Shown: one piece after another, positions 1-53,803 of the stretch | How positions within the stretch are numbered: the first letter of the stretch is position 1 | Layout of the letters: the number at the start of each line of letters is the position of its first letter | Origin: Fidelibacterota bacterium | GTDB taxonomy: Bacteria; Fidelibacterota; UBA8477; JABMPR01 | DNA length: 53,803 nucleotides | Assembly (NCBI GenBank): GCA_018650445.1 | Contig: JABIFX010000031.1 | Span: 1-53,803, forward strand | Direction of reading: 5' to 3' | Position numbers and translations under genes: made by a program | The notes under the pieces: generated by a model | Seen by the model: the letters and a program-made list of their open reading frames with translations, nothing else | What the model was told of the DNA's origin: nothing | Databases searched by the model: none

Positions 1-1
1 A

Positions 2-115
2 GAAAAACCACTTGAGGTCCTACGGACGATTCACTCCTTCGATCCCTGTCTAGCATGTGCTATCCACCTGCATGACAATAAGGGGAAGAATATTTCGAAA
101 GTCCATGTCCTCTAG
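2..115 (+). CDS. [NiFe]-hydrogenase large subunit, C-terminal end only (partial)
   Basis: Reading from base 2 gives 37 residues ending at TAG 113-115; the gene begins left of the window. The fragment carries DPCLACAIH, the C-terminal L4 motif whose two Cys bind the Ni-Fe site in [NiFe]-hydrogenase large subunits. It is followed by a 15-residue tail (LHDNKGKNISKVHVL). In the family this tail is removed by a dedicated endopeptidase just after the motif His once Ni is inserted, and that protease is encoded immediately downstream. The tail ends in a V-L like E. coli HyaB/HybC tails, which fits a group 1 uptake enzyme, but subgroup cannot be fixed from the C-terminus alone. HybA and HybB homologues lie 10 kb to the right on the other strand. 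Confidence 0.93.
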   Translation, partial: EKPLEVLRTIHSFDPCLACAIHLHDNKGKNISKVHVL

Positions 116-596
116 CCCCGAGGTGGTCGTCCTCGGTCTGGGCAACATCCTCATGGAAGATGAGGGTATTGGTGTTCATGCCGCAAACCATCTCCAGGAG
201 CATTACCACTTTAAGCCAGAAATCGAGATCGTTGATGGGGGTACCAGCGGTCTCGATCTTCTGACTTTTTTTGGCCCGGAAAAATCCATTCTGATCATTG
301 ACGCAGTTAATTTTGAAATGGAACCGGGTACTGTTGGCAAACTTGAAGACGATGCCATACTTGCTCAGCTAGATCCCAAAATATCTCTCCATCATTTGGG
401 CCTTTCAGATCTCATCAGTGTTGCCGAGCTGGTTGATAAGAAAGCCAGGCGGATGACACTGCTGGGTATTCAACCCGAATCCATGGAGAATCTGGATCTG
501 GAAATGACTCCAACCATAAAAGGGGTATTTGACAAGGTTATTGATAACGCACTGCGCATTCTTGAGGAATGGGGAATAGAGAATCACAAACACTAA
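105..596 (+). CDS. Hydrogenase maturation endopeptidase (HyaD/HybD/HoxM family)
   Basis: This 163-residue protein matches the usual length of HybD-type proteases, which cut the C-terminal tail off the large subunit after nickel insertion in the cytoplasm. Visible motifs are GLGNILMEDEGIGVHA near the N-terminus (the Glu is the expected Ni ligand), VDGGTSGLDLL (second Asp ligand) and SLHHLGLSDL (His ligand). The ATG at 105 overlaps the last 11 bases of the large-subunit gene. An upstream TTG/ATG series would add a 16-residue, poorly conserved extension, so 105 is preferred. The overlap implies translational coupling with its substrate. Family assignment is firm; the subtype is not. Confidence 0.93.
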   Translation: MSSSPEVVVLGLGNILMEDEGIGVHAANHLQEHYHFKPEIEIVDGGTSGLDLLTFFGPEKSILIIDAVNFEMEPGTVGKLEDDAILAQLDPKISLHHLGLSDLISVAELVDKKARRMTLLGIQPESMENLDLEMTPTIKGVFDKVIDNALRILEEWGIENHKH

Positions 597-655
597 TCCA
601 TATTTTTGAGTTTGCTGGTAAATACCTTGGCGTGATATTTGAACGCTTGAGAATC

Positions 656-1060
656 ATGAAAATTTTCAAAAATATTCCATTATTTCAATTACTGCTATAT
701 CTCATAGCCCTGCATTCATTTTGTGTGGGAATTGCACTTATTGTCCTTCCATTTAGCGTTCTCTCCTGGTTTGGTTTCACAATAGATCCATACCGCTTCT
801 TTTCTACACAGGGAGGCGTCTTTCATGTTGTCATGAGTATTGGCTACTTACTGGCAGCTAAGAATCCTCTGGCAGAGAAGAGTCTGATAATTTTCATCAT
901 TCTGGCTAAGTGGATCGCCTTCTTGTTTCTGGGTTTCTATTTTCTGTTTTCAGAGATGGTCCCAGTAATCGCCATTTCAGCCGTCAGTGATGGTTTGATG
1001 GGTTTGATGGTCATGATGTTTTTCCTCGCATTGTTCACTGAGGAGAAAACGGGTGACTGA
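656..1060 (+). CDS. Small four-helix membrane protein of unknown function
   Basis: A 134-residue, very hydrophobic protein with about four transmembrane segments (roughly residues 8-30, 45-62, 70-90 and 100-125) and a short charged C-terminus (TEEKTGD). I do not recognise a family with confidence; the layout recalls small DoxX-like or DUF4345-like integral proteins. The ATG at 656 starts right at the first hydrophobic segment. Upstream in-frame codons would add a non-hydrophobic tail overlapping the protease gene. Its stop overlaps the GTG start of the next gene (1053), so it is translationally coupled to the epimerase-like protein. Context suggests a membrane partner for that enzyme or for the hydrogenase locus. 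Confidence 0.75.
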   Translation: MKIFKNIPLFQLLLYLIALHSFCVGIALIVLPFSVLSWFGFTIDPYRFFSTQGGVFHVVMSIGYLLAAKNPLAEKSLIIFIILAKWIAFLFLGFYFLFSEMVPVIAISAVSDGLMGLMVMMFFLALFTEEKTGD

Positions 1061-2591
1061 CAAAGCCCTCCCCAGATTAGTTATTACTGGGGCATCTGGA
1101 TTTATTGGTAGAAACTTTATTGAGACCTATCAGGATGAATATCAGATCTTCGCTATCGCCCGACGGAGTCAGCAAGAAGTTGGCATACGCCGACACAAAA
1201 ATATCACCTGGTATCTCGTTGATGTAGCCGAACCTGAAAATGTTCGCGATGCAATGGACGAAATAAAGGCTGGTGGTGGCGCCGATTATTTTATTCACCT
1301 CGCAGCCTTTTTTGATTTTTCCAATGAACCCAATGCAGAATATGAACGCACCAATGTCCACGGCTCAAAACTTATCTTTGAAGCAGCAGCAAAACTGGGA
1401 CTTAAAAGATTTATTTTCGCGAGCTCTTTGGTCGTCTCAGAATTTCCTCAAGATGGAGATAGACTCACAGAGGAGAGTTCCCTGGATGCTGACTTTCCGT
1501 ATGCAGTTACCAAGATTGCAGGTGAAGCCATGGCCAAGGAATGGTCTAAATCTTTTCCCTGCACGGTGGTCCGATTTGCCGCAGTATTCAGTGATTGGTG
1601 TGAATATGGACCATTATATAAATTTTTAGACACCTGGTCATCTCGATCCTGGAAATCAAGGGTACTTGGAGGTAAAGGCGAATCTGCGGTTCCCTACATT
1701 CATATTGTTTGCCTTGTCAGAATGTTGAAAACCATACTTGATAAAACAGACAAGCTGAAACCCTTTGATGTACTCATCGCCAGCCCTGATGAAAGTACCA
1801 GCCACCAGGAGCTATATGATTTAAGTACCCGATTCGTTTTTGGCGAGAAACGCAGGGCTATTCATATGCCTGTTCTCCTGGCCAAACTGGGTGTCTTTCT
1901 TATGGATTTTGCAGGTCGACTCATTGGTCACCGCCCGTTTGAACGTCCCTGGATGATGAAGTACATCGATGAGCGCATGGATGTGGACGCTGCGTACACG
2001 AGAAAAGAGTTAGACTGGAAGGTTATTCCACGATACCGACCGGAGCGAAGAATTCTGCATGTAATTGAACATATGAAAACCTATCCCACTGAGTGGCATC
2101 AGAAAAATACTCTGGCGCTCTACAAATCTCCTGAACGACCAAACCTGGCAATATCTGAAGCACTGGTACAACAGGAAGATTCAATCCTGACCGCCCTTCA
2201 CGACCAGATTATGGATATTGAACATCCCGATAGATACCCCTCTTACAAGAAAATGGATCCAGAAAAACTGGCCTGGTATCTTGGTATTGTTTATAATCTT
2301 CTCAAGGTATCAGTACGCACAGGTGATCGATTGTCTATGTCCAACTATGCACGTTTTATCGCTAGCATTCGTATCCATGAAGGTTTTAAATTACTCGAGG
2401 TCGTGGATGTATATGAAACATTGGCTGAAATAGTTATTCAGCAACTTCTTGATTATGATTTAGTTAAGCATTTGGAGGAGCGCATCCGCGACGATGTAGA
2501 CCTGACCATTCAAATGGCAGTAGATGAAATCGAAGACGCCTACGATATAGCCAAAGCTCCAGCCTCCTACGTTCGATTTCATAACAGATAG
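1053..2591 (+). CDS. NAD(P)-dependent epimerase/dehydratase (extended SDR) with C-terminal helical sensor-like domain
   Basis: A 512-residue protein. The N-terminal ~340 residues are an extended short-chain dehydrogenase: Rossmann motif TGASGFIG at 12-19 and the catalytic pair Y150/K154 in PYAVTK. The C-terminal ~150 residues, after EWHQKN, form a separate all-helical domain (signatures VRTGDRLSMSNYARF and HEGFKLLEVVDVYETL). Its pattern resembles RsbRD/PucR-type N-terminal signalling domains; this is a by-eye resemblance. The GTG start is fixed by an AGGAG at 1041-1045 and overlaps the previous stop. The next gene is a full-length paralogue with the same architecture. Substrate is unknown; nucleotide sugars or lipid-like substrates are typical for extended SDRs. 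Confidence 0.85.
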   Translation: MTDKALPRLVITGASGFIGRNFIETYQDEYQIFAIARRSQQEVGIRRHKNITWYLVDVAEPENVRDAMDEIKAGGGADYFIHLAAFFDFSNEPNAEYERTNVHGSKLIFEAAAKLGLKRFIFASSLVVSEFPQDGDRLTEESSLDADFPYAVTKIAGEAMAKEWSKSFPCTVVRFAAVFSDWCEYGPLYKFLDTWSSRSWKSRVLGGKGESAVPYIHIVCLVRMLKTILDKTDKLKPFDVLIASPDESTSHQELYDLSTRFVFGEKRRAIHMPVLLAKLGVFLMDFAGRLIGHRPFERPWMMKYIDERMDVDAAYTRKELDWKVIPRYRPERRILHVIEHMKTYPTEWHQKNTLALYKSPERPNLAISEALVQQEDSILTALHDQIMDIEHPDRYPSYKKMDPEKLAWYLGIVYNLLKVSVRTGDRLSMSNYARFIASIRIHEGFKLLEVVDVYETLAEIVIQQLLDYDLVKHLEERIRDDVDLTIQMAVDEIEDAYDIAKAPASYVRFHNR

Positions 2592-2638
2592 TCCAGTTAC
2601 TACCGTTTGATCCTGAGGATCAAATTTGGATAGATAAA

Positions 2639-4156
2639 ATGGGATATCAGGAAACCAACAAGACCGTCCTTATCACAGGTGCATCCGGATTTATCGGTCA
2701 CCATCTTGTGAAATATTTGTGCCCTGATCATAAGGTGATTGCCTTTGCACGCAGGACACAGAAAGAGGTTGGACTGGAACCTCACTTCAATCTGGAATGG
2801 ATGTTGGTGGATTTGATGGATCCAGTTCAACTGAAAAAGGCCTTTCAAAAAGCTTCTAGCACACACTCAATTGATTTTATTTTTCATCTCGCCGCTTACT
2901 ATGATTTTGGGGATCAGGTGTTTTCACAGATCTATGAAAAAACCAATGTCGAGGCGACTCGTATCCTGTTGGAGTTGACAAAGCAAATAAATGTCCAGCG
3001 TTTTGTTTTTACCAGTTCTCTGGTTGCCAGCAAATTTCCCGTTAGCGGTGATCTCGTTTATGAGAGAAGCATCCCTGATGCTAATTTCCCCTATGCGGTT
3101 ACCAAGCGTCAGGGGGAAAAACTGGTGGAGGAATTCTCTCAATTCTTCCCCTGCACAGTGGTTCGACTGGCAGCTGTATGTAGCGACTGGTGTGAATATG
3201 AACCCCTTTATCATTTCCTGAAAATCTGGTTGTCTGATCGCTGGGATGCTAGAATTTTGCCAGGGAAGGGGAGTATGGCCATTCCATATATTCATGTGTG
3301 CTGTGTGGTTGACATCTTTGAAAAAATCATCATGAAGTCATCTGAGTTGAAGAAATTTGATACCTACCTGGCCAGTTCAGACAGCCCAGTTTCACTGGTT
3401 GAATTATTCAAATTAGCTACCCAACAATATTTTGGCAAAGAAAGAAACCCGACTTTTATTCCTGTTCTGTTTGCCAAGGCTGGTGTTATCTGGCGAAATA
3501 TTATGGGAAAAATTACCGGCAATCGTCCTTTTGAAAGGTTGTGGATGCTGGATTATACCGATAGACAATTTCCTACAGATTCTTCTTACACGAGGGAAAC
3601 CCTGGAGTGGTACCCTAAACCCAGACATCACCTGAAACGGCGTTTATTACACCTCATTGAAAATCTGAAAGCGAGACCAGAGGAATGGCATCAAAAAAAT
3701 ATCGATCGACTACATAGATTCGCCAAAAGTCGCCCCTCTCTGACTCTGGCCGAAGAGATGGTCAAAATGCACGAGCCTCTTGTTGAAAAGATATACTCCA
3801 AAATCATGCTGTCTGAAAACCAGGAACTACTAAAATTTTACCATTCCATGAATGCCGATGATCTCAAGTGGTATATCAATGTGGTCTATAACAACCTGCT
3901 TACTTCTGTACGTCATGGTGATAGATCCATCATGATTACCTTTGCCCGTGATCTGTCTCATCGCAGAATGCAGGAACATGCCAGCCTGGAGGAATTATGT
4001 GGAGCCCTATGCATTACTAGGGATGTCATCACCCATGGGCTATATAATAATCCCAACCTACTCAGCATGAAGCTTCTGGTACATGATTATATTACCCTGG
4101 CGATTCAGTTGGCCATTGATGAAATCAAGGATGTTTATGAGAATGTCCCACGCTAG
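2639..4156 (+). CDS. NAD(P)-dependent epimerase/dehydratase (extended SDR), tandem paralogue with the same C-terminal helical domain
   Basis: A 505-residue paralogue of the preceding gene along its whole length. It shares TGASGFIG (14-21), PYAVTK with Y152/K156, FPCTVVR, a conserved SDWCEY block, PFER.WM and EWHQKN. The C-terminal helical domain again shows a VRHGDR and RMQEHASLEELCGAL pattern, similar to RsbRD-type sensory domains. The 47-bp gap after the first copy and the same orientation indicate a local duplication that was kept and diverged. A hairpin (4144-4164) spans the stop codon, where this transcript meets the oppositely oriented archaemetzincin gene. Enzyme class is clear from motifs; substrate and the link to hydrogenase are inference. 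Confidence 0.85.
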   Translation: MGYQETNKTVLITGASGFIGHHLVKYLCPDHKVIAFARRTQKEVGLEPHFNLEWMLVDLMDPVQLKKAFQKASSTHSIDFIFHLAAYYDFGDQVFSQIYEKTNVEATRILLELTKQINVQRFVFTSSLVASKFPVSGDLVYERSIPDANFPYAVTKRQGEKLVEEFSQFFPCTVVRLAAVCSDWCEYEPLYHFLKIWLSDRWDARILPGKGSMAIPYIHVCCVVDIFEKIIMKSSELKKFDTYLASSDSPVSLVELFKLATQQYFGKERNPTFIPVLFAKAGVIWRNIMGKITGNRPFERLWMLDYTDRQFPTDSSYTRETLEWYPKPRHHLKRRLLHLIENLKARPEEWHQKNIDRLHRFAKSRPSLTLAEEMVKMHEPLVEKIYSKIMLSENQELLKFYHSMNADDLKWYINVVYNNLLTSVRHGDRSIMITFARDLSHRRMQEHASLEELCGALCITRDVITHGLYNNPNLLSMKLLVHDYITLAIQLAIDEIKDVYENVPR

Positions 4157-4164
4157 TGGGGACA
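4144..4164. terminator. Hairpin between convergent genes
   Basis: TGTCCCAC and GTGGGGACA pair around a GCTA loop with one bulged base. The stem covers the stop codon of the epimerase-like gene and lies two bases beyond the stop of the convergent archaemetzincin gene. There is no T-tract on either side, so it is not a classical intrinsic terminator, but its position suggests a transcription or mRNA-stability boundary. Confidence 0.45.
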
Positions 4165-4165
4165 A

Positions 4166-4696
4166 TTAAGAGGTCAGCTCAGCGAGTTCCTCTTGACAGA
4201 TATGGCAAAATATATCTGACTTTTGATCAATTTCTTCCACATAGGTAGTTGAAACCATAACACAACCAGGTTTCAGGCAGTGCTTTAGTCCAAAGGCATG
4301 ACCCAATTCGTGAATTAAGCATTTCAACAAACGATCAGAATACAGTTGCGGATCCTCAGCCAGACCATATCTGTTATTGTGGAGACGATGCCCAGATACC
4401 AGAGCTGCAGAACCCCCCAGATAGGCTTGGCCAAAAATGTAACTCAAAACGGGGATAAAGAGATCCAACTCAGTAATACCCACTATCTTATTTTCGTCGC
4501 CCGCTGTTGTGACTAATTTTTGGATAATCTCATTGGCATTGTATTGGGATCGAACCGGATTGAAGTAGGGGTTCATATCGAAGGGGCGGCTACTCAGGCG
4601 GGTTTCCATTTTAAACCGGTTACTGATGATCGAGAGCATTTTTTCCAACTCTTCCACGGCAGAAAACTGTAAGGGGATAATTTTGATCAGCGACAC
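4166..4696 (-). CDS. amzA: Archaemetzincin family zinc metalloprotease
   Basis: A 176-residue protein with the archaemetzincin signature: H129-E-L-G-H133, the third His in FGLKHC, then CLKPGCVM and a C-terminal C-H-I-C pair near residue 166. In this family HExxHxxGxxH binds catalytic zinc and the Cys set binds a structural zinc. The length is typical of prokaryotic members. The start is GTG at 4696, supported by AGGA eight bases upstream. It follows the sigma-54 response regulator by 15 bp and is probably the last gene of the kinase-regulator transcript. The physiological substrate of bacterial archaemetzincins is not known. Its place in a hydrogenase/two-component cluster is unusual. Confidence 0.93.
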   Translation of the reverse strand: MSLIKIIPLQFSAVEELEKMLSIISNRFKMETRLSSRPFDMNPYFNPVRSQYNANEIIQKLVTTAGDENKIVGITELDLFIPVLSYIFGQAYLGGSAALVSGHRLHNNRYGLAEDPQLYSDRLLKCLIHELGHAFGLKHCLKPGCVMVSTTYVEEIDQKSDIFCHICQEELAELTS

Positions 4697-4711
4697 TTGT
4701 TTATTCCTGAT

Positions 4712-6052
4712 CTAGTTGCCCTTTTCGATCTTGTATTTCTTTATCTTGCTGTACAGGGTAACACGGTCAACGCCCAATGCTTTGGCGGCCTGAGAAATAT
4801 TCCAATCATATTTCTTAAGAATATTCTCAATATGATGATGCTCCATATCCTGGATGGATTCCCAGGTTGGTTTATCAATATTTTGTTGAAAAGGTAGGTC
4901 TTTTAGCTGAACCGTATCACCGCTCCCAATGACAATGGCTCTTTCAATCAGATTTTCCAACTCACGGACATTGCCAGGGAATGCATAATTCTGCAACGCT
5001 TTTGCAGCCCGTTTACCAATATGACGAGTCCCCTTATTCATTTGATCGGCATAGAGTTTAACAAAATGTTCAGAGAGCAACTTGATGTCTTCCACGCGCT
5101 CACGGAGAGGGGGAATAATGATTGAGAACACATTGAGCCGATAGAAGAGATCTTCCCTGAATTCTCCATTTTTCACCATGGATGCAAGATCACGATTGGT
5201 TGCACAGATCACGCGGAAATCTGATTTAAACTCGCGATTACCACCCACTCTGGCAAACTTCTTCGTTTCCAGAACTCTTAATATTTCGATCTGCATTTTC
5301 ATAGAGATGGTAGAAATTTCATCAAGGAACAGTGTGGCCCCATCGGCCATTTCGAATTTACCCTTGCGTGCGTACTGAGCACCGGTGAAAGCACCTCTCT
5401 CATGACCAAAGAGCTCGCTTTCCATGAGATTTTCTGCAATGGCCCCACAGTGAACCGTAACCATGGGGAAGAAGCGTCTCGAAGAGTTCATGTGAATGGC
5501 TTTGGCAATGAGCTCTTTGCCTGTACCACTATCACCATTGATAATGACCGTTGAATCAGTTTCAGCGACAACCCTGACCTGTTCCAAGACGTTGAGAATA
5601 CCCTCGCTCTCACCGATGATGTCATCAACATTAACCAGGCTCTTAATCCGATCCTGAAGAGATAGATTTTCCTTGCTGAGTTGAATGGACTTGCTGGCAT
5701 TTCGAATTATATGCGTGATGGCATCTGGGTCGAAAGGCTTACATACATAGTCGTAGGCGCCGTCTTTCAAGGCTTCAACCGCTGAATCAACCGATGCAAA
5801 AGCTGTCATTATGATGACAATCATATCTTCATTAATGGCTTTGATACGACGGTTTAACTCCAGACCATCCATACCGGGAAGCTTGATATCAATCAAGATG
5901 ATATGAAAATGATAGGCCTCAATCTTTTTCAAGGCCACCTTGGCATCTTCAGCAGTGTCTACGGTATATCCGTCTTCAATAAACCAGTTGGATAATGAAT
6001 CACGTACTGAGAGTTCGTCATCAACTACTAATATCGAAAGATTATTGTCCAT
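4712..6052 (-). CDS. NtrC-family sigma-54-dependent response regulator
   Basis: A 446-residue protein with the complete three-domain layout. The receiver domain (about 5-120) has acidic pocket DD 11-12, phospho-acceptor D55 and K105. The AAA+ domain (about 144-375) has Walker A GDSGTGKE at 173-180, the sigma-54-contacting GAFTGA at 220-225 and Walker B LFLDEI at 241-246. The C-terminus is a Fis-type helix-turn-helix (SQAAKALGVDRVTLY). It starts one base after the kinase gene ends, so the pair is co-translated. It should activate sigma-54 RNA polymerase when phosphorylated by the neighbouring heme-motif kinase. A sigma-54 promoter before the kinase gene (7771-7786) suggests autoregulation. Confidence 0.96.
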   Translation of the reverse strand: MDNNLSILVVDDELSVRDSLSNWFIEDGYTVDTAEDAKVALKKIEAYHFHIILIDIKLPGMDGLELNRRIKAINEDMIVIIMTAFASVDSAVEALKDGAYDYVCKPFDPDAITHIIRNASKSIQLSKENLSLQDRIKSLVNVDDIIGESEGILNVLEQVRVVAETDSTVIINGDSGTGKELIAKAIHMNSSRRFFPMVTVHCGAIAENLMESELFGHERGAFTGAQYARKGKFEMADGATLFLDEISTISMKMQIEILRVLETKKFARVGGNREFKSDFRVICATNRDLASMVKNGEFREDLFYRLNVFSIIIPPLRERVEDIKLLSEHFVKLYADQMNKGTRHIGKRAAKALQNYAFPGNVRELENLIERAIVIGSGDTVQLKDLPFQQNIDKPTWESIQDMEHHHIENILKKYDWNISQAAKALGVDRVTLYSKIKKYKIEKGN

Positions 6053-6053
6053 C

Positions 6054-7718
6054 TTAAGCCCTCCCCGAGCTTAGTTCAAATGTGAATTTCAGCGATGTGC
6101 CGGCCCCTGGTGCTGAATCCACGGCAACTTTTGCATTATGTTGCTCCAAAATTCCATAAGTGACTGCCAGGCCTAAACCAATTCCCGACATTTCTTTTTT
6201 ACTGGAGAAGAAGGGTTCAAATATATGCTCCTGATCCGCTTCAGAAATACCAATACCATTATCTTTGATCTCTATGGTGATATGTTCCATATCTGGGTTA
6301 TAGCTTCGATAGGTTACCTGGCTGTCAGGTCCTGGACTAACCGCTTCCAGGGCATTTGTAAGCACTGCCAGGCAGGCCTGGATGATTTGGTTTCCGTTGC
6401 CCCTTATCTGATCCCTGGTGGCAGAGAAATCTGTCGCCAGTATTACATCAGAGATTTGGAAACTATGCTGGATGAGTTGTTCTGTTTCCGCAAGAACTTC
6501 ATTTACACTGACCTCATCAAATTTTTGGCTACCATCCCGAGAAAAATTAAGGAGTCCTTTGACGATGTTTCCACATCTTTTAGTCTCAGATTGGATCATT
6601 TCAAGATGTTTTAAGACCGCTTCCTTTTTCTCTTCTGTCAGCTCGGGGTTTTGCAGAATTCGGGAGACCAGTTTTGCATAGGTGAGTACTCCAGCCAGTG
6701 GATTATTGATTTCATGAGCCACGGATGATGAAAGTCGACCTAAGGAGGCAAGTCGTTCGATTTGATATATCTCGTTTTGAGTTCGGGCAATATCTTCAGA
6801 TTTGGTTCGCACCTTATTTTCCAATTCGTTGGACCACTGATGCAGCTCACGACTGCTCTCATTAATGGATTCCAGCATGGTGTTTAGTGCCAATCCGACC
6901 TCATGGATATCTATCAAATCATTGGGCTGAACATTAACGCGTACTGACAGATTTCCAGTGGAGACAGCGCGGCTGGCGTCCACAATCCGTTTCAGAGGTT
7001 TGTGAATGCGCCGTTTCACAAAAAAGAGCAGGGCTCCCATGACCAGCACAAGGAATAGCAATATCAGACCAAAATATTCATACAGAAGTTGGCTCAGCGC
7101 ACCATCCAATTCATCCAGGGGTAATTCAATTTCCAGAAATCCCAGAACTTCCGAATCAATATGGGTCTGGTGACACCCTGAGGATCGGCATTCCGGAGTG
7201 GACATAATGGGGGAGAGGACAATCATGTTTCGACCGGCATCAGCATCCCTGTTGTAGATACAGGTGCCAGGCATACCCCATTGCGAATGATCCACTTCAC
7301 TATGACAATGAGCGCAGGGTGTCATAGGTGTATGCTCCATACCAGAGTGTAGTGCGCCTGGGGAAAAGTGCCTGATCTCACCCTCATCATTAAATATACG
7401 GATGGCCCCAACGCCAGGGACATCCTGAACTTTTGTGATGGCAATAGTGAGTTCAGCATGATCTTCGCGAATCATACTGGACCTGATGCTCAGGTCAACC
7501 ATAGCAGACATTCTTTTCCCACAACGTGTTAACACATTTTCAAGATAATTATTAGATATGGAAAAGATTAACCAAGCCAAGAAAATGAATAGTAACAAGG
7601 ACATGGAGACCAACATAGCTACGAGATGGCTGTACAGAGATTTGGTCCGGAAGATACCTCGCCAGGCTAATTTTAAGTGAGATCGGATCTCCTTTTTTTG
7701 CACTGACTCTTGTTCCAT
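6054..7718 (-). CDS. Membrane histidine kinase with periplasmic heme-c-like motifs
   Basis: A 554-residue sensor kinase. TM1 is about residues 31-54 and TM2 about 215-234, enclosing a ~160-residue periplasmic domain. That domain contains CAHCH (135-139, a canonical CxxCH heme-c site) and CRSSGCH (177-183, a CxxxxCH variant), plus a lone Cys at 153. HAMP follows, then HisKA with phospho-acceptor H335 in VAHEINNPLAG. The HATPase has an N box near 455, DNGIGI 486-491 and GIGLGLA 512-518. I chose ATG 7718 over GTG 7724 because GAGG lies five bases before it. Two c-type hemes would make it a redox or gas sensor. It pairs with the downstream sigma-54 regulator in a hydrogenase context. Heme attachment is inferred. 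Confidence 0.93.
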   Translation of the reverse strand: MEQESVQKKEIRSHLKLAWRGIFRTKSLYSHLVAMLVSMSLLLFIFLAWLIFSISNNYLENVLTRCGKRMSAMVDLSIRSSMIREDHAELTIAITKVQDVPGVGAIRIFNDEGEIRHFSPGALHSGMEHTPMTPCAHCHSEVDHSQWGMPGTCIYNRDADAGRNMIVLSPIMSTPECRSSGCHQTHIDSEVLGFLEIELPLDELDGALSQLLYEYFGLILLFLVLVMGALLFFVKRRIHKPLKRIVDASRAVSTGNLSVRVNVQPNDLIDIHEVGLALNTMLESINESSRELHQWSNELENKVRTKSEDIARTQNEIYQIERLASLGRLSSSVAHEINNPLAGVLTYAKLVSRILQNPELTEEKKEAVLKHLEMIQSETKRCGNIVKGLLNFSRDGSQKFDEVSVNEVLAETEQLIQHSFQISDVILATDFSATRDQIRGNGNQIIQACLAVLTNALEAVSPGPDSQVTYRSYNPDMEHITIEIKDNGIGISEADQEHIFEPFFSSKKEMSGIGLGLAVTYGILEQHNAKVAVDSAPGAGTSLKFTFELSSGRA

Positions 7719-7770
7719 ATCCACCTCGAGCTAGAAATTTGGCTGAGTTATCAAAGGCAATAGTTAACTA

Positions 7771-7786
7771 AGCATAATACATGCCA
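7771..7786 (-). promoter_or_regulatory. Sigma-54 (-24/-12) promoter of the kinase-regulator-archaemetzincin genes
   Basis: On the - strand the site reads TGGCATGTATTATGCT. It matches the consensus TGGCACGNNNNTTGCW at all but two positions, with GG and GC at exactly the required spacing. The predicted transcription start is near 7760, about 40 bases before the kinase ATG. It sits in the 69-bp gap after the third GcvH-like gene. GTTAAC occurs at 7763-7768 and 7787-7792, flanking the site. The only evident sigma-54 activator nearby is encoded in the same transcript. Confidence 0.7.
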
Positions 7787-7787
7787 G

Positions 7788-8591
7788 TTAACATACATAT
7801 GCCAGGTTGTCACTAACGTCTAAGAGGTACTTTGAGAACGCCTTTTTGTCTAATTGAGATCTTCGAATGAGAGTATGAGGTGTTGCTTCTTTTGCGGGCT
7901 CGAGGAGTTTATCGAAACGACCAATATCTTTTTTGGCCTGGTTCATGTAGTCATCCTTGCAGAGAAATTCAATTTCTAAAGATCCCTCATCCAGTTCCAA
8001 TTCTAATAACCAGAGATCCTCTTCCGGGCTCAGATATAGTTGGGTATCCTGCATCTGCTTGGAGTCAAACAGTGGATTGGTATGAATAATACGACCTGGT
8101 ATCGGCGTGCGCAGATAGATAATTTCATCTTCAAGTTGGAGCCAGGCAAAGCACTGTCTCTGCACAAGTAGTGAGTTATTTTTGGGTGTGATTATCTTCT
8201 GGACCGATGAAAGAATTTGAAACAGAAAGGCATCTATGCCCAGATGCACCTTCCCTTTACCAGTTCTTTTTATCCAAAAGTGACGATTTAGAAACTGGAG
8301 ACCTGGGGTAAACTGAATGACCGTTGCTTCAGGCTTACGAATATCAATGGTAGTTGATTCAGCTGTTTTTCCTGGACGACATCCGCGCATCATCTGCTTG
8401 TGAAAATCACATAAATCACAGTTTTGATTCAATGGACAGAGCTGATAATCAACGGATTCGGCATCCATCCATATGCATTTGTGTGTTTCCATTTTTGGTC
8501 TTACCCTACATGTTTTGGGCATTGGAGAAGGGGAATCCTGAGCCACACAGGAATCCCCCTCTATCGATTCGATATGTTTTAAACTTGTCAC
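7788..8591 (-). CDS. Soluble GcvH-like protein with N-terminal Cys cluster
   Basis: A 267-residue protein. The N-terminal part carries CIWM (from C39) followed by LCPLNQNCDLC, i.e. Cys 39, 52, 58 and 61, with C71 further on: a cluster resembling the CIWM...C..C motifs that precede many GcvH-like proteins and could bind Zn or Fe-S. Residues ~95-190 look like a glycine-cleavage-H (biotinyl-lipoyl) fold (WIKRTGKGKVHLGIDAF, later TPIPGRI). The lipoyl-accepting Lys is absent from the expected hairpin. The start is GTG 8591, overlapping the TGA of the previous gene (GTGA). No signal peptide or TM is visible, so it is probably cytoplasmic. A scaffold or redox-adaptor role is inferred; it is not a functional glycine-cleavage carrier by sequence. 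Confidence 0.75.
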   Translation of the reverse strand: MTSLKHIESIEGDSCVAQDSPSPMPKTCRVRPKMETHKCIWMDAESVDYQLCPLNQNCDLCDFHKQMMRGCRPGKTAESTTIDIRKPEATVIQFTPGLQFLNRHFWIKRTGKGKVHLGIDAFLFQILSSVQKIITPKNNSLLVQRQCFAWLQLEDEIIYLRTPIPGRIIHTNPLFDSKQMQDTQLYLSPEEDLWLLELELDEGSLEIEFLCKDDYMNQAKKDIGRFDKLLEPAKEATPHTLIRRSQLDKKAFSKYLLDVSDNLAYVC

Positions 8592-9280
8592 TTCGCTGCG
8601 TCGATAAACTCTGATTGGAACTCTTCCCAGATTTCAGGGGATAATGTTTCCAGCACGTTGTCTTCGATTTCACCACCTTCCTGGAGTAGGATGGGTTGAG
8701 CTGACAGATCATATTTTCTTTCGGCGAATGCCAGAACGTCACGCAGCCTGGCCTGCTCCTGTTGGATCCATTGTTGAGCCTTCTCACCTATAATGAGCAT
8801 GGCTTTCTCTACATCCCAACGCTTGGGAGCCATATCAAACAACCAGTTTTCCGTAAATTCATTGCTGGTTCGTATACTGAATTTATGGAGGGCCTTTTTA
8901 TTAATGGATTTCAAAGTTCCACTCACGGGAGAGTAGACTTTCAGGCTTTTTCCCTCAGCCATAAGGGTTGCAAGATGATCCCCGCGTTGAATCTCTTCAC
9001 CACTGATCTTGTGAAGCTGCAGTGAGACGGGACCTGTGAGAGCAGTCAGGAAGTCATCAATCCCAATTTGAACCTGACCAGCGGTTTTTAGATAAGCCCA
9101 GGTGTGGGTTTTATCAAAAAAGACACCGCGGGGTAAACGGACTTTGGCCAGTGAAAAGAGCGGACCTTCAACCTCTTTGAGAAAGGCGTAAAAGGGGACG
9201 AAAACCAGGAAAAAACTTATGATGAGTAGATACTCAATTCCTTTGGTTGCAAAAATATCGTTATAGAAAAGATTAGGCAT
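8588..9280 (-). CDS. Membrane-anchored GcvH-like protein (second copy)
   Basis: A 230-residue protein. One N-terminal transmembrane helix (about 14-35) is followed by a GcvH-like domain (about 50-150) with HTWAYLKTAGQVQIGIDDF and EGKSLKVYSPVSGTL. In true GcvH the lipoyl Lys stands six residues before the Y/S of the APVSG strand; here the Lys is five residues before, so the hairpin is one residue shorter. The C-terminal ~70 residues are helical and end in a LQEGGEIEDNVLE block that recurs in the first GcvH-like copy (LLQEGGDIADGAL). It sits directly after HybB and overlaps the third copy by four bases. It is probably a membrane-associated accessory of the HybAB module. Confidence 0.8.
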   Translation of the reverse strand: MPNLFYNDIFATKGIEYLLIISFFLVFVPFYAFLKEVEGPLFSLAKVRLPRGVFFDKTHTWAYLKTAGQVQIGIDDFLTALTGPVSLQLHKISGEEIQRGDHLATLMAEGKSLKVYSPVSGTLKSINKKALHKFSIRTSNEFTENWLFDMAPKRWDVEKAMLIIGEKAQQWIQQEQARLRDVLAFAERKYDLSAQPILLQEGGEIEDNVLETLSPEIWEEFQSEFIDAAK

Positions 9281-9297
9281 GATTCTGTTACCTCTCC

Positions 9298-10530
9298 TTA
9301 TTGTGTTTGTGAAGTTGCTGTCATGGATTCCATAGTTCTTAACACGGGCATACGATGGAGAACCCAGCGGAAGATCCAGATCTGAACGAATAGGATGGAT
9401 ACGGTTACGACTATTTCCATCCAGGTTGGTATATAGCGGGGAATCTCATCCCAACGATAGGCAATTACAGACACATTCATACGATTGAGGACGATCCCAA
9501 TCAGGGTCATAATAGAAGCCAACTTTATGGTGTATGGAGTACCCAATCTAACACCTCTAACAAAGAGCAGCATTGGAATGAGGACAAAACCGATCATCTC
9601 TATCATGTACCATACACCCATGGGGGTCATGAGATATCCCAGGGTATGATTGTGAACTGAATCAACGATTTTGAGAAAGAAATATACAAACATAGCGATC
9701 GCGCAAACTCGGGAGAGACCGCGAATCATGATATTGTGGTTCTCATCGCTATTATTATCCAACTGATAGGCAAAGACCTTTTGTAAGATACTCCCTTGAA
9801 AAATCACCATACTCAGTCCAGCAAAAATACTGGAGATAAAGAACAGGGTGGGGATGAACTCTGAATACCAGAGAGGATGGATCTTGCCCTTGGCCATGAG
9901 GAAGAGCGCGCCCAGTCCAGATTGGTGGAGGGTGGAAAGTGTGATACCAAAAACTACTGCACCAATGGTGAGACGTTTCAGGTTTCGTCTGGCACGCTCT
10001 GAACCCAGCCACTCTGCTATTGTGGGAGAAAATTCGATGAGCTGAGCCACGATATAGAGCATAAAGTGCCAGGCCACCAGAAAGAGAATGCTGCTGGTCC
10101 CAAACGAGTTACCTATGATAGGATTGATGATGTTCCAGGGTTTACCCAGGTCAAGAATCAAAGCAATTGCATAGAAGGTATATGCCAGGAATCCGTTCAA
10201 TACGGTGACACGAATCAGTGGTTTATACTTTTCCAAACCCAGGATATATACCATAAAGGTTAAAACGTAGGCTCCCCCGGCAAAGGCAACACCTGTCACC
10301 ACGTTAAAACCCTTCCACAACCCCCAGGGCACAGTTTGGGTCACATTTGAAACCGCTGAGAGTCCATAAACAAAACGAATAACAATAATGACTGCTGCAA
10401 CAATTACAGTTGGCACAGAAATCATATTAAAGATGGTCCATGGATTACCACGGGGTTTTAACTCAGAAAGTAAAAACTTCCAGGTACTGGCAGGACGTTC
10501 ATAAGTATCAGTCATTAAACTCTCACTCAT
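9298..10530 (-). CDS. hybB: HybB/NrfD-type quinone-interacting membrane subunit
   Basis: A 410-residue polytopic protein with about ten hydrophobic segments, similar in length to E. coli HybB (392). The early block QTVPWGLWKGFNVVTG.AFAGGAY and the later LDLGKPWN are typical of HybB/NrfD-like anchors. These carry electrons from a periplasmic Fe-S subunit to the quinone pool, or translocate protons. I prefer ATG 10530 over an upstream ATG at 10560 because AAGGAG precedes it by six bases. It then overlaps the HybA gene end by eight bases. With HybA and the hydrogenase it should form a group 1 H2:quinone oxidoreductase. The GcvH-like gene follows after 17 bp. Confidence 0.9.
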   Translation of the reverse strand: MSESLMTDTYERPASTWKFLLSELKPRGNPWTIFNMISVPTVIVAAVIIVIRFVYGLSAVSNVTQTVPWGLWKGFNVVTGVAFAGGAYVLTFMVYILGLEKYKPLIRVTVLNGFLAYTFYAIALILDLGKPWNIINPIIGNSFGTSSILFLVAWHFMLYIVAQLIEFSPTIAEWLGSERARRNLKRLTIGAVVFGITLSTLHQSGLGALFLMAKGKIHPLWYSEFIPTLFFISSIFAGLSMVIFQGSILQKVFAYQLDNNSDENHNIMIRGLSRVCAIAMFVYFFLKIVDSVHNHTLGYLMTPMGVWYMIEMIGFVLIPMLLFVRGVRLGTPYTIKLASIMTLIGIVLNRMNVSVIAYRWDEIPRYIPTWMEIVVTVSILFVQIWIFRWVLHRMPVLRTMESMTATSQTQ

Positions 10531-11395
10531 GATCTGCTCCTTCCATAACTTCTTGGTCATCTTTTTTCGTTGCTTCTCTCAAACCCATGAGCAAAGCTGG
10601 CCATAGAACAAAAACGGAGGGAACACTGTATAGGAATCCCTTTGTGAGTTCAGGATATGGTTTGGTTTCCAGGTCAGTTTTGAATCCAAGTTCCTCAAAA
10701 GGAACAGGGGAGACATTTAACCATGATGTACCACCGGCTTCATATTCACCATATACATGATCGACATATGAATCGGGATCTTCCAGAATTCTTCGGTGAG
10801 CCTCGGCTAAGATCTCGCTGCGTTTTCCAAACGTGAGTGCCTCAGCGGGACAGTTTTCAACACAGGCAGGAATTTCACCTTCCTTCAATTTGTCAAAACA
10901 CATCTGGCACTTACCAATTTTTGGATTGTTGTCATCAAATTCGAATTGGGGAACGTCAAAGGGGCAGGAGACCATGCAGTAACGACATCCCATACATTTA
11001 CCTTCAGTCCAGGTTACCGGACCTTCTTCATGCTTTGTCATTGCTTGAGTAAGACAGGCAGAAGCACATGCAGGTTGGGCGCAATGCATACATTGTTGTT
11101 TCGTGTACACCTCACCAACACTGGTCTCTACGGCATTGATTACAGAGTATTGATCCGGCTTTAATTTTCGTTTTACATCACTATCCGGGTAGTCAGAAGG
11201 TTCTGGCAGGTTGTTGGCTGCCGCACAGGCGAATTCACACTCCTGACAGCCTTCACACAGGGTTATGTCATGCAGGATGGCATAGAATTCTTCCTGGTCT
11301 GGTTCAGGCTTTGATTTTCCAAGGGCAGAGGCTCCACTCAGGCTAGCGCCCGCAACCCCCAGGGGTTTAAGAAATTCTCGTCTATCAATAGACAT
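10523..11395 (-). CDS. hybA: HybA-type ferredoxin subunit, four [4Fe-4S] clusters, Tat signal
   Basis: A 290-residue protein beginning with a Tat-type signal (DRREFLKPLGVAGASLSG). Four Cys groups follow: CEGCQECEFAC, CMHCAQPACASAC, CMGCRYCMVSC, and CQMC with CVENC. These fit four [4Fe-4S] clusters as in HybA/DmsB/NrfC-like electron-transfer subunits. A C-terminal hydrophobic helix (about 250-275, FLYSVPSVFVLWPALLMGL) would anchor it to the membrane, as in HybA. It lies between the first GcvH-like gene (50-bp gap) and HybB (8-bp overlap). Periplasmic electron relay from hydrogenase small subunit to HybB is the expected role. Confidence 0.92.
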   Translation of the reverse strand: MSIDRREFLKPLGVAGASLSGASALGKSKPEPDQEEFYAILHDITLCEGCQECEFACAAANNLPEPSDYPDSDVKRKLKPDQYSVINAVETSVGEVYTKQQCMHCAQPACASACLTQAMTKHEEGPVTWTEGKCMGCRYCMVSCPFDVPQFEFDDNNPKIGKCQMCFDKLKEGEIPACVENCPAEALTFGKRSEILAEAHRRILEDPDSYVDHVYGEYEAGGTSWLNVSPVPFEELGFKTDLETKPYPELTKGFLYSVPSVFVLWPALLMGLREATKKDDQEVMEGADHE

Positions 11396-11445
11396 ATTGG
11401 ATTGTCCTTACAGTTTCTAGAATCAGTTATGAGGATGAGGGATTA

Positions 11446-12156
11446 TTATGAATCGTGTAACAATTCTTGATTCGATGGATCCAGAATGAGCTTTTGAAAT
11501 GATCCCCACAAACCTTTGCCAGCGAATGCCAACGCGCCGTCAGCGATATCACCACCTTCTTGAAGCAATGCCAAACCACGTTCCGCATGGGGCGGTGCAA
11601 AAGAATGAGCGAAGAAATCTCGGATTCTTGCTATTTCAGCTTTGAGCCAGGATGATGTACGCGAACCCCGATAGAGTCGCTGGGTATCATTTTCCCAGTT
11701 TGAGGGTTCAAGCTTTGCCAACCAACCAGCAGCATAGGGATCCCTGTGTACAATACCCAGATTCTGAAGGGCGACGTGATTGATCGTTTTGATTGTTCCG
11801 GAGACAGGAGCAGAGATCACTAGCATCTTGCCTTCATGTGAAATTTGAAACATGGGGTCTCCCTGCCGAACTTCTTGTCCCTTCTCTGGGATCTTGATTT
11901 CGGATAGAACACCTGTTAAACCATTAAGAAAAGCATCAACACCAACTTTGGCGACTCCGTTAGACTGCATATGTGCCCAGCTGTGGGTAGGACTGAAGTA
12001 GACCCCAGCAGGTGAGGTGAGTCTATCGGGTTTGAATTGATACGTCTTCTTCATTACGATGGGTGAATCACGCAAAGCCTGATATCGTTTCATTCCCTTA
12101 TACCAGGAAATTGATATTGCGATAGCAGCAAATAAAACAACGAGAGCAATGACCAT
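11446..12156 (-). CDS. Membrane-anchored GcvH-like protein (first copy)
   Basis: A 236-residue protein with an N-terminal transmembrane helix (about 2-20) and a GcvH-like domain (about 45-150: FSPTHSWAHMQSNGVAKVGVDAF, then EGKMLVISAPVSGTIKTIN). As in the second copy the hairpin Lys is five rather than six residues before the SAPVSG strand, so lipoylation is doubtful. The helical C-terminal part includes LLQEGGDIADGAL, shared with the copy at 8588-9280. The start is well defined: AAAGGAGG lies just upstream of ATG 12156. It is the first gene of the - strand cluster, placed ahead of HybA. The two membrane copies bracket HybAB, which suggests a dedicated pair of accessory subunits. Confidence 0.8.
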   Translation of the reverse strand: MVIALVVLFAAIAISISWYKGMKRYQALRDSPIVMKKTYQFKPDRLTSPAGVYFSPTHSWAHMQSNGVAKVGVDAFLNGLTGVLSEIKIPEKGQEVRQGDPMFQISHEGKMLVISAPVSGTIKTINHVALQNLGIVHRDPYAAGWLAKLEPSNWENDTQRLYRGSRTSSWLKAEIARIRDFFAHSFAPPHAERGLALLQEGGDIADGALAFAGKGLWGSFQKLILDPSNQELLHDS

Positions 12157-12188
12157 TATGAACCTCCTTTTTTGTTCACCTCTACTAA

Positions 12189-12204
12189 TTCAATAGCGAT
12201 GCCA
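12189..12204 (-). promoter_or_regulatory. Candidate sigma-54 promoter for the GcvH-like/HybAB operon
   Basis: On the - strand it reads TGGCATCGCTATTGAA, against TGGCACGNNNNTTGCW. The GG and the TTG are at the right spacing, but the -12 is GA rather than GC and the -24 has two changes. A start near 12178 would give a ~22-base leader containing the SD. A perfect TATAAT on the - strand (12209-12214) without a good -35 is an alternative. The presence of a sigma-54 regulator in the same cluster favours the first reading. Confidence 0.4.
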
Positions 12205-12221
12205 GAAAATTATACAACACA

Positions 12222-12254
12222 TAAGCATATATTTAACAGTTAGATAGATGCTTA
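12222..12254. repeat. Inverted repeat upstream of the GcvH-like/HybAB operon
   Basis: TAAGCAT (12222-12228) and ATGCTTA (12248-12254) form a perfect 7-bp inverted repeat with a 19-bp spacer, just upstream of the candidate sigma-54 site. TAAGCAT also occurs at 7769-7775 at the kinase promoter. It could be a regulator-binding site; the sequence alone cannot show this. Confidence 0.35.
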
Positions 12255-12524
12255 ATAATATTGAAGGACAAAAAAATAGAAGTGTATAGAAATTCATCAC
12301 ATGCACTCAGCCACCGGCGAAAACGCGCTTCACGCCCAATCTTCGATAGTGCTGAAAAATGCAACAACTGTTTAGAATCCTTACAGTGCCTTAGGAGAGG
12401 GAAAAACTAATATATAGTATTGATAATAATGATGTTAGTGTGAAATAATATGACTATTCATCTAGGAGAAAAATACGAGAGGGCAAAAATAGATAAACCG
12501 ATTTTCGAATTATTGAGTTTTTAA

Positions 12525-12594
12525 ACACCCCTATTATTAAGTAATTCCATTCCTCGAGAGAATTATCCGGGCATAGCGATTACTTAATGGGTGT
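12525..12594. repeat. Imperfect inverted repeat in intergenic region
   Basis: ACACCC and then ATTAAGTAAT on the left (with a five-base bulge between them) pair with ATTACTTAAT and GGGTGT on the right. The roughly 16-bp stem encloses a ~33-base loop. The loop contains a CTCGAG-centred near-palindrome (TTCCTCGAGAGAA). It could be a structured RNA, a protein-binding element or a relic of a small mobile repeat. No copy was noticed elsewhere in the window. Confidence 0.4.
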
Positions 12595-12796
12595 AAAGTG
12601 ATAATAAACAATATTATGACTTCATTTCGATATTGGCAAGTATCTGTTGAAAATATATACAACTCCCGTGGTACAGCTAGTATCTGCATGATTTTGTCAG
12701 ATCCAGCTGATTTTACCAACATTACTAATTTTGTTTGCATGTTTAAATCTATCTCAGTTTAGATTCTTGGACAAAAAATTATTAGGAGAGTCCATC

Positions 12797-13546
12797 GTGC
12801 GTCAGTTTATCATCATTCTTGTAACTGCCAGCGTCCTGTTTGGCTGGGGAAAAACCGGTCATCGGGTTATCGGCAAAATTGCTGAAGAGAATCTTACACC
12901 AGTAGCAAAAGAGAAAATATCATATTTATTGGGCCACACCGATATTGCTAGAATTGCAAATTGGGCAGACGAGATTAAATCGGATTCTGCTTGGGATCAT
13001 TCACATGACTGGCACTATTGTACCATTCTAGAGGGACATGAATATGAAGGTCCTGAAGCAGGTGGCTACGCTGTAAAGAAGGTGTCTGAATTTACCACTT
13101 TGCTTAAAAAAGGTACGCTGGGAAAGAAAGATCAATTGAATGTATTCCGCTTCATCGTCCACATCGTTGGAGATTTACATCAACCTCTTCATGTAGGTAA
13201 TGGAACAGACAGGGGTGGAAATGATGTGAAAGTGACCTGGTTTTGGGATGAGACAAATCTGCATAAAGTCTGGGATTCCCAGATGATAGATGGTATGCAA
13301 TACAGCTACACAGAATATGCCCAGCAGATTCAGCTTGGTTTATCCGATGCCGATAAACAACTCATGCTCGATCCAAACATCTTAAGCTTTGTAAATAACT
13401 CCCGCGCAGTTCATGACCAGGTCTATGATATTGGTGACGGTAAACTGTCATACGAATATGTTTACAAAAATAAAGAACTGATGGAAGACCGGCTGTTAAA
13501 GGCAGGTTTCCATCTGGCAGCTATTCTGAATGATATTTTTAAGTAA
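12797..13546 (+). CDS. Secreted S1/P1-type zinc nuclease
   Basis: A 249-residue protein (GTG start at 12797, AGGAG eight bases upstream). A 16-residue signal peptide ends in G16, so the mature protein would begin with W17. In S1/P1 nucleases the mature N-terminal Trp itself binds zinc. Other ligands are visible: GKTGHRVIG (His), NWADEI (Asp), DWHYC (His) and HIVGDLHQPLHVG. These enzymes cut single-stranded nucleic acid and 3'-nucleotides outside the cytoplasm with three zinc ions. The family assignment is firm. The next gene starts immediately after the stop, indicating an operon with a phospholipase: a possible nutrient or phosphate scavenging pair. Confidence 0.93.
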   Translation: MRQFIIILVTASVLFGWGKTGHRVIGKIAEENLTPVAKEKISYLLGHTDIARIANWADEIKSDSAWDHSHDWHYCTILEGHEYEGPEAGGYAVKKVSEFTTLLKKGTLGKKDQLNVFRFIVHIVGDLHQPLHVGNGTDRGGNDVKVTWFWDETNLHKVWDSQMIDGMQYSYTEYAQQIQLGLSDADKQLMLDPNILSFVNNSRAVHDQVYDIGDGKLSYEYVYKNKELMEDRLLKAGFHLAAILNDIFK

Positions 13547-14551
13547 ATGATAGACCCGCGTCACGCAATCCGCATCTTTCTTTCAATATGTCTTGTGTTG
13601 GGGACATTATTTGGAGCATCACCCAACACAGTTGAAATGGAGCAAAAGTTTAAGCTTGTTCTGGAAGGCAAGGCTCAGCAGGATTTTACAGTAGGTTTAG
13701 CTCTGGGTGCAGGTGCTGCTAAAGGTTTTGCGCATATTGGAGTTTTGGATGCTCTGGAAAAAGCAGGTATCCGCATTGATATGATCGCCGGTAGTAGTAT
13801 GGGTGCCATCATAGGGGGTGGATACGCAGCAGGCCTCAGTGTTGATTCATTATCAGATGTTGCATTGAATCAAGATTGGCTAGATGTTTTAAATCTACTG
13901 GATCCGGTTTTCCCAACCCGAGGGTTTATTGATGGCCAGAAAATTCACGCTTTTCTCAATGAACTATATGGTCATCAAAATATCGAAGATTTAGCTATTC
14001 CATTTTCAGCTACAACAGTTGATATCCTTAAAGGTGACTTATTTGTCCTGAATAAGGGCAATCTGGCCAACGCTGCCCGGGCCAGCTCATCTATTCCTAT
14101 CATCTTTAACCCCCTGGCCAATGAGGATCAAGTTCTGGTTGATGGTGGTATGATTGACCCGGTACCCATCGATGTAGTGCGATCTATGGGAGCAGATTAT
14201 ATCATAGCTGTAAACGTATTAGCCTTTCCAGAAGGCAAAACGGAGAAGCAGAAATTCAAATACATGAATGCTGACAAATTAAAGAATAGCCGATCCACAT
14301 GGCGAATTCCTAAAGCGAATGAAGCCTGGTATACTGCGGGGAAACCGAATCTGGCTGAAATCGCCCATGAAACAGTCATTCTATCCATGGCATTAATTGC
14401 AGCTAATCAAGTTGAGTTGGCCAACCCCAATATGATTATCAATGTGAGTACAGGTCTGGCGGCCTGGAATTTCCTGGAAGCAGAAATTGCCATCGAAAAG
14501 GGTTATCGAGAAACCATCCTGCAATTGGAGCTGGCCAAACAAAAACACTAG
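13547..14551 (+). CDS. Patatin-like phospholipase, exported
   Basis: A 334-residue protein with a signal-like N-terminus (about 8-25) and a patatin domain. The oxyanion/Gly-rich loop GAGAAKGFAHIGVL and nucleophile elbow GSSMG (S84) are followed by the catalytic Asp in VDGGMIDPVP (D199). Patatins use a Ser-Asp dyad to hydrolyse acyl esters of phospholipids. ATG 13547 directly follows the nuclease stop with no separate SD, so translation is probably coupled. The protein resembles the RssA/NTE-type bacterial subgroup in size. Its substrate is unknown. Confidence 0.92.
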   Translation: MIDPRHAIRIFLSICLVLGTLFGASPNTVEMEQKFKLVLEGKAQQDFTVGLALGAGAAKGFAHIGVLDALEKAGIRIDMIAGSSMGAIIGGGYAAGLSVDSLSDVALNQDWLDVLNLLDPVFPTRGFIDGQKIHAFLNELYGHQNIEDLAIPFSATTVDILKGDLFVLNKGNLANAARASSSIPIIFNPLANEDQVLVDGGMIDPVPIDVVRSMGADYIIAVNVLAFPEGKTEKQKFKYMNADKLKNSRSTWRIPKANEAWYTAGKPNLAEIAHETVILSMALIAANQVELANPNMIINVSTGLAAWNFLEAEIAIEKGYRETILQLELAKQKH

Positions 14552-14634
14552 AACCTCTGGCTGGCAGCAATATTATTCACAACTTTTTCTCAGGTTTTAG
14601 TTGACTCAGTCAATGGTCTGTTGAAATTAAATCC

Positions 14635-16077
14635 ATGCGGAAAGTATCCTTCTTCAAATACGCAATGAAGATATCGATCATCCTTCTCATTCTGAGTGTG
14701 ATGTGGTCATGTAGTTTTTTTGGTGACCGGAAAAAGGATCATTACATTCCTGTGGAATTTGATCTCCAGAATGAAGTCGGACCCTTCAATGGTCTTGGCG
14801 CCAATGTTCCTCTCAGCTTTTACAGTCGTAGGATGAAAGTGCTACAGACCTTCAATGAGCTAGGTATCAAATATATTCGTGTTAAACGTGAAGATGAGAA
14901 TTGGGATGATATTCTGGCTTTACGTGCTTCAACGTCTCGCCTGGGAATTAAATGGATTTACAGTCTGGATGCCATCCCGGGTGAATTCCTGGATGACTAT
15001 GGGAAACTGGCTGATGTGAAAGGCTTTGCAGGGTGGTGGGCAGAGGAGGTGGATGAGCTGCTCTACCAAGATGTCCCAGCTGATTATATTGAACTATTAG
15101 ATTCCCCCGATATTCTGAGAGGTGATTCCCTGGCCCTTACCTCCGATTTGTTTAATGAATTGATTCATGCTACCCGTACCGAGCTAGATCTGCGAGATTT
15201 TCAAAATGTCGACATTGTGGGACCAGGACTCTCGTCCCCGGCATTTGGTGGTGACCTGGAAACCTGGTATATGGATCTTGATCAAGCTGGTTTTGATATA
15301 TTACCATTCTGGACGGTTCATAGCTGGGGAAACAGACTTGAAGGCGGCATGGTCGGTAACGCATTGGGGAACTTCTTTGAATACCTGGAGAGGATTGAAT
15401 CGAGGAAACCTCTTTTGGTTAATTCATTTGCTACCTCTGAGACAAAATTTAATGATATCCAGTATCCAGATCCCAATCAGTACGACCTTTTGGGAAACTT
15501 GAATACATTTGAAACATATTACTACAGCGCGACATTCACCCTACCATACGCATTGAGGGTGTATTCCAATACTTTAGATCTATTAAAAAATAAAGAAGTC
15601 GTGCCTTTCCTCTATCAACTTTATGATGCTCCTGCTGATGTGAAATACAAAAAAAGATCCTGGGGCCTGTTGGATCTGAATGGTGGTGAGAAACCTATTT
15701 TTTCTCTGCTATCTCAACTGATGAAAAGGGTTCCCAAACAATCAACCATCATATCAACCCTTGATCCGACTCAGGATGGATTAAATGCCATGACCTTCAA
15801 GAATTCAGATGAAGTACTCGTCACAGTTATAAATGAAGGTCTGGAGCCTAAATCTATCCAGGTAAGTCTGCGGGGAATAGGTCGCAAATTAGAAATTAAG
15901 AGCGCTGAGATTCACTTTGCTCTTAATATCTTTCCCCCTGAGCAGGGCAAAAAAGATATAATCGGAACAGAAGAGCAAGAATTAAAACTTCGTTCCGATG
16001 GCGCCAACGACAGCTACGTATTTGCTCTCATGCTCAAACCTCAATCCATTTTTGTAGGCGAATTTCAATACAAATAG
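14635..16077 (+). CDS. Glycoside-hydrolase-like lipoprotein (TIM-barrel type)
   Basis: A 480-residue protein with a lipoprotein signal ending LSVMWSC. The next ~330 residues have the alternating pattern and sequence style of clan-A glycoside hydrolases (FNELGIKYIRVKREDENWDD, KWIYSLDAIPG, VDIVGPGLSSP, PFWTVHSWG, LLVNSFATSE). The C-terminal ~100 residues look like a small beta-sandwich (VLVTVINEGLEPKSIQVSL). I cannot place it in a numbered GH family or confirm the two catalytic acids. It may be a carbohydrate-active surface lipoprotein or a non-catalytic relative. ATG 14635 lacks a strong SD; an internal ATG ten codons later is possible. Confidence 0.65.
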   Translation: MRKVSFFKYAMKISIILLILSVMWSCSFFGDRKKDHYIPVEFDLQNEVGPFNGLGANVPLSFYSRRMKVLQTFNELGIKYIRVKREDENWDDILALRASTSRLGIKWIYSLDAIPGEFLDDYGKLADVKGFAGWWAEEVDELLYQDVPADYIELLDSPDILRGDSLALTSDLFNELIHATRTELDLRDFQNVDIVGPGLSSPAFGGDLETWYMDLDQAGFDILPFWTVHSWGNRLEGGMVGNALGNFFEYLERIESRKPLLVNSFATSETKFNDIQYPDPNQYDLLGNLNTFETYYYSATFTLPYALRVYSNTLDLLKNKEVVPFLYQLYDAPADVKYKKRSWGLLDLNGGEKPIFSLLSQLMKRVPKQSTIISTLDPTQDGLNAMTFKNSDEVLVTVINEGLEPKSIQVSLRGIGRKLEIKSAEIHFALNIFPPEQGKKDIIGTEEQELKLRSDGANDSYVFALMLKPQSIFVGEFQYK

Positions 16078-16167
16078 ATTCGCACAGCCAATGCAGGCTG
16101 ATGATTCATCATTTCATTTGAAAGTATTTTGAACAATTCTACCAAGTTAGTCTAGATTGATCGTGAT

Positions 16168-17466
16168 ATGGATAAACTGACCACCAGGAAGATATTCAAG
16201 TTTTGGTTACCCCTTGCTGGGACCTGGCTCATGATGTCCCTTGAGGGACCTTTTATTGCGGCCATTATAGCCCGTCTTGTAGACCCAAAATTCAACCTGG
16301 CCGCCTACGGGGTTGCCTTCTCATTTGCCCTCATTGTTGAAGCACCGGTTATCATGATGATGACTGCCTCCACCTCCCTGGTCAAAGATTACAATTCACT
16401 GCGAAAACTCCGTCAATACACCTGGATATTGAATGGTATCATAACTCTGGCCATGCTTATTCTCATCATACCAAAGATATTCTTTTTTATCACCCTTGAT
16501 CTGATTGGACTACCGGTAAACGTAGCTAAGCTGACCCATGTCGCCACTATCATTTTATTGCCCTGGCCTGGCGCCATTGGCTTCCGGCGATTCTATCAGG
16601 GTGTATTGATCCGGAACCATGCAACACGGCGGGTGGCTTTTGGAACAGTTATTCGTCTCATATCCATGGCATCTACAGCACTTGGGCTGTTCATTTTTAC
16701 CAAGCTCCCAGGTGTATACATCGGTACTGCAGCATTATCCGCCGGTGTAACCATGGAAGCGATGAGTACCAGAATAATGGTCAGGAAAATTTTACGGAGG
16801 ATTAAAACAGCCCCGGATACGGATGCAGAACCAGCTGAGCCCGCAGTGCCGCTGACCTTCCAGTACATTAATAAATTTTACTACCCACTGGCGCTGACAT
16901 CCATGCTCACTCTGGGTGTTCACCCACTGATTACCTTCTTTATTGGGAAAAGTCAAATGGCGCTGGAATCGCTGGCTGTTCTGCCTGTGGTGAGCTCATT
17001 CGTATTTTTGTTTCGGGGAGTAGGACTCTCATTTCAGGAAGCAGCTATTACCATGCTGGGCTCCAATAAAGAGAATGATAAAGCGATCTATAAATTTGCC
17101 GCTGTATTAGGACTTACTCTTGCGTCGGCACTTATTATCACAGCCATTACACCACTGTCAAAATTATGGTTCTCAAAGGTGAGTGGGCTTAGCGCAGAAT
17201 TAACTGGATTAGCCCTGACACCCCTGCTCATCATGGGTCTATTCCCAGCCTCAACGGTATTGATTTCCATGCAGCGGGCTATCCTGGTTAAAGATGGTCA
17301 GACCAGTCCTATTACAAATGCCACAATTATTGAAGTTCTGACCATCATTAGTGTTCTCTACATTAGCATTATTCATTTATCTGCAGTTGGCGTGGTGGCT
17401 GCAGCTTCAGCCTTTTTATCAGGACGATTGGCAGCCAATACCTACTTGTATTTTAAAACGAGATGA
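16168..17466 (+). CDS. Multi-pass membrane exporter of the MATE/MOP type
   Basis: A 432-residue polytopic protein with about twelve hydrophobic segments in two halves, separated by a hydrophilic loop near residue 215 (TAPDTDAEPAEPAVP). The helix pattern, length and a conserved-looking FRRFYQGVLIR block after helix 4 suit the MOP superfamily (MATE efflux, polysaccharide flippase or ANKH-like). I cannot choose between these. It follows the glycosidase-like lipoprotein by 90 bp. The ATG at 16168 is kept because the first hydrophobic segment begins about 10 residues later. Confidence 0.7.
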   Translation: MDKLTTRKIFKFWLPLAGTWLMMSLEGPFIAAIIARLVDPKFNLAAYGVAFSFALIVEAPVIMMMTASTSLVKDYNSLRKLRQYTWILNGIITLAMLILIIPKIFFFITLDLIGLPVNVAKLTHVATIILLPWPGAIGFRRFYQGVLIRNHATRRVAFGTVIRLISMASTALGLFIFTKLPGVYIGTAALSAGVTMEAMSTRIMVRKILRRIKTAPDTDAEPAEPAVPLTFQYINKFYYPLALTSMLTLGVHPLITFFIGKSQMALESLAVLPVVSSFVFLFRGVGLSFQEAAITMLGSNKENDKAIYKFAAVLGLTLASALIITAITPLSKLWFSKVSGLSAELTGLALTPLLIMGLFPASTVLISMQRAILVKDGQTSPITNATIIEVLTIISVLYISIIHLSAVGVVAAASAFLSGRLAANTYLYFKTR

Positions 17467-17548
17467 ACAACGTCCATAAAAATGTTATCATAGATACAAG
17501 TCCATATATAAGACCTTGATACCCCTGCTAAAGAAACGTATTTTTGCC

Positions 17549-19501
17549 ATGCTAAACCGTGAAAATCTGGAAGACCTCAGAAAGGAACACACAATTAAAG
17601 CTAGATTGTGGTCATTTGTTAAATCCGGGCTAATTCTAATGATACTGGCATTTCAATTTGTCAGTTGTTCTAATGGAACTTCTACGAATCCAGTTGCCAG
17701 AAATGGCATTCTTGATCTTCGGGATCATGAATTTATCAGTCACCTCAGGCTTGATGGTGAATGGAGATTTGTCTGGCGGGACACCAGCTCTTCAGGTATT
17801 GCCGCTTCTGACGACCATATAAATATTGAGGTCCCTGATTCCTGGAAGGGCTATCGCTATCATGGAATGAAGCTGCCTGGACATGGAGCCGGAAGTTATT
17901 TTCTAACTATTCTCATCCCGGAACGATCTGAATCATATGCTATAAAAATTTCAACAACCGGTACAGCCTACAATCTATTTGTTAATGAAGATCTTGTGGG
18001 AAGCGTAGGTATCTATTCTATTGATTCAAGTATGTCTCGACCTCTGTATGACCCACAAATATTCAACCTTGGCCCCCTCTCCAATCAATTGACCCTGAGA
18101 ATCGATGTATCCAATTATGATCATCGACTGGGAGGACTCTGGGAGTCCATCACCTTTGGGACGACTGAAGAAATTTACGAATATCGTGAAAAACAGGTCG
18201 CCATGACGCTGTTTATGTTCGGTACCATCTTTGTCATGGGTATTTATCACCTCGGTGTATTCTCATTGAGCACCCGCGGGACAGCCGCCCTCTATTTTGG
18301 GATTTTCTGCTTAATTATCGGATTGAGAACCCTGACCACGGGCGAAATTTTCATCCACCAAATTTGGCCATCCCTTTCTTGGCAAGTGCTGATCAAACTT
18401 GAATATCTCACATTTTACACCGGCATCCCCATATTTTTCCTATTTGTGCGCTTGCAGTTCCCTGACGAACTCAATGCGCGGGTCAGCCAGGCCGTGGTTG
18501 GAATATCATCCCTGTTCGTGTTATTGGTTCTGTTTACCCGGGTGGATACTTTTTCGGCAACATTGACTTACTTCCAACCCTTGAGTCTTCTCCTTATGCT
18601 GTATGTCATCTATGGCCTTGTTCTGGCATTTATCCGCGGTGAAGAGGGTTCTACCATGGTTCTGGTGGGATTTCTGTCCATTGTGATCACTTTCATGAAT
18701 GATATGCTTTATGTCGCAAATGTACTGCATACCGGGCATCTCATCTCACTTGGTCTACTCATTTTTATTTTAACTCAGGCCTTTTTGATTTCAATCCGCT
18801 TCTCAAAAGCATACTCCACTATTGAGCTTCAACGTACCAAACTTGAGCGGACCAATACAGCTTATCAGGCTGAAATTGAGAGTCGGAAATCAGCTGAACA
18901 GGAAGTGCTTCAGCATAAAGAAAATCTCGAGGACTTGGTTGAGGATCGTACTGCTGAATTGCAGATTGCCAACAAACGTCTTGAAGAATTATCCCGTGTT
19001 GATGGTTTAACCGGAATAGCTAACCGCCGCCGTCTCGATGAGGAACTGGACCGGGAGTGGAAACGTATGCTACGTGAAAAACGTCCACTCAGTGTGGTGC
19101 TGTGCGATATCGACCACTTCAAGCTCTACAATGATACCTATGGTCATCAAGGTGGTGATGAATGCCTCATTCGCGTAGCCAATGCAATTAGAGAGTCCGT
19201 TAACCGGCCTGGTGATTTAACAGCCCGCTATGGTGGTGAGGAATTTTGTCTGGTTCTACCAGAGACCAGTGGGCTTGGAGCTCTGCAAATTGCAGAACTG
19301 GTTAGGAAGAATGTCTCAGAAATGAACCTGGAGCACAAGTCATCCCCAGTAGCAGATAGAGTCACACTCAGTCTGGGTGTTGCTACCCTCATCCCTGATC
19401 TGGGAAGTCAACCCAGCGTTTTATTGGAAGGTGCCGATAGAGCTCTCTATCAGGCGAAGGGCAATGGTCGTAATCGGGTTGAACAAAACCTTATCGAATA
19501 A
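17549..19501 (+). CDS. Diguanylate cyclase with 7TMR-DISM sensor
   Basis: A 650-residue protein. A signal-like segment ending FQFVSC comes first. Next is a ~150-residue periplasmic beta-domain (DISMED2-like, GILDLRDHEF.SHLRLDGEWRF), then seven transmembrane helices (about 195-395). A coiled coil (about 405-455) and a GGDEF domain follow. The active-site signature is GGEEF near residue 562, with the product-inhibition I-site RPGD five residues upstream, so it should make cyclic-di-GMP and be feedback-inhibited. I prefer ATG 17549; a TTG at 17516 is possible. The sensor would bind an extracellular carbohydrate-like or small ligand by family analogy. The downstream hairpin at 19518-19541 separates it from the convergent gene. 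Confidence 0.93.
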   Translation: MLNRENLEDLRKEHTIKARLWSFVKSGLILMILAFQFVSCSNGTSTNPVARNGILDLRDHEFISHLRLDGEWRFVWRDTSSSGIAASDDHINIEVPDSWKGYRYHGMKLPGHGAGSYFLTILIPERSESYAIKISTTGTAYNLFVNEDLVGSVGIYSIDSSMSRPLYDPQIFNLGPLSNQLTLRIDVSNYDHRLGGLWESITFGTTEEIYEYREKQVAMTLFMFGTIFVMGIYHLGVFSLSTRGTAALYFGIFCLIIGLRTLTTGEIFIHQIWPSLSWQVLIKLEYLTFYTGIPIFFLFVRLQFPDELNARVSQAVVGISSLFVLLVLFTRVDTFSATLTYFQPLSLLLMLYVIYGLVLAFIRGEEGSTMVLVGFLSIVITFMNDMLYVANVLHTGHLISLGLLIFILTQAFLISIRFSKAYSTIELQRTKLERTNTAYQAEIESRKSAEQEVLQHKENLEDLVEDRTAELQIANKRLEELSRVDGLTGIANRRRLDEELDREWKRMLREKRPLSVVLCDIDHFKLYNDTYGHQGGDECLIRVANAIRESVNRPGDLTARYGGEEFCLVLPETSGLGALQIAELVRKNVSEMNLEHKSSPVADRVTLSLGVATLIPDLGSQPSVLLEGADRALYQAKGNGRNRVEQNLIE

Positions 19502-19517
19502 TCAGACAATATTCAGA

Positions 19518-19541
19518 TTCTCGAATTTTTTTATTCGAGAA
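19518..19541. terminator. Hairpin between convergent genes
   Basis: A perfect 9-bp stem, TTCTCGAAT and ATTCGAGAA, with a six-T loop. It lies 17 bases after the cyclase stop and covers the last codons of the convergent transglutaminase-like gene. There is no T-tract after the stem on either strand, so classical intrinsic termination is doubtful. Confidence 0.5.
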
Positions 19542-21006
19542 CTTTCCACTCAAAATTCCACCTCCACTTGTCAAAATAAAGGTTACCACCTGACCATTCA
19601 ACTTCACCTCTTTGACTGTCTACAGTCTCAGAGCGAAAATGTTGCTTGGGGGGTGTGAATGGCTGACTGATGTCGTCATTAAATATGATACGATAACTAT
19701 CCATCCCACTGAGATAGAACCAGTGAAGTTGGGGGTCACTGCTCTTTCGCAGGCCATAGGTGACATCCATGGGGACCCAGCCATAAGGTTCAAAATAGAT
19801 CATACCACAATCATGCATGCTGTCATCTGGTGGTTGAAGTTCCCAGCCTGATTGCCACCGAGCGGGTATGCCACTGATTCGACAGAGTGTGATAAAAAAC
19901 AGGGTTTGTATACCACAATCACCGTGATGATTCTGGAGGGCATACTCAGGAATACAGAGAATGCTGGAATATTCTCTGGCAGATGCCCAGGGAGTATTGT
20001 TATCAACCCAGGCAAAGAGGAGCTGAGCCCTATGATAAGGATTTTGTTCATCTCCCACAATCTCACTTGCCAGTGCTTTCAGATCATCTGTAAAAACGAT
20101 ATGGGGAGCATCCTCAGAAAGATACTTTTCCAAGCTGTCCTTGTTTTTTAGCTGAGTGACCCGATCCGCATCAATCGCCTGAAAAACAGCATGGGAGGTA
20201 AACTCATATTCGACTGAAAATTTTGTGGTCTCGCCTGCTATGGCTGGTTTCTCCATAAATACGGATCGCTGTAATGCATCTGGAGCCGCCAGCTGATGTT
20301 CAATCGGCAAAGTTTGAATCATATCGATGTTCACCTGACGACCCTCAATATAACGGGGATAGGGTATCCAGCATTTGACCATCTCACCTGCTGGGACTTC
20401 ATCGGCCAGGACCTCCACACTCTGCTTGATGTGTAGTCGCCGTGGCTCTACAAAAAGTTTTTGTGAGTCGTTGGCGGCTTTGATAACTTGAGCATTGTGT
20501 ACATCCAGTACCAGCTTGGCTCCTGAACCTGAACTGATTTCATCCTCAGAATGTTGAGCGACCCATATTTTTTTCATTTCAGCATTGATACGGAAGAGAT
20601 TGCGACCTGCATAGGTGAAATAACGCTTCTCCCCATCGATGATTTTAAACTCCAGAGATTTCTCATTGTCCCAGCGTACGATGTCAGCCGCAGTCACATC
20701 GGGATAATATTTTTTGATATAGCTCAGGACCTCTTCTGGAGTCTTAGTAAAATCAGCTTTTACCCGCCTCAAGCGCTCTATCTCAAAGCTGTAAACATTA
20801 CGATCCTGTTCTGATAACATTGGGTCATCCAGATATTGAGTGATCAATTGAGTAGCTGCTGTAAATTCTCCATTCCAAATGGCCTGATCTATCTGCTCCT
20901 TCATAGTGTTTGAATCCTCGATCATATTTTGAGTACTACACATACCAATTACCCCAAGAGTAAATACTATGAGGATTTTCGTCAAATCGAATTTTTTCCT
21001 GAACAT
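19531..21006 (-). CDS. Exported transglutaminase-like protein
   Basis: A 491-residue protein with an N-terminal hydrophobic segment (about 9-24), so probably exported. The C-terminal half is a transglutaminase-like core with the catalytic triad in order: Cys in HHGDCGIQTLF, His in SMHDCGMIYF and Asp in VPMDVTYG. Bacterial members are generally cysteine peptidases or of unknown function. The N-terminal half (about 40-300) is a mixed alpha/beta region I cannot assign. ATG 21006 has GGGGG six bases upstream. It is the last of three - strand genes after a lipid kinase and an acyltransferase, with a 60-bp gap. Confidence 0.85.
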   Translation of the reverse strand: MFRKKFDLTKILIVFTLGVIGMCSTQNMIEDSNTMKEQIDQAIWNGEFTAATQLITQYLDDPMLSEQDRNVYSFEIERLRRVKADFTKTPEEVLSYIKKYYPDVTAADIVRWDNEKSLEFKIIDGEKRYFTYAGRNLFRINAEMKKIWVAQHSEDEISSGSGAKLVLDVHNAQVIKAANDSQKLFVEPRRLHIKQSVEVLADEVPAGEMVKCWIPYPRYIEGRQVNIDMIQTLPIEHQLAAPDALQRSVFMEKPAIAGETTKFSVEYEFTSHAVFQAIDADRVTQLKNKDSLEKYLSEDAPHIVFTDDLKALASEIVGDEQNPYHRAQLLFAWVDNNTPWASAREYSSILCIPEYALQNHHGDCGIQTLFFITLCRISGIPARWQSGWELQPPDDSMHDCGMIYFEPYGWVPMDVTYGLRKSSDPQLHWFYLSGMDSYRIIFNDDISQPFTPPKQHFRSETVDSQRGEVEWSGGNLYFDKWRWNFEWKVLE

Positions 21007-21066
21007 GATTTACCCCCGATTAAAAATGAATTTCTAATTGCCAATAATGGTTGCGTAGTAAATACC

Positions 21067-21801
21067 CTAATTATTGGCGTTAAGTTTCCCCGCTTCAAAA
21101 GGCTCCAACCCATCATAAATCGCATTGTAGGTAGCAGATAGAACTTCATCCAGTTCCATGTCAGCCATGATTTCTGCGCGGATAATCGGTTGAAAACGAA
21201 CCATTATTGGACCTGGGTTTAAATGCAAAGACTCCTTGTTCTTAATGTTAAATACACCTGAAAAGGAGATGGGTACGATATGGGCCCCACTTTCTTTGGC
21301 AAAACGAAAAACGAGGCGCTTAAAGGGAATAAGTTGACCGTCCTTTGATCTACCACCCTCGGGAAGAACCACGATGGGGAAGCCTTCCTGAAGTTTCTGT
21401 TTAGCCAGATTGAAACTTTTAAGCGAGGCACGGATGTTTTCTCTTCGGATAGGGATATTTCCCATCCGTTTCACCAGGGAGCCATATATTGGGTAGTTTG
21501 TATGATTCTCGGCGAGCATCCCTACATAGTATTCTGGAACGATTGCTTTTAGAAGTGGGAGATCCATGAGACTGCCATGGTTAGCCATGAATATCAATGG
21601 CTCTCCTGTAGGCAGAGCTTCTGCATACTCAATCTGCAGATCACAATTTAATATTTTAAATAGGGTCAGAGTGCGACGTCTAAGCCAGGTATCATAGGCT
21701 TGAGGCGGTTGAAAGTAGGATCGAAAAAATAGAATCAGCAAGACAGGAGCATAATAACCCCACCCAACTATCCAATAATACAGGGAAAGTAGTGTTCTCA
21801 T
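21067..21801 (-). CDS. 1-acyl-sn-glycerol-3-phosphate acyltransferase (PlsC-type)
   Basis: A 244-residue membrane-associated acyltransferase. Motif I is NHGSLMD (NHxxxxD catalytic pair), and the PEGGRSKDG block corresponds to the EGxR phosphate-binding motif. One hydrophobic N-terminal segment (about 8-30) is visible. It would add a second acyl chain to lysophosphatidate or a similar acceptor at the cytoplasmic membrane. Its ATG overlaps the TGA of the upstream lipid-kinase gene (ATGA at 21798-21801). The pairing with a diacylglycerol-kinase-family enzyme supports a role in phospholipid or glycolipid turnover. The exact acceptor is not determined. Confidence 0.9.
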   Translation of the reverse strand: MRTLLSLYYWIVGWGYYAPVLLILFFRSYFQPPQAYDTWLRRRTLTLFKILNCDLQIEYAEALPTGEPLIFMANHGSLMDLPLLKAIVPEYYVGMLAENHTNYPIYGSLVKRMGNIPIRRENIRASLKSFNLAKQKLQEGFPIVVLPEGGRSKDGQLIPFKRLVFRFAKESGAHIVPISFSGVFNIKNKESLHLNPGPIMVRFQPIIRAEIMADMELDEVLSATYNAIYDGLEPFEAGKLNANN

Positions 21802-22688
21802 TTCCAGAAAACATCAATTGCTTGTTTTAAACAATCGATCTCCAGGGGGGTAGAGCCCATGAGTTCACCATCTGGTGTCAATACTTTAGGGATATTTGAT
21901 TCAATTTTAATATGGCTGGCCTGGAAACAGTCCACCTCTTCCATATGGATATGCTCGCCAGTGATTATCTTGGGGAAACTCTTCATAAGACCAATTCTGC
22001 TTTTTGGACCAAGAATGGTAACATCAAGCAGCCCATCATCGGTTTTTGCGGCAGGGGCCATGAGATAATTACCGGTATACCGGGAATTTGAGATTTCTAC
22101 AAACACGTTTTCTCTTTCGATGAGCTGACCATCTAGATTCAGACTGACCTGGAACGTTTTTAATCGCAGAATATGGTAGAAACTGCCCAGAGTATATGAT
22201 AAACTTCCCAGGAATTTCAACTTATTTGCTGTAGCAACAATATCTGCTACCAGACCAACACCCAGGATGTTCAAGTAGAACCAGGTTTGTCCCTCATTGG
22301 CAAACTTTCCCACGTCAAACTTTTGAATCTTTCCAGCTTTAATGATGTCTAGAGCAGGCTTCCAATCATGGTCATGTAATTCCATATCTTTGACAAAGGC
22401 ATTGCTTGTTCCCACTGGAATTACACCAATTGGGATACGCTTGGCAGAATTATTCCCAAAATAACCGTTTACAACCTCGAACAGTGTGCCATCGCCACCA
22501 GCCGCTATAACAGCGCTATATTCACTAAAGTCAGCTTCTTTGACTAACTCCATCCCATGACCTCGGTGGTCTGTGATCAGAATGTCACTGGCTAAGTCAA
22601 TTTCCTGGAGGTACGCTTCAATTTGAGGTAAAAGTTTACCCGCCCGTCCACGGGCAGCCCATGGATTATAAATAATGAGATTTTTCAT
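21798..22688 (-). CDS. Diacylglycerol/lipid kinase family protein
   Basis: A 296-residue protein of the DgkB/YegS/sphingosine-kinase-like fold: N-terminal NPWAARGRAGK, GGDGTLFEVVNGY at about 68-80 and IGVIPVGTSNAF. GGDGT is the nucleotide-binding signature, and the C-terminal beta-sandwich includes LTPDGE. These enzymes phosphorylate a lipid hydroxyl with ATP. It is the first of three co-oriented genes (kinase, PlsC, transglutaminase-like). A second, differently placed kinase of the same family is at 25689-26609. The lipid substrate is unknown. Confidence 0.92.
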   Translation of the reverse strand: MKNLIIYNPWAARGRAGKLLPQIEAYLQEIDLASDILITDHRGHGMELVKEADFSEYSAVIAAGGDGTLFEVVNGYFGNNSAKRIPIGVIPVGTSNAFVKDMELHDHDWKPALDIIKAGKIQKFDVGKFANEGQTWFYLNILGVGLVADIVATANKLKFLGSLSYTLGSFYHILRLKTFQVSLNLDGQLIERENVFVEISNSRYTGNYLMAPAAKTDDGLLDVTILGPKSRIGLMKSFPKIITGEHIHMEEVDCFQASHIKIESNIPKVLTPDGELMGSTPLEIDCLKQAIDVFWK

Positions 22689-22733
22689 CGGATCCGTTCG
22701 TTCTATTTTTTTTTGTTAATCGATTTAATATAG

Positions 22734-22763
22734 TTGAAAAAACGTTTCATCTTTGTAGATAAT
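22734..22763 (+). promoter_or_regulatory. Possible sigma-70 promoter for tldD
   Basis: TTGAAA (22734-22739) and GATAAT (22758-22763) with an 18-bp spacer, in the divergent gap before tldD. The predicted leader is about 100 bases. The match is fair, but the AT-rich background makes chance plausible. Confidence 0.35.
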
Positions 22764-22871
22764 TCAGTGATATGACAAGATGCAGGACTTGATTGTAGTG
22801 GGCTATTCATTTAGTTTTCATGGCTCAATCAACTCTGATGGAGCAAGCTTGATTTAAACGAAGGAAACACA

Positions 22872-24302
22872 ATGGATCTACATCAATTACTTTCTGGTAT
22901 TGACGTCAGAGCTGACTGGATCGGTCTGCGTTATGTAAAGGAAAATACAGGATTTCGACTGGTCAGGGATGGAAAACCCGAGGCCAATACAAGAGAATCA
23001 AAGCAAGGTGTTATGGTAGAAGTACTGGTAAATGGCCAGTTCGCCTACTATGGAACCAGCCGTCTCGATAAGCCAGGCATTCAGGCTGCTGCCGAGCGAG
23101 CTGTAAAGTTAGCGACTGCAGCATCCAAATATAGCCTGCACTCTTTTGGTACTGATGCTCGACCTGTGGCCAAGGGGAGTTACAGCTCACCCTTTCAAAC
23201 AGCTGCTGATGCATTCTCTCCAGGAGAGCTATCGGATTTGCTCATTAAAGCGACTGCAGAATTAAAAGTTTCAGATAAAGTGGTTACCACCAATGCCATG
23301 GCACGAACCGTGGAAACTGAATCTCATTTTGTGGCTTCAAATGGAAGCGATGTTGAACAGAAATATCTCATGGTCTCGGCAGACTATTCTGCTATCGCCC
23401 ATGAAGGCAGCGTGACACAAAAGCGGACAGATGGTGGTCTTTTAGCTAAAAGTTATCAGGCCGGTATGGAAGTATTCAATGAAGCTGATGTGCTGGCGCG
23501 CTGTCGTAATATCGGTGCAGAAGCGGTTGAATTGCTCACGGCAGAAGAATGTCCTACTGGCACCATGGATCTTATCCTGGCCCCTGACCAGATGATGCTG
23601 CAAATCCACGAAAGTGTGGGTCACGCTTTGGAGATTGATAGAATTCTCGGTGATGAGCGTAACTACGCGGGTTGGAGTTTTGTCCGATTGGAAGACTTTG
23701 GCAAGCTGCAGTATGGTTCACCCCTCATGAATATCACCTTTGATCCCTATGTGGAGAATCAATTTGCCTCCTATGCCTATGATGATGGTGGCTTGAAAGC
23801 TGAGAAGGAGTTTCTTATTAAAGATGGTCTCCTGATTCGCGGTCTGGGTGGAATGGAGAGTCAATTACGTTCTGGCATTAATGGTGTCGCCAACTTCAGG
23901 GCCAGCTCCTGGAACCGTGCTCCCATCGATAGAATGGCCAATCTCAATCTGGAACCAGGCAATTCAACTCAGGATGAAATGATTGCTGCAGTCGAACGGG
24001 GTGTTTATATGACCTCAAATCGATCCTGGTCCATTGATGACTATAGAAACAAATTTCAGTTTGGTTGTGAATATGGAAAGCTCATCGAAAACGGGAAACT
24101 GACCAAAACGGTTAAGAACCCTAATTACCGAGCCATCTCAAATCCATTCTGGCGCAGTCTGAAAATGTTGGGGAATAGAGATACCTTTGAAGTTTATGGA
24201 ACTCCATTCTGTGGTAAAGGTGAACCCAATCAGATCATTCGTGTCGGACATGCCAGCCCATTATGTTTGTTTGATAGTGTGGAAATATTTGGCGGGGCTT
24301 AA
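22872..24302 (+). CDS. tldD: TldD metalloprotease subunit
   Basis: A 476-residue protein with the TldD catalytic motif HESVGH at 246-251 (HExxxH, zinc site). The flanking conserved blocks GGLKAEKEFLIKDG, a Met-Glu-Ser region and YMTSNRSWSIDDYRNKFQF are typical. TldD works with TldE/PmbA as a heterodimeric exopeptidase of unfolded peptides, in E. coli for microcin B17 and CcdA processing. The partner gene follows 57 bp downstream. AAGGA six bases before ATG 22872 fixes the start. No RiPP precursor was recognised nearby, so a general peptide-degrading role is more likely. Confidence 0.95.
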   Translation: MDLHQLLSGIDVRADWIGLRYVKENTGFRLVRDGKPEANTRESKQGVMVEVLVNGQFAYYGTSRLDKPGIQAAAERAVKLATAASKYSLHSFGTDARPVAKGSYSSPFQTAADAFSPGELSDLLIKATAELKVSDKVVTTNAMARTVETESHFVASNGSDVEQKYLMVSADYSAIAHEGSVTQKRTDGGLLAKSYQAGMEVFNEADVLARCRNIGAEAVELLTAEECPTGTMDLILAPDQMMLQIHESVGHALEIDRILGDERNYAGWSFVRLEDFGKLQYGSPLMNITFDPYVENQFASYAYDDGGLKAEKEFLIKDGLLIRGLGGMESQLRSGINGVANFRASSWNRAPIDRMANLNLEPGNSTQDEMIAAVERGVYMTSNRSWSIDDYRNKFQFGCEYGKLIENGKLTKTVKNPNYRAISNPFWRSLKMLGNRDTFEVYGTPFCGKGEPNQIIRVGHASPLCLFDSVEIFGGA

Positions 24303-24359
24303 AAGCGCTCCCAATGCATCTGCAATCCAAACAGCTGATAATATTTATTGAGGTACCTT

Positions 24360-25682
24360 ATGGAAAAATTATTTAAACAAATTAACCAGACAATTATGGC
24401 TGAACTCCGCGATGGAGAATGTCTGGGGTTAGGTTTTGGAGGCGAACAATCCGCCTTCACACGCATAAATGCAGCCAAAGTTAGACAAATAGGCAATGTT
24501 GATGAGGCTGATCTCGGTTTCAATCTCATACTTAATGGCCGAAGAGCCACTGGCAGTATCTCCCTTTCTGGTGATCTGGATGAAGATCTCAGCCGAGCAA
24601 GAGGAGAGCTTCAACGATTGAGAACTGAAGTAGTCCAGCTTCCTGAAGATCCATATCTGGTTCTCCCTGAAAGCAAGGAAACCAGTCGCAGTGAAAAGCA
24701 TGGCAATCTGCCTGACGCCGAAGCCATCCCTGGAATACTATTACCTGCCATGGGTAATGTGGATCTCACCGGAATCTGGGCATCTGGTCGTGTTTATCAG
24801 GGCAGTGCCAATTCATCAGGTGGATATCATTGGTTTGCTTCAGATTCATTCTCACTGGATTATTCACTCATCACACCCTCCGAAAAAATGGTCAAAGCAA
24901 CCTATGCCGGTACAGAATGGGACCAAGCCGCCTATGAGGCGTTTCTAGCCGATTCGATTACCAAGCTGGAACTCATGTCCCTGCCGCCTAAAAAGATCGA
25001 ACCTGGCGATTACAGGACCTTTATTGCAGCAGCCGGTGTATCTGACATCCTTTCTATGTTCTCATGGGGTGGTGTTTCTGAGGCTGCTATTCGTCAGAGT
25101 GAGAGCTGTTTGGGAAAAATGCGCAATGAAAAAGTCAAATTGAGCAGTTTGTTCTCTTTTTCGGAAGACTATAGCTCCGGTTTTGCCCCTCGTTTTAATG
25201 GAAATGGGGAAGTTGCTCCTGAAAAGACAACCCTCATTGATGGAGGTGAACTCACCAATACTCTGGTCAGCACCAGAACGGCCAAGGAATATGGTGTAGA
25301 ATCGAATTTTGCATCAGAAGGTGAGAGCATGCGCGCTCCCTCAATGGCAGCAGGCTCATTAAAGGAGTCTGAAATTCTGGCATCTCTGGGAACAGGTGTG
25401 TATCTCTCAAACCTCCATTATTTGAATTGGAGTGACATGATTGGTGGTCGGATTACTGGCATGACCCGCTATGCCTGTTTCTGGGTGGAAGATGGTAAAA
25501 TTGTGGCTCCCATTGAAAATATGCGTTTTGATGATAGTATCTACAGCTTCCTTGGTGAAAACTTGGAGGCAGTTACTGAGAAACTGCAAATCAACCCTGA
25601 TGTTGGGACCTATGATGGACGAGAGCTCAGTGCTGTCGTTTGTCCCGGGATGTTGTTAAAATCATTTTCATTAACCCTATAG
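24360..25682 (+). CDS. tldE: TldE/PmbA protease subunit
   Basis: A 440-residue partner of TldD. The C-terminal half has the PmbA-type blocks (FSWGGVSEAAIRQSESCLG, TTLIDGGELTNTLVSTRTAKEYG and WVEDGKIVAPIENMRFDDS). It lacks the HExxxH motif, as expected for the non-catalytic subunit. I start it at ATG 24360 because GAGG lies just upstream; an in-frame start 12 bases earlier is unlikely. It ends immediately before a lipid-kinase gene (no real gap), so three genes are probably co-transcribed. Confidence 0.93.
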   Translation: MEKLFKQINQTIMAELRDGECLGLGFGGEQSAFTRINAAKVRQIGNVDEADLGFNLILNGRRATGSISLSGDLDEDLSRARGELQRLRTEVVQLPEDPYLVLPESKETSRSEKHGNLPDAEAIPGILLPAMGNVDLTGIWASGRVYQGSANSSGGYHWFASDSFSLDYSLITPSEKMVKATYAGTEWDQAAYEAFLADSITKLELMSLPPKKIEPGDYRTFIAAAGVSDILSMFSWGGVSEAAIRQSESCLGKMRNEKVKLSSLFSFSEDYSSGFAPRFNGNGEVAPEKTTLIDGGELTNTLVSTRTAKEYGVESNFASEGESMRAPSMAAGSLKESEILASLGTGVYLSNLHYLNWSDMIGGRITGMTRYACFWVEDGKIVAPIENMRFDDSIYSFLGENLEAVTEKLQINPDVGTYDGRELSAVVCPGMLLKSFSLTL

Positions 25683-25688
25683 GTGCCT

Positions 25689-26609
25689 ATGCCCGAACCC
25701 ATATCTAATCATCGCTATTTACTGATTGTCAATCCAGAGGCAGGAAGTCGCTCTACGATGAAAGCCTTGCCTGAGATTGAACGCATCATGCGGGAACGTA
25801 AAGCTGAATATGAATTTCACTTTACCAAGGAAAAGGGTCACGCTACAGAATTAGTAAAAGAAGTGGGTGCTGATTTCGATGTGGTCGTATCAGTAGGGGG
25901 TGATGGTACCATTAATGAAATTTTAAACGGAATGCCGGACCTCAATAAGCCAATGGGTATTATCCCCATAGGTACAGGAAATGATTTTGCCAGGAGTTGT
26001 TCTATTAAGCTTGGCGACCTTGAATCAGCTGTGGATGTGTTACTTGCCCACGATGTAAAAAATCTTGATGTGGGTGAAGTAAATGGTCGCCGATTCATCA
26101 ATGTTATGGGGTTGGGCTTTGGTGGTAAGGCGAATGATATTGCTAAAAAATTGTCCTTTCTGAAAGGATCATTCAAATACTTGATTGCAATTGCAGGTAA
26201 CTATCTCACCTATCGACGAATGCATCTCACGGTTAGATTCAATGACTTTGAGCGGAATGAGAAAGTCTTTCTCATGAGTATTGGGAATGGATGGAATGAA
26301 GGGGGTGGGTTGCAGCTTACTCCTAAAGCAATTTTGCATGATGGTTTATTTGATGTTTGCTATGTCCAGGACATCAGTCGCTGGCGTATTCTGCAGATAT
26401 TTACAAAACTCTATGATGGAACCGCCGATGAAGCGCCAGAGATGGAGTTACATCATACCACAGAGTTATATATATCCAGTGAGATTCCAGTTCCTGCACA
26501 TATGGACGGAGAATCATTTAGTCCCGTTCAGAAGGAATTTAAGATTCGCTTGATTCCTCAGGCACAGGAGATTATTGGAAACTGGTCAGCGGACGCAAGA
26601 TTTAATTGA
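25689..26609 (+). CDS. Diacylglycerol/lipid kinase family protein (second copy)
   Basis: A 306-residue enzyme of the same fold as the protein at 21798-22688 but clearly divergent. It has NPEAGSRSTMK, VVVSVGGDGTINEILNGM, GIIPIGTGNDFARS and VMGLGFGGKAND. The intact GTGNDFAR block is the form seen in DgkB/YegS-type kinases. The ATG at 25689 is chosen; a GTG two codons upstream, abutting the tldE stop, is equally possible. It joins the tldD-tldE transcript, which is an uncommon neighbour. Lipid substrate unknown. Confidence 0.92.
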   Translation: MPEPISNHRYLLIVNPEAGSRSTMKALPEIERIMRERKAEYEFHFTKEKGHATELVKEVGADFDVVVSVGGDGTINEILNGMPDLNKPMGIIPIGTGNDFARSCSIKLGDLESAVDVLLAHDVKNLDVGEVNGRRFINVMGLGFGGKANDIAKKLSFLKGSFKYLIAIAGNYLTYRRMHLTVRFNDFERNEKVFLMSIGNGWNEGGGLQLTPKAILHDGLFDVCYVQDISRWRILQIFTKLYDGTADEAPEMELHHTTELYISSEIPVPAHMDGESFSPVQKEFKIRLIPQAQEIIGNWSADARFN

Positions 26610-26649
26610 TGGATTATGCAATAACCAGATAGAATCAGAGGTGATTTTG

Positions 26650-27549
26650 ATGAAACATTTATTTACCGTAGCAATAGTGTTGGTTTTAGCGAGTAGTATG
26701 CTTGTCGGGCAAGAGTTAAAGCCATATATCATGGGAGCGCAAAGTTCCGAGGCGCTTGATGTGGTTCGCGATAAGACCAGTCAGGCACTTGTGGCTGCTG
26801 GCTTTACTATCCTGGGTGAATATCAACCTGCTATGGATGAAATGAGATGGGTCTACGTTGTTAATTCCACTGAGATGATTGAGGCTGTTCAGGAAATTGG
26901 TGATTTAACAGGATTTGCTGCCGCCTTACGAGTAGGTCTTACTGTTGAAAACGACACAGTAAATATTTCATATACAAACCCCATCTATCTGGGGAATGCG
27001 TATTTCCAGAAGAAATTTTCAGATGTTGAAGCCAAATTCCTCACGGTTCAGGATAGCCTAAAAAAGGCCATGGCCGACTTGGGTACTGTCAGGGATGAAG
27101 CTTTTGGTGCAGAAAAGGGTATGACTCCCAAGGCAATTGGTCGTTATCATTACATGTTCGGTATGGAATACTTTGAGGATGTGGTGGAGCTCACTGAATT
27201 TTCCAGTTATTCCGTGGGGAAGAGCATCATTGAATCCAAAATATCCAAAGGTGGAGACACAAAGCTAGTCTATGCCTATGAAGTTCCAGATCAGGAACTA
27301 AAACTTTATGGAATTGCATTGAGTGGAGAAGCTGGTGAAGAACATTTTCTACCCATTATTGATATCAGCACACCTAAACATACAGCGTTCTTGCCGTATG
27401 AAATCCTGTTAATGGGCAATACAGCCGTCATGATGCATGGTCGCTATCGGATTGCTTTGGCTTTCCCTGATCTGACCATGACCACTTTTTCCAAAATCAT
27501 ATCTACTCCTGGTGCTATAGAAGATTTGATGCGTTCGGTTACTGAGTAG
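26650..27549 (+). CDS. Exported protein of unknown function
   Basis: A 299-residue protein with a clear signal peptide (MKHLFTVAIVLVLASSMLVGQ). I do not recognise the family. The first ~110 residues after the signal (SEALDVVRDKTSQALVAAGFTILGEY, EIGDLTGFAAALRVGLTVENDTVNISY) recall the DUF302-like two-layer fold, a weak resemblance. The rest is mixed alpha/beta without Cys or obvious catalytic motifs. ATG 26650 has GAGGTGA about seven bases upstream; the in-frame frame open further left overlaps the kinase gene. An intrinsic terminator follows at 27576-27610. Confidence 0.75.
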   Translation: MKHLFTVAIVLVLASSMLVGQELKPYIMGAQSSEALDVVRDKTSQALVAAGFTILGEYQPAMDEMRWVYVVNSTEMIEAVQEIGDLTGFAAALRVGLTVENDTVNISYTNPIYLGNAYFQKKFSDVEAKFLTVQDSLKKAMADLGTVRDEAFGAEKGMTPKAIGRYHYMFGMEYFEDVVELTEFSSYSVGKSIIESKISKGGDTKLVYAYEVPDQELKLYGIALSGEAGEEHFLPIIDISTPKHTAFLPYEILLMGNTAVMMHGRYRIALAFPDLTMTTFSKIISTPGAIEDLMRSVTE

Positions 27550-27575
27550 ACTCATACTATATTTCATTCAAGAAC

Positions 27576-27610
27576 CTGCCTCGTTTTGGTTTCAAAGCGG
27601 GGCAGTTTTT
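27576..27610 (+). terminator. Intrinsic terminator
   Basis: A 12-bp stem (CTGCCTCGTTTT with AAAGCGGGGCAG, two G-T wobbles) around a six-base loop, followed by five Ts. It ends the tldD-tldE-kinase-exported-protein transcript just before the aldo/keto reductase gene. Confidence 0.85.
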
Positions 27611-27626
27611 AAATGGGGAATCAATT

Positions 27627-28568
27627 GTGCAATATACAAAGCTAGGAAAACGTGGACCAAAGATCTCAACGGTGGGATTTGGAGCCTGGGCCATTGGAGG
27701 GATGAACTGGGGGCCTACAGATGATGAGGTTTCGCTAAAAGCCCTCCATACAGTGCTGGATGAAGGCGTCACCTTTATTGACACAGCTGATGTATATGGC
27801 TTTGGCCATTCAGAGGATCTCATTGCTAAAGTCTTAAAGGAACGTGGCAAAGGTGATCTCATAATTGCCACCAAGGCGGGGAATGACTTTTACAATGCCG
27901 ACCAGGAAACTGATAGCCGCTATGGTGCCATCCAACAGAACTATAAAAAAGAATATCTCATTGAGGCAGTTGAGAAAAGTCTCAAACGTCTCGGTGTGGA
28001 AACCTTGGATATTCTGCAGCTCCACAGTCCCGATATTGAAAAACTGGAGTGGGATGACCCCTGGGAGGCATTGACCAGGTTGAAGGAGCAGGGCAAGATT
28101 CAACATGCCGGACTCTCTATTCAATCTTTTAAGGAATCGGAGCAAGCCTATCTACTTGAACGCCATCAGGATCTGCTGGATGTGATCCAGGTTCGCTATA
28201 ATCTTCTGGAACGCAAGGCTGAAAAATTACTCTTTCCTGAAGCCATTAAATATGGAGTCGGTGTGATCGTCCGCATTCCCATGTTATTCGGATTGCTCAG
28301 TGGAAAATTCGATCGCAAAAGTGTCTTTGAAGGGGACGACCATCGACGTTTTAATCTGGATGCTGAAAAGCTGAATAGCTATCTCACTAAAATGGAGTCC
28401 ATGGACAAATTATACGACCGCTATGCAGAATGGAGCCCAGCTCAAATTGCTCTGCGTTTTGGGATTTCTCATCCTGCCTGCCATGTATCGATTCCTGGTG
28501 GAAAAACACCTGATCAGGTCAAAGAGAATTGTGCTGCTTCAGATATGCCTGAAATCACATTGAAATAA
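27627..28568 (+). CDS. Aldo/keto reductase
   Basis: A 313-residue NADPH-dependent oxidoreductase of the AKR barrel family. It has the N-terminal TVGFGAWAIGG, the catalytic Asp-Tyr segment FIDTADVYGFGHSE (Y57), Lys in ATKAG, LQLHSPD (His), and the cofactor-binding IPGGKTPDQVKEN near the C-terminus. The GTG start is supported by GGGGA eight bases upstream. The next SDR gene begins 12 bases after its stop, so both reductases are co-transcribed. The substrate cannot be read from sequence. Confidence 0.95.
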   Translation: MQYTKLGKRGPKISTVGFGAWAIGGMNWGPTDDEVSLKALHTVLDEGVTFIDTADVYGFGHSEDLIAKVLKERGKGDLIIATKAGNDFYNADQETDSRYGAIQQNYKKEYLIEAVEKSLKRLGVETLDILQLHSPDIEKLEWDDPWEALTRLKEQGKIQHAGLSIQSFKESEQAYLLERHQDLLDVIQVRYNLLERKAEKLLFPEAIKYGVGVIVRIPMLFGLLSGKFDRKSVFEGDDHRRFNLDAEKLNSYLTKMESMDKLYDRYAEWSPAQIALRFGISHPACHVSIPGGKTPDQVKENCAASDMPEITLK

Positions 28569-28580
28569 TTGAGGAAAAAA

Positions 28581-29396
28581 GTGGGGAATAAATACATTAA
28601 AATCTTTATCACTGGTGCCAGTAGCGGTATCGGGAGACAATTGGCCTTAGATTATGGCAAAGCGGGTGCTGAATTATGGCTCCTGGCTAGATCTGAAAGC
28701 AAATTATCCGATCTCTCCGGAGAGATTGAAAAAGCAGGTGGACAAGCCCATAACCTGGTCTGTGATGCCACAGATGAACCAGCCTTTCTGAAAGCGCTGG
28801 GGATTGCTCAAGAGGAATCAGGTGGCTTTGATCTGGTGATTGCAAATGCAGGCTGGGGTGGCAGAATGCAGTATCCTGGTGACAGGAATATTGAAGTTCT
28901 GAATCAGGTTATTGATCTAAACTTCCGAGCGGCGACTCAAACTTTGGAGTTTTTCGCAAAATTCATGGTGATTGCAAAACATGGTCATCTGGTGGGGGTC
29001 TCCAGTATTGCAGGTTTTAGAGGTGCTCCTAGCGCTGCGGCATACAGTGCCACCAAGGCTGCCTTAATTTCCTATCTTGAATCTCTCCGCTTCTCTGTTC
29101 GTCCCTTTGGTGTTTTTGTGACGGATATTCGACCAGGTTTTGTGAGAACCCCTATGACAGATAGGAATGTGGTTCCCATGCCTTTCCTTATGGAAGTGGA
29201 TAAGGCCAGCCATAAAATCAGAAGAGCTATAGCGAGAAGAAGAAAGCGATTCACATTCCCCTGGCAGATGGCAGTGCTACTCCATCTTATAAAAGCTACT
29301 CCTGACTTTATATATGACTGGGTAGCAGGTATCACCTTTGGGAAACAGGCTGTGTCAGGTCGCACAGGCAAATCAGAATCGAATACTCCTGAATAG
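28581..29396 (+). CDS. Short-chain dehydrogenase/reductase (classical SDR)
   Basis: A 271-residue classical SDR: cofactor site TGASSGIG, a NAG-type stretch (IANAGWGG), catalytic Ser in GVSSIAGF and Y155/K159 in YSATK. A membrane-like or amphipathic C-terminal stretch (FPWQMAVLLHLIKATPDFIYDWVAG) suggests a lipid or membrane-bound substrate. I choose GTG 28581 rather than the TTG at 28569 because GAGGA lies six bases upstream of the GTG. It is co-oriented with the aldo/keto reductase. Confidence 0.93.
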   Translation: MGNKYIKIFITGASSGIGRQLALDYGKAGAELWLLARSESKLSDLSGEIEKAGGQAHNLVCDATDEPAFLKALGIAQEESGGFDLVIANAGWGGRMQYPGDRNIEVLNQVIDLNFRAATQTLEFFAKFMVIAKHGHLVGVSSIAGFRGAPSAAAYSATKAALISYLESLRFSVRPFGVFVTDIRPGFVRTPMTDRNVVPMPFLMEVDKASHKIRRAIARRRKRFTFPWQMAVLLHLIKATPDFIYDWVAGITFGKQAVSGRTGKSESNTPE

Positions 29397-29458
29397 ACAG
29401 ACTTAGGTTAAGTGCGTCGGGTGGTTCTGCGAAGGAGACACATAAAATTACAAGTGAG

Positions 29459-29836
29459 ATGTCAATAGCCAGGGGAAAAACACACGATAAATTAGCGCCT
29501 TATTGGGCTGCTGGACTATTTGCTTGTGGAGCAACTGGCTTAGCAACAGTATGGATAAATCTAGGGCAATTTTGGTCTGGCTATGTATTAGATATGGTGG
29601 GTCCAGCCTGGAATTATATTCTGGTGAGAGGACTGTTTACAACATACACTCAAAATGTATGGACACGATTCTTTACACCTTCAAAAACAGTGATCATCTT
29701 TCTCCTGGTGTGCTTTGGGATAGAAATTGCACAGTTTTTTAAACTATATGATTCTACCTATGATCCCTGGGATTTTTTAGCATATGTATCAATATTAGTT
29801 CCTATGTTTATCATAGATTCATACTTTTCGAGTTGA
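29459..29836 (+). CDS. VanZ/DUF2809-like small membrane protein
   Basis: A 125-residue protein with about four hydrophobic segments. The C-terminal half has the VanZ-like signature: FGIEIAQFF (ExxQ), then a Tyr/Asp-rich DPWDFLAY before the last helix. The match is by eye. VanZ-like proteins are small membrane proteins of mostly unknown role. No strong SD is next to ATG 29459, although AAGGAG occurs about 20 bases upstream. The gene precedes an LptF/G permease. Confidence 0.6.
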   Translation: MSIARGKTHDKLAPYWAAGLFACGATGLATVWINLGQFWSGYVLDMVGPAWNYILVRGLFTTYTQNVWTRFFTPSKTVIIFLLVCFGIEIAQFFKLYDSTYDPWDFLAYVSILVPMFIIDSYFSS

Positions 29837-29894
29837 ATGACTTTAAATTCATCTTTCTTATAGACTCCCAACCAATCCCTCCTATACTTGAACG

Positions 29895-31268
29895 ATGTTT
29901 AAAACCTTAGACAAATACGTTTTTCGGGAATTACTCACCCCCTTTATGTATTCATTGTTGGTCCTGACAATGATCTTCCTGGTGAATTTTATCATTCGGG
30001 CCATGGATCGAATTTTGGGCAAGGGGCTTTCCTTTCTGGTGATCCTTGAGTATATCATTCTCAATCTGGCTTGGATTCTTGCTCTGGCAATCCCGCTCTC
30101 GGTTTTGGTGGCTGTCCTGCTGGCGTATGGACGTCTCGCAACTGATCATGAGGTAACCGCCATGCGATCCGGTGGAATTTCACTTCCCCGCATCATGGCA
30201 CCAGCCCTGGTATTCGCTATGCTGGTGGGGAGTTTCACCCTCTATTTTAATACGACCATTCTACCAGATGTCAACCATCGCGCCAGACTTCTAGGATCAG
30301 ATATTTATCGTAAACGACCCGATATGGACATCGTCCCCGGATACTTTATTGATGACCTGCCAGACTATAATATTCGTGTAAATGAAGTCACCGAAGAGGG
30401 TCTCAGTGGTGTCGTCATTTTTTCAAAAAGTGATCTACGAGAACAGGTCTCTATTTTTGCCGAGACAGGTCGTACTGAAACCATTGGCGGTCAGATTATC
30501 TTCACCCTTTACAACGGTGAAAAGCACCTCCTGGATCTGGACAAACTGGATGATTATCAGCGGGAGTATTTTGATTCTACCCGGCTCACGGTTAAGGTTA
30601 ATAATCTTGAATTAAAACGACGAGAATCGGCGGTCAGAGGCGATCGTGAAATGACGCCAGCCATGATGTATGTCAGGATTGACGAGAACAAAGAAAGATT
30701 TAACCGAACCATTGATAGAATGAATACCATCAGGCTCAAAAGTCCGGTCTTTAATGGTGATTCTCTGGTGGATATGATGGCTTTGATGGATACAATTAAG
30801 CACATCCCCATCCCGGATAAAACACTTATAGAAGCCAGAACCAGGGTCTGGAATCGTACAGTGGATAAGCTGGAGAGCCAGGAGCGCCTCTTGAACAGCT
30901 ATTTGAAACAGGTAAATAAATACCTCGTGGAAATTCATAAGAAATATGCCATGGCGGTTACCTGCATCGTGTTTGTATTGGTTGGTGTACCCCTCGGTAT
31001 TATGACCCGCAAATCCAGTGGTACCATTGGAGTTGCCATTGGTATGTTCTTTATCTATTGGGCGGCTTTGATAGCCGGAGAAGAGTTAGCCGATCGTCGA
31101 ATCATGGATCCTGTCCTGGCCATGTGGGCTCCCAATGGAATTATGGCAGTGGTAGGAATCTGGATCAGCTTCCAGGTTTCAAGGGAAAGAACCGTTATCA
31201 ATATCCTCTGGTTGAAGACATTTTTAAACCCCCTGAACTGGAAAATTACCCCAAGTAAAAAAACTTGA
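29895..31268 (+). CDS. LptF/LptG family LPS-export permease
   Basis: A 457-residue member of the YjgP/YjgQ family. Three N-terminal transmembrane helices (about 15-120) include the typical LTDHEVTAMRSGGIS-like coupling helix (TDHEVTAMRSGG). A ~200-residue periplasmic beta-jellyroll region follows, then three C-terminal helices (about 355-440). LptF and LptG form the inner-membrane part of the LptB2FG transporter that extracts LPS. F and G cannot be separated by eye. Its presence supports an LPS-bearing Gram-negative cell. The last helix region ends 72 bp before etfB. Confidence 0.93.
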   Translation: MFKTLDKYVFRELLTPFMYSLLVLTMIFLVNFIIRAMDRILGKGLSFLVILEYIILNLAWILALAIPLSVLVAVLLAYGRLATDHEVTAMRSGGISLPRIMAPALVFAMLVGSFTLYFNTTILPDVNHRARLLGSDIYRKRPDMDIVPGYFIDDLPDYNIRVNEVTEEGLSGVVIFSKSDLREQVSIFAETGRTETIGGQIIFTLYNGEKHLLDLDKLDDYQREYFDSTRLTVKVNNLELKRRESAVRGDREMTPAMMYVRIDENKERFNRTIDRMNTIRLKSPVFNGDSLVDMMALMDTIKHIPIPDKTLIEARTRVWNRTVDKLESQERLLNSYLKQVNKYLVEIHKKYAMAVTCIVFVLVGVPLGIMTRKSSGTIGVAIGMFFIYWAALIAGEELADRRIMDPVLAMWAPNGIMAVVGIWISFQVSRERTVINILWLKTFLNPLNWKITPSKKT

Positions 31269-31279
31269 CAAAGTAAGCA

Positions 31280-31308
31280 TTTACAAGAGTGAGGTATCCG
31301 TCTATATT
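31280..31308 (+). promoter_or_regulatory. Sigma-70 promoter of the etfB-etfA-acyl-CoA dehydrogenase operon
   Basis: TTTACA (31280-31285) and TATATT (31303-31308) with a 17-bp spacer. The predicted start near 31315 gives a ~26-base leader carrying an AGGAGA. It lies in the 72-bp gap between the permease and etfB. Confidence 0.6.
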
Positions 31309-31340
31309 GCCTCAAAATTTATGCTTAGGAGAGATGGTTA

Positions 31341-32240
31341 ATGTCACTTCATACAATAGTTTTAGTTAAACAAGTTCCAGATACTTCAAATATTTCTGGT
31401 GACGTCATGCGTCCTGATGGAACTGTAAATAGAGCGAGACTCCCTGCTATTTTTAACCCTGAGGATCAAGAAGCTCTGGAGTTAGCACTGCGCTTAAAAG
31501 ATAAGCATGGTGGTAAGGTGACTGCCCTGACCATGGGACCTCCCAATGCTGCCAATATGCTTCGTGAATGTTTATATATGGGTGCCGATCGTGCTATTCT
31601 GGTTAGTGACCGAAGATTTGCAGCTGCTGATACGCTGGCTACTTCTTATGCCCTCCACAAAGCGGTCCATCGGATTGGTGACTACGATCTCATCTTTGGT
31701 GGACGTCAGGCCATTGATGGTGATACAGCTCAAGTGGGTCCGCAAACTGCTGAGAAATTGGGCATCCCCCAGATTACCTATACTCTGGATGTTCAAAAAC
31801 TGGATTTGAAGAAGAAAACTGTTCGCGCCAAACGCGCCATTAAAAATGGGTATGAGATTCTGGAAGCACCATTACCTGTCCTGCTCACCGTTACAAAAGA
31901 TGCAGCTGAGCCACGTCCTTTTGATGTAAGAAGGTTGTGTACCTACAAACGGGCACAGTCCAGGTTCGAAATTGAAGCTACGGTGGATGACAGCCATGAT
32001 CTGGTATGGATGGATGAACTTATGGAGAAAGTCAAAGCTGACGATTTACTCATCGAGACCTGGAATATTGAAGACATCGATGCAGACGTTCAATGGTGTG
32101 GGCTGGCTGGATCTCCCACCAAGGTGCATAAGGTGGAGAACGTGGTACTAAGTGGAGCAGAATTTAAAAAAGTTCCTGCCACATCAGATGGGCTGAATGA
32201 CATGATTACTGATCTGATGCAAGATCACATTTTTGGATAA
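31341..32240 (+). CDS. etfB: Electron transfer flavoprotein beta subunit
   Basis: A 299-residue EtfB/FixA. It begins VLVKQVPDTS, with FNPEDQEALELALRL and the conserved QAIDGDTAQVGPQTAE signature, then the AMP/FAD-facing KRAIKNGYE and VLLTVTKDAAEPR. EtfB with EtfA takes electrons from acyl-CoA dehydrogenases and passes them to a quinone oxidoreductase. It is longer than the mitochondrial-type EtfB (~255), having an extra C-terminal ~40 residues (MDELMEKVKADDLL...), as in anaerobic and bifurcating-type branches. AGGAGA before ATG 31341 fixes the start. etfA follows after six bases. Confidence 0.95.
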   Translation: MSLHTIVLVKQVPDTSNISGDVMRPDGTVNRARLPAIFNPEDQEALELALRLKDKHGGKVTALTMGPPNAANMLRECLYMGADRAILVSDRRFAAADTLATSYALHKAVHRIGDYDLIFGGRQAIDGDTAQVGPQTAEKLGIPQITYTLDVQKLDLKKKTVRAKRAIKNGYEILEAPLPVLLTVTKDAAEPRPFDVRRLCTYKRAQSRFEIEATVDDSHDLVWMDELMEKVKADDLLIETWNIEDIDADVQWCGLAGSPTKVHKVENVVLSGAEFKKVPATSDGLNDMITDLMQDHIFG

Positions 32241-32246
32241 TATGAT

Positions 32247-33269
32247 ATGAATTCAAAACTAAAAGATATGGTGTGGGTGTTTGCTGAGCAAACTGATGGG
32301 GTCATGGCTGATGTCAGTCTGGAATTACTTCATAAAGCAAGAACCCTGGCAGAAAAAATGAAGTCCCAGGTGAGTGCTGTCTTACTTGGAGATAAGATTG
32401 AGGGATTATCTGAGACCTTGTTCGCCCATGGTGCAGACAATGTCTATCTGCTGGATGATGTGGAGCTCAAAGATTTCCGCAGTATGCCTTATGCAAACCT
32501 TATAACCAATCTGGTTGAAGAAAAAAGACCGCGAGTCGTGCTGTTTGGTGCCACGCATATCGGTCGTGATATTGCACCTCGAGTTGCCTCACATACACGT
32601 TCAGGACTCACCGCAGATTGTACAGAATTGAAAATTGAAACTTTAACCATCAGAAAGGTACAGCACGAAGATTTATTACTCCAGATTCGGCCAGCCTTTG
32701 GTGGCAATATCATCGCCACCATTATTTCACCTGATGTTGAAATTCAAATGGCTACCATCCGTGAGGGTGTTATGGAGATGGGTGAGCCCGATGCCTCCCG
32801 CAAAGGGACCATCATTCCTGTAAAAGTTGAGTTGGATCCAGTTGAAGTTGCCGTAAAGATTATTGAGAAACATCAGGAAGCTTCCAGTGTCAACCTCAAA
32901 GGCGCTCCAATTATTGTGGCCGGGGGTTATGGAGCGGATACACCTGAAAAATTTCAATTGGTCAAGGACCTGGCCAAAGTACTGGGTGCTGAACTGGCTG
33001 GTTCACGTGCTGCTGTGGATGCAGGCCTGATTAGCTCTGAGCGTCAGGTGGGACAGACCGGTACAACTGTGCGTCCCAAGCTTTACATAGCAATCGGTAT
33101 ATCAGGTGCTATTCAACATCGTGCAGGTATGCAGGAATCTCAAAAAATTATTGCCATCAACAGTGATGCAGAAGCACCTATTTTTCAAGTTGCTCACTAT
33201 GGAATCCATGGCAACCTGACAGAAGTAATACCCAAGCTAATCGCTGCGTATAAAAGTCAACTGCATTAG
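32247..33269 (+). CDS. etfA: Electron transfer flavoprotein alpha subunit
   Basis: A 340-residue EtfA. The C-terminal FAD-binding domain is intact: GGYGADTPEKFQLVKDLA, then GSRAAVDAGLI, QVGQTGTTVRPKLYIAIGISGAIQH and a terminal INSDAEAPIFQVAHYGI. The N-terminal domain (1-180) is of the usual length. It directly follows etfB with a six-base gap and precedes an acyl-CoA dehydrogenase, so the three genes form a fatty-acid or amino-acid acyl-CoA oxidation module. No extra ferredoxin domain is present. Confidence 0.96.
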   Translation: MNSKLKDMVWVFAEQTDGVMADVSLELLHKARTLAEKMKSQVSAVLLGDKIEGLSETLFAHGADNVYLLDDVELKDFRSMPYANLITNLVEEKRPRVVLFGATHIGRDIAPRVASHTRSGLTADCTELKIETLTIRKVQHEDLLLQIRPAFGGNIIATIISPDVEIQMATIREGVMEMGEPDASRKGTIIPVKVELDPVEVAVKIIEKHQEASSVNLKGAPIIVAGGYGADTPEKFQLVKDLAKVLGAELAGSRAAVDAGLISSERQVGQTGTTVRPKLYIAIGISGAIQHRAGMQESQKIIAINSDAEAPIFQVAHYGIHGNLTEVIPKLIAAYKSQLH

Positions 33270-33337
33270 ACCCTTGAATTTGAGAATTGCAGATACCAAA
33301 ACTAAAATTTTACCTCAACACTGAGCGAGGATGAGAG

Positions 33338-35065
33338 ATGTCAAATTTTTTCAACGAAAACGCTGATATTCAATTTCAGTTTGATCGTATTGATCTCGAA
33401 GAGATCATTAGAATACGGGAAGATGACTATAAGCAGGCTGAGCAGTATTCTTTTGCCCCTCGAGACTATGAGGATGCCAAAGACAATTTTAAACGCATCC
33501 TGGAAGTCGTGGGAGATATCGCAGGCAATTTTGTAGCTGAACGTGCCAGAGAAGTTGATGAATTAGGCTCCACCTTTGAAGATGGTGTAGTGACCTACGC
33601 CAAAGGTCTGGAAGAGGCTATGAACCGTCTGAATCAAGCTGGGCTTATGGGTTTTATTCTGGAGCGTAAATATGGCGGATTAAATCTACCCATATCGTTG
33701 TATATCTTCGCCATAGAGATGGTCTCTCGAGGCGATGCATCTCTCATGAATCTTTTTGGACTTCAGGATATTTCTGAAACTATTGAAAATTATGCCTCTG
33801 ACGAGATTAAAGATGAATATCTCCCAAAATTCAGCAGTGGTGAAGTGACTGGTGCCATGGTTCTCACAGAGCCAGATGCCGGTTCAGATTTACAGGCCGT
33901 CAAGACACGCGCCTATCAGGATGACAATGGGAATTGGTTCCTCAGTGGAGTCAAACGTTTCATCACCAATGGCAATGCAGATGTTAATCTGGTGCTGGCT
34001 CGGTCTGAAGAAGGTAGCCGTGATGGTCGAGGTCTCTCTCTGTTTGTCTGTTATGGCGACGATACAGTTCAGATTCGACGTATTGAACACAAATTGGGTA
34101 TCAAAGGTTCTCCCACCTGCGAAATGCAGTTCCACGATACACCAGCTCAGCTAATTGGGTCAAGGAAACGGGGTCTAATATCATACGTTATGGCACTCAT
34201 GAATGGTGCCCGTCTTGGTGTAGCAGCTCAAGCTCTGGGAATTGCGCAGGCAGCCTATGTAGAGTCCAGACGTTATGCTCAGGAGCGTGAGCAATTTGGC
34301 AAACCCATCCTGAATTTTCCAGCTGTTGCTGATATGCTCATTAAAATGAAGGTAGATCTTGAGAGTTCCCGTACCCTGATTTATGCTACCGCCCGTGCCG
34401 TGGATATGCACAAGGTCAGTGAGATGGAACTGGCAAGGCTGAAGGCAGCCGGTGAGTCATTTACAGATTTGAAGGCACAGGTCAAACATTGGAAGGCCCT
34501 GGCTGACTTTCTGACGCCACTCTCAAAATTTGTCATCTCCGAGAAAGCCAACCGTATTTGCTATGATGCAATCCAGATTCATGGTGGTACCGGGTATATG
34601 CAGGAGTTCAATGTAGAGCGACACTATCGTGATGTACGCATTACCAATATTTATGAAGGTACCTCACAACTTCAGGTCATCGCCGCCATTGGAGGTGTTA
34701 TTAAAGGTGTTTATGACGATCAATTTGATGCTTTCGAAGCTCGCGAATATCGTCATGAGGCCCGACAACTCGCCAATAAACTGAAAAAGATTCGTACGCT
34801 TCTGGATAGGTGCAAAATCCATGTCCTTGATAAGGAAGACAAAGCCTATCAGGAATTGCATTCTGCCGAGCTGGTAGAAATGTATGGTTCAATCTATGTG
34901 GGTTATCTGATTCTCGAAGAAGCCAGTGAAGATTCGCGAAAAATGTTGATTGCCAAAAAGTATATCATGGATGCACTTGCCACGGCCATGCACCATACCG
35001 AGTCCATCACCCGAGGGTTTGATACCTTGTTTGCTGATGTGGAGCAGATACTGACCAAAGAGTAG
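33338..35065 (+). CDS. Acyl-CoA dehydrogenase
   Basis: A 575-residue FAD-dependent enzyme, longer than the ~380 residues of the basic family. It has the family blocks LTEPDAGSDLQAVKTRA, EHKLGIKGSPTCEMQF, an FAD-contacting region around REQFGKP, and IHGGTGYMQEFNVERHYRDVRI. The catalytic base is E440 in NIYEGTSQ. The C-terminal ~120 residues form a helical extension, as in VLCAD-like/ACAD C-terminal-domain members. Electrons would go to the EtfAB encoded upstream. The ~68-bp gap and shared direction place it in the etf operon. The acyl-CoA chain length is not predictable. Confidence 0.94.
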   Translation: MSNFFNENADIQFQFDRIDLEEIIRIREDDYKQAEQYSFAPRDYEDAKDNFKRILEVVGDIAGNFVAERAREVDELGSTFEDGVVTYAKGLEEAMNRLNQAGLMGFILERKYGGLNLPISLYIFAIEMVSRGDASLMNLFGLQDISETIENYASDEIKDEYLPKFSSGEVTGAMVLTEPDAGSDLQAVKTRAYQDDNGNWFLSGVKRFITNGNADVNLVLARSEEGSRDGRGLSLFVCYGDDTVQIRRIEHKLGIKGSPTCEMQFHDTPAQLIGSRKRGLISYVMALMNGARLGVAAQALGIAQAAYVESRRYAQEREQFGKPILNFPAVADMLIKMKVDLESSRTLIYATARAVDMHKVSEMELARLKAAGESFTDLKAQVKHWKALADFLTPLSKFVISEKANRICYDAIQIHGGTGYMQEFNVERHYRDVRITNIYEGTSQLQVIAAIGGVIKGVYDDQFDAFEAREYRHEARQLANKLKKIRTLLDRCKIHVLDKEDKAYQELHSAELVEMYGSIYVGYLILEEASEDSRKMLIAKKYIMDALATAMHHTESITRGFDTLFADVEQILTKE

Positions 35066-35221
35066 GAACATCCTTCCCAAGCAGGTCTATTTAACTTTCC
35101 AAAAGAAGATCAAATTGTGAAGTGTTTGTAGAATGTATTGTGCAGTCCAATATTTTATCTTAGTATTGCACTGCTTGATAATGCTTCACAGTTGATTTTC
35201 AATCATTCAAACGGTGGATTT

Positions 35222-35818
35222 TTGCGTTCAGTTATTCTAATTTGTGGTTTTCTTATATTCTTTCTTCTGTCCTGTTCACAAGAGCCAGAACCGGACTATT
35301 TACCTGTTAATTTTACTGTAAATACACAAATGTTAGGTGCGTCCTACAATTCTCAGCTAGTACCGTTTGGTATAGATTATCCAAGAGCAGTACAAGTTGT
35401 TGATCCAACCGAGCTATTGAATTTGCGAGAATCAATACAAGCTGATACAAATGCATATTTCAAAATGGAACTTTTAGATTTGAAACGATCAACTAGCGGA
35501 ATGGTTGTAACGGTTTCTTCTATTGATAGTCTTGAGACAGTTTCAAAGATTCTAGATGATAACTATCTGGAGCAACTCAAGACTACCTTTAGCACTCAGT
35601 CGGTCATCCGCAATAAGGTGTCAATAAACAACATTTCCACAGTTCAGTTTATTGTTACATCAGAAGATTATGTCAATATCAAACTATTCTTGATATTTGA
35701 ACCCAGTATATTTCAAGTCGATTACTTCATTCGAAGTGATCAGTATTATGAATTACTTGAGCAGATAGAATCATCAATAGGGAGTATTTCCCGCAAAAAA
35801 ACAGAGGAGAAAAGATGA
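35222..35818 (+). CDS. Lipoprotein of unknown function
   Basis: A 198-residue protein with a short lipoprotein signal ending LLSC (lipobox FLLSCSQEP), so probably attached to a membrane as a lipoprotein. I choose the TTG at 35222, preceded by GGTGG; the frame stays open further left but that portion is not signal-like. No recognised domain. The region after residue ~20 is mostly beta with an alternating pattern (MVVTVSSIDSLETV, FIVTSEDYVNIKLFLIF). Its stop overlaps the ATG of the next lipoprotein (ATGA), so the two are a translationally coupled pair. Confidence 0.75.
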   Translation: MRSVILICGFLIFFLLSCSQEPEPDYLPVNFTVNTQMLGASYNSQLVPFGIDYPRAVQVVDPTELLNLRESIQADTNAYFKMELLDLKRSTSGMVVTVSSIDSLETVSKILDDNYLEQLKTTFSTQSVIRNKVSINNISTVQFIVTSEDYVNIKLFLIFEPSIFQVDYFIRSDQYYELLEQIESSIGSISRKKTEEKR

Positions 35819-36105
35819 AGAAAATTCTGGTATTAGTATTGATTGTTGCCTCCATGGTAATGATTGGCTGTTCCACCCACGTGCACACCGTTGGAAATGG
35901 AGCACAAACTGGTCAGGCTGTGACGGCTACCCAATGGTATGCTGTTTTTGGCTTAGTACCTCTGAATACTGTTGATACGCAAGCTATGGCGGCTGGAGCA
36001 GTGGATTATGAAATTCAAACGCAGACAAATGTTGTAGATATTATTGTCGGTATCCCAGCAAGCTGGATAACAGTAAGTCGAAGAACAGTTACTGTCACAA
36101 AGTAA
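35815..36105 (+). CDS. Small Bor/TRL-like lipoprotein
   Basis: A 96-residue lipoprotein (signal ending MVMIGC). The mature part (VHTVGNGAQTGQAVTATQWYAVFGLVPLNTVD...) ends in a hydrophobic, beta-rich stretch, DIIVGIPASWITVSRRTVTV. It resembles phage-lambda Bor and TRL-family small outer-membrane lipoproteins by layout, not by a firm match. GAGGAG precedes the ATG. It is coupled to the preceding lipoprotein gene and closed by the bidirectional terminator at 36151-36194. Function unknown. Confidence 0.75.
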   Translation: MKKILVLVLIVASMVMIGCSTHVHTVGNGAQTGQAVTATQWYAVFGLVPLNTVDTQAMAAGAVDYEIQTQTNVVDIIVGIPASWITVSRRTVTVTK

Positions 36106-36150
36106 AGCTTCAAACGTGAGTACATTGGTAAGGGAGTGAATCAGTATATT

Positions 36151-36194
36151 AAAAAAGCCCCTCCTTCAATTAGTATAGAATGGCGGGGCTTTTT
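36151..36194. terminator. Bidirectional intrinsic terminator
   Basis: A GCCCC/GGGGC stem extended by CC/GG across one mismatch, with a ~17-base loop. It is flanked by six As on the left and five Ts on the right, so it works on both strands. It stands between the convergent lipoprotein gene and the FabL-like gene. Confidence 0.85.
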
Positions 36195-36219
36195 AATATC
36201 AATTAATTTTATTGCGTGA

Positions 36220-37005
36220 CTAGCCGGCGTTATCCTCGCCACCATCAATTCCAATCACATTCCCTGTAATCCATGTACTCATGCCTGAAAAGATGAGCAC
36301 CGCTTCGGCAACATCGTCAGGAGTTGTAAGACGACCGCCGGGATTCACCTGCAAAGCTCTGGCAATCATTTGCTCGTTGCCGGGAATTTTTCTCAAAGCA
36401 GGTGTGTCAGTTACACCGGCTCTCAGCGCATTGGCAGCAATATTTTTTGGGGCGAGTTCAAATGCAATCTGACGAGTATGGGCTTCCAGGGCGGCTTTGG
36501 CAGCTGAAACGGCTCCATAATTTGGCCATGCTGTGTGTCCTCCGGAACTGGTCATACAGAAAATGTGTCCACCCTCTTTCATCAGCTTGTGACCAACCAC
36601 ATCTTGGGTCCAGTATACGAGGGAGTGTCCCATGACATCCAGAGTCATATCCATCTGGTTCTTATGAACGACACCACCTTGACCTGGATTGAAAACGACT
36701 GGAAGGAGAGTACCAAAAGCCAGTGAGTGAATCAGTACCTGAATCGTACCTGCTTCATTGGCAAAAGTTTCTTCCATAATCCTGATAGCTTCTTTTCTGG
36801 CTCGAGTATCAGCAGCATTAATATTGAAGAAAATAGATTTTGAACCTGCAGCTTCAATGTCAGCTTTGATTGCTTCGACATTGTGCATGGTTGCTTTTCG
36901 ATCGAGGTGCACCCCAAAAATATTATATCCATTGGCAGCCAGTTTTCTGGAGATAGCTCCCCCGAATCCACTTGATGCGCCTAAAATTAATGCCCATTTC
37001 TGCAT
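36220..37005 (-). CDS. Enoyl-ACP-reductase-like SDR (FabL/FabI-like)
   Basis: A 261-residue SDR starting MQKWALILGASSGFG. The block LIHSLAFGTLLPVV parallels the VHSIAFA stretch of FabI. YGAVSAAKAALEAHTRQIAFELAPKNIAAN and LRAGVTDTPALRKIPG parallel FabL, and NVIGIDGG ends the protein. Catalytic Tyr-Lys in YGAVSAAK has the Y-x6-K spacing of enoyl-ACP reductases rather than YxxxK. It would reduce trans-2-enoyl-ACP with NAD(P)H in fatty-acid synthesis. AAAGGA before ATG 37005 fixes the start. No other fatty-acid genes adjoin. Confidence 0.85.
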   Translation of the reverse strand: MQKWALILGASSGFGGAISRKLAANGYNIFGVHLDRKATMHNVEAIKADIEAAGSKSIFFNINAADTRARKEAIRIMEETFANEAGTIQVLIHSLAFGTLLPVVFNPGQGGVVHKNQMDMTLDVMGHSLVYWTQDVVGHKLMKEGGHIFCMTSSGGHTAWPNYGAVSAAKAALEAHTRQIAFELAPKNIAANALRAGVTDTPALRKIPGNEQMIARALQVNPGGRLTTPDDVAEAVLIFSGMSTWITGNVIGIDGGEDNAG

Positions 37006-37161
37006 ATCTTATCCTTTCGTTGGTCAATGTCCAAACTGACGGTGAATATAGATTTTGCCTTAGCGATGAAAAGTGATTTTATTGATGACAAAAAATATCA
37101 TTAAACACACGCCCTGGCATGAATATAAGTATTTAGCAGGACAGAGGGTGTGCAGGGAGCT

Positions 37162-38118
37162 TTAGAACAATTTGCCCTGCCAGCTATCTCGGTGATTCAG
37201 CTCCAGATCCATGAGATGGGTAAGTTTGGGAATATTATAACCCCAACGAGGGGCAACCAGGATATCATCAGGTGCATCACCAAAAAGTCGTTGGATAACG
37301 ATCCTGGGGTCTAGCCTTTCCAGAATATCGGCCACCAGTTCGATATACTCATCTGCCTGGAATAAGGGGAAAGGCTCATCATTGTACCGCTTGGCCAGAA
37401 CAGTTCCTTTCACAACATGCAGCTGATGAATTTTCAGGAAATCAAGACCAAGATCATTGGCGGCCACACCTGTCTCCAGCATCATTCCCTTTGATTCAAC
37501 CGGGAAGCCCAAGATGATATGTCCTGCGACTTTTATTCCATACTGTTTGGTTAATTCAACTGCCTTTATCACTGACTCATAATCATGTCCCCGATTCATC
37601 CAATCCAGAGTTTTGTCGTGGATGGACTCAATGCCATACTCAAGGGTAACATTGACCCGCTCATTCAATCCGGCGAGATACTCGAGCAAGGGCTCATCAA
37701 CACAGTCACTTCGAGTTCCAATATCCAAGCCGATGACATTTGGATAATCCACGGCCTCTTCATACATGCGTTTCAATTCACCCAACTCATCGTATGTATT
37801 GGAATAAGCCTGGAAATAAGCGATGTACTTCTGGACATCGTAACGATCAATCATAAATGGGATGGAGGCTTCCATTTGATTGGGGATGGACATGTCTTTA
37901 TTGATGTAATGGGGGACAAAGCTATCATTATTGCAATAAACACAGCCACCCCTGCCTTTTGATCCATCACGGTTCGGGCAGGTGAATCCACCATGAAGAG
38001 AAACCTTACGGATTTTCTCACCATAGGTCTTCTGCAGGTAATAGTTATAGTTATGGTAACGTCTGTTTAACCAGATTTTTACTTGATTTCCCGCATCTGT
38101 TGTTGAATTTGCACTCAT
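37162..38118 (-). CDS. Radical SAM protein (YhcC/YtqA, TIGR01212-type)
   Basis: A 318-residue radical SAM enzyme. Instead of the common CxxxCxxC it has TCPNRDGSKGRGGCVYC, the spaced three-Cys cluster motif of the YhcC/TIGR01212 family. Further blocks are IGTRSDCVDEP, a Glu-rich strand LEYGIESIH, and HIILGFPVE. The family's reaction is not established. It reads divergently from the next + strand gene with an 87-bp gap. No close SD is seen before ATG 38118, but the N-terminal WLNRRYHNYNYYLQKTYG block is typical, so the start should be near. Confidence 0.93.
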   Translation of the reverse strand: MSANSTTDAGNQVKIWLNRRYHNYNYYLQKTYGEKIRKVSLHGGFTCPNRDGSKGRGGCVYCNNDSFVPHYINKDMSIPNQMEASIPFMIDRYDVQKYIAYFQAYSNTYDELGELKRMYEEAVDYPNVIGLDIGTRSDCVDEPLLEYLAGLNERVNVTLEYGIESIHDKTLDWMNRGHDYESVIKAVELTKQYGIKVAGHIILGFPVESKGMMLETGVAANDLGLDFLKIHQLHVVKGTVLAKRYNDEPFPLFQADEYIELVADILERLDPRIVIQRLFGDAPDDILVAPRWGYNIPKLTHLMDLELNHRDSWQGKLF

Positions 38119-38205
38119 GTCAGTATTTAACCATATTCACACCATAACTGTACTCCTTTTCACAGTGGAGTCGGTGGTATTTTCATGCCTCAGGAGTAAA
38201 ATTTT

Positions 38206-39123
38206 ATGTCATTGACCTTAAGAATATTTGTGGTTTTATCTTTGATCACCAATCTGAGTGCTCAGGACAAAATCTGCGAAGTAAAGCATAAGGATATTGA
38301 TGAACAAAGTGCCATTATCAAGAGCCAAACCTATGATAATGTCTATTGGTTATGCAATGACTCCGGTGATAAACCCTTTGTGTTTCCTGTGACAGAGCAA
38401 GGCAAAATGATTGTACCGGATTTTATGAAAAAACGGTATATCGGTGATAAAATTGATGACTATCCAGGGATAAAAATTAAAAATGCCAGTCTTATCGACT
38501 GGGAAGCCATGAGCGTATTGAATGACACTTTGGTCATTGGTGATGTGGGAAATAATGGAAATACGAGACGAGATATGGGTGTATATATCATTCCTGAGCC
38601 CAATCCTCGAGCGACCTATGAAACTCGACCTCTACTCTGGTTGCCTGTTCGCTATGAAGATCAATCCAAATATCCTGCTGACGAATGGGAATTTGATTGT
38701 GAGTCCATGTTCACCTTCAAGGGAAAAATATATTTCCTGACCAAACACCGTGCGGATCGGCATATCAGAAAACCCGCCCCGGGAACCAAACTTTATAGAA
38801 TGGATACACGTTTTACCAATAAGGTTAATGTACTGAAATTGGTCAATCGCAAAGATGACCTGGGTGGCTGGGTAACAGACGCCAGTATGGCACAGGATGA
38901 ATCTGCTATGGTTTTAATAGCACAAAACCCACTGGTAACCATCATATGGTATTTCCCTAAACCCAAACGGGGTGATGATTTTTTAGCTCAAACGCCTAGA
39001 TCCTATAGTCTCCGCAAAGCAGATCAGGCTGAAGGGGTTTGCTTTAAGGATCCCCAGACAATTATTGTAACTAACGAGCAGCGGGAATGGTTTGAAATAC
39101 CGCTCTCAGCTTTTAGTAAATAG
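38206..39123 (+). CDS. Exported protein of unknown function (beta-propeller-like)
   Basis: A 305-residue protein with a signal peptide (about 1-19, ending LSAQ) and AGGAGT ten bases before the ATG. Repeated short blocks of the type IDWEAMSVLNDTLVIGDVGNN and FDCESMFTFKGKIYFLTK suggest a blade-repeat (propeller) fold, seen in secreted phytase-like and SdiA-regulated-like proteins. I cannot assign a function. It precedes the M1 aminopeptidase by 18 bp, so the two may be co-transcribed. Confidence 0.7.
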   Translation: MSLTLRIFVVLSLITNLSAQDKICEVKHKDIDEQSAIIKSQTYDNVYWLCNDSGDKPFVFPVTEQGKMIVPDFMKKRYIGDKIDDYPGIKIKNASLIDWEAMSVLNDTLVIGDVGNNGNTRRDMGVYIIPEPNPRATYETRPLLWLPVRYEDQSKYPADEWEFDCESMFTFKGKIYFLTKHRADRHIRKPAPGTKLYRMDTRFTNKVNVLKLVNRKDDLGGWVTDASMAQDESAMVLIAQNPLVTIIWYFPKPKRGDDFLAQTPRSYSLRKADQAEGVCFKDPQTIIVTNEQREWFEIPLSAFSK

Positions 39124-39141
39124 AATTTTTAAGGATATTAA

Positions 39142-41688
39142 ATGAAGTACGAACACTTATCTCATCGCAATCAGTATAAGTCTGGTGATTTTGCTCTTGC
39201 AGGAGCCGTCAAAAATTATGCACCGGATCTAAAGCTCGAACCTTTACATACTGAATTGCACCTTTCAGTTGACCTGAAGCAGAAATCAGCAACAGGGCAT
39301 GCGTTGATCACCCTGCAAGCTAATGTGGAGGGACAGCATTCAATTAAGCTGGATGCCGTGGATTTTGAGGGAGTAAAAGTCCAGGATCTGAGTAATAAAG
39401 GGTTGGACTATACTTATGATGATGTAGCTATCAACTTGAATTTTGATAAATCCTTTGCAGCAAATGAGGCGTGTATTATCCGAGTAGACTACCGCATTCA
39501 AGAACCTATCTCCGGGCTCCAGTTTTCAACGCAAGATGAGAAGCGACCCGACTTTCCCTTTTATACCATTACAGACAATGAGACCGAGCGTGCGAGATAT
39601 TGGTTCCCCTGTGTGGATTTCCCCACAGTTCGATCAAAGATGGAATATTTCCTTACTGCAGATGAGAATTTAACCATTCTGGCAAATGGCGCCCTGGTCT
39701 CTGAGGAAACCAAGGGTGGAATGAAGACCTCCCATTGGAAATTGGATTACCCCTGTCCGAGTTATCTCGCCTGTTTCGCCATCGGTGAATTTTCTGTTTA
39801 TGAGGATAAACCTCTGAGAGATATGCCCATTGCATACTTTGCCGACAAGTCCTACAAGCCTGAGCAGCTTCAACGCACCTTCGAACCCACTCGCAAAATG
39901 CTGATCTGGATGGAGAAGAAACTGGGGATGGATTTTCCTTATCCCAAATATTTCCAGATTGCCGGTAGAGAAGTGGGAGGCGCCATGGAAAATATATCTC
40001 TCGTATCCTGGGATGATAAATTCATTCTAGACAAAACCATGGCGAAGGAATGGAAATACATCATGGATCTGATTAATGTCCATGAAATGTCACATTCTTA
40101 CTTTGGAGATGCTGTTGTATCCTATGATTTTGCCCATGTCTGGCTTAAAGAAAGTTGGGCGACCTATATCGAATCGGTCTGGCTGGAAGATTCTGAGGGA
40201 ATCGATGCCATGCATTGGCAACTCGCTGAAGAAGCCAGCAGCTATATTGGTGAAGCCAAGAATAGTTATGTACGTCCGATTATTACCAGAGAATACGATC
40301 ATAGCTGGAATATGTTTGATATGCACCTCTATCCCGGTGGTGCCTGGCGTTTGCATATGCTTCGTCAGCTGGTGGGAGATGATAAATTCTGGGCGGGTGT
40401 CCAGGAATATGTCAATACCTACGCTGCCCGTACAGTAAAATCCCTTGATTTCCAACGTTGCATAGAAAATCATTCAGGTTTGAATCTGGATAGTTTCTTT
40501 GATATGTGGTTCCACTCAAAAGGATACCCCATTCTGAAAGCCAGTTTTGAATATGATAAGAAAAAGGGACTTGGCAAATTCACATTTGAGCAGACTCAAG
40601 TAGATGACAAAAAGGGAATAGAGCTATTTGAAATGGATCTTGAGATTGGGTGGCAGGATACCAGGGGCGTTGATCATGTCGATAGGGTTCAGCTCACCAA
40701 GGGCACCCAGATTGTTAATATCAAAATGGATGAGCCCGCCCACATCATACTTGATCCAAACATGAAAGCTCTCTTTGAGGCAGAATTTAATCCTGGTGAT
40801 GATAAGCTACGCCACCTCCTTGAAAATGGCAAGACGGTCCGCGGACTTATGCAAGCAATGAGTGAATTAGCCAAAACTGGAAAACGTAAAAATCTGCAGG
40901 CCATCCGCGACTATCTCAGGAAAGAAAAGCGCTGGGGTCTCAGAATCCATGCCTATCGGTCTCTGGGCTCCGTCGGGAATGCCTATGCCTATGCGCATCT
41001 CGCCGAATTACTGACCGCTGAAACGGATCCCATGGTCGTTGAGGAAGCTGCCCGAGCATGTGGTATTCATCGAAATGGTGCTATGAGGGAATCTATTCTC
41101 ATGAAATTGAAGGCAAAGAATCTGCCTTATCGAGGAGAAATGGCTCTCCTGGAAAGTCTCGGTAAGCAACGCAATGCAGAGGATATTCCTTTATTAACTG
41201 CCTATTCTAAAAAAGATGGTTGGAGAAATTTAGTGCGCGCCGGGGCTTTTCTCGGGTTGGCTGCGAGTCGAACCGAAGCAGCTCTGCAAGCACTCCTGGA
41301 TGGAATAGATGCGCCCGTTCATTTTTATGATGAGAAAGTAGCCAGACTCTTGGCGCTTACATCGATGAAGGACTGGATGGCACCCCATCTCCAGAAACAG
41401 ATCACACAGGCTATTTGTGCCGCAACAGAGGATCCAAGTTATCCCGTTCAGATCAATGCCGCCAGAGGTCTGGGTGCTGCAAAAGAGAATGCCGGGATAC
41501 CATTCCTTAAGGCACTTCAATCTCGACTTGCTGTGCAGGATCATCCTCTGGTAAAACGTCAACTCCAGGCCATACAAGCCTCAAGTGATGGAACAGAGAC
41601 CAAAAAATTGCAAAAACAACTCGATGAACTCACCGAGAAATTAGGTGGTCTTGAAAAACGGCTGCAGGAGGTTGAATCTGAAAAATAG
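39142..41688 (+). CDS. M1-family aminopeptidase with C-terminal HEAT-like repeats
   Basis: An 848-residue zinc aminopeptidase. The exopeptidase motif GGAMEN is near 278-284, and the zinc site H314-E-M-S-H318 is completed by E337 (HExxH-x18-E). The N-terminal beta-domain (about 20-220) and the thermolysin-like domain match the family. The last ~270 residues are HEAT-like helical repeats, followed by a C-terminal coiled coil (LQKQLDELTEKLGGLEKRLQEVES). No signal peptide is visible, so it is likely cytoplasmic. AAGGA six bases before ATG 39142 fixes the start. The following lipoprotein gene overlaps its 3' end. Confidence 0.95.
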   Translation: MKYEHLSHRNQYKSGDFALAGAVKNYAPDLKLEPLHTELHLSVDLKQKSATGHALITLQANVEGQHSIKLDAVDFEGVKVQDLSNKGLDYTYDDVAINLNFDKSFAANEACIIRVDYRIQEPISGLQFSTQDEKRPDFPFYTITDNETERARYWFPCVDFPTVRSKMEYFLTADENLTILANGALVSEETKGGMKTSHWKLDYPCPSYLACFAIGEFSVYEDKPLRDMPIAYFADKSYKPEQLQRTFEPTRKMLIWMEKKLGMDFPYPKYFQIAGREVGGAMENISLVSWDDKFILDKTMAKEWKYIMDLINVHEMSHSYFGDAVVSYDFAHVWLKESWATYIESVWLEDSEGIDAMHWQLAEEASSYIGEAKNSYVRPIITREYDHSWNMFDMHLYPGGAWRLHMLRQLVGDDKFWAGVQEYVNTYAARTVKSLDFQRCIENHSGLNLDSFFDMWFHSKGYPILKASFEYDKKKGLGKFTFEQTQVDDKKGIELFEMDLEIGWQDTRGVDHVDRVQLTKGTQIVNIKMDEPAHIILDPNMKALFEAEFNPGDDKLRHLLENGKTVRGLMQAMSELAKTGKRKNLQAIRDYLRKEKRWGLRIHAYRSLGSVGNAYAYAHLAELLTAETDPMVVEEAARACGIHRNGAMRESILMKLKAKNLPYRGEMALLESLGKQRNAEDIPLLTAYSKKDGWRNLVRAGAFLGLAASRTEAALQALLDGIDAPVHFYDEKVARLLALTSMKDWMAPHLQKQITQAICAATEDPSYPVQINAARGLGAAKENAGIPFLKALQSRLAVQDHPLVKRQLQAIQASSDGTETKKLQKQLDELTEKLGGLEKRLQEVESEK
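41666..41680 (+). promoter_or_regulatory. Ribosome binding site implying a CTG start
   Basis: AGGAGG (41666-41671) lies inside the aminopeptidase gene end and is six bases before CTG 41678-41680. The next in-frame candidate, a TTG at 41672, would have no spacing. The GTG further upstream has no SD. CTG is a rare bacterial start. Confidence 0.5.
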
Positions 41689-42037
41689 GATTCTATTTAT
41701 AACCAGCTGGCTTGTCATAGTACTTGCTTTGACCCTCACTTCCTGCGAGAAGGAGTCAAAGATTCTTGTCCTGGAACTGGATATCGCTGAGCTTATTTGT
41801 ATGGATGGTCAAAAAATATTTGAAGGTCGGATTCTTGAGCTAGCGGGTATTAAGACTGTTTCTGCTAATATCCAAACACACAAAGTACAGATTCGCTATC
41901 GGGATAATCAGGTCTCAGCGGCTGAAATTATAGCCCACCTTGGAGATTTTGGCTTTACTATTGATGACGTGCCTGGCAATGAGGTCACTCGCGGTCGCTT
42001 ACCCCAATGCTGTTTCACTCCACAGTCCCAACAGTGA
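41678..42037 (+). CDS. HMA-like lipoprotein
   Basis: A 119-residue protein. A lipoprotein signal (about 3-20) ends LTSC. A heavy-metal-associated-type beta-alpha-beta domain follows (LVLELDIAELICMDG, ILELAGIKTVSANIQTHKVQIRY, VSAAEIIAHLGDFGF). The canonical CxxC metal site is reduced to a single Cys, and a CC pair sits near the C-terminus (PQCCF). It may bind copper or another soft metal, or no metal. The start is probably CTG 41678 (see the SD entry), overlapping the aminopeptidase stop by 11 bases. A class V aminotransferase gene follows 16 bases later. Confidence 0.75.
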   Translation: MKNRILFITSWLVIVLALTLTSCEKESKILVLELDIAELICMDGQKIFEGRILELAGIKTVSANIQTHKVQIRYRDNQVSAAEIIAHLGDFGFTIDDVPGNEVTRGRLPQCCFTPQSQQ

Positions 42038-42053
42038 TGAACAAGGAAAAAAG

Positions 42054-43190
42054 ATGATAACTCAAGAGCAATTCAGATCATACTTTGACGTAGTCGGGCA
42101 ACGTCTGTTTTTCAACCATGCTGCCTATAGTCCTATTTCGCGCCCCGTTGTGAATGCCATAAATGGATTTTTTGAGCATCGTCAGATGGGAAATCCGCTT
42201 TCCTGGAATATTGCAGTGGATCATATGGAGGGTCTTAGATCTAACTATGGGAAACTGATTGGGGCACCTGCAGAGCGGATTGCTCACATGGTGAATACCG
42301 TTTCAGGTATCAATGTGCTGGCCAATGGGCTGGATTGGAAATCAGGCGATCATATCCTGCTCTATGTGGATGAATTTCCAGCCAATGTGATGCCCTTCCT
42401 GAATTTGAAAGATAGAGGTGTAGAAGTTGAATTCATTACTGCCCCAGATGGTAGAGTTACCCCAGAACTATTTGAAGCAGCTCTGAAACCCCAGACCAAA
42501 CTTATTTCAATCAGCAGTGTTCAATATTTAACTGGTTTTCGGGCAGACTTAAAGATTCTCTCAGAGTTGTGTCATTCCAGGAATATTATTTTCTCTGTTG
42601 ATGCTATCCAATCTGTGGGTGTCGTCCCCACAGATGTCACCTCTTTGGGAATTGATTTTATGGCAGTTGGTGGACATAAATGGATGATGTCTCCCCTGGG
42701 CACGGGTTTCCTCTATGTCACCGAAGCTCTCCAAGCACGACTAAAATTAGTCCATCGGGGCTATATGGGTCACGTTAATCCTATGGATTTCGGAAATTTT
42801 GAACAGGAGCTCACCCCTGATGCGAGACGCTTCGAACTTGGTGCTTTTAATGCCTCTGGAATCGTCGGAGCAGAAAAGGCTACAGGATTACTATTGGAAT
42901 GTGGAGTTGAAAATATTTTTCGCCATGTCCGCAAGCTAATCAGTCAATTTGAGTGGGGTTTAAAGGAACTGCCCTATCGAATCATGTACGAATTCGAAGC
43001 AGATGAGCAGAGTAATATCTGCATGTTCACCCATACTGAGGTTTCAAGAAATGAGTCTATTTTTCAAGAACTTTCTGATTCTGGAGTAAATATTTCATTG
43101 AGAGGGGGAGGTTTACGATTTGCACCACACTATTACAATACTCAAGGGGAAATTGAGCAGTTCCTATTACATTTGTTAAGATTGAAGTAA
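42054..43190 (+). CDS. Class V aminotransferase (NifS/CsdA-like fold)
   Basis: A 378-residue PLP enzyme of the class V fold. The Schiff-base Lys is K209 in GGHKWMMSPLGTGF, preceded by VDAIQSVGVVPTDVTSLGID with the PLP-contacting Asp and Gln. NTVSGINVLANGL near residue 80 binds phosphate. Catalytic loop Cys residues of true cysteine desulfurases are not obvious, so a selenocysteine-lyase-like or isopenicillin-epimerase-like member is as likely. AAGGA precedes ATG 42054. A longer reading frame exists to the left, but it overlaps the lipoprotein and is not family-like. Confidence 0.88.
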   Translation: MITQEQFRSYFDVVGQRLFFNHAAYSPISRPVVNAINGFFEHRQMGNPLSWNIAVDHMEGLRSNYGKLIGAPAERIAHMVNTVSGINVLANGLDWKSGDHILLYVDEFPANVMPFLNLKDRGVEVEFITAPDGRVTPELFEAALKPQTKLISISSVQYLTGFRADLKILSELCHSRNIIFSVDAIQSVGVVPTDVTSLGIDFMAVGGHKWMMSPLGTGFLYVTEALQARLKLVHRGYMGHVNPMDFGNFEQELTPDARRFELGAFNASGIVGAEKATGLLLECGVENIFRHVRKLISQFEWGLKELPYRIMYEFEADEQSNICMFTHTEVSRNESIFQELSDSGVNISLRGGGLRFAPHYYNTQGEIEQFLLHLLRLK

Positions 43191-43277
43191 TTCCAAGCTG
43201 ATATGTATGAGAGCACGAGCCAATAAATTGTGCTTAAATGCAAATTAATACGCTGTAGAAAGACAAGGAGCATAGCC

Positions 43278-44753
43278 ATGCGAAATAGTCGTGGAAATTA
43301 CATTGTATTTACTCTGGGTGTTCTTTTCGTACTCTGCGCTTGTTCTCAACAAGATGCAGCTGAAATATCGACTGCGAAAATTCCTTTGTCCACCGAGTCA
43401 AATGTGGCGATAAACGAATACGAACAGGGGCTTAGCTATGCCAATAGCGTGCAGATAACAAAAGCGGTTCCACATTTTCAATTGGCGCTTGATGTTGACC
43501 CAGAATTTGCAATGGCTTGGCTCAACCTGGCTTTTGTTTCCCCCGGTACACAACTTTTTCTAGCTGCGATGGACTCAGCCCGAAAATATGCACCACAAGC
43601 CAGCGAAGGCGAACAACTTATAATTAAAGCTGCCAAGTACGGTTTTGAGGGTAACAATATCAATCAATTATCTACGCTCCAGGACCTTGAAAAGCTATAC
43701 CCTGGTGATGAACGGACCCATCTACTGATGGGGAACTATTACTTTGGGCTTCAGCAATATCAACTTGCCATTAAATCATATACAAAGGGCACTCAAATCA
43801 ATAATGCGCTAGCTATTTTACATAATCAATTAGGCTACTCGCAAAGGGCTTTAGGTAATTATGGTGAAGCTGAAAAGGCCTTTAAATTTTACATTAAGCT
43901 CAATTCCGCAAACCCTAATGCCTACGATTCATACGCTGAACTTCTCATGGAAATGGGAAGATTCAATGAATCCATCGAATATTATGCTCTCGCCCTAAAA
44001 AGGGACCCAACGTTTATAGCAAGTTATATAGGCATTGCCTGTAATTATGGATTTTTGGGAAAGCAGGAAAAAGCACGTAATCAGCTAAAAAATTTAAAGA
44101 GTGTTGCTCAGAACGAGATTGACACACGCCGAGCTATTTTTGCAGAGACTTTGACCTACGTTTGTGAAGGGAATTTGGTCAGGGCGGTAGAGTCGATGCG
44201 ATCCAATTTAAAGATTGCCGAGGAACTTGAGGATGCTGGCAATATTGCAAATGATTTAGTAACTCTTGGAAATCTATACCTGGAACTTCATCAACCTGAA
44301 ACGGCCCTGGGACTGTTTAACCAAGCCATGCAGGTCATTAATCAGTCTACTTTGCCACAAGCAATCAAAGTCAATGCTCAGGCAACGCACTTATTCAATG
44401 TTTCTGTGGTGCATGCAGAGAAAAATGAATATGAAAAGGCTAAAGAAACTGCAGTGCTGTTTGCTCAACAAGTGGGTCTCAGGAAAAACCCCATCCAGAT
44501 GAAGCTCATTTCCCAGCTGAATGGGATAATATCCTTACAGGAGGGGGAGTACCAAACGGCCATCGAAGAATTTCAAAAAGCCAGTCAACTCAATCCGTAT
44601 AATCTTTTTAGAATAGGACAGGCTTATGCAGGACTTGGAGAAAAAGAAAAAGAGGCTAATTACAAATTGCAAGCTGAAGAATTAAATATCTTGAACAGCA
44701 TGAATCAGGCAATCGTTTTGAGCAAAACGAAGTTCTCCAAGAATCCCTCTTAA
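43278..44753 (+). CDS. TPR-repeat lipoprotein
   Basis: A 491-residue lipoprotein (signal about 1-21, lipobox before C in LFVLCAC). At least seven tetratricopeptide-like units are visible (for example AVPHFQLALDVDPEFAMAW, QLAIKSYTKGTQINNALA, ESIEYYALALKRDPTFIA, and one near the C-terminus). TPR domains are protein-protein interaction scaffolds. Its partner is not evident. AAGGAG lies seven bases before ATG 43278. Its stop overlaps that of the convergent hemolysin III gene by three bases. Confidence 0.85.
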   Translation: MRNSRGNYIVFTLGVLFVLCACSQQDAAEISTAKIPLSTESNVAINEYEQGLSYANSVQITKAVPHFQLALDVDPEFAMAWLNLAFVSPGTQLFLAAMDSARKYAPQASEGEQLIIKAAKYGFEGNNINQLSTLQDLEKLYPGDERTHLLMGNYYFGLQQYQLAIKSYTKGTQINNALAILHNQLGYSQRALGNYGEAEKAFKFYIKLNSANPNAYDSYAELLMEMGRFNESIEYYALALKRDPTFIASYIGIACNYGFLGKQEKARNQLKNLKSVAQNEIDTRRAIFAETLTYVCEGNLVRAVESMRSNLKIAEELEDAGNIANDLVTLGNLYLELHQPETALGLFNQAMQVINQSTLPQAIKVNAQATHLFNVSVVHAEKNEYEKAKETAVLFAQQVGLRKNPIQMKLISQLNGIISLQEGEYQTAIEEFQKASQLNPYNLFRIGQAYAGLGEKEKEANYKLQAEELNILNSMNQAIVLSKTKFSKNPS

Positions 44754-45391
44754 GCCACCGGGGCAATATGGAAAAATACTGCAAAGAAATGGAACAGACT
44801 ACCAGTTAAAACAAATCCATGCCAGATGGCATGATTGTAGGGCAACTTTTCCCAAGCGTAGAAAATAACCCCCAGAGAATAAGCCAGACCCCCCGCCACT
44901 AACCATGCCAGACCTGCCATGGGCAGCGCTGCCAGCAATGGTTTAATGGCAATAATGACGACCCATCCCATGAGAAGATAAAATATTGTACTGAGAATAT
45001 CGTATTTAGGGCCGAAAATAAGTTTGAACGTGATTCCCATTATTGCCAACCCCCAGATTGTGCCGAATAAACTCCAGCCCCAGGGTCCTCTCAAAGTGAC
45101 CAACAAAAATGGAGTGTAAGTACCGGCAATCAGCAAATAAATAGCTGAATGATCGAATATGCGCAATATTTCTTTTATACGTGGTGAACGGAAACCATGG
45201 TAGAGCGTGGATGCCAGGTACAACAGGATTAAGGAAGCACCATAAATACTGAAACTAACTACTTGCCAGGCATTCCCATAAAGGGCAGCTCTGACGACCA
45301 GCAGGACGAGTCCTGTGATGCTGAAGCCAACACCTATACCATGGGTAATGGTGTTAGCTAGCTCCTCATAGTCAGCCCGTGATCGACTCAC
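44750..45391 (-). CDS. Hemolysin III / PAQR family membrane protein
   Basis: A 213-residue protein with seven transmembrane helices and the PAQR zinc-hydrolase motifs: an N-terminal ITHGIG, central TLYHGFRS and FDHSAIYLLIAGTYTPF, and a C-terminal NHAIWHGFVL His pair. The GTG start forms a GTGA overlap with the end of the M20 peptidase gene. Despite the name, family members are thought to be membrane receptors or ceramidase-like hydrolases rather than cytolysins. Confidence 0.93.
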   Translation of the reverse strand: MSRSRADYEELANTITHGIGVGFSITGLVLLVVRAALYGNAWQVVSFSIYGASLILLYLASTLYHGFRSPRIKEILRIFDHSAIYLLIAGTYTPFLLVTLRGPWGWSLFGTIWGLAIMGITFKLIFGPKYDILSTIFYLLMGWVVIIAIKPLLAALPMAGLAWLVAGGLAYSLGVIFYAWEKLPYNHAIWHGFVLTGSLFHFFAVFFHIAPVA

Positions 45392-46758
45392 TTTAGATTC
45401 CCAATTTCTTCAAAGAAATAGACAATACTTTCTATACCCTTATGGAAGTTATAGAGACTGAAGTTTTCATTGGGGGCGTGGGCATTTTGATCAGGGAGAC
45501 CATATCCCATGAGAAGTACGGGTGCCTTGATAATATCCGCGAATACTTTCACAATGGGTATTGAACCCCCTTCACGTAGAAAATCTACTTCTTTCCCAAA
45601 TGCCTTTTTCAGGGCTCGTACACCGGCTTGAAGTCCAGGATTGTCCAGATCAGTTACATATCCAAAGCCGCCATGCATGGCTTCAATTTCGGCTTCCATG
45701 CTTTCTGGAATAAGAGATTTGACATAGGCGATGAATTTATCGGCAATATCCTCTGGATCCTGATCTGCTACAAGACGCATAGATACTTTGGCATGAGCCT
45801 CAGCTGGGATAACAGTTTTAGCTCCTTCACCCTGGAACCCACCCCAGATACCATTGATATCAAATGTGGGGCGTGCCCAAAGCCGTTCCAAATCATCGTA
45901 ACCCGCTTCACCAAACAGAGCAGGAGCATTAATGCTATCAGCAAAATCTTTTGCACTGAACGGTAGATTGCTGAGTTTGTCATGCTCGTTCTCAGTAATC
46001 GGTAACACATCATCGTAGAATCCCGGGATAAGGATACGTCCTTCATCGTCTTTCATCTGGGCCAGAATTTCAACCAGAGCATTGATGGGATTCTTCACCA
46101 GACCACCAAAGGAACCGGAATGAAGATCTGTAGATGTCCCTCGCAGGTTTACCTGGAGGTAAGCCAGGCCACGCAGGCCATAGGTGATTCCAGGATACCC
46201 TTCTCTAAACATCGGAGTATCAGAGATGACAACATAGTCGGCAGCCAACATTTTCTCATGTTCCGTGATGAAGCCTTCTAGATGGGCGGAGCCAACTTCC
46301 TCCTCACCTTCGAATACTAATTTAACATTTACAGGAAGCGTACCCTGGGTTGACAGCCACGCTTCAATTGCTTTGAGGTGAATATATATCTGCCCCTTAT
46401 CGTCAGCAGATCCACGGGCGAAAATTTTACCATCTTTTATGACGGGTTCAAAGGGTGGTGAGCTCCACAACTCCACCGGATCAACAGGCTGGACATCGTA
46501 ATGCCCATAAATGAGGAGAGTAGGTGCTCCAGGTGCACCAAGCCATTCAGAATAAACGACTGGATGTCCATCAGTTTCATAGATATTCACCTCATCCATA
46601 CCGATGCTGCGCATTTCCTTTTTCAGTAGCTCAGCCATATCGCGCATATCTGCAATATTATCAGGGTTTGAACTAATGCTGGGAATCTTGAGAATATCAA
46701 TCAATTCCTGTTCATACCTGTTATGGTGCTGTCTTAAAAAGTCCAGTGTTTTTTTCAT
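45388..46758 (-). CDS. M20-family dipeptidase
   Basis: A 456-residue metallopeptidase. The active-site set includes YGHYDVQPVDP (first zinc His/Asp), RGSADDKGQ (bridging Asp), a catalytic Glu pair in EGEEEVGS, and HAPNENF (C-terminal His). It is a cytoplasmic dipeptidase by family, acting on peptides from the neighbouring M3 and M1 enzymes. ATG 46758 has AGGA upstream. It is co-directional with the M3 peptidase gene (three-base gap) and the hemolysin III gene. Confidence 0.95.
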   Translation of the reverse strand: MKKTLDFLRQHHNRYEQELIDILKIPSISSNPDNIADMRDMAELLKKEMRSIGMDEVNIYETDGHPVVYSEWLGAPGAPTLLIYGHYDVQPVDPVELWSSPPFEPVIKDGKIFARGSADDKGQIYIHLKAIEAWLSTQGTLPVNVKLVFEGEEEVGSAHLEGFITEHEKMLAADYVVISDTPMFREGYPGITYGLRGLAYLQVNLRGTSTDLHSGSFGGLVKNPINALVEILAQMKDDEGRILIPGFYDDVLPITENEHDKLSNLPFSAKDFADSINAPALFGEAGYDDLERLWARPTFDINGIWGGFQGEGAKTVIPAEAHAKVSMRLVADQDPEDIADKFIAYVKSLIPESMEAEIEAMHGGFGYVTDLDNPGLQAGVRALKKAFGKEVDFLREGGSIPIVKVFADIIKAPVLLMGYGLPDQNAHAPNENFSLYNFHKGIESIVYFFEEIGNLK

Positions 46759-46761
46759 ATT

Positions 46762-48468
46762 TTAGTCCTGTAGATCATTCAATTCTTGTTGTACAAATGC
46801 CACCAGTTCTTTCAGGGTTTCCGCTGAAAAATCGAACTTGATGCCCATGGCTTCCCAGACCTCAGGCAAAGGTTTGGAACTGCCAAGGCTTAATCCTTTG
46901 ATATAACCTTCCAAGGCAGCTTCTGGATTTTGTTTGTAGAGTCGATACACCTGGAGAGCTCCCAATTGGGCTATTCCATATTCAACATAATAAAAAGGCA
47001 TTCCAAAGATATGGAGTTGACGCTGCCAGCCATTGCGTCTGAAGTGATCATAGCCATCCCATTTAACCAGACCGGAAGTGAAACGACCATTCAATTCGTC
47101 AAAATATGCATCGCGTTCTTCAGACGTATGATTGGGGTTTAAATACACCCAATGCTGGAATGCATCTACTGTAGCACACCAGGGAAAAAATGAGATGATG
47201 CCCTCGAGGTGTTCGCGACGCGCTCTGATATGATCCTTTTGGTTATAAAATTTGCTCCATAATTCTGCAGTTAATAACTCCATACTCATGGATGCGGTTT
47301 CGGCCATTTCGGAGGGGGGGTCGCGATAGTGAATCATGGGCTCGTCATTGGTGAGGAAGGTATGCATGGCATGTCCTCCTTCGTGGCACATGGTAACGAC
47401 ATCACGATGGGTACCTGCAGCATTCATAAAAATAAAAGGCATGCCTGTCGTTTCCAGACCATAATTGTAGCCACCTGGGGCTTTGCCCTTCCGGGATTCA
47501 AGATCAAACAAGTCCGCAGCCTTCATAGCTTTAAGATTTTCACCAAATTTTGGATGAATTTCACTAAAAATATTCACGGCATGTTCTAGTAACTCTGTGC
47601 CCGTTTTGAAGGGTTTCAATGCCTCCTGGCCTTCGGGCTCACCAGCTCCGTCCCAGGGACGATAATCATCTTTTGCCAGCCCCAGTTTATCACGATGAGA
47701 TTCCCCAATCTTTTTAGCGAGAGGAACAATATGTTCCTCTATGGCATTCTGGAAATCGACGGCATCTTGAGGTGTATAGTCAAAACGTTGGTGTTGATCA
47801 TGACTGAAATCGCGATAATTGTCATACCCTGCATTTTTTGCAGTTTGAACCCTCAGTTTTAACATGTCATCATAAATTCGGTCTGCTTCTTCTTTGACGG
47901 AATACCGTTTCTCACTAATGGCCAACCAGGCTTCCTGGCGAATAGCTCGGTCAGAGGATTGTAATCTGACAGAAGCTTTGGGCATGGGCATTTCTTCACC
48001 ATCTAAAGTGACGGTGAGTCCGCCGGTGAGCTGATCGTACTGAGTACTTAGCTTTGAAATTTCTGCTGATAACTCGACGTTTTCTTCGCGGAATAGTTCA
48101 AGTTCACGTCGCAGCTTTTTCTTAAGCTGACCGAAACGTGCGTCTGGTAAATCAGAAAAAGAGGGATGATTCACGATCATTTTCTCTACGACATTGGCGG
48201 CTTTTTCTAATTCAGGAGAGATTTTTGTAGCAAATAGTTCGTGTCGATCCAGGTATTCCTGGTTGGTGGTTTCCCGGGACATGTTGATATATGACCAGGC
48301 ATTCTGCTCGTGAAAAACACTCAAGGTTTCGCTGTAGTGCAGGATCAGTTGGCCTAAAGCCTCACTGTCGTTAACCTTGCTGCTGATGAGAGAATCGAAA
48401 TAGGGCTTCAAATCTTCCCAGGAATTGATTGTCAGGTCTGTTGGAATAAAATTAGTTGGCTGATACAT
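46762..48468 (-). CDS. M3-family oligoendopeptidase F-type
   Basis: A 568-residue zinc endopeptidase with the M3 motif H362-E-G-G-H366 in CHEGGHAMHTFL, and ETASMSMELL (third ligand Glu) about 25 residues later. The length matches PepF. The start is ATG 48468, because GAGGAG is six bases upstream. An in-frame codon at 48540 would add 24 residues not seen in the family. M3 and M20 peptidases in one transcript suggest intracellular degradation of oligopeptides. Confidence 0.94.
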   Translation of the reverse strand: MYQPTNFIPTDLTINSWEDLKPYFDSLISSKVNDSEALGQLILHYSETLSVFHEQNAWSYINMSRETTNQEYLDRHELFATKISPELEKAANVVEKMIVNHPSFSDLPDARFGQLKKKLRRELELFREENVELSAEISKLSTQYDQLTGGLTVTLDGEEMPMPKASVRLQSSDRAIRQEAWLAISEKRYSVKEEADRIYDDMLKLRVQTAKNAGYDNYRDFSHDQHQRFDYTPQDAVDFQNAIEEHIVPLAKKIGESHRDKLGLAKDDYRPWDGAGEPEGQEALKPFKTGTELLEHAVNIFSEIHPKFGENLKAMKAADLFDLESRKGKAPGGYNYGLETTGMPFIFMNAAGTHRDVVTMCHEGGHAMHTFLTNDEPMIHYRDPPSEMAETASMSMELLTAELWSKFYNQKDHIRARREHLEGIISFFPWCATVDAFQHWVYLNPNHTSEERDAYFDELNGRFTSGLVKWDGYDHFRRNGWQRQLHIFGMPFYYVEYGIAQLGALQVYRLYKQNPEAALEGYIKGLSLGSSKPLPEVWEAMGIKFDFSAETLKELVAFVQQELNDLQD

Positions 48469-48660
48469 ATCTGGCTCCTCATTGCGAAATCGTTCAAACT
48501 GTGGGCATGTTACACGTGTCCCTCCCTGAAGCAAGGGCATTTTCTATGCCAATAAGTAGAGAGTGAGGTTGAGCTCAGCAATATCTCACTTTGGTGAGCG
48601 TAATTATTGATTAACATGCTAGCGACGGGGTCCTGTCAAACATTAGAGGAGTTTGTGTAC

Positions 48661-49704
48661 ATGGAAAAAATCGAGAAAAAACTCAGTTTCCTAGATCGAT
48701 ATCTAACGCTGTGGATACTCCTGTTCATGGCAGGTGGTGTCATGGCTGGATATACCCTGCCTGGTTTAAGTGAATTCTGGAATAGTATGCAGTCGGGTAC
48801 CACCAACATTCCCATTGCCATCGGTCTAATTATTATGATGTATCCACCCCTGGCCAAGGTTCGCTATGAACGTCTCGGAAGTCTATTCAAAGATATTCCC
48901 GTATTAAGTTTCTCACTGATTTTAAATTGGATAATTGGCCCTTTACTCATGTTTGTCTTGGCCATCACATTCCTCCAGGGATATCCCCATTATATGACGG
49001 GATTGATTTTGATTGGTCTGGCACGTTGTATTGCCATGGTGATTGTCTGGAGTGACTTGGCTGGAGGGGATAGAGAGTACACTGCTGGGTTGGTTGCTCT
49101 CAATTCAATCTTTCAGATTCTTTTCTTCTCATTGTTTGCTTATCTCTATTTGACCGTCTTTCCTGGCTGGTTTGGCTTTGAACTGGAAGCTGCCAGTATA
49201 TCCATGCTGGATATTGCCAAAAGCGTGGGCATCTATCTGGGGATTCCTTTTTTTGCTGGCCTCATGTCACGTCTGGTCCTCATGCGGATAAAAGGGGAGC
49301 TATGGTATAACAAAAAATTTATCAAGACCATCAGCCCACTCACATTGGTGGCCTTACTATTTACGATCTTCGTCATGTTTTCTCTCAAGGGTGAACTCAT
49401 TGTAGAAATCCCGCTTGATGTTTTAAGAATTGCTCTCCCCTTGGTCATTTATTTTCTGATCATGTTTTTTCTATCTTTCTACCTCGGTAGAAGGATTAGC
49501 AATTCATATGAGAAAGTGACTTCCCTGGCTTTTACGGCTGCCAGCAATAATTTTGAGTTGGCGATTGCAGTCGCAGTAGCCGTATTTGGAATCAACTCAG
49601 GGGAAGCCTTTGCCGCAGTTATTGGACCGCTGGTTGAGGTTCCTGTTCTCATAGCTCTGGTGAATGTCTCGCTGCGCTTCAAGTCTTCGTTTAAAACGAC
49701 CTAG
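48661..49704 (+). CDS. acr3: Acr3/ArsB-type arsenite efflux-like permease
   Basis: A 347-residue permease with about ten transmembrane helices. The [18 protein letters not shown] segment carries the conserved Cys of Acr3 proteins, and the last third has [21 protein letters not shown] 48661 is preceded by AGAGGAG nine bases upstream. Acr3 exports arsenite by proton exchange. No arsR, arsC or arsenical resistance partner is adjacent, so an antimonite or unrelated anion role cannot be excluded. Confidence 0.88.
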
Positions 49705-49727
49705 TTATTGATATTGAAAGGATCTCC

Positions 49728-50570
49728 ATGCAGATAGGTGCCTATAAATTAACATCCCTTGTGACATCCACATTTGCCCTTGATGGGGGAGCCATGTTCG
49801 GTGTCGTTCCAAAAACCCTGTGGTCAAAACAAGTTGAAGTGGATGATTTAAATCGCATTGATATGGTGACGCGAACCTTGTTATTAGAGTCCAAGGATAG
49901 AAAAATTCTCATTGACACAGGTAATGGAGATAAATGGAAACCGCGCCTGAAGGAAATCTTCAGGATTGAACTGGATCCATATATCTTACCTCTGAGTCTG
50001 GCTAGCCATGGTGTCAGCGTGGACGACATTACGGATGTTATTTGTACCCATCTACATTTTGATCATGTTGGTGGAAATACCAAATTGGAAGATGGAAAAG
50101 TGGTTCCAGTCTTCCCAAATGCAAAGTATTGGGTCCAATCTGAAAATTGGAAATTGGCCAATACGCCATCCGAGAAGGATCGCGCTAGTTACTTAGCGGA
50201 AAACTGGGCGGTTTTGGCTGAAAATGGCATGCTTCAGATATTGAATTCAGAGCGCGAATTATTTGATGATATCAAGCTGGAAATAGTACATGGGCACACG
50301 CTGGGTCAACAGTTACCGATTATTTCAGATGGTACATCAACCCTCATATATGGTGCTGACCTTTTCCCCATGAAGGCTCATATTCCCATTCCCTGGGTTA
50401 TGGCTTATGACAATGAACCCATGCGCAGTATTGCCGAGAAAAAGCGGATTTTACCTGATCTCCTGGAAAAAGATGCCATCATATTTTTTGAACATGATCC
50501 CAGAACCATTGCTTGCAAATTGACGTCATCCGAAAAGGGCATCTTCGGCGGTGTGGACATTGCTATTTAA
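49728..50570 (+). CDS. MBL-fold metallo-hydrolase
   Basis: A 280-residue metallo-beta-lactamase-fold enzyme with the THLHFDHVGGN zinc motif (HxHxDH), a second-ligand His in VHGHTLGQQ, an Asp in GADLFP and a late His in FFEHDP. Many relatives hydrolyse quorum lactones, lactamates or thioesters; nothing in the sequence picks one. AAGGA lies five bases before ATG 49728. It precedes queG by ten bases. Confidence 0.92.
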   Translation: MQIGAYKLTSLVTSTFALDGGAMFGVVPKTLWSKQVEVDDLNRIDMVTRTLLLESKDRKILIDTGNGDKWKPRLKEIFRIELDPYILPLSLASHGVSVDDITDVICTHLHFDHVGGNTKLEDGKVVPVFPNAKYWVQSENWKLANTPSEKDRASYLAENWAVLAENGMLQILNSERELFDDIKLEIVHGHTLGQQLPIISDGTSTLIYGADLFPMKAHIPIPWVMAYDNEPMRSIAEKKRILPDLLEKDAIIFFEHDPRTIACKLTSSEKGIFGGVDIAI

Positions 50571-50580
50571 GTGATTTATC

Positions 50581-51528
50581 ATGCTAAAATATGATGATCT
50601 TCAGCAATTCGGTTCCAAACTAGGAATCCATAAGCTCGGAGTCGCTGCTGTTGATAGCATTGTCTCAGAGCGGTTAAATGGATGGCTCAATCGCGGCTAT
50701 CATGGAAATATGTCTTATATGGAACGGCATCAGGAGAAACGACTGAATCCAGGTGAGCTCTTGTCAGGGGCACACTCCATCATTTCTATTTTTGTGAATT
50801 ATCATCAGGATGATAAGCTGTCCGAGTTGGATGGAGTTATTTCCAAATATGCCAGGAGTGTGGATTACCACACTGTATTGAAAGATATGCTGCATGAACT
50901 GGCAGATTATTTACATGCAGAACAGGCATCGGGCCTCACTCGGAAACAGAGAGCTCAAATATATCGGGTATTTGTTGACTCTGCACCAGTCATGGAAAAG
51001 CATTGGGCAACTGTTGCTGGTATTGGATGGCAGGGGAAGCACAGCAATATCATTACCAGAAAGTATGGCAGTTGGGGCTTTTTAGGGGAAATCATTACAG
51101 TCGAGGAATTTGATCACTACAGCCTGGAGGTTCCTGATTTATGCGGAACGTGTACGGCTTGTATTGATGCCTGTCCAACCCAGGCCATTACCGAACCCTA
51201 TGTTGTAGATGGCTCAAAATGCATTTCCTATGCTACTATCGAGCTTGATGCTGAGATGCCCATTCCTGATGATATAAAAGCGAATATGGACGAATGGATT
51301 TTTGGTTGCGACATATGTCAGGATGTATGTCCCTGGAATCGTTTTGCAAAACCATCAGACGTTCAAGCATTTTTACCCATAGAGGATTTGAGAAGTGAGG
51401 GAGTTCCAGATTTTGGTGTGATGGATGACGATACGTTTAAAAATATATTTGGGTCTACCCCTCTGGACCGGCCTGGTTTGAAGGGTTTAAAACGTAATCA
51501 GGCCGTCAGGCATCAATCGACGAAATAA
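50581..51528 (+). CDS. queG: Epoxyqueuosine reductase QueG
   Basis: A 315-residue cobalamin/Fe-S enzyme that reduces epoxyqueuosine to queuosine at the tRNA wobble base. Cluster motifs are CGTCTACIDACPTQAI and CDICQDVCPW. The N-terminal SDR-unrelated domain shows the family block HGNMSYMERHQEKRLNPGEL. The protein is slightly shorter than E. coli QueG (379). The end (last 23 bp) overlaps the convergent small carbonic-anhydrase-like gene. No other queuosine gene lies in the window. Confidence 0.94.
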   Translation: MLKYDDLQQFGSKLGIHKLGVAAVDSIVSERLNGWLNRGYHGNMSYMERHQEKRLNPGELLSGAHSIISIFVNYHQDDKLSELDGVISKYARSVDYHTVLKDMLHELADYLHAEQASGLTRKQRAQIYRVFVDSAPVMEKHWATVAGIGWQGKHSNIITRKYGSWGFLGEIITVEEFDHYSLEVPDLCGTCTACIDACPTQAITEPYVVDGSKCISYATIELDAEMPIPDDIKANMDEWIFGCDICQDVCPWNRFAKPSDVQAFLPIEDLRSEGVPDFGVMDDDTFKNIFGSTPLDRPGLKGLKRNQAVRHQSTK

Positions 51529-51892
51529 GCTCAACTTTCCAGTTTTCATCTACCCATAACATAAGAATGGTCATACAAAGATTCCAGGTTGCCATAATCT
51601 TGGCTGCCTGCTCAAGTTGATCCATATGCTTCTCTTTGGAGACCGGATTGCCGGCACAGTCGTGGTGGGCTACCAGGGCAATTTGTTTGGAATGATGTTT
51701 ATCCCTTGATACCAGAATCCGTTTAAGAATGAGACGTGAGGCAGTTGCTGTGGAAGCCATAATCCTGTCAGGACCAGCTTCTGTGATGACGTCAATATAC
51801 GTAGCGCCGGTGTAGGTTTTCATCCACTCATTTACCGGGTCTTGGACGCGACCATCCATGCAATTAATGACAGCTGCAAACTTGGGCTTCAT
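51506..51892 (-). CDS. Small beta-carbonic-anhydrase-like protein
   Basis: A 128-residue protein with the beta-carbonic-anhydrase zinc motifs: CMDGR near the N-terminus (CxDxR) and HHDC (HxxC) in the middle. It is much shorter than a typical beta-CA (about 200). AAGGA precedes ATG 51892. Such minimal proteins may not hydrate CO2; the activity needs the full active-site region, which cannot be verified here. The convergent overlap with queG is 23 bp. Confidence 0.8.
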   Translation of the reverse strand: MKPKFAAVINCMDGRVQDPVNEWMKTYTGATYIDVITEAGPDRIMASTATASRLILKRILVSRDKHHSKQIALVAHHDCAGNPVSKEKHMDQLEQAAKIMATWNLCMTILMLWVDENWKVELISSIDA

Positions 51893-51902
51893 TGGTTTTT
51901 CC

Positions 51903-53075
51903 TTACTCTGAGATTGGATTCACACTGGGTGAAAGTCTGCTTTTAAGATCAATGACACGAGCATAGGACTCGTGAATACGCTGGGGGTCCACCTGACCAT
52001 TCTCAATTGCTTGTAGAACAATCTCCTTAATTCTCAGGGATAGATTTTCATCAAGATCTAGTGGATCAGAGAACTGAAGGATATCACAACCGGCATTGAT
52101 GGCGGCGATGACAATCTCTTCCAATTCAAACCGTTTGATGATTGCGCCCATCTGCAGGTCATCCGTAATGACTACACCTGAATAGCCCATTTCATCCCTC
52201 AGGGTAACCTGTATGTGCGAATTTGAAATTGATGCAGGATACTTTGAATCAATTCCTTTATCCATGAGATGTCCTGCCATAATCATATCAACTTTGGCCG
52301 AATCAATTAAGCGCTGGAACGGTACCTGTTCAGAGGATCTCCAGGTGCTGGTGATATCAGTTATTCCGTTGTGTGAATCCTCTCTTGAGCTTCCATGACC
52401 GGGATAATGTTTGAGGGTTGTTAACACGTCGGAATCATTGTGAGCTCGAATAAAAGACTCACTATGGTCAAACACATCTCCTGGGTTTCTTGAGAAACTA
52501 CGATTGAGTTGACCAATGGCCGGAGATAATCGATTGATATTTACATCGACGACAGGTGCCAGGTTCACATTAAGTCCAGCCCGATGAATCTGATCAGCCA
52601 TACGGGAGTAGAGATCATAGGATTCATCAGTACTCAGCTTGGTACCAACATGGGCAGCTGAGGGAAATTCTTCAAAACCCTGACTCTTGCGGAGTCTTCT
52701 AACCAGACCACCCTCTTCATCTACAGCCAGCAGTAGGGGCTGCTCTACTGGGAGTGCCTTAAGACTTTTTACAAATATACGAAACTGACGACTGTTTTTG
52801 ATGTTGTGTTTGAAAAAGATAATTCCACCAATATCACCCGACAAAATTAGTGATCGCGTCAATTTCATGGCATCAGCGTTCAAGTGGGTTCCTCGAATAC
52901 CCACCATAATCATTTGACCAACTTTCTGATCTAGGGGGATAGGGTCCAGGGCGATAGGATCAAGCGTATCAGACGGAGCTTGTGATTGGCCATTGGCTAC
53001 CAGCGTGAAAAGACTTAGCAGTGTGAAATGGACTATCACCTTTGAAAGGGATGAGAGCTTATAGTATCGATTCAT
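51903..53075 (-). CDS. Glycoside hydrolase family 3 (NagZ-like beta-N-acetylhexosaminidase)
   Basis: A 390-residue protein with a signal-like N-terminus (about 10-30). GH3 motifs are AVDEEGGLVRRL, the KHYPGHGSSREDSHNGI block with the DSH acid/base dyad of NagZ-type enzymes, and the nucleophile Asp in VVITDDLQMGAI. NagZ members remove GlcNAc from muropeptides or chitooligosaccharides. The signal suggests a periplasmic or lipid-facing enzyme rather than the cytoplasmic NagZ. No SD is clear before ATG 53075. Confidence 0.92.
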   Translation of the reverse strand: MNRYYKLSSLSKVIVHFTLLSLFTLVANGQSQAPSDTLDPIALDPIPLDQKVGQMIMVGIRGTHLNADAMKLTRSLILSGDIGGIIFFKHNIKNSRQFRIFVKSLKALPVEQPLLLAVDEEGGLVRRLRKSQGFEEFPSAAHVGTKLSTDESYDLYSRMADQIHRAGLNVNLAPVVDVNINRLSPAIGQLNRSFSRNPGDVFDHSESFIRAHNDSDVLTTLKHYPGHGSSREDSHNGITDITSTWRSSEQVPFQRLIDSAKVDMIMAGHLMDKGIDSKYPASISNSHIQVTLRDEMGYSGVVITDDLQMGAIIKRFELEEIVIAAINAGCDILQFSDPLDLDENLSLRIKEIVLQAIENGQVDPQRIHESYARVIDLKSRLSPSVNPISE

Positions 53076-53245
53076 GAGGGCATGAAACTAGACGAGTTTA
53101 TGAAAACTATCAAGCATTTGCAGTCAGATCGCGATATAAATTATGGACTAATAAGTCTGCCATTCCGACCACCAACCCAATGACAACGAATACATATAAG
53201 TCAATATGACAGTCTCATGTCAAAAATTATATGGCCAAATCATAC

Positions 53246-53266
53246 ATATGAGCCATTATGGCATAT
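53246..53266. repeat. Imperfect palindrome upstream of hsp20
   Basis: GCCA-TTA-TGGC (53252-53262), flanked by ATATG on the left and ATAT on the right, forms an imperfect inverted repeat 15 bases before the candidate sigma-54 element. It could be an operator. No CIRCE-type heat-shock element is present. Confidence 0.3.
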
Positions 53267-53275
53267 AAACGTCTA

Positions 53276-53291
53276 TGGCACGGGATTCGAA
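53276..53291 (+). promoter_or_regulatory. Candidate sigma-54 promoter for hsp20
   Basis: TGGCACGGGATTCGAA has a perfect TGGCACG -24 element and correct spacing, but the -12 is TCGA instead of TTGC, so only 14 of the consensus positions agree. The predicted leader to ATG 53351 is about 50 bases. Low certainty. Confidence 0.35.
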
Positions 53292-53350
53292 GATAGAAAT
53301 GCCGTGATTGAGTGACTGATAAGAATTAAACGATAAAAGGAGATAACACA

Positions 53351-53782
53351 ATGACACTAGTAAAAGTAGCCCGACCAAGAATTAACAGAAGTTTAGACAA
53401 CATGTTGAACAACTTTTTTGAAGATATGAATTTTGATACTCAGAAAAGTAGTCTATGGCGTCCAGCAATGGATGCTGTGGAATCAGAAAAGAACTTCGAA
53501 TTATCCTTCTCACTACCTGGTTTTGAAAAGGATGATATCACTGTCTCAGTGAAAAACAACACGCTCAACCTTAAAGCAACAAAGGCAGAGGTCAAAGAGG
53601 ATGAGGGTCCGAAGTACCTGACACGTGAGATCGCACGAGGAAGTTATGAAAGAGATATAGAGCTTCCGGAAAATGTGAACACTGACAAGATCGCTGCCGA
53701 ATACAAGAGCGGCATTCTGACCTTGAGCATACCTAAGACCAAGGAAGCTCTTCCCAAGGAGATTGCAGTCACAGTCAAATAA
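53351..53782 (+). CDS. Small heat-shock protein (Hsp20/alpha-crystallin)
   Basis: A 143-residue ATP-independent holdase. The alpha-crystallin domain (about 38-130) shows FSLPGFEKDDITVSVKNNTL, and the C-terminal strand AEYKSGILTLSIPK. The C-terminal I-x-I-like anchor, used for oligomerisation, is not clear. AAGGAGA ten bases before ATG 53351 fixes the start. The gene lies alone at the right edge, after a 275-bp gap that holds no recognisable gene. Confidence 0.95.
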   Translation: MTLVKVARPRINRSLDNMLNNFFEDMNFDTQKSSLWRPAMDAVESEKNFELSFSLPGFEKDDITVSVKNNTLNLKATKAEVKEDEGPKYLTREIARGSYERDIELPENVNTDKIAAEYKSGILTLSIPKTKEALPKEIAVTVK

Positions 53783-53803
53783 AACGCGTGAATACGACTA
53801 AGG

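Follow-up and report, generated by a model that had tools for sequence, protein, structure and literature searches.

A conserved operon joining GcvH-like and HybA/HybB-like proteins to a heme-motif histidine kinase: a candidate electron-transport sensor

We propose that an operon in the window, a stretch of 53,803 nucleotides from a Fidelibacterota genome, codes for a membrane-based two-component system for redox sensing, equipped with a plug-in quinone module, a reading to which we assign a probability of about 0.47. The operon joins HybA/HybB and GcvH-like proteins with a transmembrane helix (TM-GcvH) to a heme-motif kinase and its regulator, which makes a redox-signalling device likelier than a hydrogenase accessory. 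As a candidate electron-transport sensor it lends itself to testing part by part, owing to its conserved promoter and the natural exchange of modules, and we found no description of it in the literature surveyed. By sequence comparison, the gene set is conserved in the genus of the window (Ca. Neomarinimicrobiota) and recurs in Bacteroidota, the two groups covered by our distribution survey.

Gene content of the operon

An earlier reading of the sequence only had placed three GcvH-like proteins around HybA and HybB in one minus-strand cluster, and all five ORFs were confirmed at these positions on the minus strand. That reading ended at 7788; the kinase, the NtrC regulator and the archaemetzincin beyond it are part of the unit, whose order on the minus strand is Gcv1 (TM-GcvH), HybA, HybB, Gcv2 (TM-GcvH), Gcv3 (soluble GcvH), kinase, NtrC regulator and archaemetzincin. 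The features are as follows.

12369..12385, no strand assigned: third palindromic site, the most degenerate, 181 bp upstream of the -24 element
12350..12366, no strand assigned: palindromic enhancer-like site, 2 mismatches, 162 bp upstream of the -24 element
12283..12299, no strand assigned: palindromic enhancer-like site, 3 mismatches, 95 bp upstream of the -24 element, position kept in the genus
12189..12204, minus: sigma-54-like -24/-12 element TGGCATCGCTATTGAA, 48 bp before the Gcv1 start
11446..12156, minus: Gcv1, N-terminal TM helix, GcvH domain and Q-[ED]-GG tail, 236 aa
10523..11395, minus: HybA/HmcB-like ferredoxin subunit, twin-arginine N-terminus, C-terminal hydrophobic anchor
9298..10560, minus: HybB/HmcC-like membrane subunit, NrfD-family
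8588..9280, minus: Gcv2, N-terminal TM helix, GcvH domain and tail as in Gcv1
7788..8591, minus: Gcv3, C[IL]WM/cysteine segment and weak GcvH domain, without TM helix
6054..7724, minus: sensor histidine kinase, periplasmic domain with CXXCH and CX4CH, HAMP, HisKA, HATPase
4712..6052, minus: NtrC-family response regulator, GAFTGA motif, Fis HTH
4166..4696, minus: archaemetzincin-family zinc metalloprotease, final gene of the conserved unit

Translation of Gcv3 probably starts at 8492, judged by shorter relatives, and the archaemetzincin of the window scores 148.8 bits against NF033823 (cut-off 145).

In NCBIfam searches the HybA of the window scores 323.8 bits against HmcB (cut-off 420) versus 223.1 against hydrogenase-2 HybA (cut-off 263), and its HybB 358.3 against HmcC (cut-off 550) versus 230.8 against hydrogenase-2 HybB (cut-off 450). 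By profile score both proteins are thus nearer to HmcB/HmcC, the best NCBIfam match for each, than to hydrogenase-2 HybA/HybB, with all scores below the equivalog cut-offs. A twin-arginine-like start is present in 46/51 module HybA rows. The HybB phylogeny does not recover the module proteins as one clade, formate-dehydrogenase-type HybBs being interspersed among them, and a PDB sequence search with HybB gave no match at 1e-3.

The kinase and its regulator have the composition of an NtrC-type two-component system, with a receiver/AAA/HTH regulator carrying GAFTGA. The second-site heme motif was found in all 54 kinase rows scanned and the first CXXCH in 48 of the 54, one contig being counted twice. 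Neither the window kinase nor that of locus L093 matches PF11845 (sCache_heme) at E 1; the L093 kinase has a weak match to the PF21563 heme sensor (E 0.06). A weak match (E 0.009) links the kinase sensor profile to the heme sensor 3b42, whose CXXCH aligns with the CX4CH site.

The GcvH-like proteins

Gcv1, Gcv2 and Gcv3 score 69.0, 42.4 and 21.5 bits against Pfam GCV_H (cut-off 22.2, Gcv3 falling just below), and a six-frame search of their own genome gave 70.8, 44.0 and 23.5 bits, all above the cut-off. The structure model of Gcv3 resembles glycine-cleavage H proteins (best Foldseek E 3.8e-7, target-normalised TM-score up to 0.80), as does that of a Bacteroidota Gcv1 from locus L076 (target-normalised TM-score up to 0.95). 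Profiles and models together indicate that the GCV_H fold is present in the module proteins. Two TM-GcvH proteins with a shared block and one soluble protein had been described, and this division is borne out: an LLQ-[ED]-GG-[ED] tail is common to Gcv1 and Gcv2, its glycine pair is invariant in 21 aligned Gcv1/Gcv2-type rows, and Gcv3 lacks a TM helix and carries a C[IL]WM/cysteine motif in 20/20 rows.

A lysine at the aligned lipoyl position occurs in 0/136 module GcvH rows versus 6/7 reference rows, the seventh reference being a mis-picked ORF and a few contigs being counted twice. This agrees with the earlier view that these proteins are not parts of glycine cleavage. Lysine lies within one residue of the position in 97/136 module rows (0/21 for Gcv3), so lipoylation could still occur. 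The gcvH equivalog cut-off of TIGR00527 (115.85) is reached by none of the three (59.1, 32.8 and 22.2 bits for Gcv1, Gcv2 and Gcv3). A role in glycine cleavage or as lipoate carrier is disfavoured by these low scores and the missing aligned lysine.

Lysine and arginine are commoner on the C-terminal side of the TM helix in 49 of the 57 Gcv1 rows with a detected helix. The Bacteroidota Gcv1 often consists of a hydrophobic N-terminus, a phosphate-binding-like domain, a TM helix and GcvH, and the position of the phosphate-binding-like domain before the helix places the GcvH domain on the cytoplasmic side.

Distribution and module swapping

The order Gcv1-HybA-HybB is kept in 15/15 fetched same-genus loci, and the whole operon through archaemetzincin in 11 of them, the other 4 being cut by contig ends. 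Gcv1-HybA-HybB-Gcv2-(Gcv3)-kinase-NtrC-archaemetzincin is the order common to the two phyla. Genes in fetched loci were named by BLAST against proteins of the window, L054 and L076, except where Pfam or NCBIfam matches are given, and the contig scan for the module used two tail patterns, so that the distribution is a lower bound.

Among 393 Bacteroidales genomes TM-GcvH was found in 50; HybB and TM-GcvH occur together in 43, TM-GcvH alone in 7 and HybB alone in 3 (Fisher p 2.6e-46, uncorrected for kinship). The association of GcvH with HybAB is not due to chance. Surveyed across HybA/HybB neighbourhoods, it extends from same-genus loci to Bacteroidota and is not confined to the window, in keeping with the earlier suggestion of a dedicated partnership between the GcvH-like proteins and HybA/HybB. 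Of the three HybB-only loci, the two that were scanned adjoin formate dehydrogenase-N alpha subunits, and gene order in the third is similar.

In seven loci (L087, L093, L171, L172, L173, L175 and L176) HybA, HybB and Gcv2 are missing and the kinase comes straight after Gcv1, which indicates that Gcv1 goes with the kinase and Gcv2 with HybAB. Six of them continue to NtrC and archaemetzincin, and L087 ends at a contig end. A HybB search of these seven genomes and G372 matched one of eight at 1e-8, weakly (G252, 9.4e-9). In an eighth locus, L184, the slot of HybA, HybB and Gcv2 is taken by a multiheme cytochrome together with a cytochrome b561 fused to GcvH (PF01292 83 bits, GcvH domain 83 bits); by its domain matches the slot holds another quinone-type membrane protein bearing a GcvH domain. 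Loci L171-L184 were chosen as single-copy or unusual cases and are a non-random sample. Genome G028 (L054) has Gcv-HybA-HybB-Gcv3 with no kinase recognised alongside and a HybA without Tat signal, which the HybA of G040 (L163) also lacks. In L174 (G372) HybA is in-frame with the kinase C-terminus, possibly by deletion or misassembly, and this locus is excluded from the seven. In L079 the ORF call in the place of HybA is on the opposite strand.

Promoter and palindromes

Exact TGGCAY-N5-TTG with a palindrome 60-200 bp upstream was found in 43/51 upstream regions (shuffled mean 0.0, 100 rounds), a count for which the shuffles ignore kinship and the motifs derive in part from the same data. In both phyla the palindromes tend to lie about 94, 162 or 181 bp from the -24 element. 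The promoter is similar in both, with a sigma-54-like element and palindromes at fixed distances, and would be a -24/-12 promoter with upstream palindromes by consensus alone. A sigma-54 scan requiring GC at -12 gave no consistent site; the genus alignment has TTGA at the correct -12 spacing, and later scans were built on such motifs.

The strict combined pattern, scanned in whole genomes as a more independent test than the upstream-region scans, occurs at 5 places in 59 genomes, all upstream of Gcv1 (reversed control 0), that is in 5/39 genomes with module genes and 0/20 Bacteroidales without. The window's own genome is among the 34/39 module-bearing genomes that lack it, so the pattern carries little information on the wider regulon. 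The exact palindrome occurs at 23 places in 19 genus genomes versus 9 for the reversed control. Seven of the 23 lie between Gcv1 and its divergent neighbour (G001, G003, G005, G011 twice, G015 twice), and the remaining 16 are little above the control.

Proposed mechanism

Gene content, topology pattern, heme motifs, promoter architecture and module swapping are evident from the sequences and suggest the following scheme. HybB would exchange electrons with the quinone pool and transfer them to the periplasmic iron-sulfur protein HybA, which would set the redox state of c-type heme(s) attached to the kinase periplasmic domain, either directly or, in loci that encode a multiheme cytochrome, by way of it. 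Phosphate would then pass from the kinase to the NtrC regulator, which, bound at the palindromes, would activate the sigma-54 promoter of its own operon and, in some strains, a neighbouring cytochrome operon as well. The GcvH domains lie in the cytoplasm and lack the aligned lipoyl lysine; they would serve as structural adaptors, Gcv1 on the kinase side and Gcv2 on the exchangeable quinone module, coupling both through GcvH-GcvH or GcvH-kinase contact. Heme attachment, the direction of electron flow and the kinase heme as acceptor are likewise predictions of this scheme. The kinase keeps both heme motifs in 7/7 HybAB-less loci, so HybAB cannot be its sole input. Counting against this scheme are L054, the HybA of L163 without Tat signal, the scattering of module HybBs in the tree, and the cytochromes of L164, L165, L043 and L044, which fit ordinary respiration.

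Alternative explanations

It is somewhat unlikely, in our judgement, that HybAB-Gcv is an ordinary respiratory quinol:cytochrome c oxidoreductase of the Hmc/Nrf type feeding periplasmic multiheme reductases, with GcvH as cytoplasmic structural subunits and a two-component system that merely turns it on. The HmcB/HmcC scores and the formate dehydrogenase-locus HybBs among the module HybBs are consistent with this, as is a class III multiheme cytochrome inside the operon in L164 and L165. A divergent operon in L044 codes for three cytochromes, one an octaheme protein of the tetrathionate-reductase family (TIGR04315, 572 bits, cut-off 375), one of class III and one of c554 type; a sigma-54-like element precedes it, with palindromes at 72 and 200 bp, which differs from the main spacing. 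In L043 the octaheme gene (585 bits) lies behind a similar element. However, the octaheme cytochrome occurs in 6/19 genus genomes and is absent from the window's own, the Gcv1-kinase pair persists without HybAB in the seven loci, and no terminal enzyme was recognised in most loci, where annotation covered mainly module ORFs.

Octaheme cytochromes of the tetrathionate-reductase type can act on nitrogen oxides, which would suit a nitric oxide (NO) sensor: the kinase heme would bind NO in a nitrosative-stress circuit, with HybAB giving electrons for detoxification or heme reset. The weak 3b42 match and its aligned motifs point the same way, and one study reports that a c-heme Cache domain found together with TM helices and HAMP binds NO (PMC12889525). 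We nevertheless consider this reading improbable, as the window kinase does not match PF11845 at E 1 and most kinases have two heme motifs, not one.

The sequence-only reading, which suggested that the GcvH-like proteins serve a hydrogen-to-quinone complex as subunits or assembly factors, is highly improbable: its preference against glycine cleavage and its dedicated partnership with HybA/HybB find support, but the hydrogen link does not. The first positions of the window (2-67) belong to a truncated hydrogenase large-subunit gene, and a maturation protease of HyaD/HybD type comes next (57-596). A full-type NiFe large subunit is on the module's contig in 11/19 genus genomes, about 11-13 kb from Gcv1 as read from coordinates; L210 and L212, examined in full, have hybO-A'-B'-C-D convergent to the module, and a group-1-like hydrogenase is somewhat commoner in module-bearing Bacteroidales (11/50 vs 31/343, p 0.012). 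However, this neighbouring hydrogenase has its own HybA'/HybB' (L208, L210, L212), and in the tree HybB' branches apart from the other HybBs (100/100). No hydrogenase genes are found in the window's operon, nor in Bacteroidota module loci within the fetched flanks, and 26/50 module-bearing Bacteroidales genomes have no NiFe-hydrogenase match at E 1e-10. A full-type NiFe large subunit was not found in the drafts G001, G005, G008 (63% complete) and G016, all with module genes, and Gcv1 persists without HybAB. A hydrogenase complex is therefore rejected as the general role, and the annotation 'HybA/HybB' need not imply hydrogen metabolism.

Relation to known systems

RegB/PrrB and ArcB are kinases reporting electron transport or the quinone pool, and resemble the operon in its proposed role; we know of no dedicated NrfD-type module or GcvH adaptors for them, and to our knowledge electron-transport-chain sensing in anaerobes outside Proteobacteria is largely open. 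With NtrC-type sigma-54 systems the operon shares a kinase, an AAA+ regulator with GAFTGA, palindromic enhancer-like sites and a -24/-12-like element, but its kinase has periplasmic c-heme motifs, GcvH/HybAB membrane genes are co-operonic, and the -12 half is usually TTGA. The c-heme Cache sensors (sCache_heme, DUF3365/Tll0287; Geobacter GSU0582/GSU0935) likewise have a periplasmic heme-c motif before HAMP, in line with the weak 3b42 match, whereas most kinases here have CXXCH and CX4CH, do not match PF11845 and are coupled to a quinone module.

LbpA of sulfur oxidation is, like the module proteins, a GcvH fold recruited outside glycine cleavage. Its lipoyl lysine is strictly conserved according to PMC6067878, whereas module GcvH proteins have no lysine at the aligned place and Gcv1 and Gcv2 have a TM helix. 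None of the window genes scanned by profile was named hdr-like. The GcvH-like proteins, usually annotated as glycine cleavage, are candidates for a role in membrane redox signalling. More tentatively, a GcvH fold without lipoyl arm might serve as a membrane signalling adaptor, and an NrfD-type quinone oxidoreductase as the potentiometer of a histidine kinase carrying heme c, forming a general, swappable quinone-pool sensor (HybAB, or cytochrome b561 with a multiheme cytochrome) in Bacteroidota and Marinimicrobia.

Hmc (HmcBC; NF045715, NF045714) and hydrogenase-2 HybAB share with the operon an Fe-S protein and an NrfD-family subunit, the HybA-then-HybB order and the twin-arginine HybA start. 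Unlike them, the window's proteins score below both sets of equivalog cut-offs and are flanked by GcvH-like proteins and a two-component system, and no HmcA-, HmcE- or HmcF-type genes are found in the window's operon. Multiheme cytochromes are encoded within the operons of L164, L165 and L184 and next door in L044.

Conservation of the module

The sequence-only reading had described a minus-strand cluster of GcvH-like proteins with HybA and HybB; this is present as described, and the unit runs on to an archaemetzincin at 4166:

12156 down to 4166, minus strand: Gcv1, HybA, HybB, Gcv2, Gcv3, histidine kinase, NtrC regulator, archaemetzincin

Gcv1 and Gcv2 are TM-anchored GcvH-like proteins (TM-GcvH), each with a single TM helix at the N-terminus, followed by a GcvH domain and a Q-[ED]-GG tail. 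Soluble Gcv3 combines a cysteine motif with a weak GcvH domain, and its structure model resembles H proteins (mean pLDDT 74; residues 1-44 below 50). HybA has a twin-arginine signal at its N-terminus and HybB is an NrfD-family protein; their best family scores are HmcB and HmcC, yet both lie below the cut-offs.

Of 19 genomes in the window's genus, 16 encode a full-length Gcv1, the window's own among them; genome G016 holds the operon only as a contig-edge fragment, and a profile search of the genus found no Gcv1/Gcv2-type match in G002 and G014. The order Gcv1-HybA-HybB is kept in all 15 genus loci fetched (11 complete through archaemetzincin) and recurs in Bacteroidota, so the association is not confined to the window, a possibility the earlier reading had raised. 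Across the phylum, the Gcv1/Gcv2 profile matches 45 of 245 genomes (threshold 1e-22). Outside the genus, matches reach the tail in G028, G040, G063, G144, G215 and G217, G142/G143 are a separate case, and the others are partial, mostly short frames resembling ordinary H proteins.

Our 36-locus set includes 21 loci from Bacteroidota and 13 from Candidatus Neomarinimicrobiota. Gcv1, HybB, Gcv2, kinase and NtrC occur in order in 18 of the 21 (HybA is hidden by ORF calling in one); of the remainder, L073 runs off its contig, and HybAB and Gcv2 are missing from L087 and L093. Among 393 Bacteroidales genomes, TM-GcvH is found in 50 (threshold 1e-35), HybB in 46 (1e-25) and both in 43 (Fisher p 2.6e-46, uncorrected for kinship). 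Seven have TM-GcvH without HybB (G252, G286, G350, G372, G381, G454, G459). In the three with HybB only (G294, G332, G510) a large ORF adjoins HybA and HybB; its family match in G332 and G510, the two scanned cases, is formate dehydrogenase-N alpha. The archaemetzincin (window 4166-4696) closes the unit in both phyla.

Relationship to hydrogenase

The window opens inside a gene for a NiFe hydrogenase large subunit, of which it contains the 3' end, and also encodes a HybD-type protease within 1-596. The remainder of this hyb operon, including its own HybA'/HybB' pair, is on contig C58 of the same genome (L208), indicating that a contig break divides the hydrogenase gene; in L210 the neighboring operon is intact (hybO-A'-B'-C-D) and convergent with the module. 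In the HybB tree the hydrogenase HybB' is split from all other HybBs (support 100/100, with long-branch warnings), and formate-dehydrogenase-type rows fall among module HybBs. NiFe matches occur in 24 of 50 Bacteroidales module genomes versus 108 of 343 others (p 0.025), and group-1-like hydrogenases, by our own cut, in 11 of 50 versus 31 of 343 (p 0.012). Hydrogenase is thus mildly enriched with the module and not required, and since the hydrogenase has its own HybA'/HybB', with HybB' placed apart in the tree, the hydrogen-to-quinone complex suggested earlier is not supported.

Exchangeable and recurrent parts

Seven loci (L087, L093, L171, L172, L173, L175, L176) encode Gcv1 followed directly by the kinase, without HybA, HybB and Gcv2, and in L184 the HybA-HybB-Gcv2 slot is taken by a multiheme cytochrome together with a fusion of cytochrome b561 and GcvH. 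These loci indicate that Gcv1 tracks the kinase, and Gcv2 the quinone-side membrane protein. The opposite separation is seen in L054 (G028), with Gcv-HybA-HybB-Gcv3 and no kinase recognized alongside. The most recurrent parts are Gcv1, kinase, NtrC regulator, archaemetzincin and promoter, and HybAB-Gcv2 is an exchangeable cassette of a quinone-type membrane protein and a redox protein.

Several related arrangements were observed. L174:8404-9549 fuses an N-terminal HybA part in frame to a C-terminal kinase part, which could reflect a deletion or a misassembly. In L166:5249-14276 and L167, kinase-NtrC-archaemetzincin adjoins a Gcv3-like protein (311 and 320 aa, respectively), which may form a related, HybAB-free sensory system; the L166 protein has two C[IL]WM-like/cysteine motifs, and L166 also encodes an Fe_hyd_lg_C protein. 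L055, on contig C252 of the window's genome, is a second GcvH-like cluster, one member having the canonical lysine, and L057 and L058 have a similar gene order.

Membrane topology

Gcv1 is 524-595 residues long in all 21 Bacteroidota loci (the start of L082 is cut), and shorter forms, with open frames of roughly 230-260, also occur in the Bacteroidales survey. Of four long Gcv1 proteins scanned, L093 (27.6) and L087 (29.8) exceed the PBP_like_2 cut-off of 27, and L076 (19.8) and L174 (21.6) fall below it. The L076 model consists of a hydrophobic N-terminal helix, a phosphate-binding-protein-like domain, a TM helix and the GcvH domain, with domain placement unsure (mean pLDDT 82.9, pTM 0.52). 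With a periplasmic first domain, the GcvH domain would lie in the cytoplasm. Among rows with a detected TM, the charge pattern fits a cytoplasmic GcvH domain in 49 of 57 Gcv1 and 46 of 48 Gcv2 proteins.

Twin-arginine-like N-termini were detected for 46 of 51 HybA rows. The five exceptions are L182, which proves twin-arginine-like when inspected; L165 and L164, with Arg-Lys and a lone Arg, respectively; L054, which lacks such a start; and L177, whose start may be misplaced. Module-type HybA without this signal (L054:9170-9928, L163:897-1721) may represent a second subtype with the Fe-S protein on the cytoplasmic side; in most forms other than these two, the redox protein of the cassette is periplasmic by signal.

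Heme-motif kinase and promoter

The periplasmic part of the kinase contains CXXCH and CX4CH, from which heme attachment is predicted. The first motif is found in 48 of 54 kinase rows (one contig is included twice) and the second in all 54 (53 CX4CH; L179 has CXXCH at about that place). A profile of seven sensor domains matches PDB 3b42, which we take to be a Geobacter heme sensor, at E 0.009; the match is weak on its own, since a eukaryotic transcription factor scores equally. PMC12889525 describes a related c-heme Cache family, in which one tested HAMP-associated member binds NO. L082:4613-8150 encodes a tandem pair of module-type kinases in a single module locus.

The sigma-54-like element TGGCAY-N5-TTGAA lies 47-50 bp before the Gcv1 ATG in all 16 aligned genus rows, with up to three upstream palindromes, TGTTGA-N5-TCAACA (degenerate in the window). 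Of 51 upstream regions from both phyla, 43 carry TGGCAY-N5-TTG without mismatch no more than 180 bp from the start, together with a palindrome (at most two mismatches) 60-200 bp further upstream, against a shuffling mean of 0.0 (100 rounds); the exact element is absent from the other eight (L072, L092, L093, L173, L180, L181, L164, L165). Element-palindrome spacings in Neomarinimicrobiota group at 93-96, 160-165 and 179-183 bp; those in Bacteroidota equal these values or are about 11 bp shorter, and a few other spacings occur (69, 104, 169, 188). In 59 whole genomes a strict combined pattern occurs at five places, all upstream of Gcv1 (judged by open-frame length in G269), with no match in 34 of 39 module-gene genomes or in any of 20 Bacteroidales without the module. 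As these elements precede Gcv1 and the NtrC regulator contains GAFTGA, the operon is likely autoregulated.

Redox sensing or respiration

We propose that the HybAB-Gcv2 cassette would provide redox input to the heme kinase, with GcvH-fold adaptors coupling the two on the cytoplasmic side. Among the matches listed (mainly open literature; titles and beginnings of abstracts) there was no description of GcvH-like proteins alongside both HybA/HybB and a histidine kinase, and the available part of PMC8076601 mentions neither GcvH, glycine cleavage nor histidine kinase. One of the two strongest counterpoints is that kinase heme motifs persist without HybAB, both being retained in all seven loci lacking it. 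The other is the presence of cytochromes alongside HybAB at some loci, which would fit an ordinary quinol:cytochrome c oxidoreductase of the Hmc/Nrf type; L164 and L165 have a class III cytochrome within the operon. The HybB tree shifts the balance very slightly toward this respiratory reading.

The cytochrome genes of L043 and L044 are possible outputs of module regulation. Sigma-54-like elements with palindromes precede an octaheme gene in L043 and a divergent operon in L044, which encodes three cytochromes: an octaheme one of the tetrathionate-reductase family, one of class III and one of c554 type. A search of the 19 genus genomes did not find the octaheme family in the window's own genome; it is present in six, including G014, which lacks the module.
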